Shown piece by piece: positions 1-62,209 of a DNA stretch of 62,209 nucleotides (within the stretch, counting starts at the first letter, position 1; each line of letters starts with the position of its first letter). This stretch comes from an uncultured Flavobacteriales bacterium (GTDB taxonomy: Bacteria; Bacteroidota; Bacteroidia; Flavobacteriales_D; Sanyastnellaceae): NCBI GenBank assembly GCA_938085105.1, contig CALKGK010000010.1:1-62209 (forward strand). Reading direction: 5' to 3'. Under the pieces are notes generated by a model. That model was not told the DNA's origin. It saw only the letters and a program-made list of their open reading frames with translations, and searched no databases. The position numbers and the translations under genes were made by a program.

Positions 1-1172
1 TGCTGGGTTGTAGTAATCGCGCACTTGAATGAGGCAAGGACCTTCGGGTTGGGCTACCTGCCATGTGTAAGAAGAAGCCGCATCATTTCCTTGAGAAAGA
101 TTGTTTACGATGGTGTTCCAGCTATTACCGTTGTCGGTCGAATACAAGAGGGTAAAACGCTCGTTGGGGTGCGTTCCACCGTGGGTCCATTCAATTTCAA
201 CGGCCTCACATTGTACTTCCACTTCACCTCCGTTGGGCGAGGTGATGGTGATGAAGGGTTCGGCAATGCTGAAGGTGCTGTTGCTGCTATCGGTAGTGCT
301 TGGATTCGCTAAATCAGTGACCCGTACAAGAGCAGAAGAGGTGAGTTCGCTAGGAACCGTCCAAGGATGACTCCCATCATTTGGAGTAAGTGAAGCGAGA
401 ATGTTCCAAGTGGCACCGCCATCCAATGAATAGTCAATCTGCACTTGGTTGGACACCACAAATTGGGAATTCCAAGAAATATTGACCGCTTCGTTGTGGA
501 AGAGCGTTTGTCCGCCATTGGGATAGGTCACATTGATCACTGCTGTTGCAGGAGCAATTTCAAAAAGTTGATTGCTTTGATCTTGCTTGCAGTTTTCGTT
601 GTAATCACTAATCCGCACCAAAGCGCTGGTGGAAGGGGTGTTGGGAACCGTCCAGTAGAAAATACCGTTGGTGTTGTAGAAGTAGTCGTCAATGTAAGAC
701 CAAGAATTTCCGCCATCCAAAGAATATTCTAGGCTAAAATAATTGGAAGTATTGCTGGCCACCCAAGTGATGGTTTGATTGCTTCCACCTTCCCAAACTT
801 CACCACCATTGGGCGATGTGAGAATGAGCGGCGCCGCCATGCTGAAAGTAAAATTGGATACATCCTGAACCAAAGCATTGTTCGAATCCTGAACCCTCAC
901 CAAGGCTTGTGTACTTTGAATGTTGGGCACGTTCCAAGCATAGCTGCCATTCACCGAATTGTAAAAAGTAGCAATGGAGGTCCAATTATTCCCATTATCC
1001 GTAGAATAATCGATGCTGTAAAACTCAGAGGTTCCACTGGCGTTCCAAGTAATGTTTTGTGTAGTACACCCTTGATAAACCTCACCACCATTGGGGGAAG
1101 TGATGGTGATAGACTGAGCGAAAAGCACCGAGCTTAAGGCAACCAAGATCAGCGTGAGTATGGACCGAATCA
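1..1172 (-). CDS. Secreted Ig-like repeat protein, C-terminus cut by window edge
   Basis: Translating the complement from the ATG at 1172 gives about 390 residues that run off the window without a stop. A signal peptide (MIRSILTLILVALSSVLFAQ) is followed by four repeats of roughly 95 residues. Each repeat opens with a form of SPNGGEV (near residues 22, 119, 213 and 307) and contains a DGGNSW-like strand. This pattern resembles the Kre9/Knh1-type N-terminal domain (PF10342 family) common in secreted Bacteroidota proteins. The function is unknown; a surface or adhesive role is inference. The missing C-terminus probably carries a T9SS sorting domain, but this cannot be seen. Confidence 0.8.
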
Positions 1173-1193
1173 TAGTTAAGGTTTTTTGGACGC

Positions 1194-1201
1194 TCAAAGA
1201 T
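1194..1201 (-). promoter_or_regulatory. Bacteroidota -7 promoter box for the Ig-like repeat gene
   Basis: TATCTTTG on the minus strand matches the TAnnTTTG box of Bacteroidota sigma-A promoters and lies 21 bases before the ATG at 1172. No convincing TTG upstream element was found at the usual spacing. Confidence 0.5.
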
Positions 1202-1281
1202 ACGAACATCTTTGCTGAAGACTGAAAAAGGAAAAGGTGCAGGTCTTGTGTTCTTACTTTCGAATCGAACTCGAAACCGCA

Positions 1282-1361
1282 GGTTGATCGGAGCAGATGC
1301 CGATTGAGCGGAGTCGATGTTGGTTGAGCTGAGTTGATGTAGGTTGAGCGGAGCCGAAACC
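1282..1361. repeat. Four tandem degenerate 20-bp repeats
   Basis: Four head-to-tail 20-bp units start at 1282, 1302, 1322 and 1342. Each begins GRTTGAKCKGAG and ends in ATGYY, ATGTA or GAAACC. A more diverged unit ending in GAAACC may precede them near 1259. They lie between two divergent genes. The core (GGTTGAGCGGAG) resembles intergenic repeats that I recall from Bacteroidota genomes; copies elsewhere in this genome cannot be checked here. Confidence 0.75.
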
Positions 1362-1432
1362 AACACCTTTCTCCCCCAAAACCCAACATAAGTCCACACT
1401 TCTTGTTAAGTTTACAACACAAGACCATTGCT

Positions 1433-2188
1433 ATGAAAAAACGAGACTTCATCAAATTAACAGGATTGGCCAGTGCCGGACTGATCATCGCTCCTCTCGC
1501 ATCGTGCGGAGATGGACAACCGAAAGCATCAGAAAAAACAGCAGAGCCCACTCCAGAACCCGCAGAAGAATTGAGTTTCCTTCTACCACAACTGCCCTTT
1601 GCATACAATGCTCTCGACCCGAAAATCGATACCATTACCATGGAAATCCACCACGGGAAGCACCACGCAGGATATGTGAGAAAGCTAAATGCAGCAGTTG
1701 CCGAAGCTCCGGGCTTTGCTGGAATGGACATCGAATCACTGCTTGCAAAAGTGGAAGCCGATGACACTGCAGTGAGAAACAACGGTGGAGGTCACTATAA
1801 CCACAGCATGTTTTGGGAAATTTTGAAGCCGGGCGGACCAGCGCAACCGGAGGGTGAATTGGCCGCGGCAATAGCAAGTGCATTTGGCAGCTACGAAGCC
1901 TTTGCTGAGCAATTTGCAAATGCAGCTAAAACCCGCTTTGGATCTGGATGGGCTTGGTTGAACCTTGATGCAAGCAATCAGCTCTTCATCTCATCGACCC
2001 CAAATCAAGACAATCCTTTGATGGTCAACATCGTTGAGGAAACCGGTACTCCAATTATGGGAATTGATGTTTGGGAACACGCCTATTACTTGAACTATCA
2101 AAACAAACGTGGAGATTACATTCAAGCCTTCATGGAATTGATCAACTGGAATGTGGTTGCTGAAAACATGAAAATGGCCATGAAATAA
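1433..2188 (+). CDS. Superoxide dismutase (Fe/Mn), exported lipoprotein
   Basis: This 251-residue protein dismutates superoxide to hydrogen peroxide and oxygen. The start at 1433 is chosen because it gives a Tat-like leader (KKRDFIKL) followed by the lipobox LASC with Cys25. An acidic and proline-rich linker leads into a complete Fe/Mn-SOD domain. The expected metal ligands are visible: His73 (EIHHGKHH), His124 (HYNHSMFW), Asp212 and His216 (DVWEHAYY). Most SODs of this family are cytosolic, so the lipoprotein leader predicts an envelope location. It stands alone and converges on uppP. Iron versus manganese use cannot be decided from sequence here. Confidence 0.95.
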   Translation: MKKRDFIKLTGLASAGLIIAPLASCGDGQPKASEKTAEPTPEPAEELSFLLPQLPFAYNALDPKIDTITMEIHHGKHHAGYVRKLNAAVAEAPGFAGMDIESLLAKVEADDTAVRNNGGGHYNHSMFWEILKPGGPAQPEGELAAAIASAFGSYEAFAEQFANAAKTRFGSGWAWLNLDASNQLFISSTPNQDNPLMVNIVEETGTPIMGIDVWEHAYYLNYQNKRGDYIQAFMELINWNVVAENMKMAMK

Positions 2189-2204
2189 TTGCTAGCGGAC
2201 GGAC

Positions 2205-3005
2205 TTAGATCAAGCCGTAAACAATAGCAACAAGACCTACCAAAGCGCAGTAGATGGCAAAATACGTCAGCTTACTGCGCTTTACTATTTTAATCATCCA
2301 AGTACAAGCGAGCAAACCCGCCACAAAAGCAGCAATAAATCCGGCGCCCAAAACGATAGGTTCGCTCACAACTTCTTGCGCAGGAGCTTCCAAGTATTTT
2401 TTGAATTTCAAGAGTGCCGCACCCAAGATTGGAGGAAGCACCATGAGGAAACTGAAACGCGCTGCTTGTTCCTTGTTTACACCCAAGAGTAAACTGGTCG
2501 CAATGGTAGACCCGGAGCGACTAATCCCCGGTAAAATGGCCACCGCCTGCGCTAAACCAACCAAAATGGACTTCCCGAAAGTCATTTCCCCGGATTTTTG
2601 AGGAGCAAAATGAGTGAGGAAGAGCAAAACACTGGTGAACAAAAGCATGCACCCAACAAAGAAAATGTTTCCTGTAAACAGGGCTTCAATTTGTTCTTCG
2701 AAGAGCAATCCAACAATCAAAATGGGGATCATGGAAAGGACAATCTTCGCGGCAAACTGGGTTTCTTCGTTCCACTTAAATTGGAGCAAACCCTTGAGCA
2801 AATTCAAAATGTCTTTGCGGTAAATAACAATGGTAGAAAGCGCTGTTGCAGCATGAACGATAACGCTAAAGAGCAAGCCTTCCTTAGGCACCCCATCTTC
2901 ACTCAAAATTTCTTTCCCCAGTTCGAGATGACCAGAACTGCTCACGGGTAAAAACTCAGTAAGTCCTTGAATGATGCCAAGAATGATGGCTTCGATTAAA
3001 CTCAT
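2205..3005 (-). CDS. uppP: Undecaprenyl-diphosphate phosphatase UppP (BacA family)
   Basis: A polytopic membrane enzyme of 266 residues that dephosphorylates undecaprenyl diphosphate to recycle the lipid carrier of peptidoglycan and other envelope polymers. The family motifs are present: GLTEFLPVSSSGHL near the N-terminus and PGISRSGST near residue 160. Length is typical. It is the last gene of ftsX / DUF3098 / uppP, 9 bases after DUF3098. In many Bacteroidota truB follows; here it does not, and the neighbour is the convergent SOD gene. The paralogous phosphatase families (PAP2) lack these motifs, so the call is firm. Confidence 0.97.
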   Translation of the reverse strand: MSLIEAIILGIIQGLTEFLPVSSSGHLELGKEILSEDGVPKEGLLFSVIVHAATALSTIVIYRKDILNLLKGLLQFKWNEETQFAAKIVLSMIPILIVGLLFEEQIEALFTGNIFFVGCMLLFTSVLLFLTHFAPQKSGEMTFGKSILVGLAQAVAILPGISRSGSTIATSLLLGVNKEQAARFSFLMVLPPILGAALLKFKKYLEAPAQEVVSEPIVLGAGFIAAFVAGLLACTWMIKIVKRSKLTYFAIYCALVGLVAIVYGLI

Positions 3006-3014
3006 GTGCTTGAA

Positions 3015-3260
3015 TTAGGCTTCTTTCTCGCTCTGGGAATTGGGCTTTTTCATGATGGCATACATCACCAAACCATAACCGCTCAAAACGACGATGGGCG
3101 CTAAGGTGATCCTGCGGAAACTGAAAATAGCATCACTGAATTCGTTGGGATCTTCACTTCCTCCTCCAGACATGAGAATGAATCCAAGAATCACCACCAC
3201 CAAACCAATCATTAGGAAGAGGTAGTTTTGACGTTGAAAGGCGAATGACTTGTTTTTCAT
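3015..3260 (-). CDS. DUF3098 small membrane protein
   Basis: An 81-residue protein with two predicted membrane helices (about residues 12-30 and 53-70) separated by a short polar loop and ending in a charged tail. Sequence and position between ftsX and uppP match DUF3098, a Bacteroidota-specific family of unknown function. The ATG at 3260 is preferred because the following residues (MKNKSFAF) resemble the family start and a promoter lies just upstream. A role linked to division or cell-wall precursor recycling is suggested only by the neighbours. Confidence 0.85.
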   Translation of the reverse strand: MKNKSFAFQRQNYLFLMIGLVVVILGFILMSGGGSEDPNEFSDAIFSFRRITLAPIVVLSGYGLVMYAIMKKPNSQSEKEA

Positions 3261-3277
3261 GTGTGTGAATTGAACTT

Positions 3278-3311
3278 CAAAGATAGCAATACCCCTGACT
3301 TCGCGAAGCAA
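3278..3311 (-). promoter_or_regulatory. Bacteroidota sigma-A promoter for DUF3098-uppP
   Basis: On the minus strand TTG (3311-3309) is followed after 23 bases by TATCTTTG (3285-3278), matching TTG-N(17-23)-TAnnTTTG. The predicted transcript starts about 10-15 bases before the ATG at 3260. DUF3098 and uppP can therefore be expressed apart from ftsX. Confidence 0.65.
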
Positions 3312-3318
3312 AAGAAAC

Positions 3319-4191
3319 TTAATACAATTGATCCTGACGCAATCGGATGTATTTGTTTACCGCAAAATAGGTGCTGATCCAAGAAATGAAGATGCCCAAG
3401 AGCACCACAATTCCAAAGAGCTGAACAAAGGTAATGAGGTCGGTTTGCTCAAAGGCTTCAGGGTTTTCTTGCTGAAGAAAAATCAATGCGCCCATGAGAA
3501 TGGAGAAGGCCAAAAGCCCGCTAATGAGCCCAAACCAGATGCCCTGCCAAATAAATGGTCGGCGAATGAAACGACGCGTAGCTCCCACAAGCTGCATGCT
3601 CTTGATCAAAAAACGTTTGGAAAAAATGCTCAAACGAATGGTGTTGTTAATCAGGGCGATGGCGATGAAGAGAAGGAGTCCGGCAATAACCAAGAGCGGG
3701 ATGGTAATTTTTTGAAGGCGCTCTTCAATGCGTTCGAGGAGCACTCTTTGATAATCCACTTCTTCGATCCCCCGCACTTCCAAGAGTTTGGCCTCGATCC
3801 ATTCCATGCTATCCAAACTGGAGTAATTGCTGTGAATTTTAAGGTCGATGGACGGTGGGATGGGGTAGTACCCTAGAAAATCAACAAAAGATTCACCCAG
3901 TTCTTTCTCCATCATGGCGCTGGCTTCTTCTTGAGTGATGTAGGCGGCTTCTTTGGTGAAGGTTTCGGCTTCGAGCCACTTCTTTACTCGCTCAATTTCT
4001 TCTTTTGGTAAGTCGTTTTCGAGAAAGACTTGAACGGTCATGGACTCCTTCAATTGATTCTTCCACGCGTTTCCTTTCATGGCAATCAAGCTCAAAACCC
4101 CAAGTAAACAAAGGGTAAGCGTAATTCCCACAACGGTGCTAAATGCGGCAGACCAACTGCCTCTGGTGGTTTTGAATGGAGATTTTGACAT
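3319..4191 (-). CDS. ftsX: Cell division protein FtsX (ABC-type permease)
   Basis: A 290-residue membrane protein of the FtsX family, which pairs with the ATPase FtsE and transmits its activity to peptidoglycan hydrolases at the division site. One N-terminal membrane helix (about residues 20-42) is followed by an extracytoplasmic domain of about 120 residues and three further helices in the FtsX permease region. Start ATG 4191 gives MSKSPFK. It heads ftsX / DUF3098 / uppP. No ftsE is in the window, which is usual for Bacteroidota. The EnvC-like M23 protein at 13 kb is a plausible functional partner (inference from the E. coli FtsEX-EnvC system). Confidence 0.93.
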   Translation of the reverse strand: MSKSPFKTTRGSWSAAFSTVVGITLTLCLLGVLSLIAMKGNAWKNQLKESMTVQVFLENDLPKEEIERVKKWLEAETFTKEAAYITQEEASAMMEKELGESFVDFLGYYPIPPSIDLKIHSNYSSLDSMEWIEAKLLEVRGIEEVDYQRVLLERIEERLQKITIPLLVIAGLLLFIAIALINNTIRLSIFSKRFLIKSMQLVGATRRFIRRPFIWQGIWFGLISGLLAFSILMGALIFLQQENPEAFEQTDLITFVQLFGIVVLLGIFISWISTYFAVNKYIRLRQDQLY

Positions 4192-4245
4192 GTAATGCAA
4201 ATTAAAGCGCTTTTCTTCTTCTTGTAAACGAACTGCGTTTCATTT

Positions 4246-5166
4246 TTAGTCTTGAAGTTGTTGATAACCCTTCACTCCGCGATTGCCTTGGAGTCCGCCC
4301 GTATGAATGCACAGAATTTTTCTGCCAAAAGCCCAGTCCTCTTTTTGAAGTTCCTTGCACAAGGCCATCATCATTTTTGCGGTATAGAGGAAGTCGAGTT
4401 CTACCCCATTTTCTTCACGGAATTTCTGTTGAAATTGAAGGAGTTCTTCGTTCACCTTAGCAAAGCCTCCGCAATGCCCGTCCAAATGCAGGTGCAGGTT
4501 TTCCATCACTTCAGCAACGCTTTCTTCATCAAACAAAAAATAGAGCAGCTGTTGTTCAATTTCCCCCCGAAGATAAGCCCCTTGAGCAAGGGCTGGAAAC
4601 CCCAACACGGGCGTGCTTCCCGAACTCAAGGCAATTCCAGCTAAGGTAGCTCCCGTTCCAACCGGACAAGCAATCACTTTGTACTCCTGAGCCAAATCCC
4701 GCCCCACAATTTCTAGCGTGCCGTTCACTCCATGAAAGTTCGATCCACCCTCGGGGATGAGGTGGAAGGAGCCAAAACGGTCCCGCAAATACTGCTTAAA
4801 GAAGTTTTCGTCCTTTTCCTTGTATTCCGCCCGGGAGATGAAGTGAAGGTCCATGCCCGCTGCCTTGCAATCGAGCAGGGTGTCTGACCAAAGCTTTGGT
4901 TCCTCTCCGCGAACAATTCCAATGGTTTTGAAGCCTTCTTTTTTCCCGGTTAAGGCCAAGGCGTGCAAATGATTGCTCCAAGCTCCGCCAAAACTTAAGA
5001 GGGTGTCTCTTCCATCTTTACGGGCTTTTTCGAGGTTGTACTTGAGTTTGAACCACTTGTTTCCTTGTGCTTCGGGGTGAAGCTGGTCCAGGCGCAAGAG
5101 ACGAACGTCATACTTTGGGTCTACTCCAAAGGAGGTCAAATTCATTCGGTCGATGCGCGCTTTCAT
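4246..5166 (-). CDS. PLP enzyme of the ACC deaminase / D-cysteine desulfhydrase family
   Basis: A fold-type II PLP enzyme of 306 residues. The cofactor lysine lies in GNKWFKLKYNL near residue 40, and the phosphate-binding region includes SFGGAWSNHLHA. Members act as 1-aminocyclopropane-1-carboxylate deaminase or D-cysteine desulfhydrase; short Bacteroidota forms like this one are usually named by family only and their substrate is not settled. The ATG at 5166 is preferred over a GTG two codons upstream. A -7 promoter box ends only a few bases before it, so the mRNA may be nearly leaderless. Confidence 0.9.
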   Translation of the reverse strand: MKARIDRMNLTSFGVDPKYDVRLLRLDQLHPEAQGNKWFKLKYNLEKARKDGRDTLLSFGGAWSNHLHALALTGKKEGFKTIGIVRGEEPKLWSDTLLDCKAAGMDLHFISRAEYKEKDENFFKQYLRDRFGSFHLIPEGGSNFHGVNGTLEIVGRDLAQEYKVIACPVGTGATLAGIALSSGSTPVLGFPALAQGAYLRGEIEQQLLYFLFDEESVAEVMENLHLHLDGHCGGFAKVNEELLQFQQKFREENGVELDFLYTAKMMMALCKELQKEDWAFGRKILCIHTGGLQGNRGVKGYQQLQD

Positions 5167-5171
5167 GTGCA

Positions 5172-5179
5172 CAAAGGTA
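5172..5179 (-). promoter_or_regulatory. -7 promoter box, near-leaderless PLP enzyme gene
   Basis: TACCTTTG on the minus strand fits TAnnTTTG. Only five bases separate it from the ATG at 5166, so transcription would start at or next to the initiation codon. No TTG with ideal spacing is evident. Confidence 0.5.
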
Positions 5180-5208
5180 GCAACTTGCGATCATCGATGC
5201 GCTAAGGT

Positions 5209-5251
5209 CCGACAAAGAAAACGCCCTTTGAAAAGAGATCAAAGGGCGTTT
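5209..5251 (-). terminator. Rho-independent terminator after the HhH protein
   Basis: A perfect 12-bp inverted repeat (AAACGCCCTTTG at 5219-5230 and its complement at 5240-5251) has a 9-base loop. Read on the minus strand it is followed by TTTTCTTTG, fitting termination of the gene ending at 5279. Confidence 0.85.
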
Positions 5252-5278
5252 GAATTTGCTAAAATGAAGGAGTCGGGC

Positions 5279-5686
5279 TTAATGACTCACCATAGGATCT
5301 AAGCCTTTCGCTTGATCCACAAAATTTTCCAACTGCTTCAAAGAAGGAACCCTTCTCACCAACTTCTTTTTGGCGTTAAGATCGTTCATCGCAGTGTGCA
5401 AATTGGCTGCGTTTCTGTTGCGAAGTTCTTTCACGGTATCCACTCCACTGGCTTCCAAAAGTTCAGAAGTCTCACTTCCTACCCCTTTGATGCGGTAAAG
5501 ATCTGCCATGTTTACCCACTTCAAGATTTTTTTCTCGTCAATCCCACTGCTTGAAGCAATGGACTTGCGGCCCGATTTGTTGTGGCCCGCTTTCAAAAGC
5601 CCTTCAACGGTGCGAATTCCAGCAGAACGAAGTTTGTCTGCCATCGCAGGTCCGATGCCTTCGATATCATCAATTTTATTTGACAT
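5279..5686 (-). CDS. Small helix-hairpin-helix protein (DUF4332-like)
   Basis: A 135-residue protein with two helix-hairpin-helix-like motifs: IEGIGPAMADKLRSAGI near the N-terminus and RIKGVGSETSELLEASGV in the middle. This layout fits the DUF4332 family. The HhH motif usually binds nucleic acid non-specifically, but no catalytic domain is attached. Start ATG 5686 is chosen because the next residues begin the first HhH motif. It is a single-gene unit with its own terminator. DNA or RNA binding is inference from the fold. Confidence 0.75.
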   Translation of the reverse strand: MSNKIDDIEGIGPAMADKLRSAGIRTVEGLLKAGHNKSGRKSIASSSGIDEKKILKWVNMADLYRIKGVGSETSELLEASGVDTVKELRNRNAANLHTAMNDLNAKKKLVRRVPSLKQLENFVDQAKGLDPMVSH

Positions 5687-5812
5687 GGTGCTATAAATTT
5701 GGTTAAACACTTCAATTTTAGTGAAAATATTGAAACGCTCTGCACTAAGAATCAGGATGAAAGGTTAGTTTTTTGTTAAGGTATGATCGCCTCGGTGCTC
5801 TGGAAACGTGCA

Positions 5813-6997
5813 TCATTCAAAACACCCCATTTCCAATCCTTCCTTCATGGCCTTTTCAGCATAAAACTCCTTTTCCTGATGGATGCGGGCAAAAGCATCG
5901 CAAGCGGCGTCATATTGTCTGAGTTTTTTCAAACACATGGCCGAATAAAAAGCACTTTCTCTTCGGAACACATTCACCCCATCGTTTTCTTCTGTGCTCA
6001 ATTGTGCTAAACTCCCCTCAAAATCCTGAAGCTCATAAAGGCACATCGCACGGTAAAATCGTCCGTTGGCATCTCCCGGAAACTGATCGAGAATGAGTGC
6101 AAACATGTCGGCAGAAGCTTGGTAATTTTTAGCCGCAAACTCAGCGAGGGCCATGTCCAAATATTCGGTGTACTGAATTTGAAAGGAGGGCTCTTCGTTG
6201 CTCTTGTTTTTCTCAACGTAGGTATTTTCGAAGGCGGGATGGAGTCCGGTATTCTTTTGCAGGTCTTCCAATGAAACCACTTCTTTGCGCAAGTTGCGAT
6301 AGTCGGCCACTTTGTAGGTGCGTACGTGGTAAATTTCATTGCCGAGGCTGTGCTCCACCTTTTGGCGCACTTGCTCCGCCCGGTCGTCTTTGTAATGAGA
6401 AAGGCGGTTCAGAACGGTTTCCAATTCAATCTTCTGCATTTTTTCAGCGTCCAAAGTGAGTTCATCCACTCCATCTGAGCTTTGAGATACTTCCGTTTTT
6501 GCTTGGATGTTCTCCACCAAAACGAATGCATCATCTACCGGCTCTTCTTGATCTCCGTCTTGTTGGGTGATGAGGGCTATGGTGGAATCGTTGGAAGCTA
6601 CGGCAAGTACCTTCATTTCTCCTTTCCCACCCTGTTCTTCTTTGTGGTCGATGGAATCTTGGTCTTTCAATACTTGTGCACGCTGCTCTTCAATGATTTC
6701 TTTTTGTTCTTGCTTCGCGAAGCTAAACCGCCAAATGGCTAGTATTACGAGTAGCCCCATCAAAACCATGCCGGTGTACCATCCCCATTGATTGGACGAT
6801 TTGCTCTTGAACCCTGCCTTGTTGTTCCAATAGCTCAAGGCTTCTGGATCCGCAAAACCATCCATCGCATCAGCCAAAAAGGGATCCTCAAGGGCCATCC
6901 TCTCCAAGCGATGAGCCGCTTTCGAACTCAATTCTCCCGCATGGTATTTGCGTATTTCCTCAGCGGAAACGGGATTATTTGTTGATTTGGATTTCAT
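5813..6997 (-). CDS. Membrane-anchored TPR protein, putative anti-sigma factor
   Basis: The 394-residue protein has three parts. An N-terminal module (residues 9-52, SAEEIRKYHAGELS...DPFLADAMDGF) is a short helical segment recurrent in Bacteroidota proteins next to sigma factors and TonB genes. A single membrane helix follows (about 72-90). The periplasmic part ends in TPR-like helices (about 279-394). ATG 6997 overlaps the sigma gene stop by four bases (ATGA), showing translational coupling. By position it should control the adjacent ECF sigma factor, but it lacks a recognisable zinc-binding anti-sigma domain or FecR domain, so the anti-sigma role is inference. Confidence 0.85.
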   Translation of the reverse strand: MKSKSTNNPVSAEEIRKYHAGELSSKAAHRLERMALEDPFLADAMDGFADPEALSYWNNKAGFKSKSSNQWGWYTGMVLMGLLVILAIWRFSFAKQEQKEIIEEQRAQVLKDQDSIDHKEEQGGKGEMKVLAVASNDSTIALITQQDGDQEEPVDDAFVLVENIQAKTEVSQSSDGVDELTLDAEKMQKIELETVLNRLSHYKDDRAEQVRQKVEHSLGNEIYHVRTYKVADYRNLRKEVVSLEDLQKNTGLHPAFENTYVEKNKSNEEPSFQIQYTEYLDMALAEFAAKNYQASADMFALILDQFPGDANGRFYRAMCLYELQDFEGSLAQLSTEENDGVNVFRRESAFYSAMCLKKLRQYDAACDAFARIHQEKEFYAEKAMKEGLEMGCFE

Positions 6998-7548
6998 CGT
7001 TTTTCTAGAATTAGCTGCAAATTTCGTTTGCCATTTTGAATGTAGCTTTTCACTTTTTTCAGTTCAAAACCGGTCTTTTCTGCAATGTCTTGGTAGCACA
7101 TTTCTTCCAAGTAAAAGAGCTTCACGCATCGGGCTTGATGAGGTTTGAGTTCGTCAAGAGCGCCTTCCAAGGCAAGAAGTTGACTTTCAAGGACGGTTTT
7201 TTCCTCCAAATGAGCTTGTCCGTCATCTTCCAAGTCCTTCATGAGCGATTCTGGGGCACGTTTTTTACGCAAACGCATGAGGCATTCGTTTTTCACCACC
7301 ACGTACAACCAGCCTTTGAACTGCTTCACTTCCTTCACTAAGAGTTCCTTCAATATTTTTTCGAAAACTTGCATCACGAGGTCGTCCGCATCCGAAGTGT
7401 TTTTCAAGTACTTCATGGCCGTACCAAAGGCCAAATGGGCGTGCCTTTCGTAAAGCACCCCCACCAGCTTTTGATCTTGAGTTTCGCGATACTGCTCTAC
7501 CAGCATCTCGTCGCTCCATCGTGTGATATGTTTTCTTCTTTTGATCAA
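6994..7548 (-). CDS. ECF-type RNA polymerase sigma factor
   Basis: A 184-residue sigma-70 family protein with region 2 (about residues 15-85, DADDLVMQVFEKI) and region 4 (about 125-180, YQDIAEKTGFELKKVKSYIQNGK as helix-turn-helix). It would direct RNA polymerase to a dedicated promoter set. The only start that keeps the conserved N-terminus (WSDEMLVEQYRET) is a TTG at 7548; the first ATG would remove 14 residues. The TTG lies two codons after the stop of the plug gene, in the same frame. It overlaps the TPR gene by four bases. Confidence 0.92.
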   Translation of the reverse strand: MIKRRKHITRWSDEMLVEQYRETQDQKLVGVLYERHAHLAFGTAMKYLKNTSDADDLVMQVFEKILKELLVKEVKQFKGWLYVVVKNECLMRLRKKRAPESLMKDLEDDGQAHLEEKTVLESQLLALEGALDELKPHQARCVKLFYLEEMCYQDIAEKTGFELKKVKSYIQNGKRNLQLILEKR

Positions 7549-7551
7549 ATG

Positions 7552-8277
7552 TTATCGGCTCTGACTAGCAATCCATTCGTTGTAAAGGTCAAAATAATTC
7601 TTGGATTCAACCACAATAACTCCACCGGTTAAATCGCCATACTTCGCAGGAACCCCACCAGTGTAAACTGAAATGGATCCAATCCCACTCGCGGGCAGAC
7701 TTTTGAAGTTACCTGTTATTTTCATTCCATCCACCATGTACTGCACGGCATTTGAACGAGAACCACGGAAATAGAGTTGTTGTCCGTCGGGGCTAGCGCT
7801 AACGCCAGCGGTCATTGTGGTGACCAAGGTTTTGATGTCGCGTTTCGCCGGGCTGTTCTTAATCATCTCCGCACTTACGGTGATTTTTGACGCTTCTTCA
7901 GGGTCGATCAAGGGAATGGCGTAGGTGATCACTTCCACTTCTGGACCCATAAAAGTGGCCACGCTCATGCTTTGGTCCTTGATGTAGGAGATTTGATCGG
8001 GATCAACACGAATTTCATTGATCTCTTTCGTCACATATCCAATAAAAGAAATGTTCAAGTTATAAATGCCCGGTTTCAAAGGTTTTAGGATGAACCGGCC
8101 GTCAATGTCGGTCATTGCACCAATTTGTTGTTCGCCAGCTTGAACAAAAACGTTAGCACCAATCAGGGCTTGATTGTTTTCGTCAAAAACCTTTCCTCTG
8201 ATTTCGCCAAAGTTGTTTTGCGCTTGTGCCAGGGTTACACCAAATAGGAGCGCCAGAAGTAGGATTACATTTTTCAT
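7552..8277 (-). CDS. TonB-receptor plug protein without a beta-barrel
   Basis: The protein of 241 residues has a signal peptide (1-19), a carboxypeptidase-like regulatory beta-sandwich domain (about 24-105, GKVFDENNQALIGANV...) and a TonB-dependent-receptor plug domain (about 125-225, with YFRGSRSNAVQYMVDGM and PAKYGDLTGGV). It then stops, where a receptor would continue with a 22-strand barrel of 500 or more residues. The ORF ends cleanly and no barrel-coding remnant follows; the next gene begins two codons later. A full receptor normally signals to FecI/FecR-type sigma systems through an N-terminal domain, so a soluble or tethered plug as the upstream partner of a sigma factor is notable. 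Its role is unknown. Confidence 0.88.
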   Translation of the reverse strand: MKNVILLLALLFGVTLAQAQNNFGEIRGKVFDENNQALIGANVFVQAGEQQIGAMTDIDGRFILKPLKPGIYNLNISFIGYVTKEINEIRVDPDQISYIKDQSMSVATFMGPEVEVITYAIPLIDPEEASKITVSAEMIKNSPAKRDIKTLVTTMTAGVSASPDGQQLYFRGSRSNAVQYMVDGMKITGNFKSLPASGIGSISVYTGGVPAKYGDLTGGVIVVESKNYFDLYNEWIASQSR

Positions 8278-8442
8278 GAGTTAAATTTTTAAAGGTTTTG
8301 AAACTGTTCTCTCCTTTAAGATGCAGCACATCATTCCTTTCCATAAAACCGATTGATTTTTTTTTGACTTTATTTTTTTTACCCGTTGAGACAACCTTTT
8401 TCCATGCTTACTTGTCTTATTGGAACTACAATGCTGCTAATT

Positions 8443-11400
8443 ATGAAGTACTTACGTCTACTCTTTGCTTTTGCTTTTCTTTTGATGCTCCACTCTGCTG
8501 AAGCGCACGGCCCTCGTTCTTCGTTTGAGTTCATTGCAAACCAGTCGCAATGGTCCAGCCAAGTTGAGTTTCGGGCGAGAATGGGGGGAAGTAGTGTTTA
8601 CCTCGAGAAGCATGCCTTCACTTGGAGTTTGATTCATCCAGAAGACCTTACTTTGGTGCACGATGCTCAACAGCTTTCACCCGAAGAACAGGCTCAATTG
8701 ATGCTGAGAGGACACGCTTACAAGGTGAATTTTATCGGGGCAAATGAGAATACGAGCCTTTCTGGTGAAGAGGAAAGTACACACTACTACAACTTTTTTA
8801 TTGGTGATGATGAAAGTAAATGGGCTTCGAGAGTGCCTGCTTTTAGCGCCGTGAAATACGAATCCTTGTGGGATGGAATTGGAATGCGTGTGTACAATAG
8901 CAACAACCACTTTAAATATGACTTTCTAGTAGCCGAGGGAGCAGATGCCGGTCAAGTGCGTTTCGAATACGATGGAATTGATGCAGTAAGCTTGGTTAAT
9001 GGCGACCTGCGTTTTGAAACGAATGCCGGTACCATTATCGAACAAGCGCCTTTCGCTTACCAAATGAATGGAACAAGCATGCAAGAAGTGCCTTGCGCTT
9101 ACACGCTTGTGAATGGCGAGGTAGGCTTCGAGTTTCCAGAAGGTTATGACACTAGTAGAATGCTCACCATTGATCCCATTGTGATAGCCAGCACACTTTC
9201 TGGTAGCGATGGAGCAAGTAATTATGGACATTGCGCAGCTTTTGATATTGCAGGAAATATTTATACTGGAGCCATTGCGTTTGGTGCTGGATATCCTACC
9301 ACTACGGGAGCATTTCAGGAAACTTTCTCCGCAGGTGGTGGTTTTGGAGTGGACATCGCTGTAAGTAAACTGAACCCCGATGGGACTGATCTTATCTACG
9401 CCTCTTTTCTTGGTGGTAGTAGCGGCGATTACCCGCACTCCCTGATTATCAATGATCAAGGAGAACTTTATGTTTACGGCTCCACAGATTCCCAAGACTA
9501 CCCCACTTCGACCAACGCATACGATGACACTCCCAATGGAGGAATTGACATTGTGGTGACCTGTTTAAATACCGATGGAACAGCGCTCGTTGGGTCTACT
9601 TACGCAGGTGGTGCGGGTACGGATGGACGAAACCAATTTTCAACGAACTACGGCGATCAATACCGAGGAGAGATTTTCTTGACCCAAGACGGTTTGCCCG
9701 TTATTGCGTCGAACACTGCCAGTGATGACTTTCCCACGACCATCAATGCGTATCAAACAACTTTTGGTGGAGGTGGTCAGGATGCTGCCGGACTCAGGTT
9801 CAATGCTTCTTTGAGCAATCTTTTGTGGTCGAGCTACTTTGGTGGAGCGGGAGATGATGTTGGCTTGGGTATTAGAATGGCTGAAAACGGCGACATAGTA
9901 ATGAGTGGTACGGGAGGAACAGGTCTTCCAACAACTGCAGGAAGCTATCAGCCAGAATTGGCGGGAGATCGCGATGGTTTTATTGTTCGTTTCAACCCAG
10001 CAGGAAGCGCCGTTAACGCTTGCACTTATTTTGGAACTACTGAACTCGACCAGTGTTTCTTCATTGATTTGGACAATGACGAAGATGTTTGGGTATATGG
10101 ACAATCTACAGGGGACATGCCCATCGTAGGTGATGTGTTTAACCAGCCCGATGGTTCTCTTTTCGTAAGTAAATTCAATACCGGCCTCACTTCACTTGAG
10201 GTGTCCAGCCGCATCGGTGAGGAAAGTCTGTTTGGCGGAACGGCAGCTGTTCCAGTTGCGTTTTTGGTCGATCGTTGCGACAATATCTATATCAGCGGAT
10301 ATAGTGCACAAGATGGATTACCACTAACAGATGATGCGGTTTATGACGATGGAGGTTTTTACCTTGCTGCCTTTGGAGTAGACATTTCTACCTTGGAATT
10401 CGGAACTTATTATCCATCCAATCACGTGGATGGAGGTACTTCTCGTTTTGATAAAAACGGAATTGTCTATCAAGGAGTTTGTTCTGGTGGCGATTTCCCT
10501 ACAAATGCAGACGCTTGGGGTCCGGTGCAAAATACCGGTTGGGACATTGGGGTGTTCAAGATGGACTTTGAAGTTTCTGGAGTGAATGCGAGCTTAACGG
10601 CCAGCGCTGAAGCTTTGAATGGGTGTGCACCACACACGGTTGATTTTCAGAACTACTCGGTAGGAAACATCTTTGAATGGGACTTTGGAGATGGTTCACC
10701 CATTTCTGATGAGTTCGAACCGTCCCACGAATACACCGATCCTGGTGTGTACGAAGTCCGTTTGATCTCCAGCGATGAACTTTCTTGCAACCTTGCGGAT
10801 ACAGCTTACATTGAAATCCAAGTAAGTGTGCCTACGGACTTTCAAGCGGCATTCACGAGTACGCTGAATTGTGAAGACTTGAGCGTCTCCACTCAAAACG
10901 AAACAGGAGTTGATTGGCTAGATTATACTTGGGATATGGGCGATGGAACCATTATTGAAGGATTTGAAGCGAATCATGCTTATGCCGAAGAAGGAGACTA
11001 CACCATTACCCTTTCTGCGGTAGACAACGGTTGTGATGGAGACGATGAAGCCACAGAAGTGGTGAGCATCGTGGGAGCGGTTCAGGCCGATTTCAGTGCG
11101 AGTGAACTTGAGGGCTGCGGTGAACTGGATGTGGACTTCTCCAACTTGAGCAACGGCTTGACCTACGAATGGAATTTTGGTGATGGAAGCGACCTCGTTT
11201 TTGATGAGGAAACCAGTCATACCTTCGTTGGTCCGAATACCTTTGAAGTCCAATTGATTGCTTTTCACCCAGAAAGCTGCAACCTCAGCGATACCACCAT
11301 GCTTGAAGTGAATGTCGGGGCAATTCAAGCCATTGAGTCGGACTTCAGCATTTTCCAAAGCGATTGTGAATTGCTCGAAGTAAGTGGTGAAGAGAATGCG

Positions 11401-12774
11401 ATTGGCCAAAACCTGAGCTATTCTTGGAACATGGGAGACGGAACGACTTACGACACTCCAAATGTGGTTCACAACTACGATGCTACCGGGATGTACAATG
11501 TAACGCTTCAAGTGTTTGACGAGCTGTGTGATCTTGAGTCCAGCAGCAACCTGGATGTAAACGTTCAGAACGAAGTTACCGCTCAGATTGGGAATGATCA
11601 GCTTTCGGCGTGTAATCCCTTTTCCATCGACTTCATGAACCAGAGTGCAGGAAATGTCTTTACGTGGGATTTTGGTGACGGTAGCGAATTGTATCAAGGG
11701 CAATTTGCCAGTCATGAATACCCCGATGCCGGAAACTATACCGTGACCCTAACTGTTGAGGGCGAAGGGGCTTGTGAAGGTGTAGATGTTACTACCATTG
11801 ATGTGGAAGTTATTCAAACCCCCACCATCGAATCGATTTTTGATGTGGAGCAAATGGGGGCCTGCGAAAGTTTAGAAATTGCTACAGAAAACCTCAGTAT
11901 TGGAGAAAACTTGAACTACCAGTGGATCATTGAAAACGATGTGTTTTATAACGAGAACACCACCTACACCTTCAACGGTGCAGGCAGTTACAATGTGGAA
12001 CTCACGGTTTCAGAAGACCTTTGTAACACCAGCAATACGTCTTCGCAAACCCTAGAAGTGATTCCGGGTATCGATTTCAACTTCCCTCCAGATGAACCCT
12101 TGTGCTACTATGAAGATGGTATCCAGCTCAGCAGCGGAGTTGACCCCAATGCCGATGTGGTTTGGTCTACCGGAGAAACCACACATGAAATATTCGTCAC
12201 TGAACCGGGAGATTATCTCATAACAGCAACAGTGAATAATTGCACCGATGTGGACGGAATTACTGTTTTCCCAGTTGAGAAAGTGGATGCAGATAAAGAA
12301 ATTGCCACCTGTGAAGGAACGCAAGCCCGTTTAGAAGTTCCTTATGCTGAAAGTAGCGATGTTGCTTGGTGTGAAGGAGAAGGAGTAGAGTTCATTTATG
12401 TTGACTCACCGGGTGAATACTGCTTTACTTTCCGAGATGAATTTGCCTGTTTGCAGGACGGAAGTATTGAGGTAGTGCATATCGATCGTGATGCTCGAAT
12501 ATTCATTCCGAACAGTTTTACCCCTAACAACGATGGAATCAATGACGTCTTCAAGCCTGAAGGAGAAGGGTTTAGTGAGTTTAAGTTAACCGTTTGGAAC
12601 CGTTGGGGAGAACTCGTATTTGTGAGCCAGCAAGCCAACGAGTATTGGAATGGGAACCATCAAGGAGGAGATTATTTTGTTCAGGATGGTTTGTATAGTT
12701 TTAGGATGGAATATCAGTCGACTTGTGATTCGGAAACGAAGATCAAGACCGGGTTTGTGAATGTGCTGAGATAA
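8443..12774 (+). CDS. Giant PKD-domain surface protein with T9SS type B sorting domain
   Basis: A secreted protein of 1443 residues. A signal peptide (1-22) leads into an N-terminal domain of the DUF7948 type (about 30-245), then SBBP-like beta-propeller repeats (about 250-690, repeated YASFLGG and YPTT motifs). Five clear PKD domains carry WDFGDGS variants, and a sixth is degenerate. The last 91 residues (from IFIPNSFTPNNDGIND) are the gliding-motility-associated / T9SS type B C-terminal domain, which directs export across the outer membrane. Start ATG 8443 is chosen because it begins the signal peptide. It is a paralogue of the protein at 48262. Adhesion or surface assembly is inference. 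Confidence 0.93.
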   Translation: MKYLRLLFAFAFLLMLHSAEAHGPRSSFEFIANQSQWSSQVEFRARMGGSSVYLEKHAFTWSLIHPEDLTLVHDAQQLSPEEQAQLMLRGHAYKVNFIGANENTSLSGEEESTHYYNFFIGDDESKWASRVPAFSAVKYESLWDGIGMRVYNSNNHFKYDFLVAEGADAGQVRFEYDGIDAVSLVNGDLRFETNAGTIIEQAPFAYQMNGTSMQEVPCAYTLVNGEVGFEFPEGYDTSRMLTIDPIVIASTLSGSDGASNYGHCAAFDIAGNIYTGAIAFGAGYPTTTGAFQETFSAGGGFGVDIAVSKLNPDGTDLIYASFLGGSSGDYPHSLIINDQGELYVYGSTDSQDYPTSTNAYDDTPNGGIDIVVTCLNTDGTALVGSTYAGGAGTDGRNQFSTNYGDQYRGEIFLTQDGLPVIASNTASDDFPTTINAYQTTFGGGGQDAAGLRFNASLSNLLWSSYFGGAGDDVGLGIRMAENGDIVMSGTGGTGLPTTAGSYQPELAGDRDGFIVRFNPAGSAVNACTYFGTTELDQCFFIDLDNDEDVWVYGQSTGDMPIVGDVFNQPDGSLFVSKFNTGLTSLEVSSRIGEESLFGGTAAVPVAFLVDRCDNIYISGYSAQDGLPLTDDAVYDDGGFYLAAFGVDISTLEFGTYYPSNHVDGGTSRFDKNGIVYQGVCSGGDFPTNADAWGPVQNTGWDIGVFKMDFEVSGVNASLTASAEALNGCAPHTVDFQNYSVGNIFEWDFGDGSPISDEFEPSHEYTDPGVYEVRLISSDELSCNLADTAYIEIQVSVPTDFQAAFTSTLNCEDLSVSTQNETGVDWLDYTWDMGDGTIIEGFEANHAYAEEGDYTITLSAVDNGCDGDDEATEVVSIVGAVQADFSASELEGCGELDVDFSNLSNGLTYEWNFGDGSDLVFDEETSHTFVGPNTFEVQLIAFHPESCNLSDTTMLEVNVGAIQAIESDFSIFQSDCELLEVSGEENAIGQNLSYSWNMGDGTTYDTPNVVHNYDATGMYNVTLQVFDELCDLESSSNLDVNVQNEVTAQIGNDQLSACNPFSIDFMNQSAGNVFTWDFGDGSELYQGQFASHEYPDAGNYTVTLTVEGEGACEGVDVTTIDVEVIQTPTIESIFDVEQMGACESLEIATENLSIGENLNYQWIIENDVFYNENTTYTFNGAGSYNVELTVSEDLCNTSNTSSQTLEVIPGIDFNFPPDEPLCYYEDGIQLSSGVDPNADVVWSTGETTHEIFVTEPGDYLITATVNNCTDVDGITVFPVEKVDADKEIATCEGTQARLEVPYAESSDVAWCEGEGVEFIYVDSPGEYCFTFRDEFACLQDGSIEVVHIDRDARIFIPNSFTPNNDGINDVFKPEGEGFSEFKLTVWNRWGELVFVSQQANEYWNGNHQGGDYFVQDGLYSFRMEYQSTCDSETKIKTGFVNVLR

Positions 12775-13070
12775 AAAAAAGAAAAAAATCGGTTTTTTCC
12801 TGATCAAACTCAGCCCTCGCGGGCCCTCCCTTTCCCTCCCCCACCGCCACCGCGCAGCTCGAAGTTATGGGTGAAATCAATGCTTTCCAAGCAGAAAAGC
12901 GAGGACTTTGTGAATGCACTCATCCTTTTCACGGATGAACAATTTGCAAGGCAAAATCCAACCCTTCACCCCAAAAAAATCAGCACAATTCCATCGGCCT
13001 CAACGTGAAATCCACTCCAAATCTCTACTAAATGTTTTTTGAAAGCGCACCGCCCGAATGAAAAGCACAA
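12775..13070. other. Gene-free gap between convergent genes
   Basis: The 296 bases between the stops of the PKD protein and the M23 gene hold no supported ORF. An A-run followed by T-run near 12773-12800 could act as a weak bidirectional terminator. A C-rich pyrimidine tract with a small GCCC/GGGC hairpin lies at about 12813-12860. No repeat or RNA gene was recognised. Confidence 0.5.
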
Positions 13071-14264
13071 CTACTTCACGATCCAACTGAGTGGATTCTG
13101 AGGAGTGCCCCCAGTAGAACTGATTTTCCAGATTTCCAGGTGAGCAATGGACTTGCCGTTGTCAGACAATACTTTGCCGATCGTTTGCCGAGCACTTACC
13201 GTGTCGCCTTTGGATAAGCTAACATTCTTCAACCCTGTGTACACGGTTTTATACGCCCCATGGGTGATGATTACATTCTGACCAGCACCAGGGATGTTAA
13301 AGACGGAGGTTACGGTTCCACCGAAGATGGCCATAACTTTGGCGTCTGCTTCAGTCGCAAAATCCACTCCCTTACTATCAATGGTGATGCCTCCCAAAGT
13401 GGGGTGGGGCTGCTTACCAAATCGGCGCGTAATGACTCCACGCTCCACAGGCCAGGGTAACTGACCTTTGTTCTTTTCGAAGTTCTGAGAAACAATCACT
13501 CCTTCCGGACTCAATGCATACGTTCCGTTGTTAGCATTCTTTTCATCAGCCAGCTCCGCAGCAATCATTTCTTCAATCTTCTTGTTGAGGCGTTGCCGTT
13601 CTCGCTCTTGCTGCTCTTGCTGGGATTTTAATTCGCCTTCTTGTTGTTGAAGTTGACTCAAACTTTTTTGCTGACTTTCCTTGTCTTTGGCGAGTTTCTC
13701 ACGCTCCTTGGCCTGCTCCTCTGCTAAACTTGTTTTTTCACGCTTATCGTTTTCCAGTGCGGCAATCGTTTCCCGAAGTTCAACTTGAGTAGCTTCAATT
13801 TCTTCTGCCTGCTCTTTTCGAACCTCACTGTAATTCTGAATGATCTTGAACCGCTTGTAGGCCTGATTGAAATCGTCTGCAGAAAAAATATACATCAAGG
13901 CATCGTGCGATTTTTGGTTTTTGTACGCCTGCTGTATCATCAAGGCATATTCCCGTTTCATAGCGGCAATACGGTCTTCAAGCAGCTCAATTTCTCCTTC
14001 TCTTTGGGTGATTTCCTCGTCAATGTTTTTCACTTCGCGTTGCATGTTGCTCAACAACTGTTCGCGATAGGAAATTTGCTGACGAAGGATGAGCATCTGC
14101 TGGTTTACGCTGGCCTTAGAATTTTGATTCTCCGCGATGAGCTTCTTGGTCAGCGCTAGGCGTCGATTCAAGTCGTCACGCTTTTTTTGAAGATCGCTTT
14201 TACTTTGGGCGATGCATACCTGGGCCAGAATCAGAAAAACGGCAAAGAAGAGACTTCTTATCAT
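13071..14264 (-). CDS. EnvC-like coiled-coil protein with degenerate LytM/M23 domain
   Basis: A periplasmic protein of 397 residues with a signal peptide (1-20), a long coiled coil (about 22-250, rich in Gln, Glu and Lys) and a C-terminal LytM/M23 fold (about 285-395). The zinc ligands of active M23 enzymes look lost: the GIDI region reads LGGITID without His, the YxHL position reads YTGL, and the HxH motif reads AHLEI. That matches EnvC-type activators of amidases rather than a working endopeptidase. ATG 14264 gives the signal peptide. It closes the dut-to-M23 operon. A partnership with FtsX (4.2 kb) is inference. Confidence 0.88.
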   Translation of the reverse strand: MIRSLFFAVFLILAQVCIAQSKSDLQKKRDDLNRRLALTKKLIAENQNSKASVNQQMLILRQQISYREQLLSNMQREVKNIDEEITQREGEIELLEDRIAAMKREYALMIQQAYKNQKSHDALMYIFSADDFNQAYKRFKIIQNYSEVRKEQAEEIEATQVELRETIAALENDKREKTSLAEEQAKEREKLAKDKESQQKSLSQLQQQEGELKSQQEQQERERQRLNKKIEEMIAAELADEKNANNGTYALSPEGVIVSQNFEKNKGQLPWPVERGVITRRFGKQPHPTLGGITIDSKGVDFATEADAKVMAIFGGTVTSVFNIPGAGQNVIITHGAYKTVYTGLKNVSLSKGDTVSARQTIGKVLSDNGKSIAHLEIWKISSTGGTPQNPLSWIVK

Positions 14265-14268
14265 CGGG

Positions 14269-15186
14269 CTATATATTGGTCTTGCGCTCAAAATCCTTGG
14301 GTATCTCAAAAGGGAATTCATATTCCTTGCTGGTCTTCAAACGATTGATTTCAATCTGTAAACTTTGAGTGGTCAACAATGAACTTATGATCAAACGGGT
14401 AATTTCTGGGTAGGATTGCCCTTCGTAAAGCTTAAAGTCTTCATGCTCCACAATCACAGAACGACGGTTGTAAAGGTCGTCGAAAACACTGCGTTCCAAG
14501 CGGTAATCGATGCCGTTAAACCAGTATCGCTTCACCAATAAATCCTCCTCATCGACCCGTTTCTTTACGCGTTCGTACTTTTTGTAACTCAGGTCGACTT
14601 CCAGTGAATCATCAGGAGCTACGTCTTTCTCATCCACCCCAACAACTTTCTTAAGTTTTCGGTTGTACTTTGAGATCAGCATGTACTGCTTGTCGTCAAT
14701 GCGCGATTTGTACTTATCCTCGCCTTGTTCCAAACCAATAGCATTTCCTACAAGGAGATTCTGAACCATTTCGAAGTCGATATCCGTTTTGGCGATATCG
14801 CTCATCATGGAGAAATCGCCCAAGTAGTAATATTTGTCTCCGGGTACTTTTGAAATGAGCTTTAACGAGTCGGGGGTAATGACCAATCGGGCTACTTCCA
14901 CACCCAAGGCAGGAGAGATGCTCACCCAAATAATGCTGTCCTTCTTTACCCGAATGTTGGCTTTAAAGGAGGTCTTCTTCTCACCATCATCAAGGTCTGC
15001 GGAAATCTTCATTCCGAGCCATTCGAAATTGAAGTAATTCTCAGCATATTTGTTCAGTATGGCGCCTGAACTTTTGTTCTTGAGCGGTTTACCCTTGGAA
15101 ACGCGCTTTTGATTACTGCACGAAACAAGCAGAGCCACCGTTAGGAGCAAGACAAAAATTCGATATGTTTTCTGCTTATTCAGCAT
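14269..15186 (-). CDS. DUF4292 lipoprotein
   Basis: The 305-residue protein has a lipoprotein leader ending in LLVSC (Cys23). The rest is a beta-rich domain matching DUF4292, a Bacteroidota family with a LolA/LolB-like appearance. Families of that fold carry lipids or lipoproteins, so an outer-membrane biogenesis role is plausible but not shown. It overlaps the upstream TPR gene by 11 bases and ends four bases before the M23 start, so translation is coupled. The same gene order is common in Bacteroidota. Confidence 0.87.
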   Translation of the reverse strand: MLNKQKTYRIFVLLLTVALLVSCSNQKRVSKGKPLKNKSSGAILNKYAENYFNFEWLGMKISADLDDGEKKTSFKANIRVKKDSIIWVSISPALGVEVARLVITPDSLKLISKVPGDKYYYLGDFSMMSDIAKTDIDFEMVQNLLVGNAIGLEQGEDKYKSRIDDKQYMLISKYNRKLKKVVGVDEKDVAPDDSLEVDLSYKKYERVKKRVDEEDLLVKRYWFNGIDYRLERSVFDDLYNRRSVIVEHEDFKLYEGQSYPEITRLIISSLLTTQSLQIEINRLKTSKEYEFPFEIPKDFERKTNI

Positions 15187-16909
15187 AGTATGTTCGATCG
15201 CTAATCTTTTTGTTCAAGGTAGGGTCCTCATTCCCTAAAGATTGAGCTTCCTTCCATTTTTTCAGTGCCTCATCGGTCTCACCTAAATGAAACAAGATGT
15301 CTCCATAATGTTCAATAACTACGCCATCTTGACTTCCTCCATGCGCAACCGCCTGCTCAATCCACTTCTTCGCCTCTTCAAACTCTCCCCGCTGAAATAA
15401 TACCCAAGCGTAGGTGTCTTCATAGGTTCCGTTGGACGGACTGAGTTCATTGGCGCGAAGTCCATATTCCTTTGCCCGATCGAGATGTGCTTTTCGGAGG
15501 CTAAGATAGTAGGCATAGTTGTTCAATACACCAGGGTCGTTTCCATTGAGAGAAAGCGCCTTTTCAAACCATTTATCGGAATCGTCATAGTTCTTAAGTT
15601 GATGATGACTCTCTCCTAGGGCCGATGCAAATTGTGCTGAAAGAATAACATCACCAAAAACCAAAACTTCTCCTGATTTTAGGGTTTTGATAGCGTTTTC
15701 ATGTTCGTTCAATTGCTGCTCTGCAATTCCCTTCCAAAGGTAAGATTGAGCTTGATTTGGAAAGGACAACAGGGTTTCTGCACTATGCGCTTTGAGCGAG
15801 ACCCAATCCCTCAACTCGATATCAATGGAACAAAGCTGCATCCAAAGGTCATAAACCGAAGGATCCAATTCCAGTGCTTTGAAATAGTGCCTTTGCGCTT
15901 CTTCATACACACCCATTCTTGTGGCATAATCGCCAGCCAAGGTGTGAGCGGCAGCCTCTGATTCATGTTTTTCAATGAGGATGGAAAGCAAGTTGCTAAT
16001 CTCTTCTTTAAAGCTCGTTTTTAAATAGGCCGGTGGAAAAATCGAAAGCAAAACATCTTGCTTCACCCTAAAATCGGTATCCACACTGCCCAATCCAAGC
16101 TCTAAGGATTTAATGGCCTTGTCGTGCTTCCCTTGACGTTCGTAAAAAGTAGCCAAGTGGAGGTGAAGTGAGCCCTGATTGGGTTTTTCTTCGGCGAGTT
16201 TCTCGAGCAAGGCAAAGGCTTCATCGCCCCGTCCCATGAGCTGTAGAACTTCAACTTTTTTCTCCATCCAGAGGGATTCCTTAGGAGATTTTTCAATCAA
16301 GAGATTCAATTCTTCCAATACAGCACTCCCATCACTTATTTTACCCAGAAGGTCGAGTTTCTGAAGACTTGTTTCCGTGCTGTGCCCAAACCGATTTTCC
16401 ATTCGAGTATAGGTCGCGATGGCTTCTTGGTTTTTCTGCAGGTAGATGTAGTTGTTGATGAGTGCATAAAATTCATCTACAGTGGCATTATCTTGATCAC
16501 ACACCCAAATGTGATCTTTCAAGGCTGCTTCCAACTCACCTGCATTCATCAAGTACTCTGCTCGAGCAGCGCGATACCACCTGTTATCTTCCTCCAAGTC
16601 CACCGCTTGATTGATGCTTTCAATGGCCAGTTCGGTCTTGTTCTGAAGGAATTCAATGCGCGACAATTCATAATGAACTACACTGCTTTTCGGGTTGATT
16701 TCCAGACATTGTCTGAACCCCAAATAAGCCTTTTCTTCATCACCCACGGCCTTGGCTCGCTGTGCTTCAAAGAAGGCCAAGTCAAAGGCAGAACCTCGAC
16801 TTTTTTGCTGAGGTTTCTCAACAAGTTTTTCTTTGTTAGAACAAGAGCTCAACAGCAGCAAAACGCCCAAGAGGAGCGTCAGGGGTGATGTGAAGATTTT
16901 ATTTACCAT
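15176..16909 (-). CDS. TPR-repeat lipoprotein
   Basis: A lipoprotein of 577 residues (leader ending LLLSSC, Cys23) built almost entirely of tetratricopeptide repeats from about residue 40 to the end, for example NPKSSVVHYELSRIE and DPGVLNNYAYYLS. TPR arrays serve as protein-binding scaffolds. It overlaps the nucleotidyltransferase gene by 11 bases and the DUF4292 gene by 11 bases. The conserved neighbourhood suggests a joint function in envelope assembly, but no partner is known from this sequence. Confidence 0.9.
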   Translation of the reverse strand: MVNKIFTSPLTLLLGVLLLLSSCSNKEKLVEKPQQKSRGSAFDLAFFEAQRAKAVGDEEKAYLGFRQCLEINPKSSVVHYELSRIEFLQNKTELAIESINQAVDLEEDNRWYRAARAEYLMNAGELEAALKDHIWVCDQDNATVDEFYALINNYIYLQKNQEAIATYTRMENRFGHSTETSLQKLDLLGKISDGSAVLEELNLLIEKSPKESLWMEKKVEVLQLMGRGDEAFALLEKLAEEKPNQGSLHLHLATFYERQGKHDKAIKSLELGLGSVDTDFRVKQDVLLSIFPPAYLKTSFKEEISNLLSILIEKHESEAAAHTLAGDYATRMGVYEEAQRHYFKALELDPSVYDLWMQLCSIDIELRDWVSLKAHSAETLLSFPNQAQSYLWKGIAEQQLNEHENAIKTLKSGEVLVFGDVILSAQFASALGESHHQLKNYDDSDKWFEKALSLNGNDPGVLNNYAYYLSLRKAHLDRAKEYGLRANELSPSNGTYEDTYAWVLFQRGEFEEAKKWIEQAVAHGGSQDGVVIEHYGDILFHLGETDEALKKWKEAQSLGNEDPTLNKKISDRTYYAE

Positions 16910-17903
16910 GAGTAGAATAGTCGCCCAAGCTTTTTTCTTCGGCTTGGTTTAGATACTCCACGTAATTTCCAATCATGGAATTGTGGAAATTGGCATTTTT
17001 AACAGTGCTGTTGCTCTGCACAATGCTGTTTTCAATGATGCTGTTCTCAATGTGACATCCATCGCCAATGGAGACGTGCGGACCAACAACAGAGCGTTCG
17101 ATAACCACTCCCTTACCAATGTAACAGGGAGAAATGATCACAGCGTCTTTGGTTTTCACATCATCAGAAATCCAGTTTTTGTCTTTATTGAACTCAAGCA
17201 CTTGCTTGTTGGTCAACACCGTGGCATTTTTATTCCCACAATCCAACCAGTCAATCACGGTACCCGGCGTGAATTTTAAACCTTTCTCCGTCATGTTCTT
17301 CAGAGCATCTGGAAGCTGATATTCGCCACCTTTGATGATGTTGTTATCGATGAGGTATTGCAGTTCCGAAGCGAGGTTCGCCCCGTCTTTAAAATAGTAA
17401 ATACCAATCATGGCGAGATCAGAAACGAAGGTCTTGGGTTTCTCGATGAAGTCGGTAATCACTTGGTCGTCGTCTACCTTCACTACCCCAAATTGCTCTG
17501 GGTTTTCAATTTGTTGTACCCAAAGGACACCGTCTTTGCTATCGTCCAATTTAAAATCAGCACGAAAGAGGGTGTCAGCAAAGGCCACAATTACTTTTCC
17601 ATCCAAACTTTCTTTGGCGCAGAGGATAGCGTGGGCCGTTCCGAGGGCTTCTTCCTGATGGTAGACGCTTCCTTTCGCGCCAAGTGCTGCCGCAATGGAC
17701 TTGAGATTCGCTTCTACGGCTTCTCCAAAATCACCAATGATAAAGGCAATTTCTTCTATTTTTTCATCGCTCAAAGCTGCAATGTCCTCAACCAAACGCT
17801 GAACAATAGGTTTCCCTGCAATGGGAAGGAGTGGCTTAGGTATGGTTAAGGTATGAGGCCGCATGCGTTTCCCCATTCCGGCCATGGGTACAATAATTTT
17901 CAT
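16899..17903 (-). CDS. Sugar-phosphate nucleotidyltransferase
   Basis: A protein of 334 residues of the RmlA/GlmU-like nucleotidyltransferase family, which makes NDP-sugars from sugar-1-phosphates and NTPs. The N-terminal signature VPMAGMGKRMRPHT...KPLLPIAGKP is complete and VAFADTLF holds the metal-binding Asp. From about residue 240 a left-handed beta-helix of hexapeptide repeats follows (GKGVVIERSVVGPHVSIGDGCHIE). The sugar is not readable from sequence; UDP-GlcNAc or a glucose / mannose nucleotide are both possible. It is the second gene after dut. Confidence 0.9.
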   Translation of the reverse strand: MKIIVPMAGMGKRMRPHTLTIPKPLLPIAGKPIVQRLVEDIAALSDEKIEEIAFIIGDFGEAVEANLKSIAAALGAKGSVYHQEEALGTAHAILCAKESLDGKVIVAFADTLFRADFKLDDSKDGVLWVQQIENPEQFGVVKVDDDQVITDFIEKPKTFVSDLAMIGIYYFKDGANLASELQYLIDNNIIKGGEYQLPDALKNMTEKGLKFTPGTVIDWLDCGNKNATVLTNKQVLEFNKDKNWISDDVKTKDAVIISPCYIGKGVVIERSVVGPHVSIGDGCHIENSIIENSIVQSNSTVKNANFHNSMIGNYVEYLNQAEEKSLGDYSTHGK

Positions 17904-17914
17904 TGAAGGGTATT

Positions 17915-18349
17915 TTAATGTTTTCCGGTGCTTCCAAAGCCACCAGCTCCTCGTTCGGTTTCGTCCAGGGTATCTACAAGCTCAAAATCAACACGCTCAT
18001 ATTTTGCAATCACCATTTGAGCAATGCGCTCCCCGTGCTGAATTTCAAAACGTTCAGCACCATGATTGATGAGCAAGACTTTAATTTCTCCTCGATAATC
18101 AGCATCAATGGTTCCAGGACTATTTAGTACGGTAATGCCATGCTTGTAGGCCAGACCACTTCTCGGACGTATTTGTGCTTCGTAGCCCGCTTCCAAAGCA
18201 AGGTACAAACCAGTACCAATCAGTTTTCGCTCGCCGGGCTGAAGTGCAATTGCTTCCTCAAGATCAGCCCGAAGGTCCATTCCCGCGCTCATCGCGGTTT
18301 CAAAGCTGGGTAAGGGGTTCTTGCTTTTGTTTACAATATTCATGGTCAT
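17915..18349 (-). CDS. dut: Deoxyuridine 5'-triphosphate nucleotidohydrolase
   Basis: The trimeric dUTPase hydrolyses dUTP to dUMP and diphosphate, keeping uracil out of DNA. All five family motifs are present over 144 residues: [24 protein letters not shown] (catalytic Asp), ERIAQMV and the C-terminal [13 protein letters not shown] 18349 is used; the next ATG, two codons on, is equally possible. It heads the operon that continues into four envelope genes, an order frequent in Bacteroidota. Confidence 0.97.
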
Positions 18350-18419
18350 AGTGGAGCAATTTACATTAAATGAAAAGGCCTTTTCACCTTAGTTCAAACC
18401 GCCGTTCACGGAAGATTGT

Positions 18420-19196
18420 TTATTTCCCTGGGAATTGAGGCTTGCGCTTTTCCATGAAGGCTTGTGTACCTTCCTTAAAGTCTTCCGTCCCGAAACAACG
18501 ACCAAAGGCTTTGATTTCTTCCTGCATTCCGTTTACCCCGTCTTCGTAGTTGGCGAGTACCGACTTCATGGCGGCATTGATGGCTACTGGGGAATTACGT
18601 TGCGTTCGTTTGGCAATGGACAGTGCTTTTTCCAAAAGTTTTTCGGGTTCAACAACGTGATTTACCAAGCCCCATTGATGCGCGTCTTTTGCATCAATCA
18701 TATCGGCGGTAATGATCATTTCCATGGCTTTACCCTTGCCAACAAGCTGCGCAAGTCGCTGGGTTCCTCCGTATCCTGGAATCACTCCTAGTCCTACTTC
18801 GGGCAAACCCAATTTAGCGTCATCGCTGGCAACACGAACGTGAGCACTCATGGCCAATTCCAGTCCTCCACCTAGAGCATAACCGCGAACAGCTGCTATT
18901 ACAGGCTTGTTCATGTTTTCCACCTTGTTGAACAAAAGCTCATGTCCTTTCGCACTTAATTCCGCTCCTTCTGCTGCACTGAAGTGGGCAAACTCCTTAA
19001 TGTCTGCACCGGCAACAAAAGCTTTTTCACCTGCACCAATGAGGATGATGCTCTTCACTTCGGCATTGTTGGCTGCTTCGTCCAATGCAGTGCTGAGTTC
19101 CAAAATGGTAGCACTATTGAGCGCATTCAATTGCTTTTCTCGGTTGATGGTGATGATGAGGGTATGATCGAGGATCTCTTGTTTGATGTTTTCCAT
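18420..19196 (-). CDS. Enoyl-CoA hydratase / isomerase family protein
   Basis: The crotonase-fold enzyme of 258 residues has an oxyanion hole (AGADIKEF and RGYALGGGLELAM) and two catalytic-type glutamates in the ELAMSAH and LPEVGLG segments, as in true 2-enoyl-CoA hydratases. It would hydrate trans-2-enoyl-CoA in fatty-acid or amino-acid breakdown. ATG 19196 begins the family N-terminus (MENIKQEI); an upstream start would add 19 residues without homology. It is a single-gene unit behind the 70-nt hairpin. Confidence 0.93.
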   Translation of the reverse strand: MENIKQEILDHTLIITINREKQLNALNSATILELSTALDEAANNAEVKSIILIGAGEKAFVAGADIKEFAHFSAAEGAELSAKGHELLFNKVENMNKPVIAAVRGYALGGGLELAMSAHVRVASDDAKLGLPEVGLGVIPGYGGTQRLAQLVGKGKAMEMIITADMIDAKDAHQWGLVNHVVEPEKLLEKALSIAKRTQRNSPVAINAAMKSVLANYEDGVNGMQEEIKAFGRCFGTEDFKEGTQAFMEKRKPQFPGK

Positions 19197-19213
19197 GGGT
19201 ATCGTTTTCACTA

Positions 19214-19221
19214 CAAAATTA
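19214..19221 (-). promoter_or_regulatory. -7 promoter box for the enoyl-CoA hydratase gene
   Basis: TAATTTTG on the minus strand fits TAnnTTTG and lies 18 bases before the ATG at 19196. The nearest TTG is about 29 bases further upstream, longer than usual. Confidence 0.4.
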
Positions 19222-19251
19222 GAAAATTCTATGGGCTGAAGGGGGAAAAGC

Positions 19252-19321
19252 AAAGCGAGATCACCTTTGGGCTTGAAAGGACTTGAACTCCTTTCATTAT
19301 CACCAAAAATGATCTCGCTTT
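19252..19321 (-). terminator. 70-nt nested hairpin after the giant T9SS gene
   Basis: Perfect 12-bp arms (AAAGCGAGATCA at 19252-19263 and its complement at 19310-19321) enclose a second perfect 7-bp hairpin (GAAAGGA / TCCTTTC around CTTGAAC) and a possible TTTGG:CCAAA helix between them. It lies 29 bases past the stop at 19351 and before the next promoter. On the minus strand the outer arm runs into CTTTGCTTTTC. A terminator is the simplest reading, although its nested form is unusual. Confidence 0.6.
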
Positions 19322-19350
19322 AACAATGATGTGCTGCTGCCAAAATGGGC

Positions 19351-22300
19351 TTAGCGGATGAATTTAAGCAAGAACAAAACGCCTTCTTCATTCGAGAATC
19401 GAGCTTTATGAACTCCGCGAGCAACTCCTTCCAAAACGATGCTGTGCTGACCGTCACTCACAGTGATCTGATCTTGCTGCACGATTTGTCCAAGAGTATT
19501 ATACACTTCTACATTCACCAAACCAGCAAGTCTAATCGTTTTCAATTGAATGGCTTGTCCGTCAAAGTAGGCCGTTACTTCTTCTGTTTGTTCTTCAACT
19601 CCCACGCTTGTGCTTGCGTTTACGGTTACAAGCGCTGTTTCACTGCAGTGGTCGTTGTAAGCCAAGACATTGAATTCGTAAGTACCGTCTTGCGTGAAGA
19701 TGTAATCCAGTATTTCTCCATTCCCAATAAGCGTTCCGTTGTAATACCACTCGATGTTTGCTGCCGTTTCGGTGTTGGCATTCAAACTAACTAGGGCGAA
19801 GTTGTTGACAATGGATGCATCAATGCTACCATCAGTGGTCAAACCAACGTAGTTCGGGTCTCGCAAATCGGTGGTGATTTCCCAAGAAGAGCAATCACTA
19901 GACACCATTACGGTGTAATTTTCAGCGTTGAGTTCTTCAATGATGAAGTCTCCTTCAAAATCTCCTTCGAGAACCATTTCTTGCGCTTCGTTCCAAACTT
20001 GGTAGTTCATTACGCCTCCCTCAGAAGAAAGGGCAATGGATGCACTTTCTGGTTGGTTACATGAGGCGTATGCCGGAACACTTTCCAAAGATTCTTCGTT
20101 CGGAGTATCGACATAAACGGTTTCAGATCTCGTTTGGCAGGTCGCGAATTCATTTTCAACCACCGCAGTGTAGTTTCCGAATGGAAGGTTGTCAATGCTT
20201 GAGGTTCCCGTGAATTCTTCGCTCATGATCAATTCGTCCATTTCATTGTACCACTGCACCATTCCACCAGGATTGCCAGTAATTGCGACACTTCCATTTT
20301 CTTCCCCGTAGCAAGAAACGGCTTGTGCTTCAATATCAATTGGCGCTTCAAAGTGGATGAGGAAGTGAACTTCTTCGCTTTGTGCTTCCAAACTTACTTC
20401 GAAACTCATGCCTTCTTCCAAAGCAGTAATTTCTCCAGTAGCGAGGTCTTCCAAACTAATGCAGGCACTGCTTGGGATGTTTTCCATGTTGGTTAAACTG
20501 AAGTTGAAGATTCCTCCTTCGTTCGCATAGATATGAACAGGAACACTGTAGTTGTTCTGAAACCCTCCCATGGTGTTGAGTTGAAGCGGCAAATTGTCTT
20601 CACTCATCAAACTCATTGAAGGAACGGCAGGGTTCATGCTCGATAACTTCAAGGCATCGTAGGTGTTTTCGTAGTTCCCAGTTGCCCCATCCGCGAATCC
20701 AAGAGTAGCTGCATCGTCCAGACCTCCACCTATGAGGTGAAACTCCAAATGTGGAAGATTGGTCAAAGAACGTTCAAACAATGCACCACTGGATGTTTTC
20801 GCATCTTCTTCCCACTGCAATACCGCACCAGGTGCATCTGCTTTGGCCCAGAAAGACTGTCCAACAGCGATGTAACGAGAGGCGGTTCCCAAGCCTGTAT
20901 TACCATTGTAAGAAAGGTAGCTGTCGGTTTCCGCGTCATAAACATAATAGGTGCTAACTCCACTTGAATTGGCTACCATCTGGTCCCAGTCAATTTCGCT
21001 AGGATATTTGTTTGATACCAAATTCCACCCGTCAATAGCTACACCATCAGAGCTGGTGAAGTTCAAGTTCTGAGACATGCTTCCTTGTTGGTGCGCACCT
21101 TTCATGTCAACGTTGAGGGCTCCACCGTTCATGAATACCATGTAACCTCGATCGATTTCCAAAACATCCGTGATGTTTCCAGTTGTTTCCCAACCCGTGT
21201 TGATTGCTCCAGAAAGGGCCTCATCATACTTTTGAATGTTGTTGAAAGGATACAATTCAAAATCAGCTCCAGTAAATCCAGTCGTAGGCATGTCGTCGTT
21301 CCAATCAGCTATGGTCAATCCACTCACGGGCGAACCAAGGTTAACCCAGTCTTGCTGACCAACGGGAATGTAGCGCTGAACAGTGATGTCGCCCACAATG
21401 CTCGCCCCATCCTTGAATGCGCCAATACCAGCATTACCGCTAGCATTGGATACAAGGGTAAGGTCGTTTGAGTTCAAGTTCAAGGCTCCGTCTTCAGGAT
21501 AAAGAACGCCTTCCACCAGAATGTCGTTCAGCAAAGTCACTCCGCTTCCGCTGTTTTCAATGCGTAAATTTCTGAATGTACTTGCGGTACTTCCAACCAC
21601 TGCCTGTGTACCGTCCCCTTTAAAGGTTACCGTGCTGTTTTCGGCGGTAAATGTTCCGTCGTTGGCGAAATTCCCATAAACTTTGAGTTCAGCACTTGAA
21701 CCCGTCAAGGTTCCAGAGATACTAAAGTCGCTAGCAATCATGTCTTCCGTGAGGTCCACAACATGACCACTTTGAATGTTCACTCTCTTGAACTTCCCAG
21801 GAACAAAGGTCTCCCCTGTAGCACTCAATGGATCTTGCGACCAAATGGCATCTCCTGAATTTCCCGAGCTCACGCTGTACCATTCTTCTTGACAACCGTA
21901 TTGTTGAATTTCAATGTCATCAATTCGTGGTTTCCCCGCATTTCCAAGTGTAAGGTTCACTGCGTACGAGAAGTAGTTTGCAAGAACGTGGTTTCCATCA
22001 ACAGCGGTGCTTCCTGCGTCGGTTAAAGCGTCCCAGCCACCGCCAGTTTGGTAGCCGAAAGACCAAGTACCATCTTCTGATCGAAGCACTTCAATACCGT
22101 AAATTTCATTATTGGTGTCGAGAATCAAAGAAGAAGAAATCAGATCAGTGAATGCACCATTATCAATGCGCACGAGTCTGAAGTTATCTGTAGTTGTTCC
22201 AAAGTTTACACCAATGGCATAACCATCCAAAGTAGCACTGAAGGCATCGGCTTCTGATCCAGCTAGAACCACCATCAACCAGTTGTTGGAAGAGGTGTTG

Positions 22301-24069
22301 AAAGCTCCGTGTTTCAAGTTGAATCTCCAACGAGTGTCAACTCCACGAAGTTCAAGATTGCTCAAATTGTAGCTTGCATAATCACTGGTAGCAACACTTC
22401 CATCGTGCTTCAAATCATAATCACCAGAAATGGTTGCAACGGAGTTAACGGTGCCCCAATCTCCACCCAATTCCCAATTACTGAGGTCATTGTCTTCAAA
22501 ATCGATGACCACTTGCTCGTCAGTACTGCTTTCGTCATCTTCCAAAGTCAGGAAGAAGCGAGGGTTGCCAGCAGCTTGCGTGTTGATTCCACCGCCAAAG
22601 TTTTGCAGTTCGAAAACAAGGGTTTCATCTGTTTCGCAAAGGTCATTTCCACTGATAGTGATGCTCACTGTTTTGTTGGTGGCATCATTGGCCGCCCACG
22701 TGAGTGTTTGAGTTGCGTAATTATCGATGCGTGTTGCATCTCCTGAAATCAGAACAACATCAGCGTTGGTCGGACAGCGGTCGTCTTCCCCATCAATACT
22801 CACATCAAAGGTGTAGGTGAAGTCCGAACTTGATTCTTCAACACTTGCGCTTGAAGCCACAAAGCTCAATTCAGTTGCAGGAAGTTGCAAGAGGTTATCA
22901 AAGTAAAGTCGTCGAGCAGCACTTGGGTTGGTGATGTTTGTGCTCACGGCAAAATAGCTACTGCTTGTGATGTCATTATCGCGAACACTCCCGCGTAAGG
23001 TAGTGGCATCTACATTGTCGAAACCAGCGTCGGCATACACATCAAACTCTCCGTCAGACGAACGCACCACTTTCACAGTATAACCGGCATATGCATTGGC
23101 TGCCAAAGGATAATTCAAGTCGAGAATCTCCGTTTCGCTTGTTCCATCTCTACGAACCAAAACCAATTTATCTGCAGTGAGGTCGTTTTTCCATTTCAGG
23201 TAGTAGCCATTGAAATCCATGGCTGCACCAATTTTGAGTTTGGTTTCGTCATTGGTATCTGAAGTAAGAATCACAGCAAAGTTGTTTGCATCACTCAAAT
23301 CCCAGTTCAGTCCTGTAGCGAATGAAAACTCCCAAACTCCGTAAGCTTGAGTGCTTGGGGTCGTAATTGCCGCTTCTCCTGTGCTTGCGTTGCTCAACAA
23401 AACATCTGCATTGTTTGCATTTCCTGAGCCGATGTTAGCGTTTGAACCATCTCCTGTAAGAGAAGTAGCATCCACTACGGCAAAGTCTCCGCTGTCGCCA
23501 GACCACGCTACGTTAGCCGAAAGATCGCCATCGCTAAATCCATCATCTCCAACAGTAAAAAAGGCTTTGAAATTTGCACCGCCACTGGAGTCAAATTGCT
23601 CCAATGTACAACCTCCAGCATCGTCTCCTGAGATTCTCCAAAAAACTTCAAGCACATAATCTCCATCACTCAATCCGCTCAAGAGATTCACATTTGCACC
23701 TGTGTTTTGCCAGCGTTGATCTCCGCCACCCAGCTCTCCGTTGTACGGGATGTTAACTGAAGTAAAGGTTCCGCTTCCTTCGCAAGATTTGTAAACAGTG
23801 TAGAAAATCTCTCCTCCGCACACATTACCACCTCCGTTTTTGAAGGTTTTGATTTCACCACCGTTCAGAACGAAGGTGTCATTGGTATTAAAAAATCCGT
23901 AGTGGTAGGTGTTGAACACATCAGCACCGTCAGCATTGGCTCCTCCAGCTCTGAAGGTATTGCCATCTCCCGCATCAATCACGGCGTAGGTTTGAAAAAT
24001 CCCCCAACCCGCGAACAATGGGGTGGCGAATACAATGGCGAAAAGGCCAAGTAGAATCTTTTTAAGCAT
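19351..24069 (-). CDS. Giant secreted adhesin-like protein with T9SS type A sorting domain
   Basis: The 1572-residue protein has a signal peptide (1-20) and concanavalin-like beta-sandwich regions (about 180-400 and 520-720). A Calx-beta-like domain lies around 405-510 (VEESSSDFTYTF...CETDETLVFELQ). A repetitive beta region with IQSGHVVDL and GNFANDGTFTAENSTVTF follows, then long Asp/Gly-rich beta segments. The last 75 residues (from about GVEEQTEEV) form a T9SS type A sorting domain: VNVEVYNTLGQIVQ, then GQHSIVLEGVARGVHKARF, ending LLKFIR. Binding of calcium or glycans is suggested only by the fold. Monocistronic, with a structured terminator. Confidence 0.92.
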   Translation of the reverse strand: MLKKILLGLFAIVFATPLFAGWGIFQTYAVIDAGDGNTFRAGGANADGADVFNTYHYGFFNTNDTFVLNGGEIKTFKNGGGNVCGGEIFYTVYKSCEGSGTFTSVNIPYNGELGGGDQRWQNTGANVNLLSGLSDGDYVLEVFWRISGDDAGGCTLEQFDSSGGANFKAFFTVGDDGFSDGDLSANVAWSGDSGDFAVVDATSLTGDGSNANIGSGNANNADVLLSNASTGEAAITTPSTQAYGVWEFSFATGLNWDLSDANNFAVILTSDTNDETKLKIGAAMDFNGYYLKWKNDLTADKLVLVRRDGTSETEILDLNYPLAANAYAGYTVKVVRSSDGEFDVYADAGFDNVDATTLRGSVRDNDITSSSYFAVSTNITNPSAARRLYFDNLLQLPATELSFVASSASVEESSSDFTYTFDVSIDGEDDRCPTNADVVLISGDATRIDNYATQTLTWAANDATNKTVSITISGNDLCETDETLVFELQNFGGGINTQAAGNPRFFLTLEDDESSTDEQVVIDFEDNDLSNWELGGDWGTVNSVATISGDYDLKHDGSVATSDYASYNLSNLELRGVDTRWRFNLKHGAFNTSSNNWLMVVLAGSEADAFSATLDGYAIGVNFGTTTDNFRLVRIDNGAFTDLISSSLILDTNNEIYGIEVLRSEDGTWSFGYQTGGGWDALTDAGSTAVDGNHVLANYFSYAVNLTLGNAGKPRIDDIEIQQYGCQEEWYSVSSGNSGDAIWSQDPLSATGETFVPGKFKRVNIQSGHVVDLTEDMIASDFSISGTLTGSSAELKVYGNFANDGTFTAENSTVTFKGDGTQAVVGSTASTFRNLRIENSGSGVTLLNDILVEGVLYPEDGALNLNSNDLTLVSNASGNAGIGAFKDGASIVGDITVQRYIPVGQQDWVNLGSPVSGLTIADWNDDMPTTGFTGADFELYPFNNIQKYDEALSGAINTGWETTGNITDVLEIDRGYMVFMNGGALNVDMKGAHQQGSMSQNLNFTSSDGVAIDGWNLVSNKYPSEIDWDQMVANSSGVSTYYVYDAETDSYLSYNGNTGLGTASRYIAVGQSFWAKADAPGAVLQWEEDAKTSSGALFERSLTNLPHLEFHLIGGGLDDAATLGFADGATGNYENTYDALKLSSMNPAVPSMSLMSEDNLPLQLNTMGGFQNNYSVPVHIYANEGGIFNFSLTNMENIPSSACISLEDLATGEITALEEGMSFEVSLEAQSEEVHFLIHFEAPIDIEAQAVSCYGEENGSVAITGNPGGMVQWYNEMDELIMSEEFTGTSSIDNLPFGNYTAVVENEFATCQTRSETVYVDTPNEESLESVPAYASCNQPESASIALSSEGGVMNYQVWNEAQEMVLEGDFEGDFIIEELNAENYTVMVSSDCSSWEITTDLRDPNYVGLTTDGSIDASIVNNFALVSLNANTETAANIEWYYNGTLIGNGEILDYIFTQDGTYEFNVLAYNDHCSETALVTVNASTSVGVEEQTEEVTAYFDGQAIQLKTIRLAGLVNVEVYNTLGQIVQQDQITVSDGQHSIVLEGVARGVHKARFSNEEGVLFLLKFIR

Positions 24070-24392
24070 CTCAGTAAATTTGGTTAAGCTCTAAAAATGA
24101 GCCCATTTAGGTTTAATCAATAGGATAAAGATAAATAAAAATTTACTTCTTAATTCGAGAATGAAACCCATGATTTATCTCTGTCAATGTGATCTTCCCA
24201 AAGCCGTACGATTAGAATGTTAGTAGCGATTTGGAATGATCTGCAATACACCTCTCTTGGTTGATTTGATGCGGTGGCAAGAATGGGCCGGCTTCAATAC
24301 CATGATTTTTAACCGAGGACATCTTCAAAGTTCCCAACAACATTGAACTCATCATTTCTTCGGAGAGTGCGAATTCCTCGTATTTTTGCAGC
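24070..24392. promoter_or_regulatory. Divergent intergenic region upstream of the T9SS gene and thiL
   Basis: The 323 bases between two divergent starts hold no supported gene. The part near the T9SS gene is A/T-rich. A TATCTTTA box (minus, 24133-24126), one mismatch from TAnnTTTG, could be its promoter with a leader of about 50 bases. The thiL promoter box is listed separately. An antisense reading frame over 24212-24643 overlaps thiL and is not supported. Confidence 0.45.
24381..24388 (+). promoter_or_regulatory. -7 promoter box, near-leaderless thiL
   Basis: TATTTTTG fits TAnnTTTG and ends four bases before the ATG at 24393. The transcript would begin at or within a few bases of the start codon. 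Confidence 0.5.
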
Positions 24393-25430
24393 ATGAGCGA
24401 TGAAAGAACAGAATTGAAAGACCTCGGTGAGTTTGGTCTTATCGAACACCTTACTAATGGAATCAATCTTTGCCAAGCAAGCACGGTGCTGGGTATTGGA
24501 GACGATGCCGCAGCAGTGGACGCGAACGGACAGTTGGTTCTGTTAAGTACGGACATGCTGTGCGAAGGAGTGCATTTCAATTTGATGTATGCTCCCCTGA
24601 AACATTTGGGGTATAAGGCAATTGTGAGCAATTTGTCCGACATCTATGCGATGAATGGAACACCAACTCAAGTGGTGATTTCCTTGGCGCTTTCCAACCG
24701 CTTTAGTGTTGAGGCAGTGAATGAACTTTATGCTGGAATGCGCCTCGCCTGTGAACTCTATGAAGTAGACCTAGTGGGTGGAGATACGACCAGTTCGATG
24801 TCAGGACTCATCATCAACGTTGCCGTAACAGGTCTTGTGAACGAGGCCGATATGGTGAAAAGAAGTGGTGCCAAAAAAGGAGACCTTTTGGTGGTTTCCG
24901 GTGATTTGGGCAGCGCATACATGGGACTGCAGATCCTCGAAAGAGAAAAAGAGGTTTTTCAAGCTGCACCCACCGCTCAACCACAATTTGAAGGTTTCGA
25001 TTACATGCTTCAGCGTCAACTGAAGCCCGAAGCACGCAAAGATGTGATTGAATTGTTGGCCCAATTGGAGGTGAAGCCAAGTGCTATGATTGATGTGTCT
25101 GACGGACTAGCTTCCGAGGCGCTCCACATCGCGAAGCAATCCAAATTGAGCGTGAAGATTTATGAAGACAAGCTGCCCATCGACCCAAAAACCGTAGAAA
25201 CCGCCCAAGAATTTAAATTGGACGGAACAACTATCGCGCTCAGTGGAGGAGAAGATTATGAATTGCTCTTCACCATGAGTCAGAACGATTACGATAAAAT
25301 CAAAGGAAACCCGAGCTTATCGGTGATCGGTTATATGGACGAAGAAGGTGGAGACAATGCACTCATTACCCGAAGCGGACAAGCTGTTGAACTGACCGCT
25401 CAGGGCTGGAACCACTGGAACAAGAAATAG
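24393..25430 (+). CDS. thiL: Thiamine-monophosphate kinase
   Basis: ThiL phosphorylates thiamine monophosphate to thiamine diphosphate with ATP, the last step of cofactor synthesis. The 345 residues show the PurM/ThiL-type fold with the conserved GIGDDAAAV and STDMLCEGVHF near the N-terminus, VGGDTT in the middle, IDVSDGLASE near residue 235 and SGGEDYELLFT near 290. Length is typical. It is monocistronic and convergent with the next gene, eight bases away. Confidence 0.96.
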   Translation: MSDERTELKDLGEFGLIEHLTNGINLCQASTVLGIGDDAAAVDANGQLVLLSTDMLCEGVHFNLMYAPLKHLGYKAIVSNLSDIYAMNGTPTQVVISLALSNRFSVEAVNELYAGMRLACELYEVDLVGGDTTSSMSGLIINVAVTGLVNEADMVKRSGAKKGDLLVVSGDLGSAYMGLQILEREKEVFQAAPTAQPQFEGFDYMLQRQLKPEARKDVIELLAQLEVKPSAMIDVSDGLASEALHIAKQSKLSVKIYEDKLPIDPKTVETAQEFKLDGTTIALSGGEDYELLFTMSQNDYDKIKGNPSLSVIGYMDEEGGDNALITRSGQAVELTAQGWNHWNKK

Positions 25431-25438
25431 AAAATAGC

Positions 25439-26998
25439 CTAGGCAGGCTTCTGTTCTTCCATCCACTCCAATTGCACTTGCTGAAAGGGTTTTCCCTCAA
25501 CAAAAGCACGAGCCCAAACCTCAAAATTGAAGTATTCATTCACGGTTTGCTCAAAGGGATCTTTGTTGAGCTCGGTCAATTCTTCCCGCAATTGAGAAAA
25601 AAGCTCTTGGTCTGACTTGTCTTTGCGAACCTTCAGCAACTCATTGACGAACTTCAGGAATACGTTTTCAAATTGATAGACCTTCTCTCGGGTCTGAAGG
25701 TACCTTTGAGTGGAACGTAAGGTGTAAGGCAAAAGCGATTTGTTGCCCAATTCCAAATGCAAAACCAAGTTGAAGAGTTGCGCCATACAATGGATGTCTT
25801 GCGTCAAGTCAATTTCAATATTATTCAGCAATTGGTTGATCCACTTCAAGGCTTCGTTGGGCTTTCCGGCGCCAAAGAGTAAAACCGCAATATTGAAATA
25901 GAACGAGGCCTTTCTTACCGAACTCAATTTGTCTTCATACATCAAGAGTCCTTCTTCAATGGTTGGAATGAGGCTCAAACCTTCCTCGTAGCGCGCACTT
26001 TGGGCATATAGTGCAAGTTCGGTGCTGTTAGAGATGGAGAAAACACGCAGCTCCAAATCAACTTTTGAGTTGATCTCGTCATTTTTAGGAAGGGAACGGA
26101 GCTCTGCGAGGTACTTGAAGGCATCATCTGTTTTTCCCAGTTTTGTTGCTACGTTAATTACATTCGTGAGTACGCTGAAAAATACGTTCGGCTCCTCAGA
26201 AAAGAGATAGGGCTTTTCTTGGATGAGGTTCAAATTCTTCAAAAGATACTCATAACAGCTCTGATGATCTCCAATGCCGTAGTGATATGCACTGTAGGTG
26301 TGATTGAGCAAGTACTGGTTTTCGGCCATTTGAGGAAGGGCTTTGCTCTCTATGGCGAGGTCGTCAATGATTTTCTTGAACTTGGCTTGCTCTTTCTTCG
26401 AGCGAACTTTTCCCTTCGAATAAAGGTTTTTAAACACCCTCGATTTCGCATTCCACAATTCATCGTAAAGCGCTGCACGTTGGGCCAACTCCTGATCGGC
26501 TTTCAAAATGCTTTTAAGCCCTTTTTTATCTACCCCTTCATAATTACCCTGCTCCACAAGCCGCTTCTCCCACCGACGTATTTCAATCAAACTGGTCACT
26601 TTCTCGTGCTTCACGGCTACTTTCTTGGCAGAGTGCAGCAGTTTTGCGCTTTGCTGATAGAGCGATTTATGGTAAAGAATTTCAGCACAATGAATTTGTC
26701 GCTTCAACTGTGCTTCAATAGAACTGTTGGAATGATAGGCGTCAAGGCTCTTTAAAATCGATTGGTACAAACGACTCTTCGCAATGCTGAATCGCTTCAC
26801 AAAGGCTTCTCCTTCAAACTTCTTTAAGATGGCTTCTTCCTTGTATTCATCCTGCTTATCAATGGCGTCAAAGAGCCGCTGGTAGTTGTTTTGGTCGCCA
26901 ATAACATGGCGAGAGGTAAACACCTTGAAATAGCGCTTTTCAGGCTTTGAAAGGGATTGAATGAGTTGGTGTAGATGGTCGGAAGCTTTGTTGGCCAT
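25439..26998 (-). CDS. Hypothetical all-helical protein
   Basis: A protein of 519 residues, cytoplasmic by absence of leader or membrane helices, rich in Lys, Glu, Leu and Gln and predicted helical throughout. Degenerate tetratricopeptide-like pairs appear (for example LYHKSLYQQSAKLLHSAKKVA and LLFGAGKPNEALKWINQLL). The N-terminus, SDHLHQLIQSLSKPEKRYFKVF, could be a conserved head. I do not recognise the family. ATG 26998 (MANKASD) is preferred to an upstream ATG three codons earlier. It lies downstream of uvrC on the same strand. Confidence 0.8.
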   Translation of the reverse strand: MANKASDHLHQLIQSLSKPEKRYFKVFTSRHVIGDQNNYQRLFDAIDKQDEYKEEAILKKFEGEAFVKRFSIAKSRLYQSILKSLDAYHSNSSIEAQLKRQIHCAEILYHKSLYQQSAKLLHSAKKVAVKHEKVTSLIEIRRWEKRLVEQGNYEGVDKKGLKSILKADQELAQRAALYDELWNAKSRVFKNLYSKGKVRSKKEQAKFKKIIDDLAIESKALPQMAENQYLLNHTYSAYHYGIGDHQSCYEYLLKNLNLIQEKPYLFSEEPNVFFSVLTNVINVATKLGKTDDAFKYLAELRSLPKNDEINSKVDLELRVFSISNSTELALYAQSARYEEGLSLIPTIEEGLLMYEDKLSSVRKASFYFNIAVLLFGAGKPNEALKWINQLLNNIEIDLTQDIHCMAQLFNLVLHLELGNKSLLPYTLRSTQRYLQTREKVYQFENVFLKFVNELLKVRKDKSDQELFSQLREELTELNKDPFEQTVNEYFNFEVWARAFVEGKPFQQVQLEWMEEQKPA

Positions 26999-27076
26999 AG
27001 TGATCAATTGAATGTTCCTTGAAATGTAATTAAGAAATCAAGTAAATCCAAAAATATCACTTCTAAGTATACTTAA

Positions 27077-28924
27077 TTATTTCACTTCATCGTAGTATTC
27101 AAAGACGGCTCTTGCAACCTTTTTATTGACTACTTTTTCCAACTTCTCTATACTGGCAGACTTTATAGCGTCAATTGTTTTGAACTCATAAAGGAGATTT
27201 TGTGCAGTTCTAAAGCCAACTCCAGGTACCGATGTGAGGGAACTTTCAAGAGCGGCCTTCGAGCGACGATCGCGGTGATGACTCAATGAGAAACGGTGAG
27301 CCTCATTGCGAAGGTGTTGAATGAGCTTGAGGCTGGGCGAGCGTTTGTCGATGTACACGGGAATACTATCCCCAGGGAAAAAGATTTCTTCCAAGCGCTT
27401 GGCAATACCAATAATGGCAATCTTTCCGCGCAAGCCCAGAGCATCCAAAGCTTTTAAGGCGGAGCTCAACTGTCCTTTTCCACCGTCAATAATGATCAAC
27501 TGCGGAAGGGGTTCTTTTTCATCTCGTAATCTTTTGTAACGACGATAAACCACTTCTTCCATAGAGGCGAAATCATTCGGACCCTGAACGGTTTTGATGT
27601 TGAATTTTCGGTAGTCTTTCTTGCTGGGCTTTGCCCCTTTGAAAACCACGCAGGCCGATGCAGGATGCGTTCCCTGAATGTTGGAATTGTCAAAACACTC
27701 GATGTGTTCAGGGAGTTCGCTCAATCGAAGATCGTCCTTTAAGCTGTTCAATACCAGGTTTTTGTGAGCGTCCGGATCAATTTGTTCCTGCTTTTTCCTT
27801 TGATCGCGCTGGTAGTAACGTGCATTTCGATCAGAGAGGTCGAGCAAATTCTTCTTGTCGCCACGCTGAGGAACAACAAACTGTACATCAGCCAAAGAAA
27901 GATCAGGCTCAATGTTCACCAAGACTTCTCGTGCTGTACTGCTGTATTTTTCGCGAATATCAATGATGGCATAGGCCAACAGATCTTCGTCACTTTCATC
28001 CAAACGCTTGCGCAATTCTGTGGTGTAACTTTGGATGATGATGCCGTTCATTACCTTCAAGAAGTTCACATAAGCACTCCGCTGATCCGAAACAATGGAA
28101 AACACGTCAACATTGTGAATGCTGGGGTTCACAATGGTACTTTTCGCCTGAAAGCGTTGCAATGCATCCAAACGGATTTTCAGTGCGTGGGCTTCTTCAA
28201 ATGCATAGTTTGCCGCGGCAAGATCCATTCGCTCCTTCAAGGTTCGAACCACATCTTGGTGGTTTCCTTTGATGATGTTCCGGATGGCGTCGATGTTCTT
28301 GTTGTAGTTTTCTTCCCCCATCTTGCCTTCACACGGACCCAAACAATTCTTCAGGTGGTATTCCAGACAAACTTTGAACTTCCCGGCGTTGACGTTTCGT
28401 TCACTGAGGTTATAGGAGCAATTTCTGAGAGGGTAAAGCTGTTTAATGAGGTCCAAAATCTGGTGCATGAGCTTCACAGAGGCATACGGACCAAAGTATT
28501 CCGAGCCATCTTTAATCATCCGACGAGTGGGGAAAACCCGAGGGAAACGCTCTTTTTTGATGACAATCCAAGGATAGGTTTTGTCGTCTTTTAGGTTGAT
28601 GTTGTAGCGGGGCTGATGCGTTTTGATGAGGCTGTTCTCCAAAAGGAGGGCATCCAACTCTGTTTCAACCAAAATGGCCTTTACATCGGCAATTTTCGAT
28701 ACCAAAATCCGGGTCTTACCGTTGTCGTGCTTCTTCGTGAAATAGGAGCTCACCCTTTTCCGAAGTTGCTTGGCTTTACCCACATACAACAGCTTCCCTT
28801 CCTTGTCGAAATACTGGTAAACCCCAGGTTTCAAAGGCAGTTTTTGGATTTTTTCACGGAGATGGTCGGGAGCAGACAAGCTGGTACTTTGGTTTTGGGA
28901 TTTGGTTGGACAATGCTGAAACAC
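27077..28924 (-). CDS. uvrC: Excinuclease ABC subunit C
   Basis: UvrC makes both incisions around damaged DNA in nucleotide excision repair with UvrA and UvrB. The 615 residues contain the GIY-YIG endonuclease at the N-terminus (PGVYQYFD...LLYVGKAKQLRKRVSSYF), a UvrB-binding UVR segment (about 200-240), the RNase H-like catalytic domain (IECFDNSNIQGTHPASACVVF; IIDGGKGQL) and a C-terminal helix-hairpin-helix (SVPGVGFRTAQNLL). Start is uncertain: the frame opens at a GTG (28924), and a TTG at 28879 would give a more usual length. No ATG is available near either. Confidence 0.97.
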   Translation of the reverse strand: MFQHCPTKSQNQSTSLSAPDHLREKIQKLPLKPGVYQYFDKEGKLLYVGKAKQLRKRVSSYFTKKHDNGKTRILVSKIADVKAILVETELDALLLENSLIKTHQPRYNINLKDDKTYPWIVIKKERFPRVFPTRRMIKDGSEYFGPYASVKLMHQILDLIKQLYPLRNCSYNLSERNVNAGKFKVCLEYHLKNCLGPCEGKMGEENYNKNIDAIRNIIKGNHQDVVRTLKERMDLAAANYAFEEAHALKIRLDALQRFQAKSTIVNPSIHNVDVFSIVSDQRSAYVNFLKVMNGIIIQSYTTELRKRLDESDEDLLAYAIIDIREKYSSTAREVLVNIEPDLSLADVQFVVPQRGDKKNLLDLSDRNARYYQRDQRKKQEQIDPDAHKNLVLNSLKDDLRLSELPEHIECFDNSNIQGTHPASACVVFKGAKPSKKDYRKFNIKTVQGPNDFASMEEVVYRRYKRLRDEKEPLPQLIIIDGGKGQLSSALKALDALGLRGKIAIIGIAKRLEEIFFPGDSIPVYIDKRSPSLKLIQHLRNEAHRFSLSHHRDRRSKAALESSLTSVPGVGFRTAQNLLYEFKTIDAIKSASIEKLEKVVNKKVARAVFEYYDEVK

Positions 28925-29145
28925 GAATTTCGAGCTTTCTTTTGTAAATGCAGCTTCAGAAGACCACTTTTTGGCGTGAAGGGCGCGTTTTTCAACCTTT
29001 TTGGCGATTTGGGGGATACCAATGAGTCCTGCTTTTTGAATGCAAACAGTGCATTGCGATCAATGGTGTTTCTGAACACTAAACTGTGCTGAATTCAAGG
29101 CCCCGAAATGCTACTTTGCTTGTTCCTTATTTGTAATTTCCCCCC

Positions 29146-30153
29146 ATGATTTTTATCACAGGAGGAACCGGACTCGTTGGGATGCATTTACTCGCTTCTT
29201 TACGGGCAGACGGAAAGAAAGTGCGGGCTTTGAAGCGTGCATCAAGCGATTTGAAACCCATTCAGCATTTTTTTGAATACAGCTTTCCCAATCAGAAAGA
29301 TGCTTTTGAAGGCATTGAGTGGGTGGAAGGGGAACTTCTGGATATTCCCTTTTTGGAAAAATGCATGGAGGATTGTGATGAGGTGTACCATGCTGCAGCA
29401 ATGGTGTCTTTTCATCCCAAAGACCGCAAAAAGATGCTCCAAATCAATGTTGAAGGCACGGCCAATATGGTCAACGTGGCTTTGGCAAAGGGAGTGGATC
29501 GTTTTGGGTACATTTCCTCGGTGGCTGCTTTGGGTCGCGACGAAAAAGGGCCCATTACGGAAGATACCGAGTGGAAGTATGACGCCAACAACAGCACCTA
29601 TGCAGGAAGCAAATACAACTCAGAACTGGAGGTGTGGCGAGCAATTGAGGAAGGGCTGAATGCCTATATGGTGAACCCTGGAATCATCCTGGGAATCGGA
29701 GATTTCAAACGAAGTAGTGCAGAGTTGTTTCTGCAAATGCACAAAGGGTTTCCCTATTTTCCTGGAGGAAGAAATGGCTTTGTAGCGGTGGGCGATGTCG
29801 TTAGAGTGTTGAGAAAAATGATGGACGAAGGCGCACCTTCAAGAAGGTATCTCTTGGTACACGAAAACTGGAGCTACGAACTCCTCTTCCAAAAGGTAGC
29901 TGCCTCCCTTAAAATATCACCCCCGAAAAAAGTAGCCCCACTTTGGTTAATGAAGGGGTTTCAAATCCTGCAGCAAGTCGTGGAGTTTTTCACCGGAAGA
30001 AAGGCTTTCGTCACCAAAGAAAGTGTTAGAAATTCCAACCAAAAGTACTCCTACAGCGCAGCGAAGGTGGAGAAAGAGTTGGGTTTTGAATTCCAAAATC
30101 TCGACGAGGTCATCCAAGAAACGGGAGCTTATTTTTCCAAGACGATGAACTGA
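29146..30153 (+). CDS. NAD-dependent epimerase/dehydratase (extended SDR)
   Basis: A protein of 335 residues of the extended short-chain dehydrogenase family. The nucleotide-binding glycine motif ITGGTGLVGMHLL opens the protein, the catalytic pair is YAGSKYNSE, and VNPGIILGIGDF lies downstream. Members oxidise or reduce sugar-nucleotide, sterol or flavonoid-type substrates; the substrate here is not readable. ATG 29146 is directly before the Rossmann motif. The following aminotransferase starts 28 bases downstream, suggesting an operon. Confidence 0.9.
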   Translation: MIFITGGTGLVGMHLLASLRADGKKVRALKRASSDLKPIQHFFEYSFPNQKDAFEGIEWVEGELLDIPFLEKCMEDCDEVYHAAAMVSFHPKDRKKMLQINVEGTANMVNVALAKGVDRFGYISSVAALGRDEKGPITEDTEWKYDANNSTYAGSKYNSELEVWRAIEEGLNAYMVNPGIILGIGDFKRSSAELFLQMHKGFPYFPGGRNGFVAVGDVVRVLRKMMDEGAPSRRYLLVHENWSYELLFQKVAASLKISPPKKVAPLWLMKGFQILQQVVEFFTGRKAFVTKESVRNSNQKYSYSAAKVEKELGFEFQNLDEVIQETGAYFSKTMN

Positions 30154-30181
30154 CCACGAATTGCTTTAGTACCTTTTCATC

Positions 30182-31279
30182 ATGAATTCAAAATGGCAAG
30201 AGTTGCGTTCGTCCTTTCCGGTGCTTGAAAAAAGACCTTTTCTCAATACGGCCTTTGCAGGTCTCATTCACCCCAAAGTTGAGGAACAACTCTCCAAAAC
30301 AAGGAAGACTTACATGGAGAACATGAGCCATTTTCGCTTGCATGACTTTGAAGAGATGAAAGACGAAGCAAGGAAAGTGGCAGCAAACATCCTAGGTGTG
30401 GCAAGTGAGAACCTTGCTTTGCTGCATAATTTTTCAAGCGGTATGAACACCATCGTCCAAAACCTCTCCGATAAAAGGGTGATGATGATGAAGGACGAAT
30501 ACCCTAGTCTAAATCTGCCTTTCGAATCAGCAGGCTTTGATATCACTTTGATTGGCCATCAGTCCAGCGGCGAGGTAAGTTATGCTGAAATTGAGGAGGT
30601 AGTTGCCAGAACCCAACCACCTTACTTTGCCATTTCTCAAGTGCATTATAATTCAGCTTGGTGTGTGGATTTGGGTCGAATAGCGGAAATCACGAGTGCC
30701 CATGGCTGTAAACTGATTGTGGATGGAACGCAAGCATTTGGTGCAATTCAGACGGATTTGAGTTCAATCAAAGTGGATGCTTATCTAGCGAGTACGTACA
30801 AATGGTTCATGGGCGGTTATGGTGCAGGAATTGGTTTTGTGAGTGATGAACTTTTGGCCGATTTTTCTTTCTGCATGGCGAGTCAAAACAATTTGGTTTT
30901 TGACGAAGATGGAAAACCCCATTATCGGGAAGGGATCAAAATGTTGGAACAAGGCCACAAAGATCACGAGGTCATTGCTCGCTTATTAGAAGCTATGAAA
31001 CTCAGTCAAAATTTGGGTTTCAAAGAGATGGAGGAACGTATTGTTGGATTGAACCTTCTATTGGCTAATAAACTCTCCAGTCTAGGCATTGAGCCCATAG
31101 GAAGGGGAAAAGAATTCACTCGAAAAAACCTGCTTTGCATTCCCTTTGAACAGAAGATCGCCCAAAGCTTGGAGAAGGCAAACATCGATTGTTCCATTCG
31201 GGGAAAAGCCATTCGCTTTAGTATTCACGCTTACAATAATGAGGCAGACATTGAACAGGTCATTACTGCTCTGGCTTAA
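30182..31279 (+). CDS. Class V aminotransferase-fold PLP enzyme
   Basis: The 365-residue fold-type I PLP enzyme belongs to the aminotransferase class V / cysteine desulfurase-like group. PLP contacts are visible: Asp181 and Gln184 (IVDGTQAFGA) and Lys207 (STYKWFMGG). There is no cysteine-bearing loop typical of desulfurases, so a lyase, epimerase or transaminase role is possible. It lies 28 bases after the SDR gene. Its stop overlaps the convergent gene by 17 bases. Ergothioneine lyase EgtE belongs to this superfamily, and egtB/egtD lie 2.5 kb away on the other strand, but the link is only suggestive. Confidence 0.87.
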   Translation: MNSKWQELRSSFPVLEKRPFLNTAFAGLIHPKVEEQLSKTRKTYMENMSHFRLHDFEEMKDEARKVAANILGVASENLALLHNFSSGMNTIVQNLSDKRVMMMKDEYPSLNLPFESAGFDITLIGHQSSGEVSYAEIEEVVARTQPPYFAISQVHYNSAWCVDLGRIAEITSAHGCKLIVDGTQAFGAIQTDLSSIKVDAYLASTYKWFMGGYGAGIGFVSDELLADFSFCMASQNNLVFDEDGKPHYREGIKMLEQGHKDHEVIARLLEAMKLSQNLGFKEMEERIVGLNLLLANKLSSLGIEPIGRGKEFTRKNLLCIPFEQKIAQSLEKANIDCSIRGKAIRFSIHAYNNEADIEQVITALA

Positions 31280-32051
31280 GAATCGACTTCAAGGAGCGAA
31301 AGGATTCATCAAAAAAGGCTTTCAATACTTCCATTTCCGGATCAACCATGCGTAAAATGGCACCCTGATAGTGTCCATCCTCGATCCATTCTCCCTCGCC
31401 GCAAGGTAGATTTTTGTTCAACTGCAGTCCGCCATCTTTGCTCCAAAACGACACATAACAGTAGTCTTCGTTCACCATATTGTCGGCAATGGACAATCCA
31501 CTCGATATGCTCTTCAGCAAGGTTCCATCTTCACTTTCTTCAATAACTTCAAGTGCACCAGTATCAAAATGATGCGGCCAAACCCGAATGTTCTTCGGCT
31601 TCAAGGCGTCAATCATTGCCCGTTGAGCCATGGTGCGCTCCTCAGCATAGATTTCCAACATTTCAAAGAGCTCTTCGTTCGGTTTTGGAAAGGTGTAGCT
31701 CTCTTCAATTGCGTCCAAAGGGAGGTTGCTGGGCCAATGAAATCGGTAGTTTCCGTGCAAGTTCAATTCTTTCCACGTGCGAACCAACCAGGCCATCACT
31801 TCGCTGTGTTGTGATCCTCCGAGGTCAAATTCCATCAAAATTTCGTTGTTCTGATTCACAAAGAACAGCGCAAAATCTTCATAAGAAAGCACCATCCTCA
31901 GATGCTGATCGCTGAAGTAATGCGTCTCCAAAGCAGAGGTAATGGGGTTCCAAGCGAAATTGCGATGACTGTCGTCTTCTTGCTTCGGCAAAACAAGATC
32001 CGCAGCCGAAGCCAAATACTGAGCAGCAATGTGGAGGTGGGTTTGAGTCAT
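31263..32051 (-). CDS. Hypothetical protein
   Basis: A protein of 262 residues without leader or membrane helix, rich in aromatic residues. Recognisable stretches are YRFHWPSNLPLDAIEESY and NIRVWPHHFDTGALEV, which give it a resemblance to a family of unknown function (possibly DUF5996-like), but I cannot confirm this. Start ATG 32051. It is downstream of the ergothioneine-type genes on the same strand, 45 bases past the 60-residue ORF, so it may be part of that unit. Its 3' end overlaps the convergent aminotransferase gene by 17 bases. Confidence 0.75.
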   Translation of the reverse strand: MTQTHLHIAAQYLASAADLVLPKQEDDSHRNFAWNPITSALETHYFSDQHLRMVLSYEDFALFFVNQNNEILMEFDLGGSQHSEVMAWLVRTWKELNLHGNYRFHWPSNLPLDAIEESYTFPKPNEELFEMLEIYAEERTMAQRAMIDALKPKNIRVWPHHFDTGALEVIEESEDGTLLKSISSGLSIADNMVNEDYCYVSFWSKDGGLQLNKNLPCGEGEWIEDGHYQGAILRMVDPEMEVLKAFFDESFRSLKSILKPEQ

Positions 32052-32096
32052 GTTAGTTGAACTAAGTGTCTACATCCTTTTTAGTTAGATGGTAAT

Positions 32097-32279
32097 CTAA
32101 GCATTTAAAAACTTTTTAATTCGGCGCTTATCAATCTTGGTTGGGTCCTTTTGTCGATTGAAGAACAAGAAACACTGATAAACGATTTTAGAAGTGGGCT
32201 TGCACGATGCTGTTAAACTTCTTAAATCAGCCGCCGTTAATCGGTTTTCGATATTCTTCTCAAAGTTCGTCAACGACAT
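32097..32279 (-). CDS. Small hypothetical basic protein (60 residues)
   Basis: An ATG at 32279 opens a 60-residue frame six bases after the DUF427 gene stop, on the same strand. The product is basic at its C-terminus (IDKRRIKKFLNA) and has three cysteine or aromatic-rich segments in the middle (ASCKPTSKIVYQCFLFFNR). I do not recognise a family. Spacing within the egtB-egtD-DUF427 unit favours a real gene; its short length keeps the call tentative. Confidence 0.45.
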   Translation of the reverse strand: MSLTNFEKNIENRLTAADLRSLTASCKPTSKIVYQCFLFFNRQKDPTKIDKRRIKKFLNA

Positions 32280-32285
32280 GAAGGT

Positions 32286-32567
32286 CTACTTAACCACTTC
32301 AACACCTTTCCAAAAGGCAACTTTCCCTTTCAGATCTCGGGCCAATTCCGAAACCTCCGGGTAGTACCAAGCGGCGTTTTCATTGGTTTTTCCGTCCACT
32401 TCAAGACTGTAATAATTGGCGGTTCCTTTCCAAGGACAAGCGGTATGATGATCCGTTTCCTTAAAGAACTCTTCTTTCAATGCGCTGGGTGGGAAATAGT
32501 GATTTCCTTCAATTACTATGGTGTCGTCACTCTCTGCAATAACGGTGTTGTTCCAAATGGCTTTCAT
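32286..32567 (-). CDS. DUF427 domain protein
   Basis: A 93-residue single-domain protein matching DUF427, with the recurrent ACPWKGTANYYSLEVDG core followed by AAWYYPEV. The domain is a small beta-rich fold of unknown function. It overlaps egtD by four bases (ATGA), indicating coupled translation, so it is likely to act in the same context as egtB and egtD. Confidence 0.9.
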   Translation of the reverse strand: MKAIWNNTVIAESDDTIVIEGNHYFPPSALKEEFFKETDHHTACPWKGTANYYSLEVDGKTNENAAWYYPEVSELARDLKGKVAFWKGVEVVK

Positions 32568-33538
32568 GGTGCTTGTTTTTTAAATAAGACGTCAGCATAA
32601 TAAGCTCGCTCATCCGAAAATGTTCGCTGCACTTCCAAACCGCAATTTTGAGCCAGATTTTCGATGGCCGACTTGCTGTACTTCTGAGAGATTTCAGTGT
32701 GGATGCTCTCCCAAGCTTCAAAAGCATAGGTTTTGTTGAGCGCAGAGATTTCAACTTCTTGGTCGCACAAGCTAATGAGGTAGCTCTTTGCCGTTCCCGT
32801 TTGAGGGTTATACACTGGGTAATGCTTGAACTGAGAAAGGTCAAAATTCCCGCCCAATTCTTCATTGATTCGTTCCAAAAGATTAAGGTTGAATGCGCGA
32901 GTGTATCCCGTTTTGTCGTTATAAGCCGCACGAACGGTTTCCGGTTCTTTTTTCAAGTCAAAGCCAATGAGCAGGCGGTCGTTCTCCTGCATGTTTTTCG
33001 CAATGTCGCTGACAAATTGATGAGCAACTTCATGGGTCATGTTTCCGATGGTAGAACCTAAAAAGAGAATGAGCTTTGCCCGTTCCGACGTTGCATTCAC
33101 TTCATTCAGAATTTCAAAATAATCACCCACTTTCCCCGTGGTTTCAACCTCGGGGATTTCCACCTTAAGTTTGCTCACCAAACCATCAACGGCGTTCGCA
33201 GAGATGTCAACAGGAAGGTAGCGTGTCTCAACTTGCTCTTGAACAAAGCTTTTAAGCAGCTCGCGGGTCTTTAATCCATCACCGGCCCCCAATTCGATCA
33301 CATTTACTCGCTTGCGAGGGAGTTCACACGCGGCAATAATATCTGGAGATTGATTTTTTAAGATTTCCAGTTCACAATCTGTTGGGTAGTATTCCTCACA
33401 GTGCATGATGTTTACGAAAAGTTCGTCTCCCTTTTTGTTGTAGAAGTATTTGGAGGGGAGTTTCTTTAGTTTTAAGGATAAGCCCTGATCCACATCTTGT
33501 GCAAATCGGGCGTTGATCGAAAGGTTTTCAGTATTCAT
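32564..33538 (-). CDS. egtD: L-histidine N-alpha-methyltransferase (EgtD)
   Basis: EgtD trimethylates the alpha-amino group of histidine to hercynine using S-adenosylmethionine, the first step of ergothioneine synthesis. The protein of 324 residues (usual 320-330) shows the family features: LPSKYFYNKKGDELF near the N-terminus, NVIELGAGDGLKT as SAM-binding loop, and FLGSTIGNM in the core. ATG 33538 is chosen because it gives family length and begins directly after the egtB stop; an upstream ATG would overlap egtB by 80 bases. The EgtB gene upstream supports the call. Confidence 0.93.
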   Translation of the reverse strand: MNTENLSINARFAQDVDQGLSLKLKKLPSKYFYNKKGDELFVNIMHCEEYYPTDCELEILKNQSPDIIAACELPRKRVNVIELGAGDGLKTRELLKSFVQEQVETRYLPVDISANAVDGLVSKLKVEIPEVETTGKVGDYFEILNEVNATSERAKLILFLGSTIGNMTHEVAHQFVSDIAKNMQENDRLLIGFDLKKEPETVRAAYNDKTGYTRAFNLNLLERINEELGGNFDLSQFKHYPVYNPQTGTAKSYLISLCDQEVEISALNKTYAFEAWESIHTEISQKYSKSAIENLAQNCGLEVQRTFSDERAYYADVLFKKQAP

Positions 33539-33539
33539 T

Positions 33540-34730
33540 TCAGTGTTTTTTAGCAAGTCGTATGCCCGTGTACTGCCATCGCAAGTGGGGGTGGAAAAAA
33601 TTGCGATAACTGGGACGGACATGATTTGGGGGCGAAGCTACGGAGCCTCCGCGAAGGACCATTTGACTCAACATGAACTTCGCGTTATATTCTCCTAAAG
33701 CGCCAGGAGCTTTTTCATGCTTGGGGTAAGGAAGATAAGCGCTGTTGGTCCATTCCCATCGCGAGCCGATATTCAATTTTTCATGCGCGGCTTCCCATTC
33801 AAATTCAGTGAGCAGTCGTGATTCCTTCCATTCAGCATAGGCGGCTGCTTCGTAAAAGGAGACATGGGTCAGAAGTTTATTCGGGTCGATGGCTTGCAGT
33901 CCTTCCAAAGTGTAATGATGCCAAACATCATCAATTTTCTGCCAATACAAAGGGGCCGAAATGTTGTTGGTTTTCACCCAGTCCCAGCCTTCCGCATGCC
34001 AAAACTCAAAAGATTCATACCCACCCGCTTCGATGAATTCGAGGTACTCTCCGTTGCTCACCAATTCACTCTTGATGTCAAATGCAGGCAAGTACACTTC
34101 ATGAGCCCCAAGTTCATTGTCAAACGAAAACCCATCACCCCGAAAACCAATTTTGTACATGCCCGCATCCATTTTCACCCAAGAGGAGCGTTTTGCTTGA
34201 GGGTGTTCGTGAAAATCATCATACACTGGGTACATAGGGTTGTGCCCCAAAATGTACTTGATGTCCGTTAACAATAATTCTTGATGCTGCTGCTCATGGT
34301 GCAAACCTACTTCAACCCAATCGAGCAATTCCAGGCTCACTTCCCCGCTGAGGAGTCGCTCCATTCCCTCGTTCACATAGATGCGGTAGGAAGCAATTTC
34401 AGCAACGGTGGGCCTACTCATAAAGCCGCGTTCTTTGCGCAACACTCGTGCTCCTTCGCCTTCGTAATAGCTGTTGAAGAGGTAGTTGTATTGCGGGTGA
34501 TATGGGCTGTAGGACTCATCTTTCGAAAGGATGAAGTTTTCAAAAAACCAAGTGCTGTGGGCAAGGTGCCATTTTGGGGGCGACACATCTTCGCTCGGTT
34601 GAACCACAAAATCCTCGATTTCTAAAGGTTGACAGAGGGAAATCGTGCGTTGTCGAATTTCTCGAAAGGAGACCAATATTCGGTTCTTTCGGTCGAGATG
34701 ATCTGTTTTTGTAGGTGATGGTGAGTTCAT
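33540..34730 (-). CDS. egtB: Ergothioneine biosynthesis sulfoxide synthase (EgtB)
   Basis: EgtB is an iron enzyme that joins a thiol to the hercynine ring with oxygen. The 396 residues hold an N-terminal DinB-like domain with candidate ligands His58 (HLAHSTWFFE) and the pair His145 / His149 (HHEQQHQEL), then an FGE-sulfatase-like domain (from about 190, with DIKSELVSNGEYLEFIE and a GSRWEWTNSAY segment). Whether it uses gamma-glutamylcysteine or cysteine cannot be told here. EgtD follows; no EgtA, EgtC or EgtE is in the same unit. Alternative thiol-histidine pathways (ovothiol-type OvoA) usually fuse a methyltransferase, which is absent. Confidence 0.92.
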   Translation of the reverse strand: MNSPSPTKTDHLDRKNRILVSFREIRQRTISLCQPLEIEDFVVQPSEDVSPPKWHLAHSTWFFENFILSKDESYSPYHPQYNYLFNSYYEGEGARVLRKERGFMSRPTVAEIASYRIYVNEGMERLLSGEVSLELLDWVEVGLHHEQQHQELLLTDIKYILGHNPMYPVYDDFHEHPQAKRSSWVKMDAGMYKIGFRGDGFSFDNELGAHEVYLPAFDIKSELVSNGEYLEFIEAGGYESFEFWHAEGWDWVKTNNISAPLYWQKIDDVWHHYTLEGLQAIDPNKLLTHVSFYEAAAYAEWKESRLLTEFEWEAAHEKLNIGSRWEWTNSAYLPYPKHEKAPGALGEYNAKFMLSQMVLRGGSVASPPNHVRPSYRNFFHPHLRWQYTGIRLAKKH

Positions 34731-35022
34731 TCAGGGCGAATATACTTGGTTTGATGCATTTAAGAATCACAATTTAGTGAAGTTCTTTGGGCTCTTAAAA
34801 CACTTTAATTATGAGTGCTTTAAAGTCCGAATTGTTCATTTTAATGATGAAAATGCTATCTTTTTTCATCGAATGCCTTCCAAGAAAGGATCTTCGATCT
34901 TAAACAAAATCACGATTACTCGAAAGAACAGATCGATTAACAATGAACTGCTCGCAATTTTCACTCAGAAATATAAAAATCCCCTTTCGTAACGTTAACT
35001 TCGTACAACAAAGTTGAAAAAC

Positions 35023-35898
35023 ATGAACAATAAAACATCCCTCGTTATCATTGCATTGCTCTTGATTGTTTGCGGCTACCTCGGCTTCAAATTAAAAGGC
35101 TCAAGCGATACCGTATCAGAGCAGGTAGAAACCATCGACGGACTCGGTATTGAGCGCGACCAGCTTGAACTCGATCTCCAGAAGATGATGTTCAGTTATG
35201 ATACACTCAAAACGGAGAACTCCTTCCTCATGGCGGAAATGGCCGACCAACGCGGACAAATAGAAGACCTCTTGAAAAAGGTGAAAGATCGAAATTGGAC
35301 CGTGTCAAAGTTGAAAAAGGAAACGGAGACCCTGCGCTCAATCATGAAAGGTTATGTGGTGACGATCGACTCACTCAACCAACTCAACATCGCCTTGCAA
35401 GAAGAAAACTTGGCAATGAAACAAACGGTTCAAGATGTGACCAAACGCAACGAGAACCTTCAAGAGCGCCAAGAAAACATGGAGAACATTATTGCAACTG
35501 GGCAGCGACTTCAAAGTACTGGCCTGCTTGCACAAGGTATCCGCTTGTCCAATAGTGGAAAACAGTCTGAAACCAATCGAGCGCGACGTGCAGACATGAT
35601 CAAGGCTTGCTTCACTGTGGTTGAAAATCCCATTGCCAAACCGGGAACAAAAAACCTATTCATGCGCATCATCGCTCCAAACGGACAAGTGCTCCCTACC
35701 AAAAACGGAGCTCAGCAATTCGAGTTCGACGGAGGAGCAGACTACTACTCTGTGAGCAGAGAAATTGACTACAACAACAATCAAATGGACGTGTGTATTT
35801 TCTATAGTCCTGAGGCGGAACTGGAAAAAGGCGATTACAAGGTCTTCGTTTATGAAGGTTCAGCACTGATAGGAAGCACAGATATGGTACTAAAATAA
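35023..35898 (+). CDS. Membrane-anchored coiled-coil protein
   Basis: A protein of 291 residues with one N-terminal membrane helix (residues 5-22) followed by a long coiled coil (about 30-165, repeated Glu/Lys/Leu heptads) and a globular C-terminal domain (about 185-290) with FMRIIAPNGQVLP and YKVFVYEGSALIG. Similar architecture occurs widely in Bacteroidota, unnamed. ATG 35023 is preferred to a TTG three codons upstream. The 292-base divergent region before it holds no other supported gene; a 71-residue frame there is judged chance. Role unknown. Confidence 0.85.
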   Translation: MNNKTSLVIIALLLIVCGYLGFKLKGSSDTVSEQVETIDGLGIERDQLELDLQKMMFSYDTLKTENSFLMAEMADQRGQIEDLLKKVKDRNWTVSKLKKETETLRSIMKGYVVTIDSLNQLNIALQEENLAMKQTVQDVTKRNENLQERQENMENIIATGQRLQSTGLLAQGIRLSNSGKQSETNRARRADMIKACFTVVENPIAKPGTKNLFMRIIAPNGQVLPTKNGAQQFEFDGGADYYSVSREIDYNNNQMDVCIFYSPEAELEKGDYKVFVYEGSALIGSTDMVLK

Positions 35899-35903
35899 TG
35901 CTT

Positions 35904-35932
35904 CGAGCATCGGCTTTGATGGGCGATGCTCG
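35904..35932. terminator. Bidirectional terminator between convergent genes
   Basis: Perfect 9-bp arms (CGAGCATCG at 35904-35912 and CGATGCTCG at 35924-35932) surround an 11-base loop between the stops of two convergent genes. On the plus strand GTGTTTTA follows; on the minus strand AAGCATTATTTTA follows. Confidence 0.75.
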
Positions 35933-35937
35933 GTGTT

Positions 35938-36801
35938 TTAGCTTTTCTTTCGCTGAATGGGAATATAGGCTCCGGCCACAATCGAACGTTCGTTAAAGGT
36001 GATTTTTTGACTTGCACGAGCACTGCTTTTCCCTTCGAGAATGATGTCGGGCATGTTAACCCAACCCAACTGACTTGCATACTGAAGAAAACCGTACTTG
36101 AAGAATTCAAACCGCAGTCCAGTGTGCACCGATGCCCCATAGCCAGCAAGATGTACAAAGTTTCGGTTACGCTCCCCAAAGAGGGTGAAGTCGGTCCAAG
36201 GGAACATCGCACCCAAACTCACTGCACCAGTAAAACAAACGCCGTGCTTACCGTTTTTAGAACGAGCAATCACATCTTGACGCTCAATGGCTGCTCGCAC
36301 AAAATTAAAGCCGTCTGTGTGCTCAATGGTGATGAAACGCTTGGGGTCGAGAACTTCATATTGTCCCTCGTAAACGCCACCATATTCCTCACTTCGTTCG
36401 CTTGAAATTTCGCCGTTTACCTTCACGCGTTGAAACTCGTCGATGCGGTATTTCATGTGGTCCCAACCCAAAGAAATGCTGTATTTATCGTTCAAGAAAT
36501 AACCTACTCTGAAGTTGAATTGTGGAATGGTGAGCTGCTTAGGGTTAAAATAGACTTTCGGGTCCCAGCTTTCTGGGAGGTCATGCGCTCGAACATTTTC
36601 AAGACTAAAATCATACCCATCCCCTTTAAAAGAGATGTCGGAAGGATTGTAGCTTGCTCGGTTATACCCCCAAAAAAAGTAGAATTGATTTGCACGATTT
36701 CCAATCTCGCTTTTGGAAACCAAAGTCGGTTCACCCACCTCTTGAGCATCCGCGAAAATCGAGCCCAAAACCATCACACACAAAATAACTGCAGTACGCA
36801 T
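35938..36801 (-). CDS. Outer-membrane beta-barrel-like protein
   Basis: The 287-residue protein has a signal peptide (MRTAVILCVMVLGSIFADAQ). The rest alternates aromatic and polar residues as in outer-membrane strands (for example FNFRVGYFLNDKYSISLGWDHMKYRI, FVHLAGYGASVHTGLRFEFF). No named family was recognised. ATG 36801 gives the signal peptide; the reading frame is open further upstream but that part overlaps the divergent yraN. Convergent with the coiled-coil gene and ending nine bases past the shared terminator arms. Confidence 0.8.
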   Translation of the reverse strand: MRTAVILCVMVLGSIFADAQEVGEPTLVSKSEIGNRANQFYFFWGYNRASYNPSDISFKGDGYDFSLENVRAHDLPESWDPKVYFNPKQLTIPQFNFRVGYFLNDKYSISLGWDHMKYRIDEFQRVKVNGEISSERSEEYGGVYEGQYEVLDPKRFITIEHTDGFNFVRAAIERQDVIARSKNGKHGVCFTGAVSLGAMFPWTDFTLFGERNRNFVHLAGYGASVHTGLRFEFFKYGFLQYASQLGWVNMPDIILEGKSSARASQKITFNERSIVAGAYIPIQRKKS

Positions 36802-36818
36802 ACAAATTGGAATTTCGG

Positions 36819-36826
36819 CAAAGTTA
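36819..36826 (-). promoter_or_regulatory. -7 promoter box for the beta-barrel gene
   Basis: TAACTTTG on the minus strand fits TAnnTTTG and precedes the ATG at 36801 by 17 bases. The closest TTG is about 28 bases further upstream. Confidence 0.4.
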
Positions 36827-36858
36827 CTTCTTTCGAATACATTCCTCACCTTTCCAAA

Positions 36859-37218
36859 ATGGATCACAATGCATTGGGAACAACAGGCGAAAACATGGCT
36901 TCTTCCTTTCTCAAAAAAGAAGGATATACCATTCTTGAACGCAACTGGCGATTTGGAAAGGCGGAAATTGATATTATCGCTTCTCGAGAAGACATCATGG
37001 TTTTCATCGAGGTCAAAATGAGGAGCAGTGAGCATTACGGTTCGCCCTGGCAAGCGGTAGTTAAAAACAAACAAACCCGCATCATCAAAGCGGCGGACCA
37101 TTACCTCCGAAAGACAAAATGGCCGGGAGAGGCTCGTTTTGATATCATTAGCATCGTTGGAAGTGGCGTGGGAGCAAAACTCACCCATCTAAAAGCAGCA
37201 TTTTACCCACTCCTCTGA
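36859..37218 (+). CDS. yraN: YraN family endonuclease-like protein
   Basis: The 119-residue UPF0102/YraN protein has the restriction-endonuclease-like fold, related to Holliday-junction resolvases. The family signature is intact: GENMASSFLKKEGYTILERNWR, then AEIDIIASREDIMVFIEVKMR holding the acidic and lysine residues of the fold. Activity of YraN proteins has not been firmly established. ATG 36859 begins at the usual family start, although the frame is open upstream. It is divergent from the beta-barrel gene by 57 bases. Confidence 0.92.
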   Translation: MDHNALGTTGENMASSFLKKEGYTILERNWRFGKAEIDIIASREDIMVFIEVKMRSSEHYGSPWQAVVKNKQTRIIKAADHYLRKTKWPGEARFDIISIVGSGVGAKLTHLKAAFYPLL

Positions 37219-37304
37219 ACCAGAGTGTATACCACTTTGCAATTCTTTTGTTCTGGCTTGAGGTAAAAGGGCTTTGGGAACGATGAAGAGTGCAGAAATA
37301 AGCC

Positions 37305-37312
37305 TATTTTTG
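37305..37312 (+). promoter_or_regulatory. -7 promoter box, near-leaderless pseudouridine synthase gene
   Basis: TATTTTTG fits TAnnTTTG and ends five bases before the ATG at 37318, so the transcript would start at or beside the initiation codon. The nearest TTG is 28 bases upstream, longer than usual. Confidence 0.45.
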
Positions 37313-37317
37313 CAGTG

Positions 37318-38157
37318 ATGAAGAAAGAATCACCAAAAAACAAACGTCCTGGGAAAGGACCACTGAAAGTAACCAACCGAAAAGGAGAAGAAGTTCGGCG
37401 TCCGTCAAAATCCAAAGCAATCAAAGCGCGAGTAGATGATGGATCCATGCGTCTGAACAAATACATCGCCAATTCAGGAGTGTGTTCTCGCCGTGAGGCG
37501 GACACCCTCATTACTGCTGGTGTGGTTACTGTAAACGGTGAAGTAGTGACCGAGTTAGGTACACGTGTAATGCCAAGCGATGATATCAAGTACGATGGAA
37601 ACAGCATCAAGCCGGATAAAAAACGCTACGTCTTATTGAATAAGCCGAAAAATGTGGTGACCTCAATGGACGATCCTTTGGGCAGACGAACAGTGGCATC
37701 CCTGATCAAAGGTGCAACAAAAGAGGCCATTTCACCCATCGGGAGATTGGACCGATTAACCACAGGATTAGTGCTCTTCACCAATGACGGAGAGATGGCC
37801 AAAAACCTCAATAATCCAAAAAGTGGTGTCCGAAAGATTTACCACGTTACGCTAAAGGAAAAGGTAAAATCAACCCACCTTGCAGCCATTCGTGAAGGCG
37901 TTGAGTTGGACGACGGAATCGTGAAGGTGCAAGAAATTGATTATGTGGGTAACGGCTCAGATCCGCATCAAATCGGAATTCAAATTCACTCCACGAAAAA
38001 CAACATTGTTGCGCGGCTTTTCGAACACTTCGGCTATACCGTAAGCAAGCTCGATCGAGTTTTGTTTGCAGGTCTTACAAAGAAGGATTTGCCTCGTGGT
38101 AGATACCGTCATTTGACCGACGAAGAAGTGAAGTTTTTGAGAATGATCAAGGCCTAA
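37318..38157 (+). CDS. rRNA pseudouridine synthase (RluB/RsuA family)
   Basis: Family members convert a uridine of 23S or 16S rRNA to pseudouridine. Over 279 residues the protein has a basic N-terminal extension (1-42), an S4 RNA-binding domain (about 43-90, MRLNKYIANSGVCSRREADTLI) and the catalytic domain with GRLDRLTTGLVLFTNDGE carrying the active Asp. RluB versus RsuA or RluE cannot be separated safely. ATG 37318 follows a GTG by one codon. Confidence 0.93.
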   Translation: MKKESPKNKRPGKGPLKVTNRKGEEVRRPSKSKAIKARVDDGSMRLNKYIANSGVCSRREADTLITAGVVTVNGEVVTELGTRVMPSDDIKYDGNSIKPDKKRYVLLNKPKNVVTSMDDPLGRRTVASLIKGATKEAISPIGRLDRLTTGLVLFTNDGEMAKNLNNPKSGVRKIYHVTLKEKVKSTHLAAIREGVELDDGIVKVQEIDYVGNGSDPHQIGIQIHSTKNNIVARLFEHFGYTVSKLDRVLFAGLTKKDLPRGRYRHLTDEEVKFLRMIKA

Positions 38158-38210
38158 TTCCCGTTAATCAAGGTTTTCAGATTGAATTTCCCAAGCCCTG
38201 TTAATCGGTT

Positions 38211-38239
38211 TTGGGCTTCATTACTTTGCCCTATATTTG
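38211..38239 (+). promoter_or_regulatory. Bacteroidota sigma-A promoter for the polyprenol-sugar synthase operon
   Basis: TTG (38211-38213), 18 bases, then TATATTTG (38232-38239): a full match to TTG-N(17-23)-TAnnTTTG. It precedes the GTG start at 38259. Confidence 0.75.
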
Positions 38240-38258
38240 CTCCACAAAGCCCACGCCC

Positions 38259-38990
38259 GTGTCAGATAGTTTGGTCATTACCCCCACGTACAACGAAATT
38301 GAAAACATCGAACGCATCGTGCGCAAAGTGTTCTCCCTGAAGAAGTCTTTCCACATGCTCATCGTTGACGATGGTTCCCCAGACGGAACAGCAGCCAAAG
38401 TGAAAGAGCTTCAAGCGGAATTCCCAGATCAGCTTCACCTCCTCGAACGCGCAGGGAAACAAGGCTTAGGGACAGCCTACATCGCCGGTTTTAAATACGG
38501 CCTTGCCCACAACTACGGATACATTTTCGAAATGGATGCCGATTTTTCTCACAACCCAGACGACCTCGAACGTTTGTATGCTGCCTGTGCAGAAGAAGGC
38601 GCCGATTTTAGCATCGGGTCACGCTATGTCAAAGGTGGAAAAGTAGACAACTGGCCCTTGAACAGGATTCTCATGTCTTACTTCGCGTCGGTGTATGTAA
38701 ACATGGTACTCTGGCTCGGTATTCGGGATTGTACGGCCGGTTTCAAATGCTATACCGCCAAAGTACTCAGAACAATTGATCTGAACGGCATCAAGTTCAT
38801 TGGATACGCTTTTCAAATTGAAATGAAATACAAAGCATCACAACTTGGTTTTAAAGCCAAAGAGGTGCCCATTACCTTTATCGATCGTCAATTTGGTGAA
38901 TCAAAGATGAGTTTGGGCATTTTCAAAGAAGCTTTTTGGGGCGTGATCAAGATGCGTTTCTCCCCTGTGAAGAAGAACCCAGAACTCTAA
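38259..38990 (+). CDS. Polyprenol monophosphate mannose synthase-like glycosyltransferase (GT2)
   Basis: Members of this group transfer mannose (or another sugar) from a nucleotide donor to polyprenyl phosphate on the cytoplasmic face. The 243 residues (usual 240-245) show ITPTYNEIENIERIV, VDDGSPDGT, EMDADFSHNPDDL with the metal-binding DxD-like pair, and GSRYVKGG. GTG 38259 is chosen because it gives the family start and lies behind the promoter. It is followed by dihydroorotase and DUF4296, an order common in Bacteroidota; the sugar and the acceptor chain are inferred by family only. Confidence 0.92.
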   Translation: MSDSLVITPTYNEIENIERIVRKVFSLKKSFHMLIVDDGSPDGTAAKVKELQAEFPDQLHLLERAGKQGLGTAYIAGFKYGLAHNYGYIFEMDADFSHNPDDLERLYAACAEEGADFSIGSRYVKGGKVDNWPLNRILMSYFASVYVNMVLWLGIRDCTAGFKCYTAKVLRTIDLNGIKFIGYAFQIEMKYKASQLGFKAKEVPITFIDRQFGESKMSLGIFKEAFWGVIKMRFSPVKKNPEL

Positions 38991-39007
38991 AACTCCAGCA
39001 CATCCAT

Positions 39008-40348
39008 ATGAGTACTACTCTTATCAAGAACGTCCTTCTCATCAATGAAGGAAAAAGTGAGCACAAGCATGTGCTGATCAAGAACGATCTCATTGAATCA
39101 ATCATTGATGCCTCAGAACCCGCTCCTGAAGCCGCCACGGTGATCGATGGAACGGGGAAATGGCTTTTCCCTGGGGTGATTGATGATCAAGTGCACTTTC
39201 GAGAACCAGGACTCACCCACAAGGGAGAGCTAGCTACAGAGTCAAGAGCTGCGGTGGCTGGAGGAATCACTTCTTTCATGGAGATGCCCAATACAGTGCC
39301 CAACGCTCTTACCCAAGAACTCCTTCAAGATAAATACGACCGTGCAGCTGAGGTGTCGCCAGCGAACTACAGTTTTTTTATGGGGGCCAGCAACGACAAC
39401 ATCGATGAGGTGCTGAAAACCGACCCAAGGTCGGTGTGCGGTATAAAAGTCTTCATGGGAAGCTCCACAGGAAATATGCTCGTTGATGCACCCAAGGTTT
39501 TGGAAGGCATTTTTAAGGAGAGCCCAATGCTGGTGGCTACCCATTGCGAAGATGAGGCAACAGTGAGAGCCAACATGGCAGCAGCAAAAGAAAAATACGG
39601 AGAAGCTGTACCGATGAACCAACACCCGGTCATCCGAAACGCAGAGGCCTGTTACCGCTCGTCATCAATGGCAGTGGAACTCGCAGAGAAATTCAATACC
39701 CGTCTCCACATTTTGCACATTTCTACGGCGAAAGAGGTGAGCCTCTTCCGAAACGATGTGCCCATTGAGCAAAAAAGAATTACGGCTGAGGCTTGCATCC
39801 ACCACTTGTGGTTCACGGATGAACAATACGACACGCGAGGGTCCTTTATTAAATGGAACCCCGCGGTGAAGTCGGCGGCCGATCGAGAGGAGATTAGAAA
39901 AGGAATTTTGGACGGACGCATTGATGTGATTGCTACCGATCATGCCCCGCACACCTTGGAAGAGAAAAAAGGAAGCTACTTTAAAGCTCCATCTGGCGGA
40001 CCGCTCGTTCAGCACGCTTTGGTAGCGGTGTTAGAAATGGTGCACCAAGGAGTCATGTCTTTGGAGGATGTCCCTCAATTGATGTCACACAACGTGGCGC
40101 GCTGCTTCGATATTCCAAATAGAGGCTACGTTCGTCCGGGCTATAAAGCAGATTTGGTGATGGTAGATCCACAACACGAGTGGACCGTGAGCAAGTCCAA
40201 CATTCTTTACAAATGCGGATGGTCGCCCTTTGAAGGAGACCAGTTTACTTCAAAAGTTGCCTCCACTTGGGTGAATGGGAATTTGGTGTTTGACGGAGAA
40301 CAAGTGATCGAAGGAAGCAGAGGTGAGCGCATGACTTTTGATCGATAG
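39008..40348 (+). CDS. pyrC: Dihydroorotase (type I-like)
   Basis: The amidohydrolase-fold enzyme of 446 residues closes carbamoyl-aspartate to dihydroorotate in pyrimidine synthesis. Visible motifs are PGVIDDQVHFREPG, the lysine region GIKVFMGSSTGNM, THCEDEA, LHILHIST and ATDHAPH. The usual HxH pair of the first motif reads QVH, so one metal-binding histidine is replaced by glutamine; I recall the same form in other Bacteroidota proteins annotated as dihydroorotase. ATG 39008 is chosen because the segment before it (18 bases after the glycosyltransferase stop) is not family-like. Part of the glycosyltransferase / pyrC / DUF4296 operon. Confidence 0.88.
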   Translation: MSTTLIKNVLLINEGKSEHKHVLIKNDLIESIIDASEPAPEAATVIDGTGKWLFPGVIDDQVHFREPGLTHKGELATESRAAVAGGITSFMEMPNTVPNALTQELLQDKYDRAAEVSPANYSFFMGASNDNIDEVLKTDPRSVCGIKVFMGSSTGNMLVDAPKVLEGIFKESPMLVATHCEDEATVRANMAAAKEKYGEAVPMNQHPVIRNAEACYRSSSMAVELAEKFNTRLHILHISTAKEVSLFRNDVPIEQKRITAEACIHHLWFTDEQYDTRGSFIKWNPAVKSAADREEIRKGILDGRIDVIATDHAPHTLEEKKGSYFKAPSGGPLVQHALVAVLEMVHQGVMSLEDVPQLMSHNVARCFDIPNRGYVRPGYKADLVMVDPQHEWTVSKSNILYKCGWSPFEGDQFTSKVASTWVNGNLVFDGEQVIEGSRGERMTFDR

Positions 40349-40407
40349 GACCACTGAAAACCGACGTGCAACTGTTGTTTTCAGTGGCAGGTCATTCATT
40401 TCACCCC

Positions 40408-40794
40408 ATGAAAAAATACCGCTTCATATTCGCTTTTTTGTTCACTTCAACAGTGCTTTTTGGCTGTGTTGAAACAAGAGAACACCGAACTCCGGCACCT
40501 GAAGGATTGATCCCAAAAGCCGATTTTGTAGCCCTATTTGCCGATGTGCAGTTGCTTGAAGCTGCCCGAAAGCAGAAAATGATCAAAGGAGACAGCCTTG
40601 ACTTAGAAGTGGCCAATGCATACCGTCAGATTTTTGATAAACACCAAACTTCTGACAGCCTTTTTCGCATCTCCTACCTTCACTATTTTTCTAAACCGGA
40701 AGAGATGAGCGCCATTTACGAAGAAGTGATTGATCTTTTGAGTCAACAAGAAAGCAAGTCGAGGGAAGAAGCAGGAAGGGGAGAAGATGAATAA
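40408..40794 (+). CDS. DUF4296 lipoprotein
   Basis: A lipoprotein of 128 residues, leader ending LFGC, matching DUF4296, a Bacteroidota family of unknown function typically placed after dihydroorotase. The mature part is helical and charged (ALFADVQLLEAARKQKM). ATG 40408 gives the leader; the frame is open upstream but lacks family similarity. The next gene starts 18 bases downstream. Confidence 0.83.
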   Translation: MKKYRFIFAFLFTSTVLFGCVETREHRTPAPEGLIPKADFVALFADVQLLEAARKQKMIKGDSLDLEVANAYRQIFDKHQTSDSLFRISYLHYFSKPEEMSAIYEEVIDLLSQQESKSREEAGRGEDE

Positions 40795-40812
40795 TTCAAA
40801 CCCAAGCAGATC

Positions 40813-41439
40813 ATGAGTACCGATACCATCCTCCTCATTCTCGATCATATTGGCATTTTCGCCTTCGCCATCTCAGGTTTTCTTACGGCGGCTGATAAGA
40901 AGCTCGATCTATTCGGCGCCTTCATTATTGGTTTGGTTACAGCACTTGGGGGCGGCACATTGAGAGATCTATTGCTGAATACAGACATCGCTTGGGTGAG
41001 CAATGTGAATTACATCTACATGGGCCTGTTCGGAGGCATGGCGGCGTGGTTTTTCCGAACATTCATCTCGCGTTTAAGAAAGACCTTGTTCATTTTTGAT
41101 ACTGTCGGAATTGGCTTGTTTACCGTTTTCGGACTAGAAAAAGCACTGAGTTTCCAGGTTGATCCTACCATCGCAGTGATGCTTGCGGTAATTACGGCTT
41201 CTTTTGGCGGAGTGATAAGAGACACCCTTTGCAATGAAATCCCACTGCTCTTCCGGCAAGAAATCTATGGAACGGCCTGCCTTGCGGGTGCTTTCTGTTA
41301 TCTTTTGCTCTTGAAAATGGAGATTCCACCTCGAATGAATCTTCTGATCTCAGGATCTCTAATCATTTTGGTGAGGGTGCTGGCCGTTAAATTTAAACTG
41401 GCCCTGCCCATTGTTAACGCTCGAATGAAAAAGTCCTAG
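40813..41439 (+). CDS. Trimeric intracellular cation channel-like (UPF0126) membrane protein
   Basis: A polytopic protein of 208 residues with about six or seven membrane helices and the UPF0126/TRIC repeats visible twice (GAFIIGLVTALGGGTLRDLL and VITASFGGVIRDTL). Bacterial members such as YadS are also discussed as amino-acid transporters or cation channels; the activity is not known. ATG 40813. Its stop codon shares the palindrome CTAG with the stop codon of the convergent gene. Confidence 0.9.
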   Translation: MSTDTILLILDHIGIFAFAISGFLTAADKKLDLFGAFIIGLVTALGGGTLRDLLLNTDIAWVSNVNYIYMGLFGGMAAWFFRTFISRLRKTLFIFDTVGIGLFTVFGLEKALSFQVDPTIAVMLAVITASFGGVIRDTLCNEIPLLFRQEIYGTACLAGAFCYLLLLKMEIPPRMNLLISGSLIILVRVLAVKFKLALPIVNARMKKS

Positions 41440-42299
41440 TTGATGGTGAATCGAATGGGCATGATGTACTCCAACTGAACGGGTTTTCCGCCCACAGTTG
41501 CCGGACCAACTTCTGGCAAAGTACTGGCAACTCGAATGGCTTCTTTGTCCAAATCAGGGTGCACGGATTGTACAATTTCAAAATCTGTTTTTTCGCCTTT
41601 CTCGTTGACGATAAAAGAAACAACCACCGTTCCTTGAACACCTGCTTTTTTCGCTGAACTGGGATATTTCGTTGTGTTCATGGAGTGCATCAAAATGGTC
41701 ATAGCAGAAAGCGCACTTCCATTTTCCTTAATCATAGGAGGTGTTTGGGTATTGGAATATACTTTTCCAAGCTGTGGAAGAGCATCTAAGTTTTCGATAC
41801 TCAAAATGCTATCTGCGGCAAACGAGTCATCCTTAATTCTGAAACTAATAAGGGATTGATTCACCCTTTCACTTTCTACGCTCAAATGAAAGATTTGATG
41901 CTGTTTATCGGAGCAGCGTTCTTTTTGGATGGTAGAAAAATGAGCCGTCTTTAGAATCTCTGCATCGATGTCTTCTGGAAAATTTAGGGTATCTACCTGC
42001 ACACAAGTAAGCGCAAAACGATCAACAGCATTGGAAATATTCATGGTGATGGCTTTCTCATAAGAAGCACATGCGGCACAAGTATCTGCCATCAAAAGTT
42101 GTACGTTCCCTCGCTGAAAATAGCTTTGACCAGCTTCATCCATTTCAATGGAGAGTGCTATCAATGAGTCGGCCTTTTCATATTCCTTGGCGCTCATGGC
42201 CTGAAGACCTTCGCCAAGCAATTGAATGGCTTTTTCATCTTTTTGTGCCTTGCTGGAAAAAGAAAGGGCAATAGCGGCAATGAGAAAGAAGTGTTTCAT
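41436..42299 (-). CDS. Secreted TPR / TonB C-terminal domain protein
   Basis: A protein of 287 residues with a signal peptide (1-18), two tetratricopeptide-like segments (about 22-90) and a C-terminal TonB-type domain (about 210-287, YPSSAKKAGVQGTVVVSFIVNEKGE). There is no N-terminal membrane anchor as in a regular energy transducer, so the TonB fold may be soluble or bound to another component. ATG 42299 gives the signal peptide. A TGGCAC-N5-TTG element lies upstream (see 42359). Role inferred: periplasmic partner of an outer-membrane system. Confidence 0.85.
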   Translation of the reverse strand: MKHFFLIAAIALSFSSKAQKDEKAIQLLGEGLQAMSAKEYEKADSLIALSIEMDEAGQSYFQRGNVQLLMADTCAACASYEKAITMNISNAVDRFALTCVQVDTLNFPEDIDAEILKTAHFSTIQKERCSDKQHQIFHLSVESERVNQSLISFRIKDDSFAADSILSIENLDALPQLGKVYSNTQTPPMIKENGSALSAMTILMHSMNTTKYPSSAKKAGVQGTVVVSFIVNEKGEKTDFEIVQSVHPDLDKEAIRVASTLPEVGPATVGGKPVQLEYIMPIRFTIN

Positions 42300-42358
42300 T
42301 TTTAGTTCAAATTTTGAGAATTGGAAGATAAGAAGACTTTTTGGTTCAGCTCGTCTTA

Positions 42359-42373
42359 CCAAGGATAGTGCCA
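42359..42373 (-). promoter_or_regulatory. Sigma-54-like element before the TPR/TonB gene
   Basis: On the minus strand TGGCAC (42373-42368), five bases (TATCC), then TTGG (42362-42359). The -24 half is consensus; the -12 half has G where C is expected (TTGC). It lies about 60 bases before the ATG at 42299. Weak on its own. Confidence 0.3.
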
Positions 42374-42467
42374 TTGAAATGTGAGCATGATAATCATTAA
42401 AAAAGACAAGTGCGGACTTGAAGCCCATTCCCTGCAATTCATCGTTATGGAGTTAAGGCAAAAGCAT

Positions 42468-42499
42468 AAAAAAAGCCTCCAGAACTAGTCTGAAGGCTT
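42468..42499 (-). terminator. Rho-independent terminator of tRNA-Cys
   Basis: Eleven-base arms (AAGCCTTCAGA / TCTGGAGGCTT, one G-T pair) with a short loop lie directly 3' of the tRNA on the minus strand and are followed by seven T. Confidence 0.9.
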
Positions 42500-42504
42500 C
42501 TTTG

Positions 42505-42575
42505 AGGTTTGGAGCGGATTCGAACCGCTGTACGTGGTGTTGCAGACCACTGCCTAGCCGCTCGGCCACCAAACC
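42505..42575 (-). tRNA. tRNA-Cys (anticodon GCA)
   Basis: A cloverleaf of 71 bases: acceptor pair GGTTTGG / CCAAACC with discriminator T, D-arm with GCCGAGCGGCTAGGC, anticodon stem GTGGT / ACCAC around loop CTGCAAC (anticodon GCA), and T-loop GGTTCGAATCC. CCA is not encoded at the end. It stands alone between the TPR/TonB gene and the phosphatidylserine synthase gene. Confidence 0.97.
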
Positions 42576-42588
42576 ATTTCGCGGACGA

Positions 42589-42618
42589 CAAATATAAACA
42601 TTGCCTCACACAATTCAA
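42589..42618 (-). promoter_or_regulatory. Bacteroidota sigma-A promoter of tRNA-Cys
   Basis: On the minus strand TTG (42618-42616), 19 bases, then TATATTTG (42596-42589), 13 bases before the tRNA 5' end. A full match to the TTG-N(17-23)-TAnnTTTG form. Confidence 0.7.
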
Positions 42619-42730
42619 GAAGTAATACTGCTTTTTGACAGAAAAGTTACAATCGACGTGAAAATCATCGCAGAAAGGACTTCAAGTTCCCGTCCTTCAG
42701 AGCTAAGAACAAATGCTTATTTTCGAAGCC

Positions 42731-43474
42731 ATGAAAAAGTGGATCCCAAATATCCTTACACTTGCAAACGCCAGTTGTGGCTTTTTAGCGCTGTTCTTCG
42801 TTTTCGCCAAAAGCGATGTTGAAACGGCGTGTTGGCTCATTTTGTTAGGAGCACTCTTTGATGTTTTTGATGGACTACTTGCCCGTCTGCTTAAAGTTGC
42901 CGGCCCTTTAGGAAAGCAATTGGATTCTCTGGCAGATATGATTTCTTTCGGTGCTGCTCCCGCTGCATTGTGCTGGTTTCTTCTAAGCGATGCCCATGGT
43001 ACCCACGTTTGGGAGGAATGGACGCTCTTCGCTGCTCCCGTATTTATGCTTGCCATGAGCGCCTTGAGGTTGGGTCGGTTCAACATCGATGAACGACAAG
43101 TAAGCGGTTTCATTGGCTTGCCTACACCAGCAAACGCGCTTTTCTGGATTGGAGCAGCCATGATTCACTTCAACACCACTTTGCCTGTTTATTTGGTTGA
43201 TTGGACCAATGACGCCGCGGTGATTGTATTCTTCGCCCTCCTCTTGTCCTTATTTCTCAACCTCAATCTTCCGTTATTAGGGCTGAAATTTCAAAAATGG
43301 TCGTGGCAAGGGAATCAGCATCGCTACATCTTAATCCTGCTTTCAGGGATCTTCTTGATAAGTTCTCTGCTCATTTACGGGAATGTTTTTTTAGTGTTGC
43401 CAGTTGTCTTACTTTTGTACCTGATTATTTCTACCGCACATTTTTTCGCAAACAGACATGAAATTCAACGCTGA
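42731..43474 (+). CDS. pssA: CDP-diacylglycerol-serine O-phosphatidyltransferase
   Basis: A membrane enzyme of 247 residues that makes phosphatidylserine from CDP-diacylglycerol and serine, the precursor of phosphatidylethanolamine. The CDP-alcohol phosphotransferase signature is intact: DGLLARLLKVAGPLGKQLD followed by SLAD. There are about seven predicted membrane helices. ATG 42731 (MKKWIPNILTLAN) matches the family start better than an ATG six codons upstream. It overlaps purS by 17 bases. Confidence 0.93.
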   Translation: MKKWIPNILTLANASCGFLALFFVFAKSDVETACWLILLGALFDVFDGLLARLLKVAGPLGKQLDSLADMISFGAAPAALCWFLLSDAHGTHVWEEWTLFAAPVFMLAMSALRLGRFNIDERQVSGFIGLPTPANALFWIGAAMIHFNTTLPVYLVDWTNDAAVIVFFALLLSLFLNLNLPLLGLKFQKWSWQGNQHRYILILLSGIFLISSLLIYGNVFLVLPVVLLLYLIISTAHFFANRHEIQR

Positions 43475-43712
43475 AATTGACGTAATGCCGCTACCGGCGC
43501 TATTGGACCCTCAAGGGAAAGCCGTATCCAACAACATGAGTAACATTGGTTTGCCAGAGATTGGAAATGTGCGCATCGGGAAACACATCACCTTAAGCAT
43601 CGAGGCCGCTTCGAAACAAGAAGCTGAAGAAAAAGTAGACAGCGCCTGTAAACAGTTGCTCGTTAACCAAATCATGGAAGGCTACACCTTCACCGTGAGT
43701 GAGGCCGAGTAA
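43458..43712 (+). CDS. purS: Phosphoribosylformylglycinamidine synthase subunit PurS
   Basis: An 84-residue protein of the PurS family, the small subunit of the multi-chain FGAM synthase with PurL and PurQ in purine synthesis. The sequence fits (EIDVMPLPALLDPQGKAV, then GLPEIGNVRIGKHI) and length is typical. It begins inside the last codons of pssA. No purL or purQ lies nearby, so the complex is encoded elsewhere; many Bacteroidota instead use a fused PurL, so its role should be read with that in mind. Confidence 0.88.
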   Translation: MKFNAEIDVMPLPALLDPQGKAVSNNMSNIGLPEIGNVRIGKHITLSIEAASKQEAEEKVDSACKQLLVNQIMEGYTFTVSEAE

Positions 43713-43747
43713 AAGGCATTCCACTTTTTTTGAGTACCTTCCTTTCC

Positions 43748-44248
43748 ATGCTAAAGTGGAAATCCATTCGCACCGTGTTCATTGGGCTCTGCATTGCTTT
43801 GTGCTGTTTTAGTTGCGAAAAAGCACATGCCCAAACCTACGTTTACCTCGAGGAACCCTTCTTTTACCATCAAATGGAATTGAATCTCGAAAATGGGATT
43901 CTGTGCGAAGGCTTCCGAAGTTCTTGGGCTGAAGCCATTTTCACCATTGAAGACGATCGCATTTATCAAGGATTCAGCTCCTCAGTTTTTGACCTGCTCT
44001 ACACTTTTAGGAACAATCAACTTTTTTTACAAGACAGCAATTTCGCTTCAGATGTGCAATACACTTTTGAGCAAGGCAAGATTTATCGCGGAGACAGTAC
44101 TTTCCCCCTCGATTTGATCTATACCATTCGAAACGGAAAAGTGTACACTGGAGATAGCATCTCCATTTTTGATCGCGTATTGGTGATGGATGGCCGACCG
44201 AAACCGGCCGAGGTTTTTGCCATACTCTTTGCTATGGGCTTGCTCTAG
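43748..44248 (+). CDS. Exported hypothetical protein with about 23-residue repeats
   Basis: A protein of 166 residues; a leader ends in SCEKAHAQ, which could also act as a lipobox (CFSC). The mature part holds repeated strands of about 23 residues: IYQGFSSSVFDLLYTF, LFLQDSNFASDVQYTF, IYRGDSTFPLDLIYTI, VYTGDSISIFDRVLVM. This periodic layout suggests a short beta-solenoid or beta-hairpin stack. No family recognised. ATG 43748 is preferred over a TTG upstream. Convergent with pgk. Confidence 0.75.
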   Translation: MLKWKSIRTVFIGLCIALCCFSCEKAHAQTYVYLEEPFFYHQMELNLENGILCEGFRSSWAEAIFTIEDDRIYQGFSSSVFDLLYTFRNNQLFLQDSNFASDVQYTFEQGKIYRGDSTFPLDLIYTIRNGKVYTGDSISIFDRVLVMDGRPKPAEVFAILFAMGLL

Positions 44249-44254
44249 GATTTT

Positions 44255-45448
44255 TTAGCTTGTTTGAACTGCGGCAATCCCAGGAAGCACTTTTCCCTCG
44301 AGGTATTCCAACATCGCGCCTCCACCTGTGCTTACGTAAGAAACATTGTCTGCAAAACCATATTTGTTAATCGCAGCTACAGAGTCTCCTCCACCAATGA
44401 GCGTGAATGCACCTTGCTTCGTAGCTGCTACTAGCGCTTCTGCAACGGCTTTGGTTCCTTGTTCAAAACTGCTCATTTCAAAAACGCCCATAGGTCCGTT
44501 CCACAAAATGGTTTTGCATTCGTGAATGACTTGGGTATACCGCTCAATGCTCTTCGGACCAATGTCTAATCCCATCCAGCCTTCTTCGATTTGGCTGATG
44601 CTCGAAATGTCGGTTGAAGCTTCGTTCGAAAATTCATTGGCAACTTTGGTGTCCAGCGGCAAGTGAATTTGTACTCCGGCGTCTTCGGCGGCTTTCAGAA
44701 TGCTCAAAGCGTCGCCCAAATGCTCGTCTTCTACCAAGCTATTCCCAACATTTCCACCTTGAGCTTTGATGAAGGTATACGCCATTCCTCCGCCAATAAG
44801 CACATGGTTTACTTTACTAATGAGTTGCTCCAAGATGACGATTTTTGAACTCACCTTTGCACCACCAACAATGGCCAAAACAGGTTTTTCAGATCCGTGA
44901 AGCACTTTGTTCACGTTCATGATTTCGTTTTCCATAACGTATCCCAAATACTTGTCGTGAGGGAAGAATCGAGCGATCACCGCAGTTGAAGCATGCGCGC
45001 GATGAGCGGTACCAAAGGCGTCATTGATCCAAACGTCTGCATGCTCGGCGAGCTGACCGGCAAAGAATTCGTCTCCGGCAGTCTCTTCTTTGTGAAAACG
45101 CAAGTTCTCCAAGAGGGTTACTTCGCCAAAATTCATCTTGTTCGTTACGGCCAAGGCATCATCTCCAATGCATTCCGGAGCAACATGCACTTTCACCCCA
45201 AGCAATTCAGCCACTTTAGGAGCGATGTGCTTCATGCTGAGCTCAGGATCTACTCCTTTTGGCCGACCTAAATGAGACATCAAAATGGCTGATCCACCAT
45301 CATCAAGCACTTTTTTAATGGTGGGCAAAGCGGCCCGAATGCGCGTATCATCGGTCACTTCTCGGGCTTCGTTCAAAGGAACATTAAAATCAACCCGAAT
45401 CAGCACACGCTTCTTCTCAAAAGACACTTGATCAATGGAAAAACTCAT
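44255..45448 (-). CDS. pgk: Phosphoglycerate kinase
   Basis: Pgk transfers phosphate between 1,3-bisphosphoglycerate and ADP in glycolysis. Over 397 residues all signatures are present: RVDFNVPLN, LMSHLGRPKG, GGAKVSSKI, LIGGGMAYTF, WNGPMGVFEM and GGGDSVAAI. Length is typical. It ends six bases from the convergent repeat protein gene. Confidence 0.98.
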   Translation of the reverse strand: MSFSIDQVSFEKKRVLIRVDFNVPLNEAREVTDDTRIRAALPTIKKVLDDGGSAILMSHLGRPKGVDPELSMKHIAPKVAELLGVKVHVAPECIGDDALAVTNKMNFGEVTLLENLRFHKEETAGDEFFAGQLAEHADVWINDAFGTAHRAHASTAVIARFFPHDKYLGYVMENEIMNVNKVLHGSEKPVLAIVGGAKVSSKIVILEQLISKVNHVLIGGGMAYTFIKAQGGNVGNSLVEDEHLGDALSILKAAEDAGVQIHLPLDTKVANEFSNEASTDISSISQIEEGWMGLDIGPKSIERYTQVIHECKTILWNGPMGVFEMSSFEQGTKAVAEALVAATKQGAFTLIGGGDSVAAINKYGFADNVSYVSTGGGAMLEYLEGKVLPGIAAVQTS

Positions 45449-45466
45449 AATAAATCATTTAGATTC

Positions 45467-45474
45467 CAAAGATA
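45467..45474 (-). promoter_or_regulatory. -7 promoter box for pgk
   Basis: TATCTTTG on the minus strand fits TAnnTTTG, 18 bases before the ATG at 45448. A TTG lies about 25 bases further upstream (45502-45500), slightly longer than usual spacing. Confidence 0.5.
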
Positions 45475-45562
45475 AGTGCTCAAGCTAAAAATGCAGACTC
45501 AATCATGAAGAATATCAGCCAAAAAGAGAAAAAGAAATTCAAGATGAAATGGTGTTAAGGAA

Positions 45563-45596
45563 TTGCACCAACACTGCTCGGGCTTTTTTACCTTTG
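45563..45596 (+). promoter_or_regulatory. Bacteroidota sigma-A promoter of glycyl-tRNA synthetase
   Basis: TTG (45563-45565), 23 bases, then TACCTTTG (45589-45596), seven bases before the ATG at 45604. The predicted transcript has almost no leader. Confidence 0.6.
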
Positions 45597-45603
45597 CAAC
45601 CTT

Positions 45604-47133
45604 ATGGCACAACAAGACGATCTTCTCAAAAAAGTCATTTCCCACTCCAAAGAGTATGGCTTTGTATTTCCTAGTAGTGAAATTTACGACGGACTCAGCG
45701 CCGCTTATGACTACGGTCAGCTAGGTGTTGAATTGAAAAATAACATCAAAGAATACTGGTGGACCGCAATGGTGAAAATGCAAGAGAACATCGTTGGACT
45801 CGATGCTTCCATCTTCATGCACCCCACCACTTGGAAAGCTTCTGGTCACGTAGATGCTTTCAACGACCCTTTGATTGACAACAAAGACTCCAAGAAGAGA
45901 TACCGCGCAGATGTGTTGGTGGAAGATTATATCGCTAAGATTGAAGCCAAGATTCAAAAAGACATTACCAAGGCAGAAAAGCGTTTTGGAGATGCCTTTA
46001 ACGAGGCGGAATTCAGAGCTACCAATCCCAATGTAACGCGAAGACAAGCGGAAATTGATAAGATTGAGGCTCGTTTCAAAAAGGCCTTGAACGAGGAAGA
46101 CCTCGCAGATGTGAAGGCCTTGATTGAAGAGTTGGGAATTGCTTGTCCAGAAAGCGGTTCGAAAAACTGGACTGATGTGCGCCAGTTCAACCTCATGTTC
46201 AAAACAGAACTCGGAGCAGTATCGGGTGATTCTGGGGTGATTTACCTGAGACCAGAAACAGCACAAGGGATCTTCGTTAACTTCTTGAACGTTCAAAAGT
46301 CGGGAAGAATGAAGGTTCCGTTTGGGATTGCTCAAATTGGGAAAGCCTTCAGAAACGAGATCATTGCGCGCCAGTTCATCTTTCGAATGAGAGAATTTGA
46401 GCAAATGGAGATGCAATTTTTCGTGAAGCCGGGTACCCAACTCGAGTGGTATGAGTTCTGGAAAGATTTCAGAATCAAGTGGCACCAAGCTTTGGGCATT
46501 CCTGCAGAAAACTACAAGTTCCACGATCACCTCAAATTGGCCCACTACGCCGATGCCGCGGCAGACATTGAATTCAATTTCCCAATGGGCTTCAAAGAAC
46601 TCGAAGGAATTCATAGTAGAACCGATTTCGACTTGGCTCGTCACGAAGAATTTTCAGGAAAAAAACTTCAGTATTTCGACCCAGAAGAGAACAAGAGCTA
46701 CGTGCCTTATGTGATCGAGACCTCCATCGGTTTGGACCGGATGTTCTTGGCCGTTTTGTCGTCATCCTATCAAGAAGAACAAGTAGACGAGAAAAGCGAA
46801 AGAACGGTATTGCGCATTCCTCCTTGCTTGGCTCCGGTTAAAGTAGCAGTGCTTCCTCTCCTTAAGAAAGACGGATTGCCAGAAAAAGCCCGTGAAATCT
46901 TGAAAAGCCTTCAGGCAGAATTTTACTGTCAGTACGACGAAAAAGATGCCATTGGAAGACGTTATAGAAGACAAGATGCGATTGGTACCCCATACTGCAT
47001 CACTGTTGACCACGATACCTTGGAAGATGGAATGGTGACCATTCGCGAGCGAGATACCATGACACAAGAACGCGTGAAAATCGAGGACGTATCAAATATC
47101 GTTCGAGGTAGAGTGAAATACCCTGTGCTTTAA
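45604..47133 (+). CDS. glyS: Glycyl-tRNA synthetase (dimeric, eukaryotic/archaeal-like type)
   Basis: The 509-residue class II synthetase charges tRNA-Gly. It is the single-chain alpha2 type: no separate alpha and beta subunits. Motifs include FMFKTELGAVSGDSGVIYLRPETAQGIFVNF (motif 2 region) and RQFIFRMREFEQMEMQFF, then the C-terminal anticodon-binding domain (from about 405, APVKVAVLPLLKKD). Length matches the family. Symbol glyS is used in the broad sense; the same protein is also called glyQS. Confidence 0.96.
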   Translation: MAQQDDLLKKVISHSKEYGFVFPSSEIYDGLSAAYDYGQLGVELKNNIKEYWWTAMVKMQENIVGLDASIFMHPTTWKASGHVDAFNDPLIDNKDSKKRYRADVLVEDYIAKIEAKIQKDITKAEKRFGDAFNEAEFRATNPNVTRRQAEIDKIEARFKKALNEEDLADVKALIEELGIACPESGSKNWTDVRQFNLMFKTELGAVSGDSGVIYLRPETAQGIFVNFLNVQKSGRMKVPFGIAQIGKAFRNEIIARQFIFRMREFEQMEMQFFVKPGTQLEWYEFWKDFRIKWHQALGIPAENYKFHDHLKLAHYADAAADIEFNFPMGFKELEGIHSRTDFDLARHEEFSGKKLQYFDPEENKSYVPYVIETSIGLDRMFLAVLSSSYQEEQVDEKSERTVLRIPPCLAPVKVAVLPLLKKDGLPEKAREILKSLQAEFYCQYDEKDAIGRRYRRQDAIGTPYCITVDHDTLEDGMVTIRERDTMTQERVKIEDVSNIVRGRVKYPVL

Positions 47134-47180
47134 GGGCAAAGGTCTTTTGTGGCTGAAAAAAGGATCAAAATAAGTACCTT

Positions 47181-48185
47181 GTGCAAGTGAGTGAGAACAG
47201 GAAAATAGGAGTGTTGGGTGGTGGATCTTGGGCCACAGCCATCGTGAAGCTTTTGAGCAACAACCTCGAAGAGGTGCATTGGTGGATGCGTAACCAAGGC
47301 GCGGTCGATCATCTCGAAGCATATGGCCGAAACCCAAACTACATCCAAAGTATCGAGTTTGACCGAAAAAAGGTCAAGCCAACAACGGACATGCAAGCGG
47401 TGATTGATGCTTGTGATATCTTGGTGATTGCCATTCCTTCCGCCTTTTTAGACAGCACCATCAAAGAACTCCAGCCACAAGGTTTGGAAGACAAAATTCT
47501 CTTCTCAGCCATCAAAGGGATCATCATTGAGTACGATAGCATTCCCGCTCGATACCTTCACAAGGAGTTCAGAACGCCTTACGATAAGATCGGCTTGATC
47601 AGCGGACCTTGTCACGCAGAAGAGGTGGCCAAGGAAAAACTCTCTTACCTCACCATTGCTTGCCCAGATCAAGCGATTGCCCAGGAAATGGCCGATTTGT
47701 TGGCCTGCAGGTACATCAAAACAAGCACGTCTGAAGATGTCTTCGGAACAGAAATTTCCGCTGTTTTGAAGAATGTTTATGCTGTAGCTTCCGGTATTTG
47801 CCATGGATTGGGTTACGGAGATAATTTTCAAGCAGTACTGATTTCAAATGCCATCCAAGAAATCTCCCGTTTCGTGGACGCCGTGCATGAGGTGCACAGA
47901 GATGTGGATACAAGTGCTTATTTGGGAGATCTTTTGGTGACGGCCTATTCTCCCTATTCCCGAAACCGAAGCTTCGGAACCATGGTAGGAAAAGGCTATA
48001 CGGTGAAGATGGCCATGATGGAAATGAACATGGTGGCTGAAGGCTACTATGCAGCAAGAGGCATCCACGTCATGAACAAAAAGTTCCAAGTAAACATGCC
48101 CATCGCAGATGCCGTTTATCGTATTCTCTACGAAAAAATTTCACCCATCATCGAAATGAGACTCCTCACAGAGGAATTGAGCTGA
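47181..48185 (+). CDS. gpsA: Glycerol-3-phosphate dehydrogenase [NAD(P)+]
   Basis: GpsA reduces dihydroxyacetone phosphate to glycerol-3-phosphate for phospholipid synthesis. The 334 residues contain the nucleotide-binding GVLGGGSWATA, SAIKGIIIEYDS with its lysine, VLKNVYAVASGICHGLGYGDNFQA and DLLVTAYSPYSRNRSFG. Start is GTG 47181 or GTG 47187; both lie only bases behind a TACCTTG sequence that resembles a -7 box, so the mRNA may be nearly leaderless. Confidence 0.95.
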   Translation: MQVSENRKIGVLGGGSWATAIVKLLSNNLEEVHWWMRNQGAVDHLEAYGRNPNYIQSIEFDRKKVKPTTDMQAVIDACDILVIAIPSAFLDSTIKELQPQGLEDKILFSAIKGIIIEYDSIPARYLHKEFRTPYDKIGLISGPCHAEEVAKEKLSYLTIACPDQAIAQEMADLLACRYIKTSTSEDVFGTEISAVLKNVYAVASGICHGLGYGDNFQAVLISNAIQEISRFVDAVHEVHRDVDTSAYLGDLLVTAYSPYSRNRSFGTMVGKGYTVKMAMMEMNMVAEGYYAARGIHVMNKKFQVNMPIADAVYRILYEKISPIIEMRLLTEELS

Positions 48186-48261
48186 TAGCATTTCACGATT
48201 TCTCTCGGAATTCCTTGATACACAAGCAACTTTCAATGCTTTTTTCACGTCCTTTAAAGTG

Positions 48262-51200
48262 ATGGATTCATTGCGCTTTCATATCTTTTTTCTGGCTTGC
48301 TTTCTGGCCCTTTCTTCCGTGAAGGCGGCAGTTGGAGTGGAGTATGTGGAGAACTTGGGCCAATGGGAAAGTCACGTTCACTTCAGAAGTGAGTTCAAAG
48401 GGGGAACACTCTGGGCCGAAGAAAGCGCCATCACCTTTCTCCTCCTCGCAGATCATGCCATCGACTTTAATCACGGAGAACGGACTCCAGAGAATGAAAA
48501 CCTTCCAAAAGGACATGCTTACAGAGTTCAATTCATCAATGGTTTTGCCGAAAGTAAAGAGGGGATTCAAGCCGAAAGCCACCACTACAACTACTACCAA
48601 GGCAACGATCCCAATCGTTGGGCGGAACACGTAAAACCTTATCAAAAGGCGAAATTATTGAACATGTATGAGGGAATCGACATCCTCCTCTATAGCAAAG
48701 GGAATGCCTTGAAATACGACGCAAAACTGGCTCCACACGCCAACCCGAATACTTTGCGTTTGAAATATGAAGGCTTGGATGGCCTTGAGCTGCGAAATGG
48801 AGAATTGGTGTTGCACACCGCCCTTGGAGAGGTGGTGGAAAATGAGCCCTTTGCCTATCAAATCATCGATGGTAAAATGAAGCTCGTGTCGTGCAGCTAT
48901 GTACTGGAGGGCAATGAGCTGAGTTTTGAATTGGGAGAATACAATGAAAATTATCCGCTCACCATCGATCCAGAGATCAGTTTTGCCTCCTACGTGGGTG
49001 CGGTGGCAAGTAATTTTGGCTTCACCGCTACCGATGATCTCAATGGCAACCTCATTGGTGGAGCGGCAGTATTCCAGGCGGGCTATCCCACAACGCTTGG
49101 AGCTATTCAAACCGATTTCGATCCCGTTCAAAATGGTTACTGTGACGTTGCCATTTCAAAGTTCAATGCGGAAGGAAATCAATTGCTCTATTCTACCTAC
49201 ATGGGTGGTTACGGTCTGGAAATGCCCCACTCCATCATCAGTGATGCAAATGGGGACTACATCGTACTTGGTACCACCGGCTCTTCAGATTTTCCAGTGA
49301 CTTCGGGGGCGTATCAAACCCTTTTTGGTGAAGGCGCTTATTTTGATTTTTCTACCCTTTTTGTGAATGCGAGCCACCTCAGTGGTTGTGATCTCTTCTT
49401 AGCGAAATTTAGCGGAGATGATAGCGGACTGATGTCTTCAACCTATGTGGGAGGAACGGGAAATGAAGGTCTGAATGTTGCAAATAAACTGGCCTACAAC
49501 TATGGCGACTTGTTCCGCGGTGAAGTGATTGTGGACGATCAAAACCGAGTTTACGTGGCTACCAGCAACCAGGGGGGGGGCTTCCCCATGGCAGGCAATG
49601 GCTTTCAAACCAACAATGCTGGGGGCTCTGATGGTATTGTGTTTCGGATGAGTGCAGATTTATCCAACTTAGAATGGAGCAGCTATTTGGGCGGAACCAA
49701 CGACGATGCAGCTTATAGTTTGCAACTGGATGACCAGAACAGGATTGTCGTTTGTGGCGGAACCAAGAGCGCAGACTTCCCCCTAACGCCAAACGCCGTT
49801 TTTGACGATGCTTTTAATGGCGACGTGGATGCCTTTGTGGTGAAATTCACACTTGATGGGGGAAACCTTTCTTCATCCACGTTTTTCGGAACTCCAACCT
49901 ACGATCAAGCCTATTTTGTGCAGCTTGATTTAGACAACAACGTACACATCTACGGCCAAACAGAAGGTTCACTGCCCATTTCACCAAATACCTACGGAAA
50001 CGAAAACTCTGGTCAGTTCATCGCTAAGTTCACCCCGCAATTGGATCTCCTACAATGGCAAACAACGGTGGGTTCGGGAGATGGAGAAGTAGACATCAGT
50101 CCAACGGCCTTCTTGGTGTCTGACTGCAATCAAATCTATTTTACGGGCTGGGGAGGAACCACCAATCAGTTCAATTCTCAATATGCCACAAGCAGTAGTA
50201 CAGACGACCTTCCCATTACGCCAAATGCCTTTCAATCGACCACCGATGGGTCCGACTTCTACCTCTGTGTGCTTTCTGTTGATGCTCAAGAATTGATGTA
50301 TGCGAGCTACTTCGGTGGGAGCACGAGCACAGAACACGTCGATGGAGGTACGGCCAAATTCGATAAAAACGGGTCGGTATACCAAGCTGTGTGTGCCGGT
50401 TGTGGAGGAAACAGTGATTTTCCGAGCACACCAGGAGCATGGAGCGCAACCAACCCAAGCAGCAATTGCAACTTGGGAGTGTTCAAATTTGACTTGGGAA
50501 AAATTGAAGCAGAGATCAATATTGATGGACCTACGGCTGTGTGTGAAGGTCAGCCAGCTCAATTCATCAACAATACGCTGGGTGGAAGCGCGTATGAATG
50601 GAGTTTTGGAGACAATAATTTCTCAGATGAAGAGGAGCCGGAACATACTTACAACGTTAATGGAGATTTCACCATTCAACTGATCGCTTTCGATCCCAAC
50701 GAATGCTTGGAGTCGGATACGGCCTATTTAGACATCACGATTCTACCGGGGGTGTCACCTTCAATTCTTGACCTTGACCCCATTTGTGAAGGGAACAGTG
50801 TTCAGCTATTTGCCACGGGAAGCGAGAATTCTTTCTGGATGGAAGACCCAACTTTGGATGATCCATCATCGCTTAGTCCAACGGCAACACCGCTTGAACC
50901 AACGACCTACTTTTTTGTGGATGAAAACGATTGTGAAACGGAAACCGTGGAAGTGCTCGTGGATTTTATCGTCCCGGAATTCACCATTTCAGACCCTTTG
51001 ACGATTTGCCTGGGAGAAAGTGCTCCATTAAGTGTGGGCCCAGGAAGCAATTTCTCTTGGAGTCCGGCAGAATTCATTGACAACCCAAACGTCGGAGACG
51101 TGCAAGCAGCTCCAAATGAAACCAGCACATTTACCGTTGAGTTCACGAGTCAGGAAGGTTGTGATGCTTCTGCAGAAGTTAGTGTCACAGTCATTGAAGA

Positions 51201-52152
51201 TTTCCCCGGAGGTAATGTGTATGACCCCGTCAACCTGTGCATTGGTCAGAATGTTCAGATCAGCGCGGTGGATGGTTTTTCTTGGGAATGGAGTCCGGGC
51301 GAGAGTTTGAGCAACACCAGCATTCAAAACCCCATCGCCTCCCCAAGCGAAACCACGACCTATTATGTTTTGGTGAGCAACCTCTGTGGTACGGGTACCG
51401 ATGAACTTACAGTGAATGTCATCACTCCGCTTGCTGAAGCTGGCGATGATGGCGTGGTTTGTTTTGGTGAAAGTTGGCCAGCTTGGGCCGAAGGGGGAGT
51501 GTTCTATTCCTGGTCGCCTGCCTATTTGGTGGACGATCCCAATGCGCAAAATCCGAATCTGTTTCCTGTGGATGATCAGCTATTCTCCGTTGTAGTAAGC
51601 GATGAAAACGGCTGTGCTTCTGAAGCGGAAGTTTTCGTGGAAGTACTGCCTTTGCCTGATGTGGAAGCCGGTGGAAACATGGCAGTAAATTGGTTGGATG
51701 AGGTAACGCTGAATGGAAGTGCGAGCGGAGTGCATTGGTGGACACCTGCAGATGTGTTGTCTTGTGATGATTGTCTTCAGCCAGAAGCGACCATCGAGGA
51801 AGCCCAATGGTTTGTGTTGAATCAATTGGATGAGAATGGCTGTGTAGGCAAGGATTCAGTGTTTGTTGATGTTTATTTCCCCATCTACCTCCCCAACAGT
51901 TTTACACCCAACAACGATGGCATTAATGACGTGTTTAAGGCCTACGGAGAGAACCTCAGAGATTTTAAACTCGAAATCCGTAATCGTTGGGGTGAAGTGG
52001 TTTACCTCAGTGAAGACCCCAATGCCCATTGGGACGGAAGTATGATGGGAGGAGAGTACTATGCTCAAATGGACACTTATGTGTGGACCGTCTGGTTTGG
52101 TACCCTGAAAGGAGTGAGAAAACTCAGGGGACATGTCAATTTGTTGCGTTGA
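48262..52152 (+). CDS. Giant surface protein with PKD / Ig-like domains and T9SS type B sorting domain
   Basis: A secreted protein of 1296 residues with the same plan as the one at 8443: signal peptide, an N-terminal DUF7948-type domain (about 25-240), SBBP-like beta-propeller repeats (about 240-720), one PKD domain (YEWSFGDNNFSDEEEPEHTY), then about five Ig-like segments opening with CEGxxV or CxGExxP, and a C-terminal T9SS type B domain of about 90 residues (YLPNSFTPNNDGIND). ATG 48262 directly follows a GTG. A nine-G tract lies inside at 49572. It follows gpsA by 76 bases. Confidence 0.92.
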   Translation: MDSLRFHIFFLACFLALSSVKAAVGVEYVENLGQWESHVHFRSEFKGGTLWAEESAITFLLLADHAIDFNHGERTPENENLPKGHAYRVQFINGFAESKEGIQAESHHYNYYQGNDPNRWAEHVKPYQKAKLLNMYEGIDILLYSKGNALKYDAKLAPHANPNTLRLKYEGLDGLELRNGELVLHTALGEVVENEPFAYQIIDGKMKLVSCSYVLEGNELSFELGEYNENYPLTIDPEISFASYVGAVASNFGFTATDDLNGNLIGGAAVFQAGYPTTLGAIQTDFDPVQNGYCDVAISKFNAEGNQLLYSTYMGGYGLEMPHSIISDANGDYIVLGTTGSSDFPVTSGAYQTLFGEGAYFDFSTLFVNASHLSGCDLFLAKFSGDDSGLMSSTYVGGTGNEGLNVANKLAYNYGDLFRGEVIVDDQNRVYVATSNQGGGFPMAGNGFQTNNAGGSDGIVFRMSADLSNLEWSSYLGGTNDDAAYSLQLDDQNRIVVCGGTKSADFPLTPNAVFDDAFNGDVDAFVVKFTLDGGNLSSSTFFGTPTYDQAYFVQLDLDNNVHIYGQTEGSLPISPNTYGNENSGQFIAKFTPQLDLLQWQTTVGSGDGEVDISPTAFLVSDCNQIYFTGWGGTTNQFNSQYATSSSTDDLPITPNAFQSTTDGSDFYLCVLSVDAQELMYASYFGGSTSTEHVDGGTAKFDKNGSVYQAVCAGCGGNSDFPSTPGAWSATNPSSNCNLGVFKFDLGKIEAEINIDGPTAVCEGQPAQFINNTLGGSAYEWSFGDNNFSDEEEPEHTYNVNGDFTIQLIAFDPNECLESDTAYLDITILPGVSPSILDLDPICEGNSVQLFATGSENSFWMEDPTLDDPSSLSPTATPLEPTTYFFVDENDCETETVEVLVDFIVPEFTISDPLTICLGESAPLSVGPGSNFSWSPAEFIDNPNVGDVQAAPNETSTFTVEFTSQEGCDASAEVSVTVIEDFPGGNVYDPVNLCIGQNVQISAVDGFSWEWSPGESLSNTSIQNPIASPSETTTYYVLVSNLCGTGTDELTVNVITPLAEAGDDGVVCFGESWPAWAEGGVFYSWSPAYLVDDPNAQNPNLFPVDDQLFSVVVSDENGCASEAEVFVEVLPLPDVEAGGNMAVNWLDEVTLNGSASGVHWWTPADVLSCDDCLQPEATIEEAQWFVLNQLDENGCVGKDSVFVDVYFPIYLPNSFTPNNDGINDVFKAYGENLRDFKLEIRNRWGEVVYLSEDPNAHWDGSMMGGEYYAQMDTYVWTVWFGTLKGVRKLRGHVNLLR
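49572..49580 (+). repeat. Nine-G homopolymer within the surface-protein gene
   Basis: Nine consecutive G encode part of the QGGGF segment. Runs of this length are prone to slipped-strand change, and a gain or loss of one base would shift the frame and end the protein about a third of the way in. Confidence 0.9.
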
Positions 52153-52242
52153 AAAGAAGAGCGTTCGATTCTTTTGTATACCCTGTACTTCCTGTAGTTC
52201 TGGAGAGAAATTCTAATTCAATGATCTTGCCTTGAATCAGTT

Positions 52243-52258
52243 TGGCACAGCCTTTGCA
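52243..52258 (+). promoter_or_regulatory. Sigma-54 (RpoN) promoter
   Basis: TGGCAC (52243-52248), five bases (AGCCT), then TTGCA (52254-52258): an exact match to the -24/-12 consensus TGGCAC-N5-TTGCW. Transcription would start near 52270, about 20 bases before the ATG at 52290. A sigma-54 promoter needs an enhancer-binding activator; no site is identified here. Confidence 0.85.
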
Positions 52259-52289
52259 ATTCCATCATCAAACATTAAAACAAACGGCC

Positions 52290-52436
52290 ATGAAAGATTT
52301 AAAAAATAAATACTTCGCTTTAAAAGATCAAGCAATCATTCTCATGAAAAATGGCAAAGTAAGTGCTTACTTGGCCAAGCTACAGGAGGTGAACGACCTC
52401 AAGCTGCAAATGATACAGATTGCTGCAAATCGTTAA
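52290..52436 (+). CDS. 48-residue protein of unknown function, sigma-54 transcribed
   Basis: A small protein of 48 residues with a helical, amphipathic sequence (MKDLKNKYFALKDQAII...KVSAYLAKLQEVNDLK). No leader or membrane helix. I do not recognise a family with certainty; short Bacteroidota proteins with similar helical pattern exist (for example those labelled Lacal_2735-like), but a match cannot be verified here. A consensus sigma-54 promoter precedes it and a clear terminator follows, so this is a complete single-gene unit. Use of a 52242 start is rejected because it lies within the promoter. Confidence 0.8.
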   Translation: MKDLKNKYFALKDQAIILMKNGKVSAYLAKLQEVNDLKLQMIQIAANR

Positions 52437-52480
52437 GAAATTCAACTTCAAGGTTTTGGTTTAGATTGAAAATGAAGGAA

Positions 52481-52512
52481 ATGCCCCGTCTCAGTGATGG
52501 GGTATTTTTTTT
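52481..52512 (+). terminator. Rho-independent terminator after the 48-residue gene
   Basis: Seven-base arms ATGCCCC / GGGGTAT (one G-T pair) with a 11-base loop are followed by eight T (52505-52512). Confidence 0.9.
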
Positions 52513-52561
52513 GTGTAACTTTTAAAAAGAACCGAGCGTCTTACTATCAACCAAGCAGTTC

Positions 52562-53047
52562 ATGACCGTAGCACAGTACAACTCATGTGTGGAGCAATTC
52601 TCCGATAACTTGTACCGCTTCATTCTCAAAAACCTGAGAAATGAGGAGCAGGCGAGGGATGTTGTGCAAGATGCTTTCGTGAAAATGTGGCTAAAAGTGG
52701 AAGAGGTGAGTTTTGAAAAATCGAAATCCTATCTTTTCACCACCGGCTACCGAACAATGATTGACCTCATTCGAAGAGAAAAAAAGCGCGGGGATATTGA
52801 GCAGGCTGATTTGAATAAATTGGCTCATACTGATCACTACTCCGACCTTCAGGAAATTCTTGATGAAGCGATTAAGAAGCTTCCCGAATCACAGCAACAC
52901 GTGATTATGTTGCGCGACTATGAGGGCTACAGCTATGAAGAAATTGGAGAGATTACAGGGCTGAATGAGGCGCAAGTGAAGGTGTACATTTATCGTGCGA
53001 GAGTAGCTTTGAAGAAGTACCTCGTTAAGATTGAATATTTAATATGA
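52562..53047 (+). CDS. ECF-type RNA polymerase sigma factor
   Basis: A protein of 161 residues with sigma region 2 (EEQARDVVQDAFVKMWL, about 25-75) and region 4 (about 105-155, YSYEEIGEITGLNEAQVKVYIYRAR as helix-turn-helix). It would direct transcription of a dedicated regulon. ATG 52562. It overlaps the next gene by four bases (ATGA), so the two are translated together. Longer sigma factors of the FecI type have the same architecture. Confidence 0.93.
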   Translation: MTVAQYNSCVEQFSDNLYRFILKNLRNEEQARDVVQDAFVKMWLKVEEVSFEKSKSYLFTTGYRTMIDLIRREKKRGDIEQADLNKLAHTDHYSDLQEILDEAIKKLPESQQHVIMLRDYEGYSYEEIGEITGLNEAQVKVYIYRARVALKKYLVKIEYLI

Positions 53048-54243
53048 AGATCAACAAAAAGAATTATGAAGCATACCTGATCGATCATTTCGATGGAAAC
53101 CTCTCTCCCGAGTTGGAGGAAGCTTTGTATGCCTTTGTGTTGGCACATCCAGAATTGAAAATTAACCTAGAAGACACTTTGCCTTCTTTGGATGCAGCGT
53201 CCTTCTCCTTTGAAGAAAAACTGAGCTTAAAAAGGAGTGAAGCCTTGCCTGAGTTTGCTATCGAAGATTTGATTCTTCTCAACTTGGAAGGTGAGGCCAG
53301 TGTCGAGGAGCAAGAGGTATTGAATAAATTATGTGCTGATCGTCCAGAGATTGCCAAAGAACGCGAGCGATTGGCTGCATGCTATCTTGAAGCAAAAGAG
53401 ATCCCATTCCTTTTCAAAGAAAATATTTTAGACACTTCCATCACCCCCCTAACAGAGAGTGAACATTCTTGGGCTGAACTCCATGAAGGAGATCGCAAAC
53501 CGAAGAATAGTGAGTCTTTAGACGAACGTTTGGTTTTGGGGATTCCGAGCATCAACTACCCCCACAAGTCTGATTTGATCAAAAAAGAGCGGAGCATTGG
53601 TTTGTTTTGGAAAATTGGAGCGGCAGCTGCCGTGATCATCATGGCCGTATTCTTCATCCCTAGAAATGGGGAAAGTTCAATGGCCCTGCGATTGGCGAGT
53701 TTGCAAGGAGCTCAAGGGATTGAATTGCCCATATCCTCTGATGCTTCCAGCGTTGAAGTGCTTCCTATTGTAGTTAAGGAAGTGTCCAACGGGAGTCAGA
53801 CGAGTCCCCGCGTTGTTCACAAAGACGCCATTCGAAAGGAACAGAGTGTTCCAGCTGCTATGGAGACTTTAGCTTTTGAATGGAACGAGCTTCAGCCAGA
53901 GTTTGACCAACAAATTCAAGAATTTGGCTCAGTGCCAGACCTCCAAATCAATAACAATCGCCCGTCCTCAGAGCCTACTGTTTTAGCTCAAAACAAAGCT
54001 AAAGAGAATAATGACGGAGGGTTTTTAAATCTTCGTGAGTTTCTTGGAGGGCGTTTAAAAGAGCGTTTGGATCTTCCCGTGAATTCAGGGAAGAGCGAAA
54101 CAATGATGGCTTTGGCCAGCCAAGCTCGTCAAACGGTCAAGAGAAAAAGCCAAGGTCAGCCGGCATTGCTCAAGAATAAAAAGACGGATAAATTTAGAAC
54201 ACTCAGTTTGCAGTTCGGACGTTTTTCTTACGAGCGAAAGTGA
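53044..54243 (+). CDS. Single-pass membrane protein, putative anti-sigma factor
   Basis: The 399-residue protein starts with a Bacteroidota head motif (NYEAYLIDHFDGNLSPELEEALYAFVLAHPEL) seen in proteins next to ECF sigma factors. A second copy-like segment follows at about residue 77 (IEDLILLNLEGEASVEEQEVLNKL). One membrane helix lies at about 194-212 (GLFWKIGAAAAVIIMAVFF), and the periplasmic tail is charged with no clear fold. Coupled to the sigma factor, it is expected to bind it; this is inference. It is unlike the TPR protein at 5813. Confidence 0.85.
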   Translation: MKINKKNYEAYLIDHFDGNLSPELEEALYAFVLAHPELKINLEDTLPSLDAASFSFEEKLSLKRSEALPEFAIEDLILLNLEGEASVEEQEVLNKLCADRPEIAKERERLAACYLEAKEIPFLFKENILDTSITPLTESEHSWAELHEGDRKPKNSESLDERLVLGIPSINYPHKSDLIKKERSIGLFWKIGAAAAVIIMAVFFIPRNGESSMALRLASLQGAQGIELPISSDASSVEVLPIVVKEVSNGSQTSPRVVHKDAIRKEQSVPAAMETLAFEWNELQPEFDQQIQEFGSVPDLQINNNRPSSEPTVLAQNKAKENNDGGFLNLREFLGGRLKERLDLPVNSGKSETMMALASQARQTVKRKSQGQPALLKNKKTDKFRTLSLQFGRFSYERK

Positions 54244-54249
54244 CAAAAT

Positions 54250-54277
54250 GCTTCCTTTTTCGGAGGCCTGTTTTTTT
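54250..54277 (+). terminator. Rho-independent terminator after the sigma operon
   Basis: Stem GCTTCC (54250-54255) / GGAGGC (54262-54267, one G-T pair) with a six-base loop, followed by CTG and seven T (54271-54277). Confidence 0.75.
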
Positions 54278-54429
54278 GGTTTGATGTTTTGAAATGCGTT
54301 CCTCTGTGTAAACGCTTAAGTGATGCAGAAAGAGGAGGGAATTCTTCCGAAATTGTTCGAGGGAGTTCATAAGCTTAGTAGTTCAGTTAAACATAAGTTC
54401 TGAAAAAAACTCCACTAATCCTCACATTT

Positions 54430-54990
54430 TCAGGTGTTATTGAAAAAATTCATGGTTCTCTCGAGGCCGATGCTCGCATAACTCTGGATCGCTAAGACGG
54501 ATCGTTCTAGTCGTTCCTGAAGTTTGGCTTGCTCTTCTTCGTTCCATTTTCCAAGGACATAATCGACTTGCCTTCCTTTGGCAAAATCGTTGCCTACTCC
54601 AAAACGAAAGCGGTGGTATTTGTTGGTTCCTAATCGGGCTTGGATGTCTTTCAGACCGTTGTGTCCGCCGTCGCTACCTCTTGGTTTGAGGCGAAGTGTT
54701 CCGAAAGGGAGGGCGAGGTCATCAGTAACGATCAGGAGGTGCTCGAGATTGATTTTTTCTTGTTGCATCCAATACATCACCGCCTTTCCACTGAGGTTCA
54801 TGAAGGTATTGGGTTTGAGCAAAAGAAGGGTTCGGCCTTTGTGTTTTACGGTGGCCATTTCCCCGTGTTTGACAGGGCTAAAAATAGTGTTGGACGCCAC
54901 CATGGCGTCCAACACATCAAATCCTATATTATGTCTAGTATGGGCATACTCACTACCCGGGTTACCAAGGCCAACGATGAGGTACTTCAT
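54430..54990 (-). CDS. pth: Peptidyl-tRNA hydrolase
   Basis: Pth releases tRNA from peptidyl-tRNA dropped by the ribosome. The 186 residues show GLGNPGSEYAHTRHNIGFDVLDAM with the catalytic His at about 20, KPNTFMNLSGKAV and TDDLALPFGTLRLKPRGSDGGHNGLKD. It is the last of prs / rplY / pth, 21 bases after rplY. This order is widespread in bacteria. Confidence 0.97.
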   Translation of the reverse strand: MKYLIVGLGNPGSEYAHTRHNIGFDVLDAMVASNTIFSPVKHGEMATVKHKGRTLLLLKPNTFMNLSGKAVMYWMQQEKINLEHLLIVTDDLALPFGTLRLKPRGSDGGHNGLKDIQARLGTNKYHRFRFGVGNDFAKGRQVDYVLGKWNEEEQAKLQERLERSVLAIQSYASIGLERTMNFFNNT

Positions 54991-55011
54991 ACTAGTTTAG
55001 GGATCAATTTA

Positions 55012-55596
55012 CTATTTCTCTGCTTCAGCTGCTGCTGCCGCTGCCGCCATGGCCGCACGCGTTTTCTTAACATCGACAACTACTGCATTGTCTGCAGCAA
55101 GAATCTCACATCCTTCGATATTCAAATCACGTACACGTGCTGCATCTCCAATTTTGAGTTCGGTGATGTCTGCAACAATTGCTTCTGGAAGATCATTAGG
55201 CAAACCACGAACCATCATACGACGGTAGTTAATTGCTAAACGACCACCGTTACGAACACCGATAGAGTTTCCTGTAGTTCTTACTGGGAGCTCAACAGTT
55301 ACTGGTTTGTCATCAAACAATTGAAGCATGTCCAAGTGTTGAATTTTGTCAGTTACTGGGTGGAACTGCATGTCTTTGATGATGGTTGGGTAAGTTTTCC
55401 CACCAATTTCGAAATCAAATCGGAAAGCGTCGGGTGTGTAGACTACTTTTTCCAATGCGATGTTGTCCACGCTAAAGTGGATTTGCTCCGTTCCTCCGTA
55501 AAGAACTCCTGGTACGCGACCATTCTTTCTAAGAGTGTCGGCATCTTTTTTCCCTACGTTCTCACGTGGAGAACCGCTCAATGATGCTGTTTTCAT
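55012..55596 (-). CDS. rplY: 50S ribosomal protein L25/general stress protein Ctc
   Basis: A 5S-rRNA-binding ribosomal protein of the longer CTC type, 194 residues: an L25 domain (about 5-95, LSGSPRENVGKKDADTLRKNGRVPGVLYG) followed by a second beta domain (about 95-180) and an alanine-rich C-terminal tail (MAAAAAAAEAEK). Gap to prs 10 bases. Function in ribosome assembly follows the family. Confidence 0.95.
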   Translation of the reverse strand: MKTASLSGSPRENVGKKDADTLRKNGRVPGVLYGGTEQIHFSVDNIALEKVVYTPDAFRFDFEIGGKTYPTIIKDMQFHPVTDKIQHLDMLQLFDDKPVTVELPVRTTGNSIGVRNGGRLAINYRRMMVRGLPNDLPEAIVADITELKIGDAARVRDLNIEGCEILAADNAVVVDVKKTRAAMAAAAAAAEAEK

Positions 55597-55606
55597 GATT
55601 ATGTAT

Positions 55607-56548
55607 TTATGATATTAAAAATTGCGAACTAATGGATTCGTTGTTCATCAAGCACTTCAATACACGAGAGAACATCTCGTGGGTCTCGATGACACGAATT
55701 TTATCTTTTGGTTTACCATCTTTCAATGGAATACTGTCACTAACGATCAATTCAGACAACACAGAGTCTTGGATACGTTCGTAAGCTGGACCACTCAACA
55801 CGGGGTGGGTGCATACGGCACGCACACTTGTTGCTCCATGGTCCATCATCATCTCAGCGGCCTTGGTAAGTGTACCGGCGGTGTCGCACATATCGTCGAT
55901 CAAAATGACGTCTTTTCCTTTTACATCTCCAATTACGGTCATGCTATCCACTTTGTTAGCCACTTTTCGTTGTTTGTAACAAATGGCCAAATCCACTTGA
56001 AGGAATTTAGCATAAGCATTCGCTCTTTTGGTACCACCGGTATCTGGTGTTGCAATGACCATGTTTGGGAGGTCCAATTTTTGAAGCGTTGGAAGGAAGA
56101 TGGTTGAAGCAAACAAGTGATCTACAGGAACCTCAAAAAATCCTTGAATTTGATCTGCATGAAGATCCATGGTAATCACACGGTCTACCCCTGCCGCTGT
56201 GAGTAAGTTGGCCACCAATTTGGCACCAATGGCAACACGTGGCTTGTCTTTTCTGTCTTGTCTAGCAAAGCCGAAATAAGGCAATACCGCTACAATTCTC
56301 TTTGCCGAAGCGCGCTTTGCGGCATCAACCAGAAGAAGAAGCTCAAAAAGGTTATCGCTCGGGGGGAAGGTGGATTGAACAATCACCACGTCTTTTCCAC
56401 GAACCGTTTCTTCAATTGAGGGTTGAATTTCTCCGTCGCTGAATCGTTGTAAATTCACTGCACCGAGTTCAACACCATAATCATGGGCGATGCGCTCGGC
56501 CATGTCCTTTGAAGCGGAACCCGCGAAAATCTTTAAATTATCGTTCAT
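55607..56548 (-). CDS. prs: Ribose-phosphate pyrophosphokinase
   Basis: The enzyme makes phosphoribosyl pyrophosphate from ribose-5-phosphate and ATP, a precursor for purines, pyrimidines, histidine and NAD. Over 313 residues the signatures are RFSDGEIQPSIEETVRGKD, FGFARQDRKDKPRVAIGAKL, ITMDLHADQIQGFF and the PRPP-binding loop VILIDDMCDTAGTL. ATG 56548 begins at the family start; upstream codons lack homology. It is first in the operon with rplY and pth. Confidence 0.97.
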   Translation of the reverse strand: MNDNLKIFAGSASKDMAERIAHDYGVELGAVNLQRFSDGEIQPSIEETVRGKDVVIVQSTFPPSDNLFELLLLVDAAKRASAKRIVAVLPYFGFARQDRKDKPRVAIGAKLVANLLTAAGVDRVITMDLHADQIQGFFEVPVDHLFASTIFLPTLQKLDLPNMVIATPDTGGTKRANAYAKFLQVDLAICYKQRKVANKVDSMTVIGDVKGKDVILIDDMCDTAGTLTKAAEMMMDHGATSVRAVCTHPVLSGPAYERIQDSVLSELIVSDSIPLKDGKPKDKIRVIETHEMFSRVLKCLMNNESISSQFLIS

Positions 56549-56571
56549 GCAGCAATGTTTAAAAAGGGGTG

Positions 56572-56602
56572 CAAAGATACGTGCTTCAACTCGTAATTTC
56601 AA
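56572..56602 (-). promoter_or_regulatory. Bacteroidota sigma-A promoter of prs-rplY-pth
   Basis: On the minus strand TTG (56602-56600), 20 bases, then TATCTTTG (56579-56572): a full match. Leader about 20 bases to the ATG at 56548. Confidence 0.75.
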
Positions 56603-56675
56603 GGAACTGAGAGCCATAATGCTGAAGGGAATGAAAAAAGAACTTTTTGTTCCTTCATGGATTGTGATTTTCGGC

Positions 56676-56683
56676 TATCTTTG
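56676..56683 (+). promoter_or_regulatory. -7 box of the small-RNA gene
   Basis: TATCTTTG on the plus strand fits TAnnTTTG. A TTG lies 26 bases upstream (56647-56649), slightly long. No reading frame begins downstream; a structured segment and a terminator do. Confidence 0.55.
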
Positions 56684-56689
56684 TGGTTC

Positions 56690-56823
56690 TGAGATATCTC
56701 GCGCACGGGCCTAGGCTCTTGCTCGAATGCCCTAACGAGGGTAGCATTGATGGTATTTCCCAATACCATTGATGATCTGATTAGTTAGTGAGAGTCAAAA
56801 CTTCGGTTTTGACTCTTTTTTTT
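56690..56823 (+). ncRNA. Candidate structured small RNA of about 134 nt
   Basis: Between a TAnnTTTG box and a strong terminator lies a segment with no reading frame of note. It folds into a 13-bp hairpin (CATTGATGGTATT paired to AATACCATTGATG around TCCC at about 56754-56783, with two G-T pairs). A second hairpin has AATGC / GCATT and CCT / AGG arms at about 56726-56748, and CTAAC/GTTAG could close a larger domain. The terminator is GAGTCAAAAC-TTCG-GTTTTGACTC plus eight T (56792-56823). A 6S-type RNA is one possibility for Bacteroidota, but I did not match a known family. End position is firm, start approximate. Confidence 0.5.
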
Positions 56824-56847
56824 GTCTTCATTGAAAAATTGGAGCAT

Positions 56848-56879
56848 AAAAAAACACCCATACGTTTACAGGTGTTTTT
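56848..56879. terminator. Second hairpin with A/T runs, bidirectional
   Basis: Nine-base arms AAAAACACC (56850-56858) / GGTGTTTTT (56871-56879) with a 12-base loop. The minus strand has seven T after the stem; the plus strand five T. It could backstop the small RNA or end an unrecognised minus-strand transcript. The 567 bases between the prs and kinase starts otherwise hold the small RNA and the phased repeat below. Confidence 0.65.
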
Positions 56880-57011
56880 CAGTTTGTTTCGAAATAGGCC
56901 CAAAAACCAAATGTTTTGTTGCCTAATTAACCTAAATAATCATGTGACAATTCAATAAAAAACTGTCCGACTAACTCAGGTCAAATGTACTTAGAAGCCC
57001 CTGCTATACTT

Positions 57012-57037
57012 GTTAAAATCAGGTTAACACTTGTTAA
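57012..57037 (+). promoter_or_regulatory. Three phased GTTAA direct repeats, candidate response-regulator site
   Basis: GTTAA occurs at 57012-57016, 57023-57027 and 57033-57037, spaced 11 and 10 bases, that is one helical turn. Two copies are within the longer ACTTGTTAA. OmpR-family regulators bind such phased direct repeats, and the next operon encodes one. Similar ACTTGTTTAAC occurs at 59322 before the TonB gene. The centre lies about 60 bases before the predicted transcription start. Confidence 0.5.
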
Positions 57038-57076
57038 AAAAACCCAAGCTCATCAGGCACGGGAGAGCAGATAACC

Positions 57077-57084
57077 TACCTTTG
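57077..57084 (+). promoter_or_regulatory. -7 box of the histidine kinase operon
   Basis: TACCTTTG fits TAnnTTTG and lies 31 bases before the GTG at 57116. There is no clear TTG at usual spacing, as expected for an activator-dependent promoter (inference). Confidence 0.5.
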
Positions 57085-57115
57085 TTTCCGTGCCCATTAG
57101 AACCCCCTCCAATAC

Positions 57116-58615
57116 GTGAATAAAAAATTCATTCAACTTCTAGTAGTGATGATCACTACTGCCTTCGTAGGTCTCATTGTTATCCAAATTTATTGGATCA
57201 ATAACAGTATTCTTTTAAGGCAGCAGGAGTTCAACAGCACCATCCGAAAAACCATGGATGCGGTTGTTCGGAAAATGGAGCGGGACTTGTCCATGCAAAC
57301 GGGAGGGTTTGTGAGCAGTGGTCCTGGCTTGAGCATCGACCTCGATAAGGACTCACTCACCCTGAAATTGGGTACTCCCGACGCTGAGGAAAAACGAACA
57401 CTGGGCCTCCCAAAACCAGGAGAAGGAAAAGAAACGAGTGATTCTCTGTTGGCCGATGCTTTGGGTGATTACGGGATAGAAACCAGTGAAATTCTTGAGC
57501 AAAGTGGCTTCATGTCAGACCTGTTGGACGGCTTGGTTTCCATCGATATTTATCGTGATGTTACCGAAATATCACCCCTTTATCTCGATACACTCATCAC
57601 GCATGAATTGCGGCAGCGCGGTGTGAATGCGAAGCACCATTTTGGGGTTTTCAATAAGTACCATCACCCCGAAATCCTTCAAGATAAATCGAAAGAGTTC
57701 CAAGAACAGTTCTTCACGGAAGGTTATAAGGCGCAACTCTTCCCCAACGACCCCGTACGCGATCCTACTTTTCTGTACTTGCACTTTCCTCACCAAAGGA
57801 GGTACTTGCTTCGAACGATGTCTGTGATGCTCGCCATTTCAGCAGTGCTTATTTTGGTGATCATGTTTGCCTTTTCGTACACCATTAACACCATCTTGCA
57901 ACAGAAAAAAGTGGGAGAGATCAAAAACGACTTCATCAACAACATGACCCACGAGTTGAAGACCCCAATTTCTACCATCTCCCTTGCATGTGAAGCCTTG
58001 GCCGACCCAGATATGCGGCAAAGTGAGCAGCAACTGAACACCTTTGTAGGAATGATTCGGGATGAAAACAAACGCTTGGGAGTGCTTGTGGAGAACGTAC
58101 TCCGATCGGCCATTCTCGATCGGGGCGACATGGAGTTGCGTTTGGAGCAAATCAACATGCACGAGCTCATTCAGAACGTGATTAAAAACATCAGCATTCA
58201 AATTAAGAATAGAGGTGGGGTTATTACTACTCGATTGAATGCAGAAAACCCAGTGATCGAGGGAGACCCCGTTCACTTGACCAATATGGTTTACAACCTG
58301 ATCGATAACGCCATCAAATATTCCTTGGACGAGCCAGAAATTAGTATCGTATCTAAAAACGCAAAGGGAGGAATTCAAATTGAGTTTGGTGATAAAGGAA
58401 TTGGAATCAGCAGAGAAAACCAGAAAAAGATTTTTGATAAATTGTACCGGGTGCCCACAGGAAACATTCACAATGTGAAAGGTTTTGGTTTGGGCTTGAG
58501 TTATGTTAGCGTAATTCTCGACAAACACCACGGAAGTATATCGGTTGAAAGTGAACCAAAGAAAGGATCCACTTTCACCATTAAAATTCCAGAAAAACAT
58601 GAAAAAAACGACTAA
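57116..58615 (+). CDS. Sensor histidine kinase
   Basis: A transmembrane kinase of 499 residues with helices at about 7-29 and 237-260, a periplasmic sensor of about 205 residues between them that I do not recognise, then the HisKA phospho-acceptor (NNMTHELKTPISTIS) and the HATPase_c domain (LVYNLIDNAIKYS, FGDKGIGIS, GFGLGLSYV). It autophosphorylates and passes phosphate to the response regulator, with which it overlaps by 17 bases. The start is GTG 57116; no ATG is suitable. A family resemblance to RprX is possible but not established. Confidence 0.94.
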   Translation: MNKKFIQLLVVMITTAFVGLIVIQIYWINNSILLRQQEFNSTIRKTMDAVVRKMERDLSMQTGGFVSSGPGLSIDLDKDSLTLKLGTPDAEEKRTLGLPKPGEGKETSDSLLADALGDYGIETSEILEQSGFMSDLLDGLVSIDIYRDVTEISPLYLDTLITHELRQRGVNAKHHFGVFNKYHHPEILQDKSKEFQEQFFTEGYKAQLFPNDPVRDPTFLYLHFPHQRRYLLRTMSVMLAISAVLILVIMFAFSYTINTILQQKKVGEIKNDFINNMTHELKTPISTISLACEALADPDMRQSEQQLNTFVGMIRDENKRLGVLVENVLRSAILDRGDMELRLEQINMHELIQNVIKNISIQIKNRGGVITTRLNAENPVIEGDPVHLTNMVYNLIDNAIKYSLDEPEISIVSKNAKGGIQIEFGDKGIGISRENQKKIFDKLYRVPTGNIHNVKGFGLGLSYVSVILDKHHGSISVESEPKKGSTFTIKIPEKHEKND

Positions 58616-59294
58616 GATTTTACTGTGTGAAGACGACCCTAATTTGGGTTCTCTCTTGAAAGAATACTTGAATGCAAAAGGGTTTGAAGCCACTTTGGCT
58701 GTTGATGGGGTTGAAGGGATGAAGGTTTATAAGCGTCAAAGCATCGACTTTTTGATCTTAGACGTGATGATGCCCAACAAAGACGGATTCACCCTTGCAC
58801 AAGAAATTCGTGAGATTGACCGACACACCCCCATTTTGTTCCTCACCGCAAAAAGCATGAAGGAAGATACCTTGAACGGATTCAAGATTGGTGCAGACGA
58901 TTACATGACGAAGCCCTTTTCTATGGAAGAGCTCCTCGCGCGGATCAATGCGATCTTGAGAAGATCGGCCGTTCTCCCTCAAGAAGGAGAAGAAGTAGGA
59001 ATTGCGAAAGTTGGAGCCTTTGATTTTGACTACAACAAGCAGCGCCTCACTTGGGATGAAGACGAAACCAAGCTGACCACCAAGGAAAATGAACTTTTGC
59101 ATTTATTGGTGAAGCATAAAAATGGAGTACTCGAACGCGATTTTGCACTCAAAGAAATTTGGGGAGATGACAATTATTTCAACGGAAGAAGCATGGATGT
59201 TTACATCGCAAAACTCCGTAAACACCTGAAAAAGGATGAAAAGGTGGAAATCATCAATGTGCACGGACGAGGCTTCAAGCTGCTCGACTCATAA
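58599..59294 (+). CDS. OmpR-family response regulator
   Basis: A protein of 231 residues: receiver domain (about 1-120) with acidic pocket ED at 11-13, phospho-acceptor Asp55 (LILDVMMPNKDG) and Lys in FLTAK, followed by a winged-helix Trans_reg_C domain (about 135-230, NGRSMDVYIAKLRKHLK). ATG 58599 is preferred because it begins at the receiver and lies inside the 3' end of the kinase gene. It likely binds phased repeats such as those at 57012. Resembles RprY-type regulators of Bacteroidota. Confidence 0.95.
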   Translation: MKKTTKILLCEDDPNLGSLLKEYLNAKGFEATLAVDGVEGMKVYKRQSIDFLILDVMMPNKDGFTLAQEIREIDRHTPILFLTAKSMKEDTLNGFKIGADDYMTKPFSMEELLARINAILRRSAVLPQEGEEVGIAKVGAFDFDYNKQRLTWDEDETKLTTKENELLHLLVKHKNGVLERDFALKEIWGDDNYFNGRSMDVYIAKLRKHLKKDEKVEIINVHGRGFKLLDS

Positions 59295-59344
59295 GTTTTA
59301 GAGTTGTGTTTATTTGCAAGAACTTGTTTAACATTTTTTAAATG

Positions 59345-59360
59345 TGGCACCATCCTTGTG
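59345..59360 (+). promoter_or_regulatory. Sigma-54-like element before the TonB gene
   Basis: TGGCAC (59345-59350), five bases (CATCC), then TTGTG (59356-59360). The -24 half is consensus; the -12 half has T for the expected C of TTGC. It precedes the ATG at 59395 by 34 bases. Upstream lies ACTTGTTTAAC, similar to the kinase promoter repeat. Confidence 0.35.
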
Positions 59361-59394
59361 TTTTTCTCGGTGTAATCCTTTAACAATTTATACC

Positions 59395-60132
59395 ATGGAA
59401 AAAAGAAAAACACAAGAGGCAGATTTGGAGCGTAGACGCTTGATTTTCCTCCAATTCGGTTTTGCAATTGCGCTTTCGGCAACATTAATTGCTTTCCAGT
59501 ACACCACCTTTCAAAGTCAGAATTTGACTGCGGCAGTTGGCAAATACAGCGACGACTTCCTCGTTGAAGAAGCCCTCGTTTATGTTCCCACTGCGCCGGC
59601 AAAGCCCCAGCCCGTTCAAAAGGTGATGCCAACGAATCAGTTCGAATTGAAAGATGACGACTTTAAAAATGAGGTTGGCGACGAAAAAAAGGAGCCCTTA
59701 TTCTTCGATGACGATTTCAATATAGACGATTTCGGAGGAGGAGATGATGTGATTGATGATTTGGATCTGGATTTGAATAAACCAGCAATACGAGTAGAAA
59801 TCATGCCTTACTTTCTTGACTGTGAAAATGTACTCGATCGAGAAACGCAAGAGATGTGCACCAACCAAAAGATCATTTCTGAAGTGAGCAGAATTGCACG
59901 TTACCCATCGCAATTGCAAGGAACGGGAATTGAAGGGACGGTGTATGTATCTTTCATAGTGAACGAAAAAGGAGAGGTGAGCAAGGCAAAAGTTGAACGT
60001 GGAGTTCACAGACTGTTGGACAGAGAAGCCATCAAAGCCGTAGAAGCTTTACCCCTTTTTCAAGCTGGAGTTCAACAAGGAAAGAAGGTGAAAGTGATCT
60101 ACAATATTCCGGTGCGTTTCATAGTAAAATAG
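59395..60132 (+). CDS. TonB energy transducer
   Basis: A protein of 245 residues with an N-terminal anchor (EADLERRRLIFLQFGFAIALSATLIAFQY, helix about 18-40), an acidic and proline-containing periplasmic linker (about 60-145, EDDDFNIDDFGGGDD-like), and the TonB C-terminal domain (about 160-245, RYPSQLQGTGIEGTVYVSFIVNEKGE). It would transmit the proton motive force from ExbB-ExbD to outer-membrane receptors. ATG 59395 matches the Bacteroidota start pattern. No exbB/exbD nearby. It follows the response regulator by 100 bases. Confidence 0.93.
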   Translation: MEKRKTQEADLERRRLIFLQFGFAIALSATLIAFQYTTFQSQNLTAAVGKYSDDFLVEEALVYVPTAPAKPQPVQKVMPTNQFELKDDDFKNEVGDEKKEPLFFDDDFNIDDFGGGDDVIDDLDLDLNKPAIRVEIMPYFLDCENVLDRETQEMCTNQKIISEVSRIARYPSQLQGTGIEGTVYVSFIVNEKGEVSKAKVERGVHRLLDREAIKAVEALPLFQAGVQQGKKVKVIYNIPVRFIVK

Positions 60133-60156
60133 GACATTTACAAGCTGTAAATTTAA

Positions 60157-60190
60157 AAGTCAAGCATAAATTCTGTGCTTGACTTTTTTT
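60157..60190 (+). terminator. Rho-independent terminator after tonB-like gene
   Basis: Perfect ten-base arms AAGTCAAGCA (60157-60166) / TGCTTGACTT (60176-60185) with a nine-base loop and seven T at 60184-60190. Confidence 0.9.
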
Positions 60191-60238
60191 GTTCCCTCCC
60201 CTTTGTTTACATTCGCATGTACCTTAAAAAGGATAAAT

Positions 60239-60604
60239 ATGGCTTCAGAAGGAATAAATGTTCGTTTGGCGGAAAACATCTACAAGCTAAGAGAGTTAAA
60301 AGGGTTTTCCCGAGAAGAGATGTCAGAAAAGCTGGGCATGAGCTTGAGCGGTTACGGTAAAATAGAGCGAGGTGAAGTAGACGTAAGGGTGTCGAGAATT
60401 GAGCAAATTTCAGAAGCCCTCGGGGTAGAAGTTTCTGAATTGTTTCAATTTGAGGCAGGGCAAGTCTTCAATATCATCAACAACAAGTTTGTGCAAGCCA
60501 CCGGCGGAAAGGCTGATCACATGAATTTTAGCGATGGGGAGATGGCGCAGCAGTTTATTGATTATTTGAAACAGGAAATTGCTCTTTTACGACAAAATAA
60601 ATGA
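60239..60604 (+). CDS. XRE-family transcriptional regulator
   Basis: A protein of 121 residues: an N-terminal HTH_3 domain (about 8-65, LRELKGFSREEMSEKLGMSLSGYGKIERGEVDV) and a short C-terminal part with helical IDYLKQEIALLRQ. It would act as a small DNA-binding regulator; target not apparent. ATG 60239 begins at the family start; upstream codons belong to the terminator region. Convergent with the collagen-like gene, ten bases apart. Confidence 0.9.
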   Translation: MASEGINVRLAENIYKLRELKGFSREEMSEKLGMSLSGYGKIERGEVDVRVSRIEQISEALGVEVSELFQFEAGQVFNIINNKFVQATGGKADHMNFSDGEMAQQFIDYLKQEIALLRQNK

Positions 60605-60614
60605 TCAATCTTGC

Positions 60615-62209
60615 TTATCTGAACCAAAGGATGATTAGTCCGTCTTCCCCGTCTGGGGAATTACCACCATTTACGATAGGTCCAAGAGCTACTAATGGGG
60701 ATGAGGTTGGCCATGATAGAATAGTTGTAGACGAGAGGTAGGAGCGTTGTGGTGGTGCAATACTAGGTGGGTAATTGAATACTTGAGCACTGGTACCAAC
60801 TTGCCCAGGGGTTACGGCATTATTGATTAATCGTCCTCCTTCTCCTCCTTCACCACCGTTGGCAGTTATTGTTTCAAATGTGGAAACACCTCCGTTTCCT
60901 CCATCAGGTCCTGAGGCATTACCTGAATTAACGAACAGCAGTCCATCATTACCATTCCCACCCGATCCAACTATGACATCGTATGTCTGGCCTGGATTGA
61001 CTTCCACAAAACCGCTATTGTAGCCGCCATCGCCACCCCCGCCGCCATTAGCGGTGCCGGTGAAACCTTGCCAGCGAATGGACTTTCCACTACCACCAGC
61101 TCCTCCGTAGGCTTCTACAAAAACACTGTCTACTCCTGTAGGGCATGACCATGTTCCGCTTTCACCAAATACTACGTAGCGGTATCCTCCTGCTATATTA
61201 TGAGGTGTGTTTGTAAAATAATTGGACAGTGTTTCGTCTGAGATAACATTGCCTGCATTAATTGTCTGATTATTGTCAAGCGTTAATATCAAAGAATCGT
61301 TGACAATTGAAACATCTGTAACACTGATCCCTTGGGGCCCTTGCGGACCGATTGGCCCTGTTTCACCTTGAATGCCTTGGGGTCCTTGTTCACCTGCTGG
61401 CCCTTGTGGACCTATTGGGCCTGTCTCTCCTTGGGGTCCTTGTTCACCTGTTGGTCCTTGTGGACCTATTGGCCCAGTTTCACCCTGAATACCTTGAGGA
61501 CCTTGTTCACCTGTTGGTCCTTGCGGACCGATTGGACCTGTTTCACCTTGAATGCCTTGGGGACCTTGTTCGCCTGTTGGTCCTTGAGATCCTTGTTCAC
61601 CTGTTGGTCCTTGCGGACCTATTGGGCCTGTCTCTCCTTGGGGCCCTTGTGGACCGATTGGCCCTGTTTCACCTTGAATGCCTTGGGGTCCTTGTTCACC
61701 TGCTTGCCCTTGTGGACCTATTGGGCCTGTCTCTCCTTGAATGCCTTGGGGACCTTGTTCGCCTGTTGGTCCTTGTGGACCGATTGGCCCAGTTTCACCC
61801 TGAATACCTTGAGGACCTTGTTCACCTGTTGGTCCTTGCGGACCCATTGGACCTGTTTCACCTTGAATGCCTTGGGGTCCTTGTTCACCTGCTTGCCCTT
61901 GTGGACCTATTGGGCCTGTCTCTCCTTGAGGACCTTGTTCACCTGTTGGCCCTTGTGGGCCCATTGGACCTGTCTCTCCTTGGGGTCCTTGTTCACCTGC
62001 TGGCCCTTGCGGACCCATTGGACCTGTCTCTCCTTGGGGTCCTTGTTCACCTGTTGGTCCTTGCGGACCCATTGGGCCTGTCTCTCCTTGGGGACCTTGT
62101 TCGCCTGTTGGCCCTTGTGGACCTATTGAGCCTGTCTCTCCTTGGAGCCCTTGTTCACCTGTTGGTCCTTGCGGACCCATTGGACCTGTCTCTCCTTGGG
62201 GACCTTGTT
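60615..62209 (-). CDS. Collagen-like surface protein, N-terminus cut by window edge
   Basis: The frame is open from the window end to the stop at 60615 (531 codons). The visible part has over 290 residues of Gly-X-Y triplets in units such as [18 protein letters not shown], then a non-repetitive segment ([16 protein letters not shown]) and a glycine-rich C-terminal domain ([40 protein letters not shown]), ending IILWFR. The C-terminal domain resembles glycine-rich trimerising or PE_PGRS-like modules found after collagen-like repeats. No T9SS signal is visible at this end. Surface filament role is inference. Confidence 0.85.
61329..62209 (-). repeat. Collagen-like DNA repeat array (54- and 63-bp units)
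   Basis: The collagen-coding segment consists of near-identical 54-bp units (18 residues: [18 protein letters not shown] or GPM) and 63-bp units with an added GIQ triplet, running to the window end. Units differ mainly at silent sites and at PT/PA/QA and GPI/GPM, consistent with recent duplication or recombination between units. Confidence 0.85.

Follow-up and report, generated by a model that had tools for sequence, protein, structure and literature searches.

TonB plugs are the built-in gates of receptors. Why would a plug be encoded by itself, without a barrel, directly ahead of an ECF sigma factor gene? The question is raised by a stretch of 62,209 nucleotides (here called the window) on contig CALKGK010000010.1 of an uncultured Flavobacteriales bacterium of the Sanyastnellaceae. 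Three adjacent genes on the minus strand are concerned: a lone-plug gene (7552-8277, 241 aa; seen as an ORF, by Pfam, in a structural model and as a fold match), an ECF sigma factor gene (6994-7548, 184 aa, TTG start) and a gene for a TPR protein that looks like an anti-sigma factor (5813-6997, 394 aa). ORFs and Pfam matches bear out the first-pass annotation, which had described three linked minus-strand genes, coding for a barrel-less plug, for an ECF sigma factor and for a membrane-anchored TPR protein. The four-base overlap which it gave for the sigma and TPR genes lies at 6994-6997, but the gap of two codons between plug and sigma genes needs correction: the plug stop and the TTG start are 3 bases apart. 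Because a lone-plug ORF is found in 31 of 59 relatives and an intact plug-sigma-TPR run, within a single contig, in 24 genomes (this one included), the arrangement is, by comparison of sequences, not due to chance.

The plug protein begins with what looks by eye like a signal peptide. This is followed by a CarboxypepD_reg-like domain (residues 26-92, 8002..8202, minus strand; CarbopepD_reg_2, PF13715, 3.9e-15) and a TonB plug domain (residues 130-220, 7618..7890, minus strand; PF07715, 1.6e-11). The model has a mean pLDDT of 87.9, and a fold search with it matches residues 94-228 to the plug of FyuA (Z 12.3, rmsd 2.2, 99 residues aligned). The segment EVEVITYAIPLI (residues 113-124, 7906..7941, minus strand) aligns with EVEVVEYTVPLI of a 1244-aa receptor in the same genome; from position and likeness we take it to be a candidate TonB box. 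SusC/RagA-type and other CarboxypepD_reg-extended TonB receptors have the same order of CarboxypepD_reg, TonB-box-like segment and plug, but the lone plug ends at the would-be barrel start with a conserved tail (residues 228-240, 7558..7596, minus strand). The tail is predicted as a final helix where strand 1 of the barrel is expected, and is of the KSYFDLY type in most relatives. By both the ORF end and this helix, the protein lacks the 22-strand barrel, and Pfam matches up to E 1 include no STN signalling domain.

One may ask whether the plug gene is a decayed receptor gene, left by chance in front of the sigma gene. The closest full-length relatives are indeed receptor-like, and one in the same genome is 41% identical across plug residues 5-228. 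However, 319 loci were scanned, and in the 80 that scored best each plug ORF stops short of a barrel. The absence of a barrel, already noted at first pass, holds for these loci as for the window, and none of the 80 has the continuation into a barrel that had been named as evidence to the contrary. Fourteen columns, including plug hallmarks, are invariant among 33 plug sequences. Full-length homologues form a separate clade, with receptors grouped apart (99/93) in a comparison of 31 of the 91 operon plugs, from which plugs with identical last 100 residues or with fewer than 190 residues had been dropped beforehand. The 1244-aa protein and an 894-aa protein of the same genome are called receptors by length and domain order; Pfam matches CarboxypepD_reg and Plug in both, and no barrel model. 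Lone plugs also have a promoter of their own (see below). The remnant reading is contradicted by the family, the invariant columns and the separate receptor group, and is rejected as extremely improbable; to judge from these alignments, lone plugs constitute a genuine gene family.

The sigma factor consists of regions 2 and 4 only, as in ECF sigma factors (Sigma70_r2 8.1e-12, Sigma70_r4_2 1.9e-10; TIGR02937 79.6 bits against a cut-off of 42.9). In the sister genome G001, a correspondingly placed start likewise gives a sigma factor of 184 aa. In the TPR protein, Pfam matches TPR_6/TPR_16 below its cut-off. Its N-terminus carries a putative class I anti-sigma domain (residues 12-59, 6821..6964, minus strand) with four predicted helices (12-19, 25-37, 39-49 and 51-59) and lost zinc ligands. 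The Hx3Cx2C zinc motif is present in 36 of 130 homologues, where it was matched to residues 12-59 by eye; zf-HC2 is matched in 10 of 78 and NCBIfam antisigma in 7 of 78. A single transmembrane segment is predicted by hydropathy at about residues 75-95 (6713..6775, minus strand; maximum 2.03 at residue 76), and 124 of 130 homologues have exactly one. The C-terminal TPR domain (residues 276-389, 5831..6172, minus strand), which would be periplasmic, is modelled with pLDDT >90 across most of its length. Its best PDB matches are the TPR domains of the chaperones IpgC/SycD, of YbgF and of BamD (Z 14-15), in a search whose rows cover residues 233-394 only and so are no test of the N-terminal domain.

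Class I anti-sigma domains (ASDI) are defined, in PMC7406223, by an N-terminal four-helix domain in which the zinc motif is optional. The TPR protein has such a domain, and its gene lies beside an ECF sigma gene, as it does in 60 of 60 TPR loci, with sigma directly upstream. An apparent sigma-TPR fusion at L087 (499 aa) is an ORF-calling artefact; a normal sigma gene is present there. By sequence and model, the protein looks like a class I (zf-HC2-like) anti-sigma factor, and the earlier view that the anti-sigma factor is missing is not supported, in view of the helices and the zf-HC2 and Hx3Cx2C matches. The protein resembles ChrR, RseA and RsiW, as described in PMC7406223, in its N-terminal four-helix domain, its adjoining ECF gene and its membrane location, and also in that Hx3Cx2C is kept or lost inside one family; it differs in its TPR sensor domain and in the plug gene of its operon. 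According to that paper, just 6% of the ECFs in Bacteroidetes have a domain of this class as neighbour.

The trio also recalls the FecA-FecR-FecI system as outlined in PMC9249621: both have an ECF sigma factor, an inner-membrane regulator with one transmembrane segment (its N-terminus presumably cytoplasmic here) and a plug on the outer-membrane side. Here, however, barrel and STN are absent, and class I anti-sigma and TPR domains replace FecR. The lack of a FecR domain had been noticed at first pass and stands: Pfam matches up to E 1 in the window protein include none, nor do the 25 listed of 36 families matched in 78 homologues. Could a Fec-like receptor have been split, with its barrel gene nearby or elsewhere? 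ECF sigma factor, one-segment regulator and plug do share a locus, and larger plug-bearing ORFs lie near a few modules (L225, at least 717 aa; L077, 740 aa and weakly matched), with incomplete ORFs of this sort in L213, L223 and L236. These neighbours are inconstant and carry plugs themselves, and with STN and FecR both missing by Pfam, a split receptor is very unlikely. As the earlier note had supposed, no system of the same composition was found in the literature searched.

Across 60 genomes (this one included), 29 have plug and TPR, three the plug only, none TPR only and 28 neither, after one spurious TPR match was dropped (G037, a 1062-aa ORF, 8.9e-4). Plug, sigma and TPR genes occur in order in 65 of the 80 scanned loci (best 80 of 319), some on contigs shared with the relatives, and in 10 of the 80, where there was room, both sigma and TPR are absent. 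The sampling is tilted towards plug-linked loci, since the profiles were built from such loci and the scan used lone-plug motifs. Lack of conserved linkage had been named at the outset as further evidence to the contrary, and it applies only in part: the linkage of plug with sigma and TPR genes is widespread, but not universal. A VWA/YfbK gene was considered as a conserved partner and rejected (2 of 202 loci). Seen from the TPR side, the plug is adjacent on the same strand in 25 of 60 loci, divergent in 15 and not adjacent in 20; these 60 leave out G222, G391 and G172 (E 7.7e-42 to 1.6e-40) and eight further matches. Seven of the 20 belong to family f9, most of whose plugs lie elsewhere.

These patterns bear on the possibility that the plug is the sensor. 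In that case it would bind, in trans, either a barrel or some ligand, and signal through TonB or through direct contact with the TPR domain to release sigma. The plug is first in the operon and retains the TonB-box-like segment. Its YF-type tail is kept alongside TPR even where unlinked (L101, L190-L195; 13 of 14 unlinked plugs of TPR-containing genomes, the exception being L206) and has disappeared from two clades that have no TPR (L089/L171/L176; L199-L203). On the other hand, 20 of 60 sigma-TPR pairs have no adjacent lone plug. In G123, G447 and G371 the single plug-profile match at 1e-45 is a 1240-1250-aa receptor; as only seven candidates were scored per genome, this absence of a lone plug is not strict. 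Orphan plugs L177, L180 and L196 keep the tail without TPR, and in divergent f32 plugs it is replaced although TPR is present; the tail as a TPR ligand is suggestive only and was set aside. The sensor role first put forward is possible but is weakened by the plug-less sigma-TPR loci and by plugs that persist without sigma and TPR, and we consider it unlikely, though worth keeping in mind.

A conserved element precedes the operon. This is a putative ECF-type promoter, TTATGGAAA-N13-GCATC (8320..8346, minus strand), with one mismatch to the consensus TTATGGAAT-N13-GCATC; the motif emerged from de novo motif discovery on the regions upstream of 91 plugs. It scores 25.4 bits, against 11.0 for the next best site in the window and a shuffled maximum of 14.5, and is itself one of the 60 plug upstreams on which the PWM was trained, as is one f9 site (L101). 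Outside the training are f9 plugs L190-L195 (two near copies), divergent plugs and sigma upstreams. Sites of at least 14 bits precede 78 of 89 operon plugs, a figure that is partly circular because the PWM was trained on plug upstreams (for two of the 91, upstream DNA is too short to score). They also precede 16 of 17 divergent plugs, with a further site before sigma at 8 of the 17 loci, and 6 of 6 plugs of family f9 outside the training; in this family the plug is on another contig than sigma-TPR, with the promoter before both. Receptors (0 of 8) and other ORFs (0 of 394) have none.

For unlinked plugs (sigma not within 900 bp), sites are found at 9 of 14 in genomes with TPR, at 1 of 12 in genomes without full-length TPR (that one at a contig end) and at 2 of 3 f16/other plugs with partial TPR matches. 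The five in genomes with TPR that have no such site are L126, L149, L155, L162 and L206. At L206 a VWA gene comes first, with a promoter site before it, and the plug gene second. G407 has a plug but neither a full-length TPR match nor the promoter, and plugs that outlive sigma-TPR are mostly without it. From these counts L207 (323 aa, contig end) was dropped and plugs with identical last 100 residues or below 190 residues were removed; several sigma loci tallied as having no plug are operon loci whose plug was removed as a duplicate, and that total is not used. An 11.3-bit site at C33 of the window's own genome overlaps an ORF start and is taken as chance. The promoter is, by comparison of upstream regions, a new conserved element, and it indicates that the plug is one of the circuit's products. 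In PMC9249621, fecIR is driven by sigma-70; the shared promoter here suggests instead that sigma drives its own operon.

Exact sites number 33 in 25 TPR-containing genomes (~89 Mb; 22 of 28 such relatives plus G443, G247 and G367) and 4 in 25 of the 31 TPR-less genomes (~61 Mb). With up to one mismatch there are 124 against 26 for a reversed-pattern control in the former and 32 against 9 in the latter; as the second ratio is not far below the first, this control underestimates the background. Nineteen exact sites lie outside modules, and 18 of these sit 3-157 bp (counted from the last of the 36 bases scored) before an ORF that looks exported or membrane-anchored, N-termini being judged by eye. 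In a Pfam scan of this candidate regulon, which excludes L321, L342, L346 and L363, CarboxypepD_reg is matched in L349, L352, L365 (below Pfam's cut-off), L351, L353, L359 and L360, and not in L361, L350, L362, L364, L366, L367 or L355. In the window's own genome, the 894-aa CarboxypepD_reg and plug protein (L357), by length a full TonB receptor, has a like promoter of 22.1 bits.

A receptor-like gene under such a promoter, together with a TPR domain resembling BamD and secretion chaperones (Z 14-15, TPR matches being generic), allows another reading. The plug may be a proxy for unassembled TonB receptors: the TPR domain would read free plug, or plug that remains when barrel assembly fails, so that the circuit gauges receptor assembly. 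TPR folds look alike, however, and BAM and periplasmic chaperone families are absent from the Pfam-scanned regulon genes. We regard this reading as improbable. A place in the F. johnsoniae BAM complex or among SusC-like BAM components was considered and dropped, the genome's 1244-aa receptor having no PDB matches at 1e-3.

The trio is probably an auto-activating, trans-envelope ECF circuit of the envelope-stress type, with the lone plug as effector and main product. Gene order, domains, shared promoter and candidate regulon come from comparison among genomes. The TPR protein, through its N-terminal class I anti-sigma domain, would keep sigma bound at the inner membrane, and a periplasmic event at its long linker and TPR domain would set sigma free. 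Sigma would then read TTATGGAAT-N13-GCATC at its own operon, with the plug as first gene, and also drive other exported proteins, several with CarboxypepD_reg and in this genus the 894-aa receptor-like protein. The plug, predicted to be exported and to fold as CarboxypepD_reg plus plug, would act within the periplasm or on the periplasmic side of the outer membrane, most likely as an effector that, for example, fills or guards receptor barrels or titrates TonB; it might also feed back on the TPR domain. The nearest functional analogue is the T9SS Plug protein (Fjoh_1759), a separate protein that closes the outer-membrane channel SprA when PorV is absent, as reported in PMC9127263. Identity with it was considered and set aside: searches of PDB chains by single sequence and by profile did not pick out Fjoh_1759 but matched RagA and SusC homologues, receptors, and domains of the carboxypeptidase type, and Fjoh_1759 is not listed among the fold-search matches of the plug model. 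The barrel-free plug might alternatively be a diffusible signal, its TonB-box-like segment sensing TonB load or empty barrels and the TPR anti-sigma factor being told, so that sigma is freed and more plug and CarboxypepD_reg proteins are made; this is speculative and rather unlikely.

The recurrence of trio and promoter in many Bacteroidota points to an undescribed circuit for control of the cell envelope. A family of plug-only genes, kept across the phylum and mostly sharing one promoter type with sigma, suggests that plugs are able to function in trans. Since a promoter consensus is available, the regulon and trigger of the circuit are directly testable. The Bacteroidota, in which few ECF genes lie beside class I anti-sigma genes according to PMC7406223, would gain a defined ECF circuit with this module.

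The lone plug is a real gene family. Its representative in the window (7552-8277, minus strand) is a 241-aa protein with an N-terminus that resembles a signal peptide, no cysteine along its entire length, and a CarboxypepD_reg-like domain followed by a TonB plug domain and a stop. AlphaFold models it with confidence (mean pLDDT 87.9) and with a terminal helix at residues 228-240; the plug portion of the model is similar in fold to the plugs of receptors, that of FyuA among them (Z 12.3, rmsd 2.2, 99 residues). The closest paralogue is a 1244-aa receptor-like protein of the same genome, with 41% identity over residues 5-228; a TonB-box-like stretch is kept and aligns with that of this paralogue. 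One genome per species was scanned with motifs taken from lone plugs, which gave 319 relatives; the best 80 were analysed, and they lie partly on the same contigs as the 60-genome set used below. In all 80 the plug ORF measures only 152-375 aa between stop codons, which means that the plug has no barrel behind it. The first-pass annotation had described a plug without a barrel, and this holds in the window and in these 80 loci. The linkage it proposed to a sigma factor and a TPR protein holds in part: both lie behind the plug in 65 of the best 80 of 319 loci, and neither is present in 10 which have room for them. In the remaining loci the contig ends after sigma (two) or before the expected position (two), or TPR occurs without a sigma match (one).

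The 60-genome set, which counts the window's own genome, contains a short lone-plug ORF in 32 genomes and the TPR protein in 29 (one spurious match was dropped), all of them among the 32. In 24 of these 29 genomes a single contig carries plug, sigma and TPR as one run. A contig end interrupts the module in G001, G053 and G058. G046 has all its parts on one contig, with two tandem plugs about 3 kb upstream of sigma-TPR; in G044 the plug is on one contig and sigma-TPR on another. In a tree of 86 plug domains, one branch (99/97) splits off the divergent plugs and another (99/93) sets apart those of receptors; with no firmly placed root, lone plugs may derive from the receptor or the receptor from lone plugs.

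The ECF sigma factor (6994-7548) and the 394-aa TPR protein (5813-6997) follow on the minus strand. By sequence and model, the latter is very likely an anti-sigma factor. It is modelled with four helices in the first 60 residues; a membrane segment and a disordered linker then lead to the TPR domain at the C-terminus. The published class I anti-sigma domain has four helices and an optional zinc motif (PMC7406223), and the TPR protein fits this sequence definition; the earlier view that an anti-sigma factor is absent is not supported. Among 78 homologues, 10 match Pfam zf-HC2 and seven an NCBIfam anti-sigma model. Among 130 distinct homologues, 36 retain the zinc motif Hx3Cx2C (a stretch which corresponds, matched by eye, to LERMALEDPFLADA in the window's protein). 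Just one hydrophobic segment is present in 124 of the 130. Class I domains adjoin only 6% of Bacteroidetes ECF genes, according to the same source (PMC7406223). A TPR profile built from plug-linked loci matches 105 of 395 genomes of the class at 1e-20. Sigma is directly upstream of TPR in 60/60 loci read, which are all additional ones with E up to 8.4e-43; the plug is in the same run in 25 (a share biased upward because the profile came from plug-linked loci), divergent beside sigma in 15 and not adjacent in 20. Downstream of the TPR gene and outside the module, 5279-5710 encodes a DUF4332 helix-hairpin-helix protein (2.7e-43).

Motif discovery in 91 plug upstreams, made without a prior motif, found the dyad TATG + CATC at a distance of 18 bases in 44 of them, against 12 for the top dyad of the listed shuffles. 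Refinement gave the promoter TTATGGAAT-N13-GCATC, whose spacer hardly varies (61/69 good sites). The window's site is at 8320-8346, before the minus-strand operon, and scores 25.4 bits; other window sites reach at most 11.0 bits, and shuffled sequence 14.5. At a cut-off of 14 bits for all classes, the promoter precedes 78/89 operon plugs (partly circular), 16/17 divergent plugs, 9/14 unlinked plugs of genomes keeping TPR, 2/3 plugs of genomes with partial TPR matches, 1/12 unlinked plugs of genomes without full-length TPR, 0/8 receptors and 0/394 other ORFs. Family f9 is the strongest independent case: plug and sigma-TPR are on separate contigs, other genes flank the plugs read on both sides, and the promoter precedes 6/6 plugs that the training set did not include (two being near copies) as well as sigma in seven genomes of the family (L224, L234, L235, L238, L240, L245, L246). 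G407, an f9 genome with a plug and no full-length TPR match, has no promoter site. In divergent-plug loci a site of at least 14 bits also precedes sigma in 8/17. Their plug promoters often have CGTC instead of CATC, which resembles, as a likeness only, the CGT box of an ECF promoter class mapped in F. psychrophilum (PMC9723704). L090:5861-7449 carries two tandem lone plugs with a promoter each (23.9 and 27.4 bits), separated from sigma-TPR by 652-aa and 213-aa ORFs.

Sites with at most one mismatch number 124 in 25 genomes with the TPR protein (reversed-pattern control 26) and 32 in 25 without it (control 9). The latter excess indicates that the reversed pattern is too mild, and the candidate regulon therefore rests on exact sites: 33 against 4, the second set being smaller (about 61 Mb vs 89 Mb). 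One of the four, in G025 (an 85% complete assembly), is identical in sequence to one found in its congener G006. Fourteen of the 33 are in the module and 19 outside; all 19 were read, and 18 lie 3-157 bp before an ORF with an exported- or membrane-anchored-looking N-terminus, L368 having no such ORF. Two gene types seem to recur, in a grouping made partly by eye. The product of one has 438-458 aa and begins with a CarboxypepD_reg-like region; in G013 and G006 a gene for a DUF5723 protein comes next. The product of the other has cysteine in its N-terminal part, a membrane segment and a CarboxypepD_reg domain. The window's genome has two good sites besides that of the module. The one at L357 (22.1 bits) precedes an 894-aa CarboxypepD_reg + plug protein, a TonB receptor judging by length; the one at L358 (23.5 bits) precedes a tRNA_bind protein, which is unexpected in an envelope regulon. 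Sister genome G001 has counterparts with a site at L359, where the receptor is split into two ORFs as read, and at L354 respectively. The tRNA_bind protein is 110 aa in both genus genomes (L358:3900-4232, Pfam match; L354:3742-4074), with the promoter 114-120 bp upstream. VWA/YfbK proteins with a CarboxypepD_reg domain are divergent to sigma-TPR at L206:4414-6339 and L229:3076-5076 and also have the promoter (19.1 and 28.4 bits); at L206 the lone plug is the second gene, behind the VWA/YfbK gene. At L194:2208-4211 the promoter lies just upstream (20.5 bits) of a gene for a 667-aa protein that matches the plug profile weakly.

A receptor sometimes adjoins the module, not constantly. The closest full-length relative, a CarboxypepD_reg + plug receptor-like protein of about 1240 aa, occurs in nearly all of the 60 genomes and has no PDB relative that was found. 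A long exported-looking ORF, without a Pfam match in the part scanned, directly follows its gene in 5/6 loci read (L183:2453-6187, L184-L188); the exception is L184, where the next long ORF begins 1.5 kb beyond. In family f16, with only a partial TPR-protein match, a lone plug with a promoter of 23.9 bits (L197:4836-5525, L198:4853-5542) is about 1 kb upstream of this receptor gene, with a 183-185-aa gene between them. Larger or partial plug-bearing ORFs near the module are found at L225:3850-6001 (at least 717 aa, 2e-21), L077:9789-12011, L213, L223 and L236. The window's divergent neighbour (8386-12774) encodes a 1462-aa DUF7948 + PKD + CHU_C type IX secretion-signal protein; G001, G002, G013 and G032 each have an ORF of similar size in the same divergent position to their plug.

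The module is similar in outline to FecA/FecR/FecI but misses three of its defining features: the barrel and the FecR domain, as the first-pass annotation had noted, and likewise the STN domain. Searches of literature mostly outside the subscription journals, for lone or orphan plugs, for plug + ECF + TPR and for the promoter string, gave nothing on the module, in line with the annotation's remark that no system of this composition is known to be described. All 80 kept loci come from MAGs or uncultured bins by record title, which may be why the family is seemingly unstudied.

The plug was initially proposed as the sensor. As sole sensor it is disfavoured, and an effector, perhaps with feedback, is favoured, because sigma-TPR pairs exist without an adjoining plug and plugs outlast sigma-TPR, then mostly without the promoter. 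In G123, G447 and G371 the big receptor is the sole plug match at 1e-45, which is not strict absence of a lone plug. Since the TonB-box-like segment and the plug core are kept, TonB and empty receptor barrels would be the first candidate partners of the plug. The module probably forms an auto-activating ECF circuit which would work like envelope-stress ECF circuits, with a membrane anti-sigma factor bearing a periplasm-facing sensor; the lone plug would be its most constant product.
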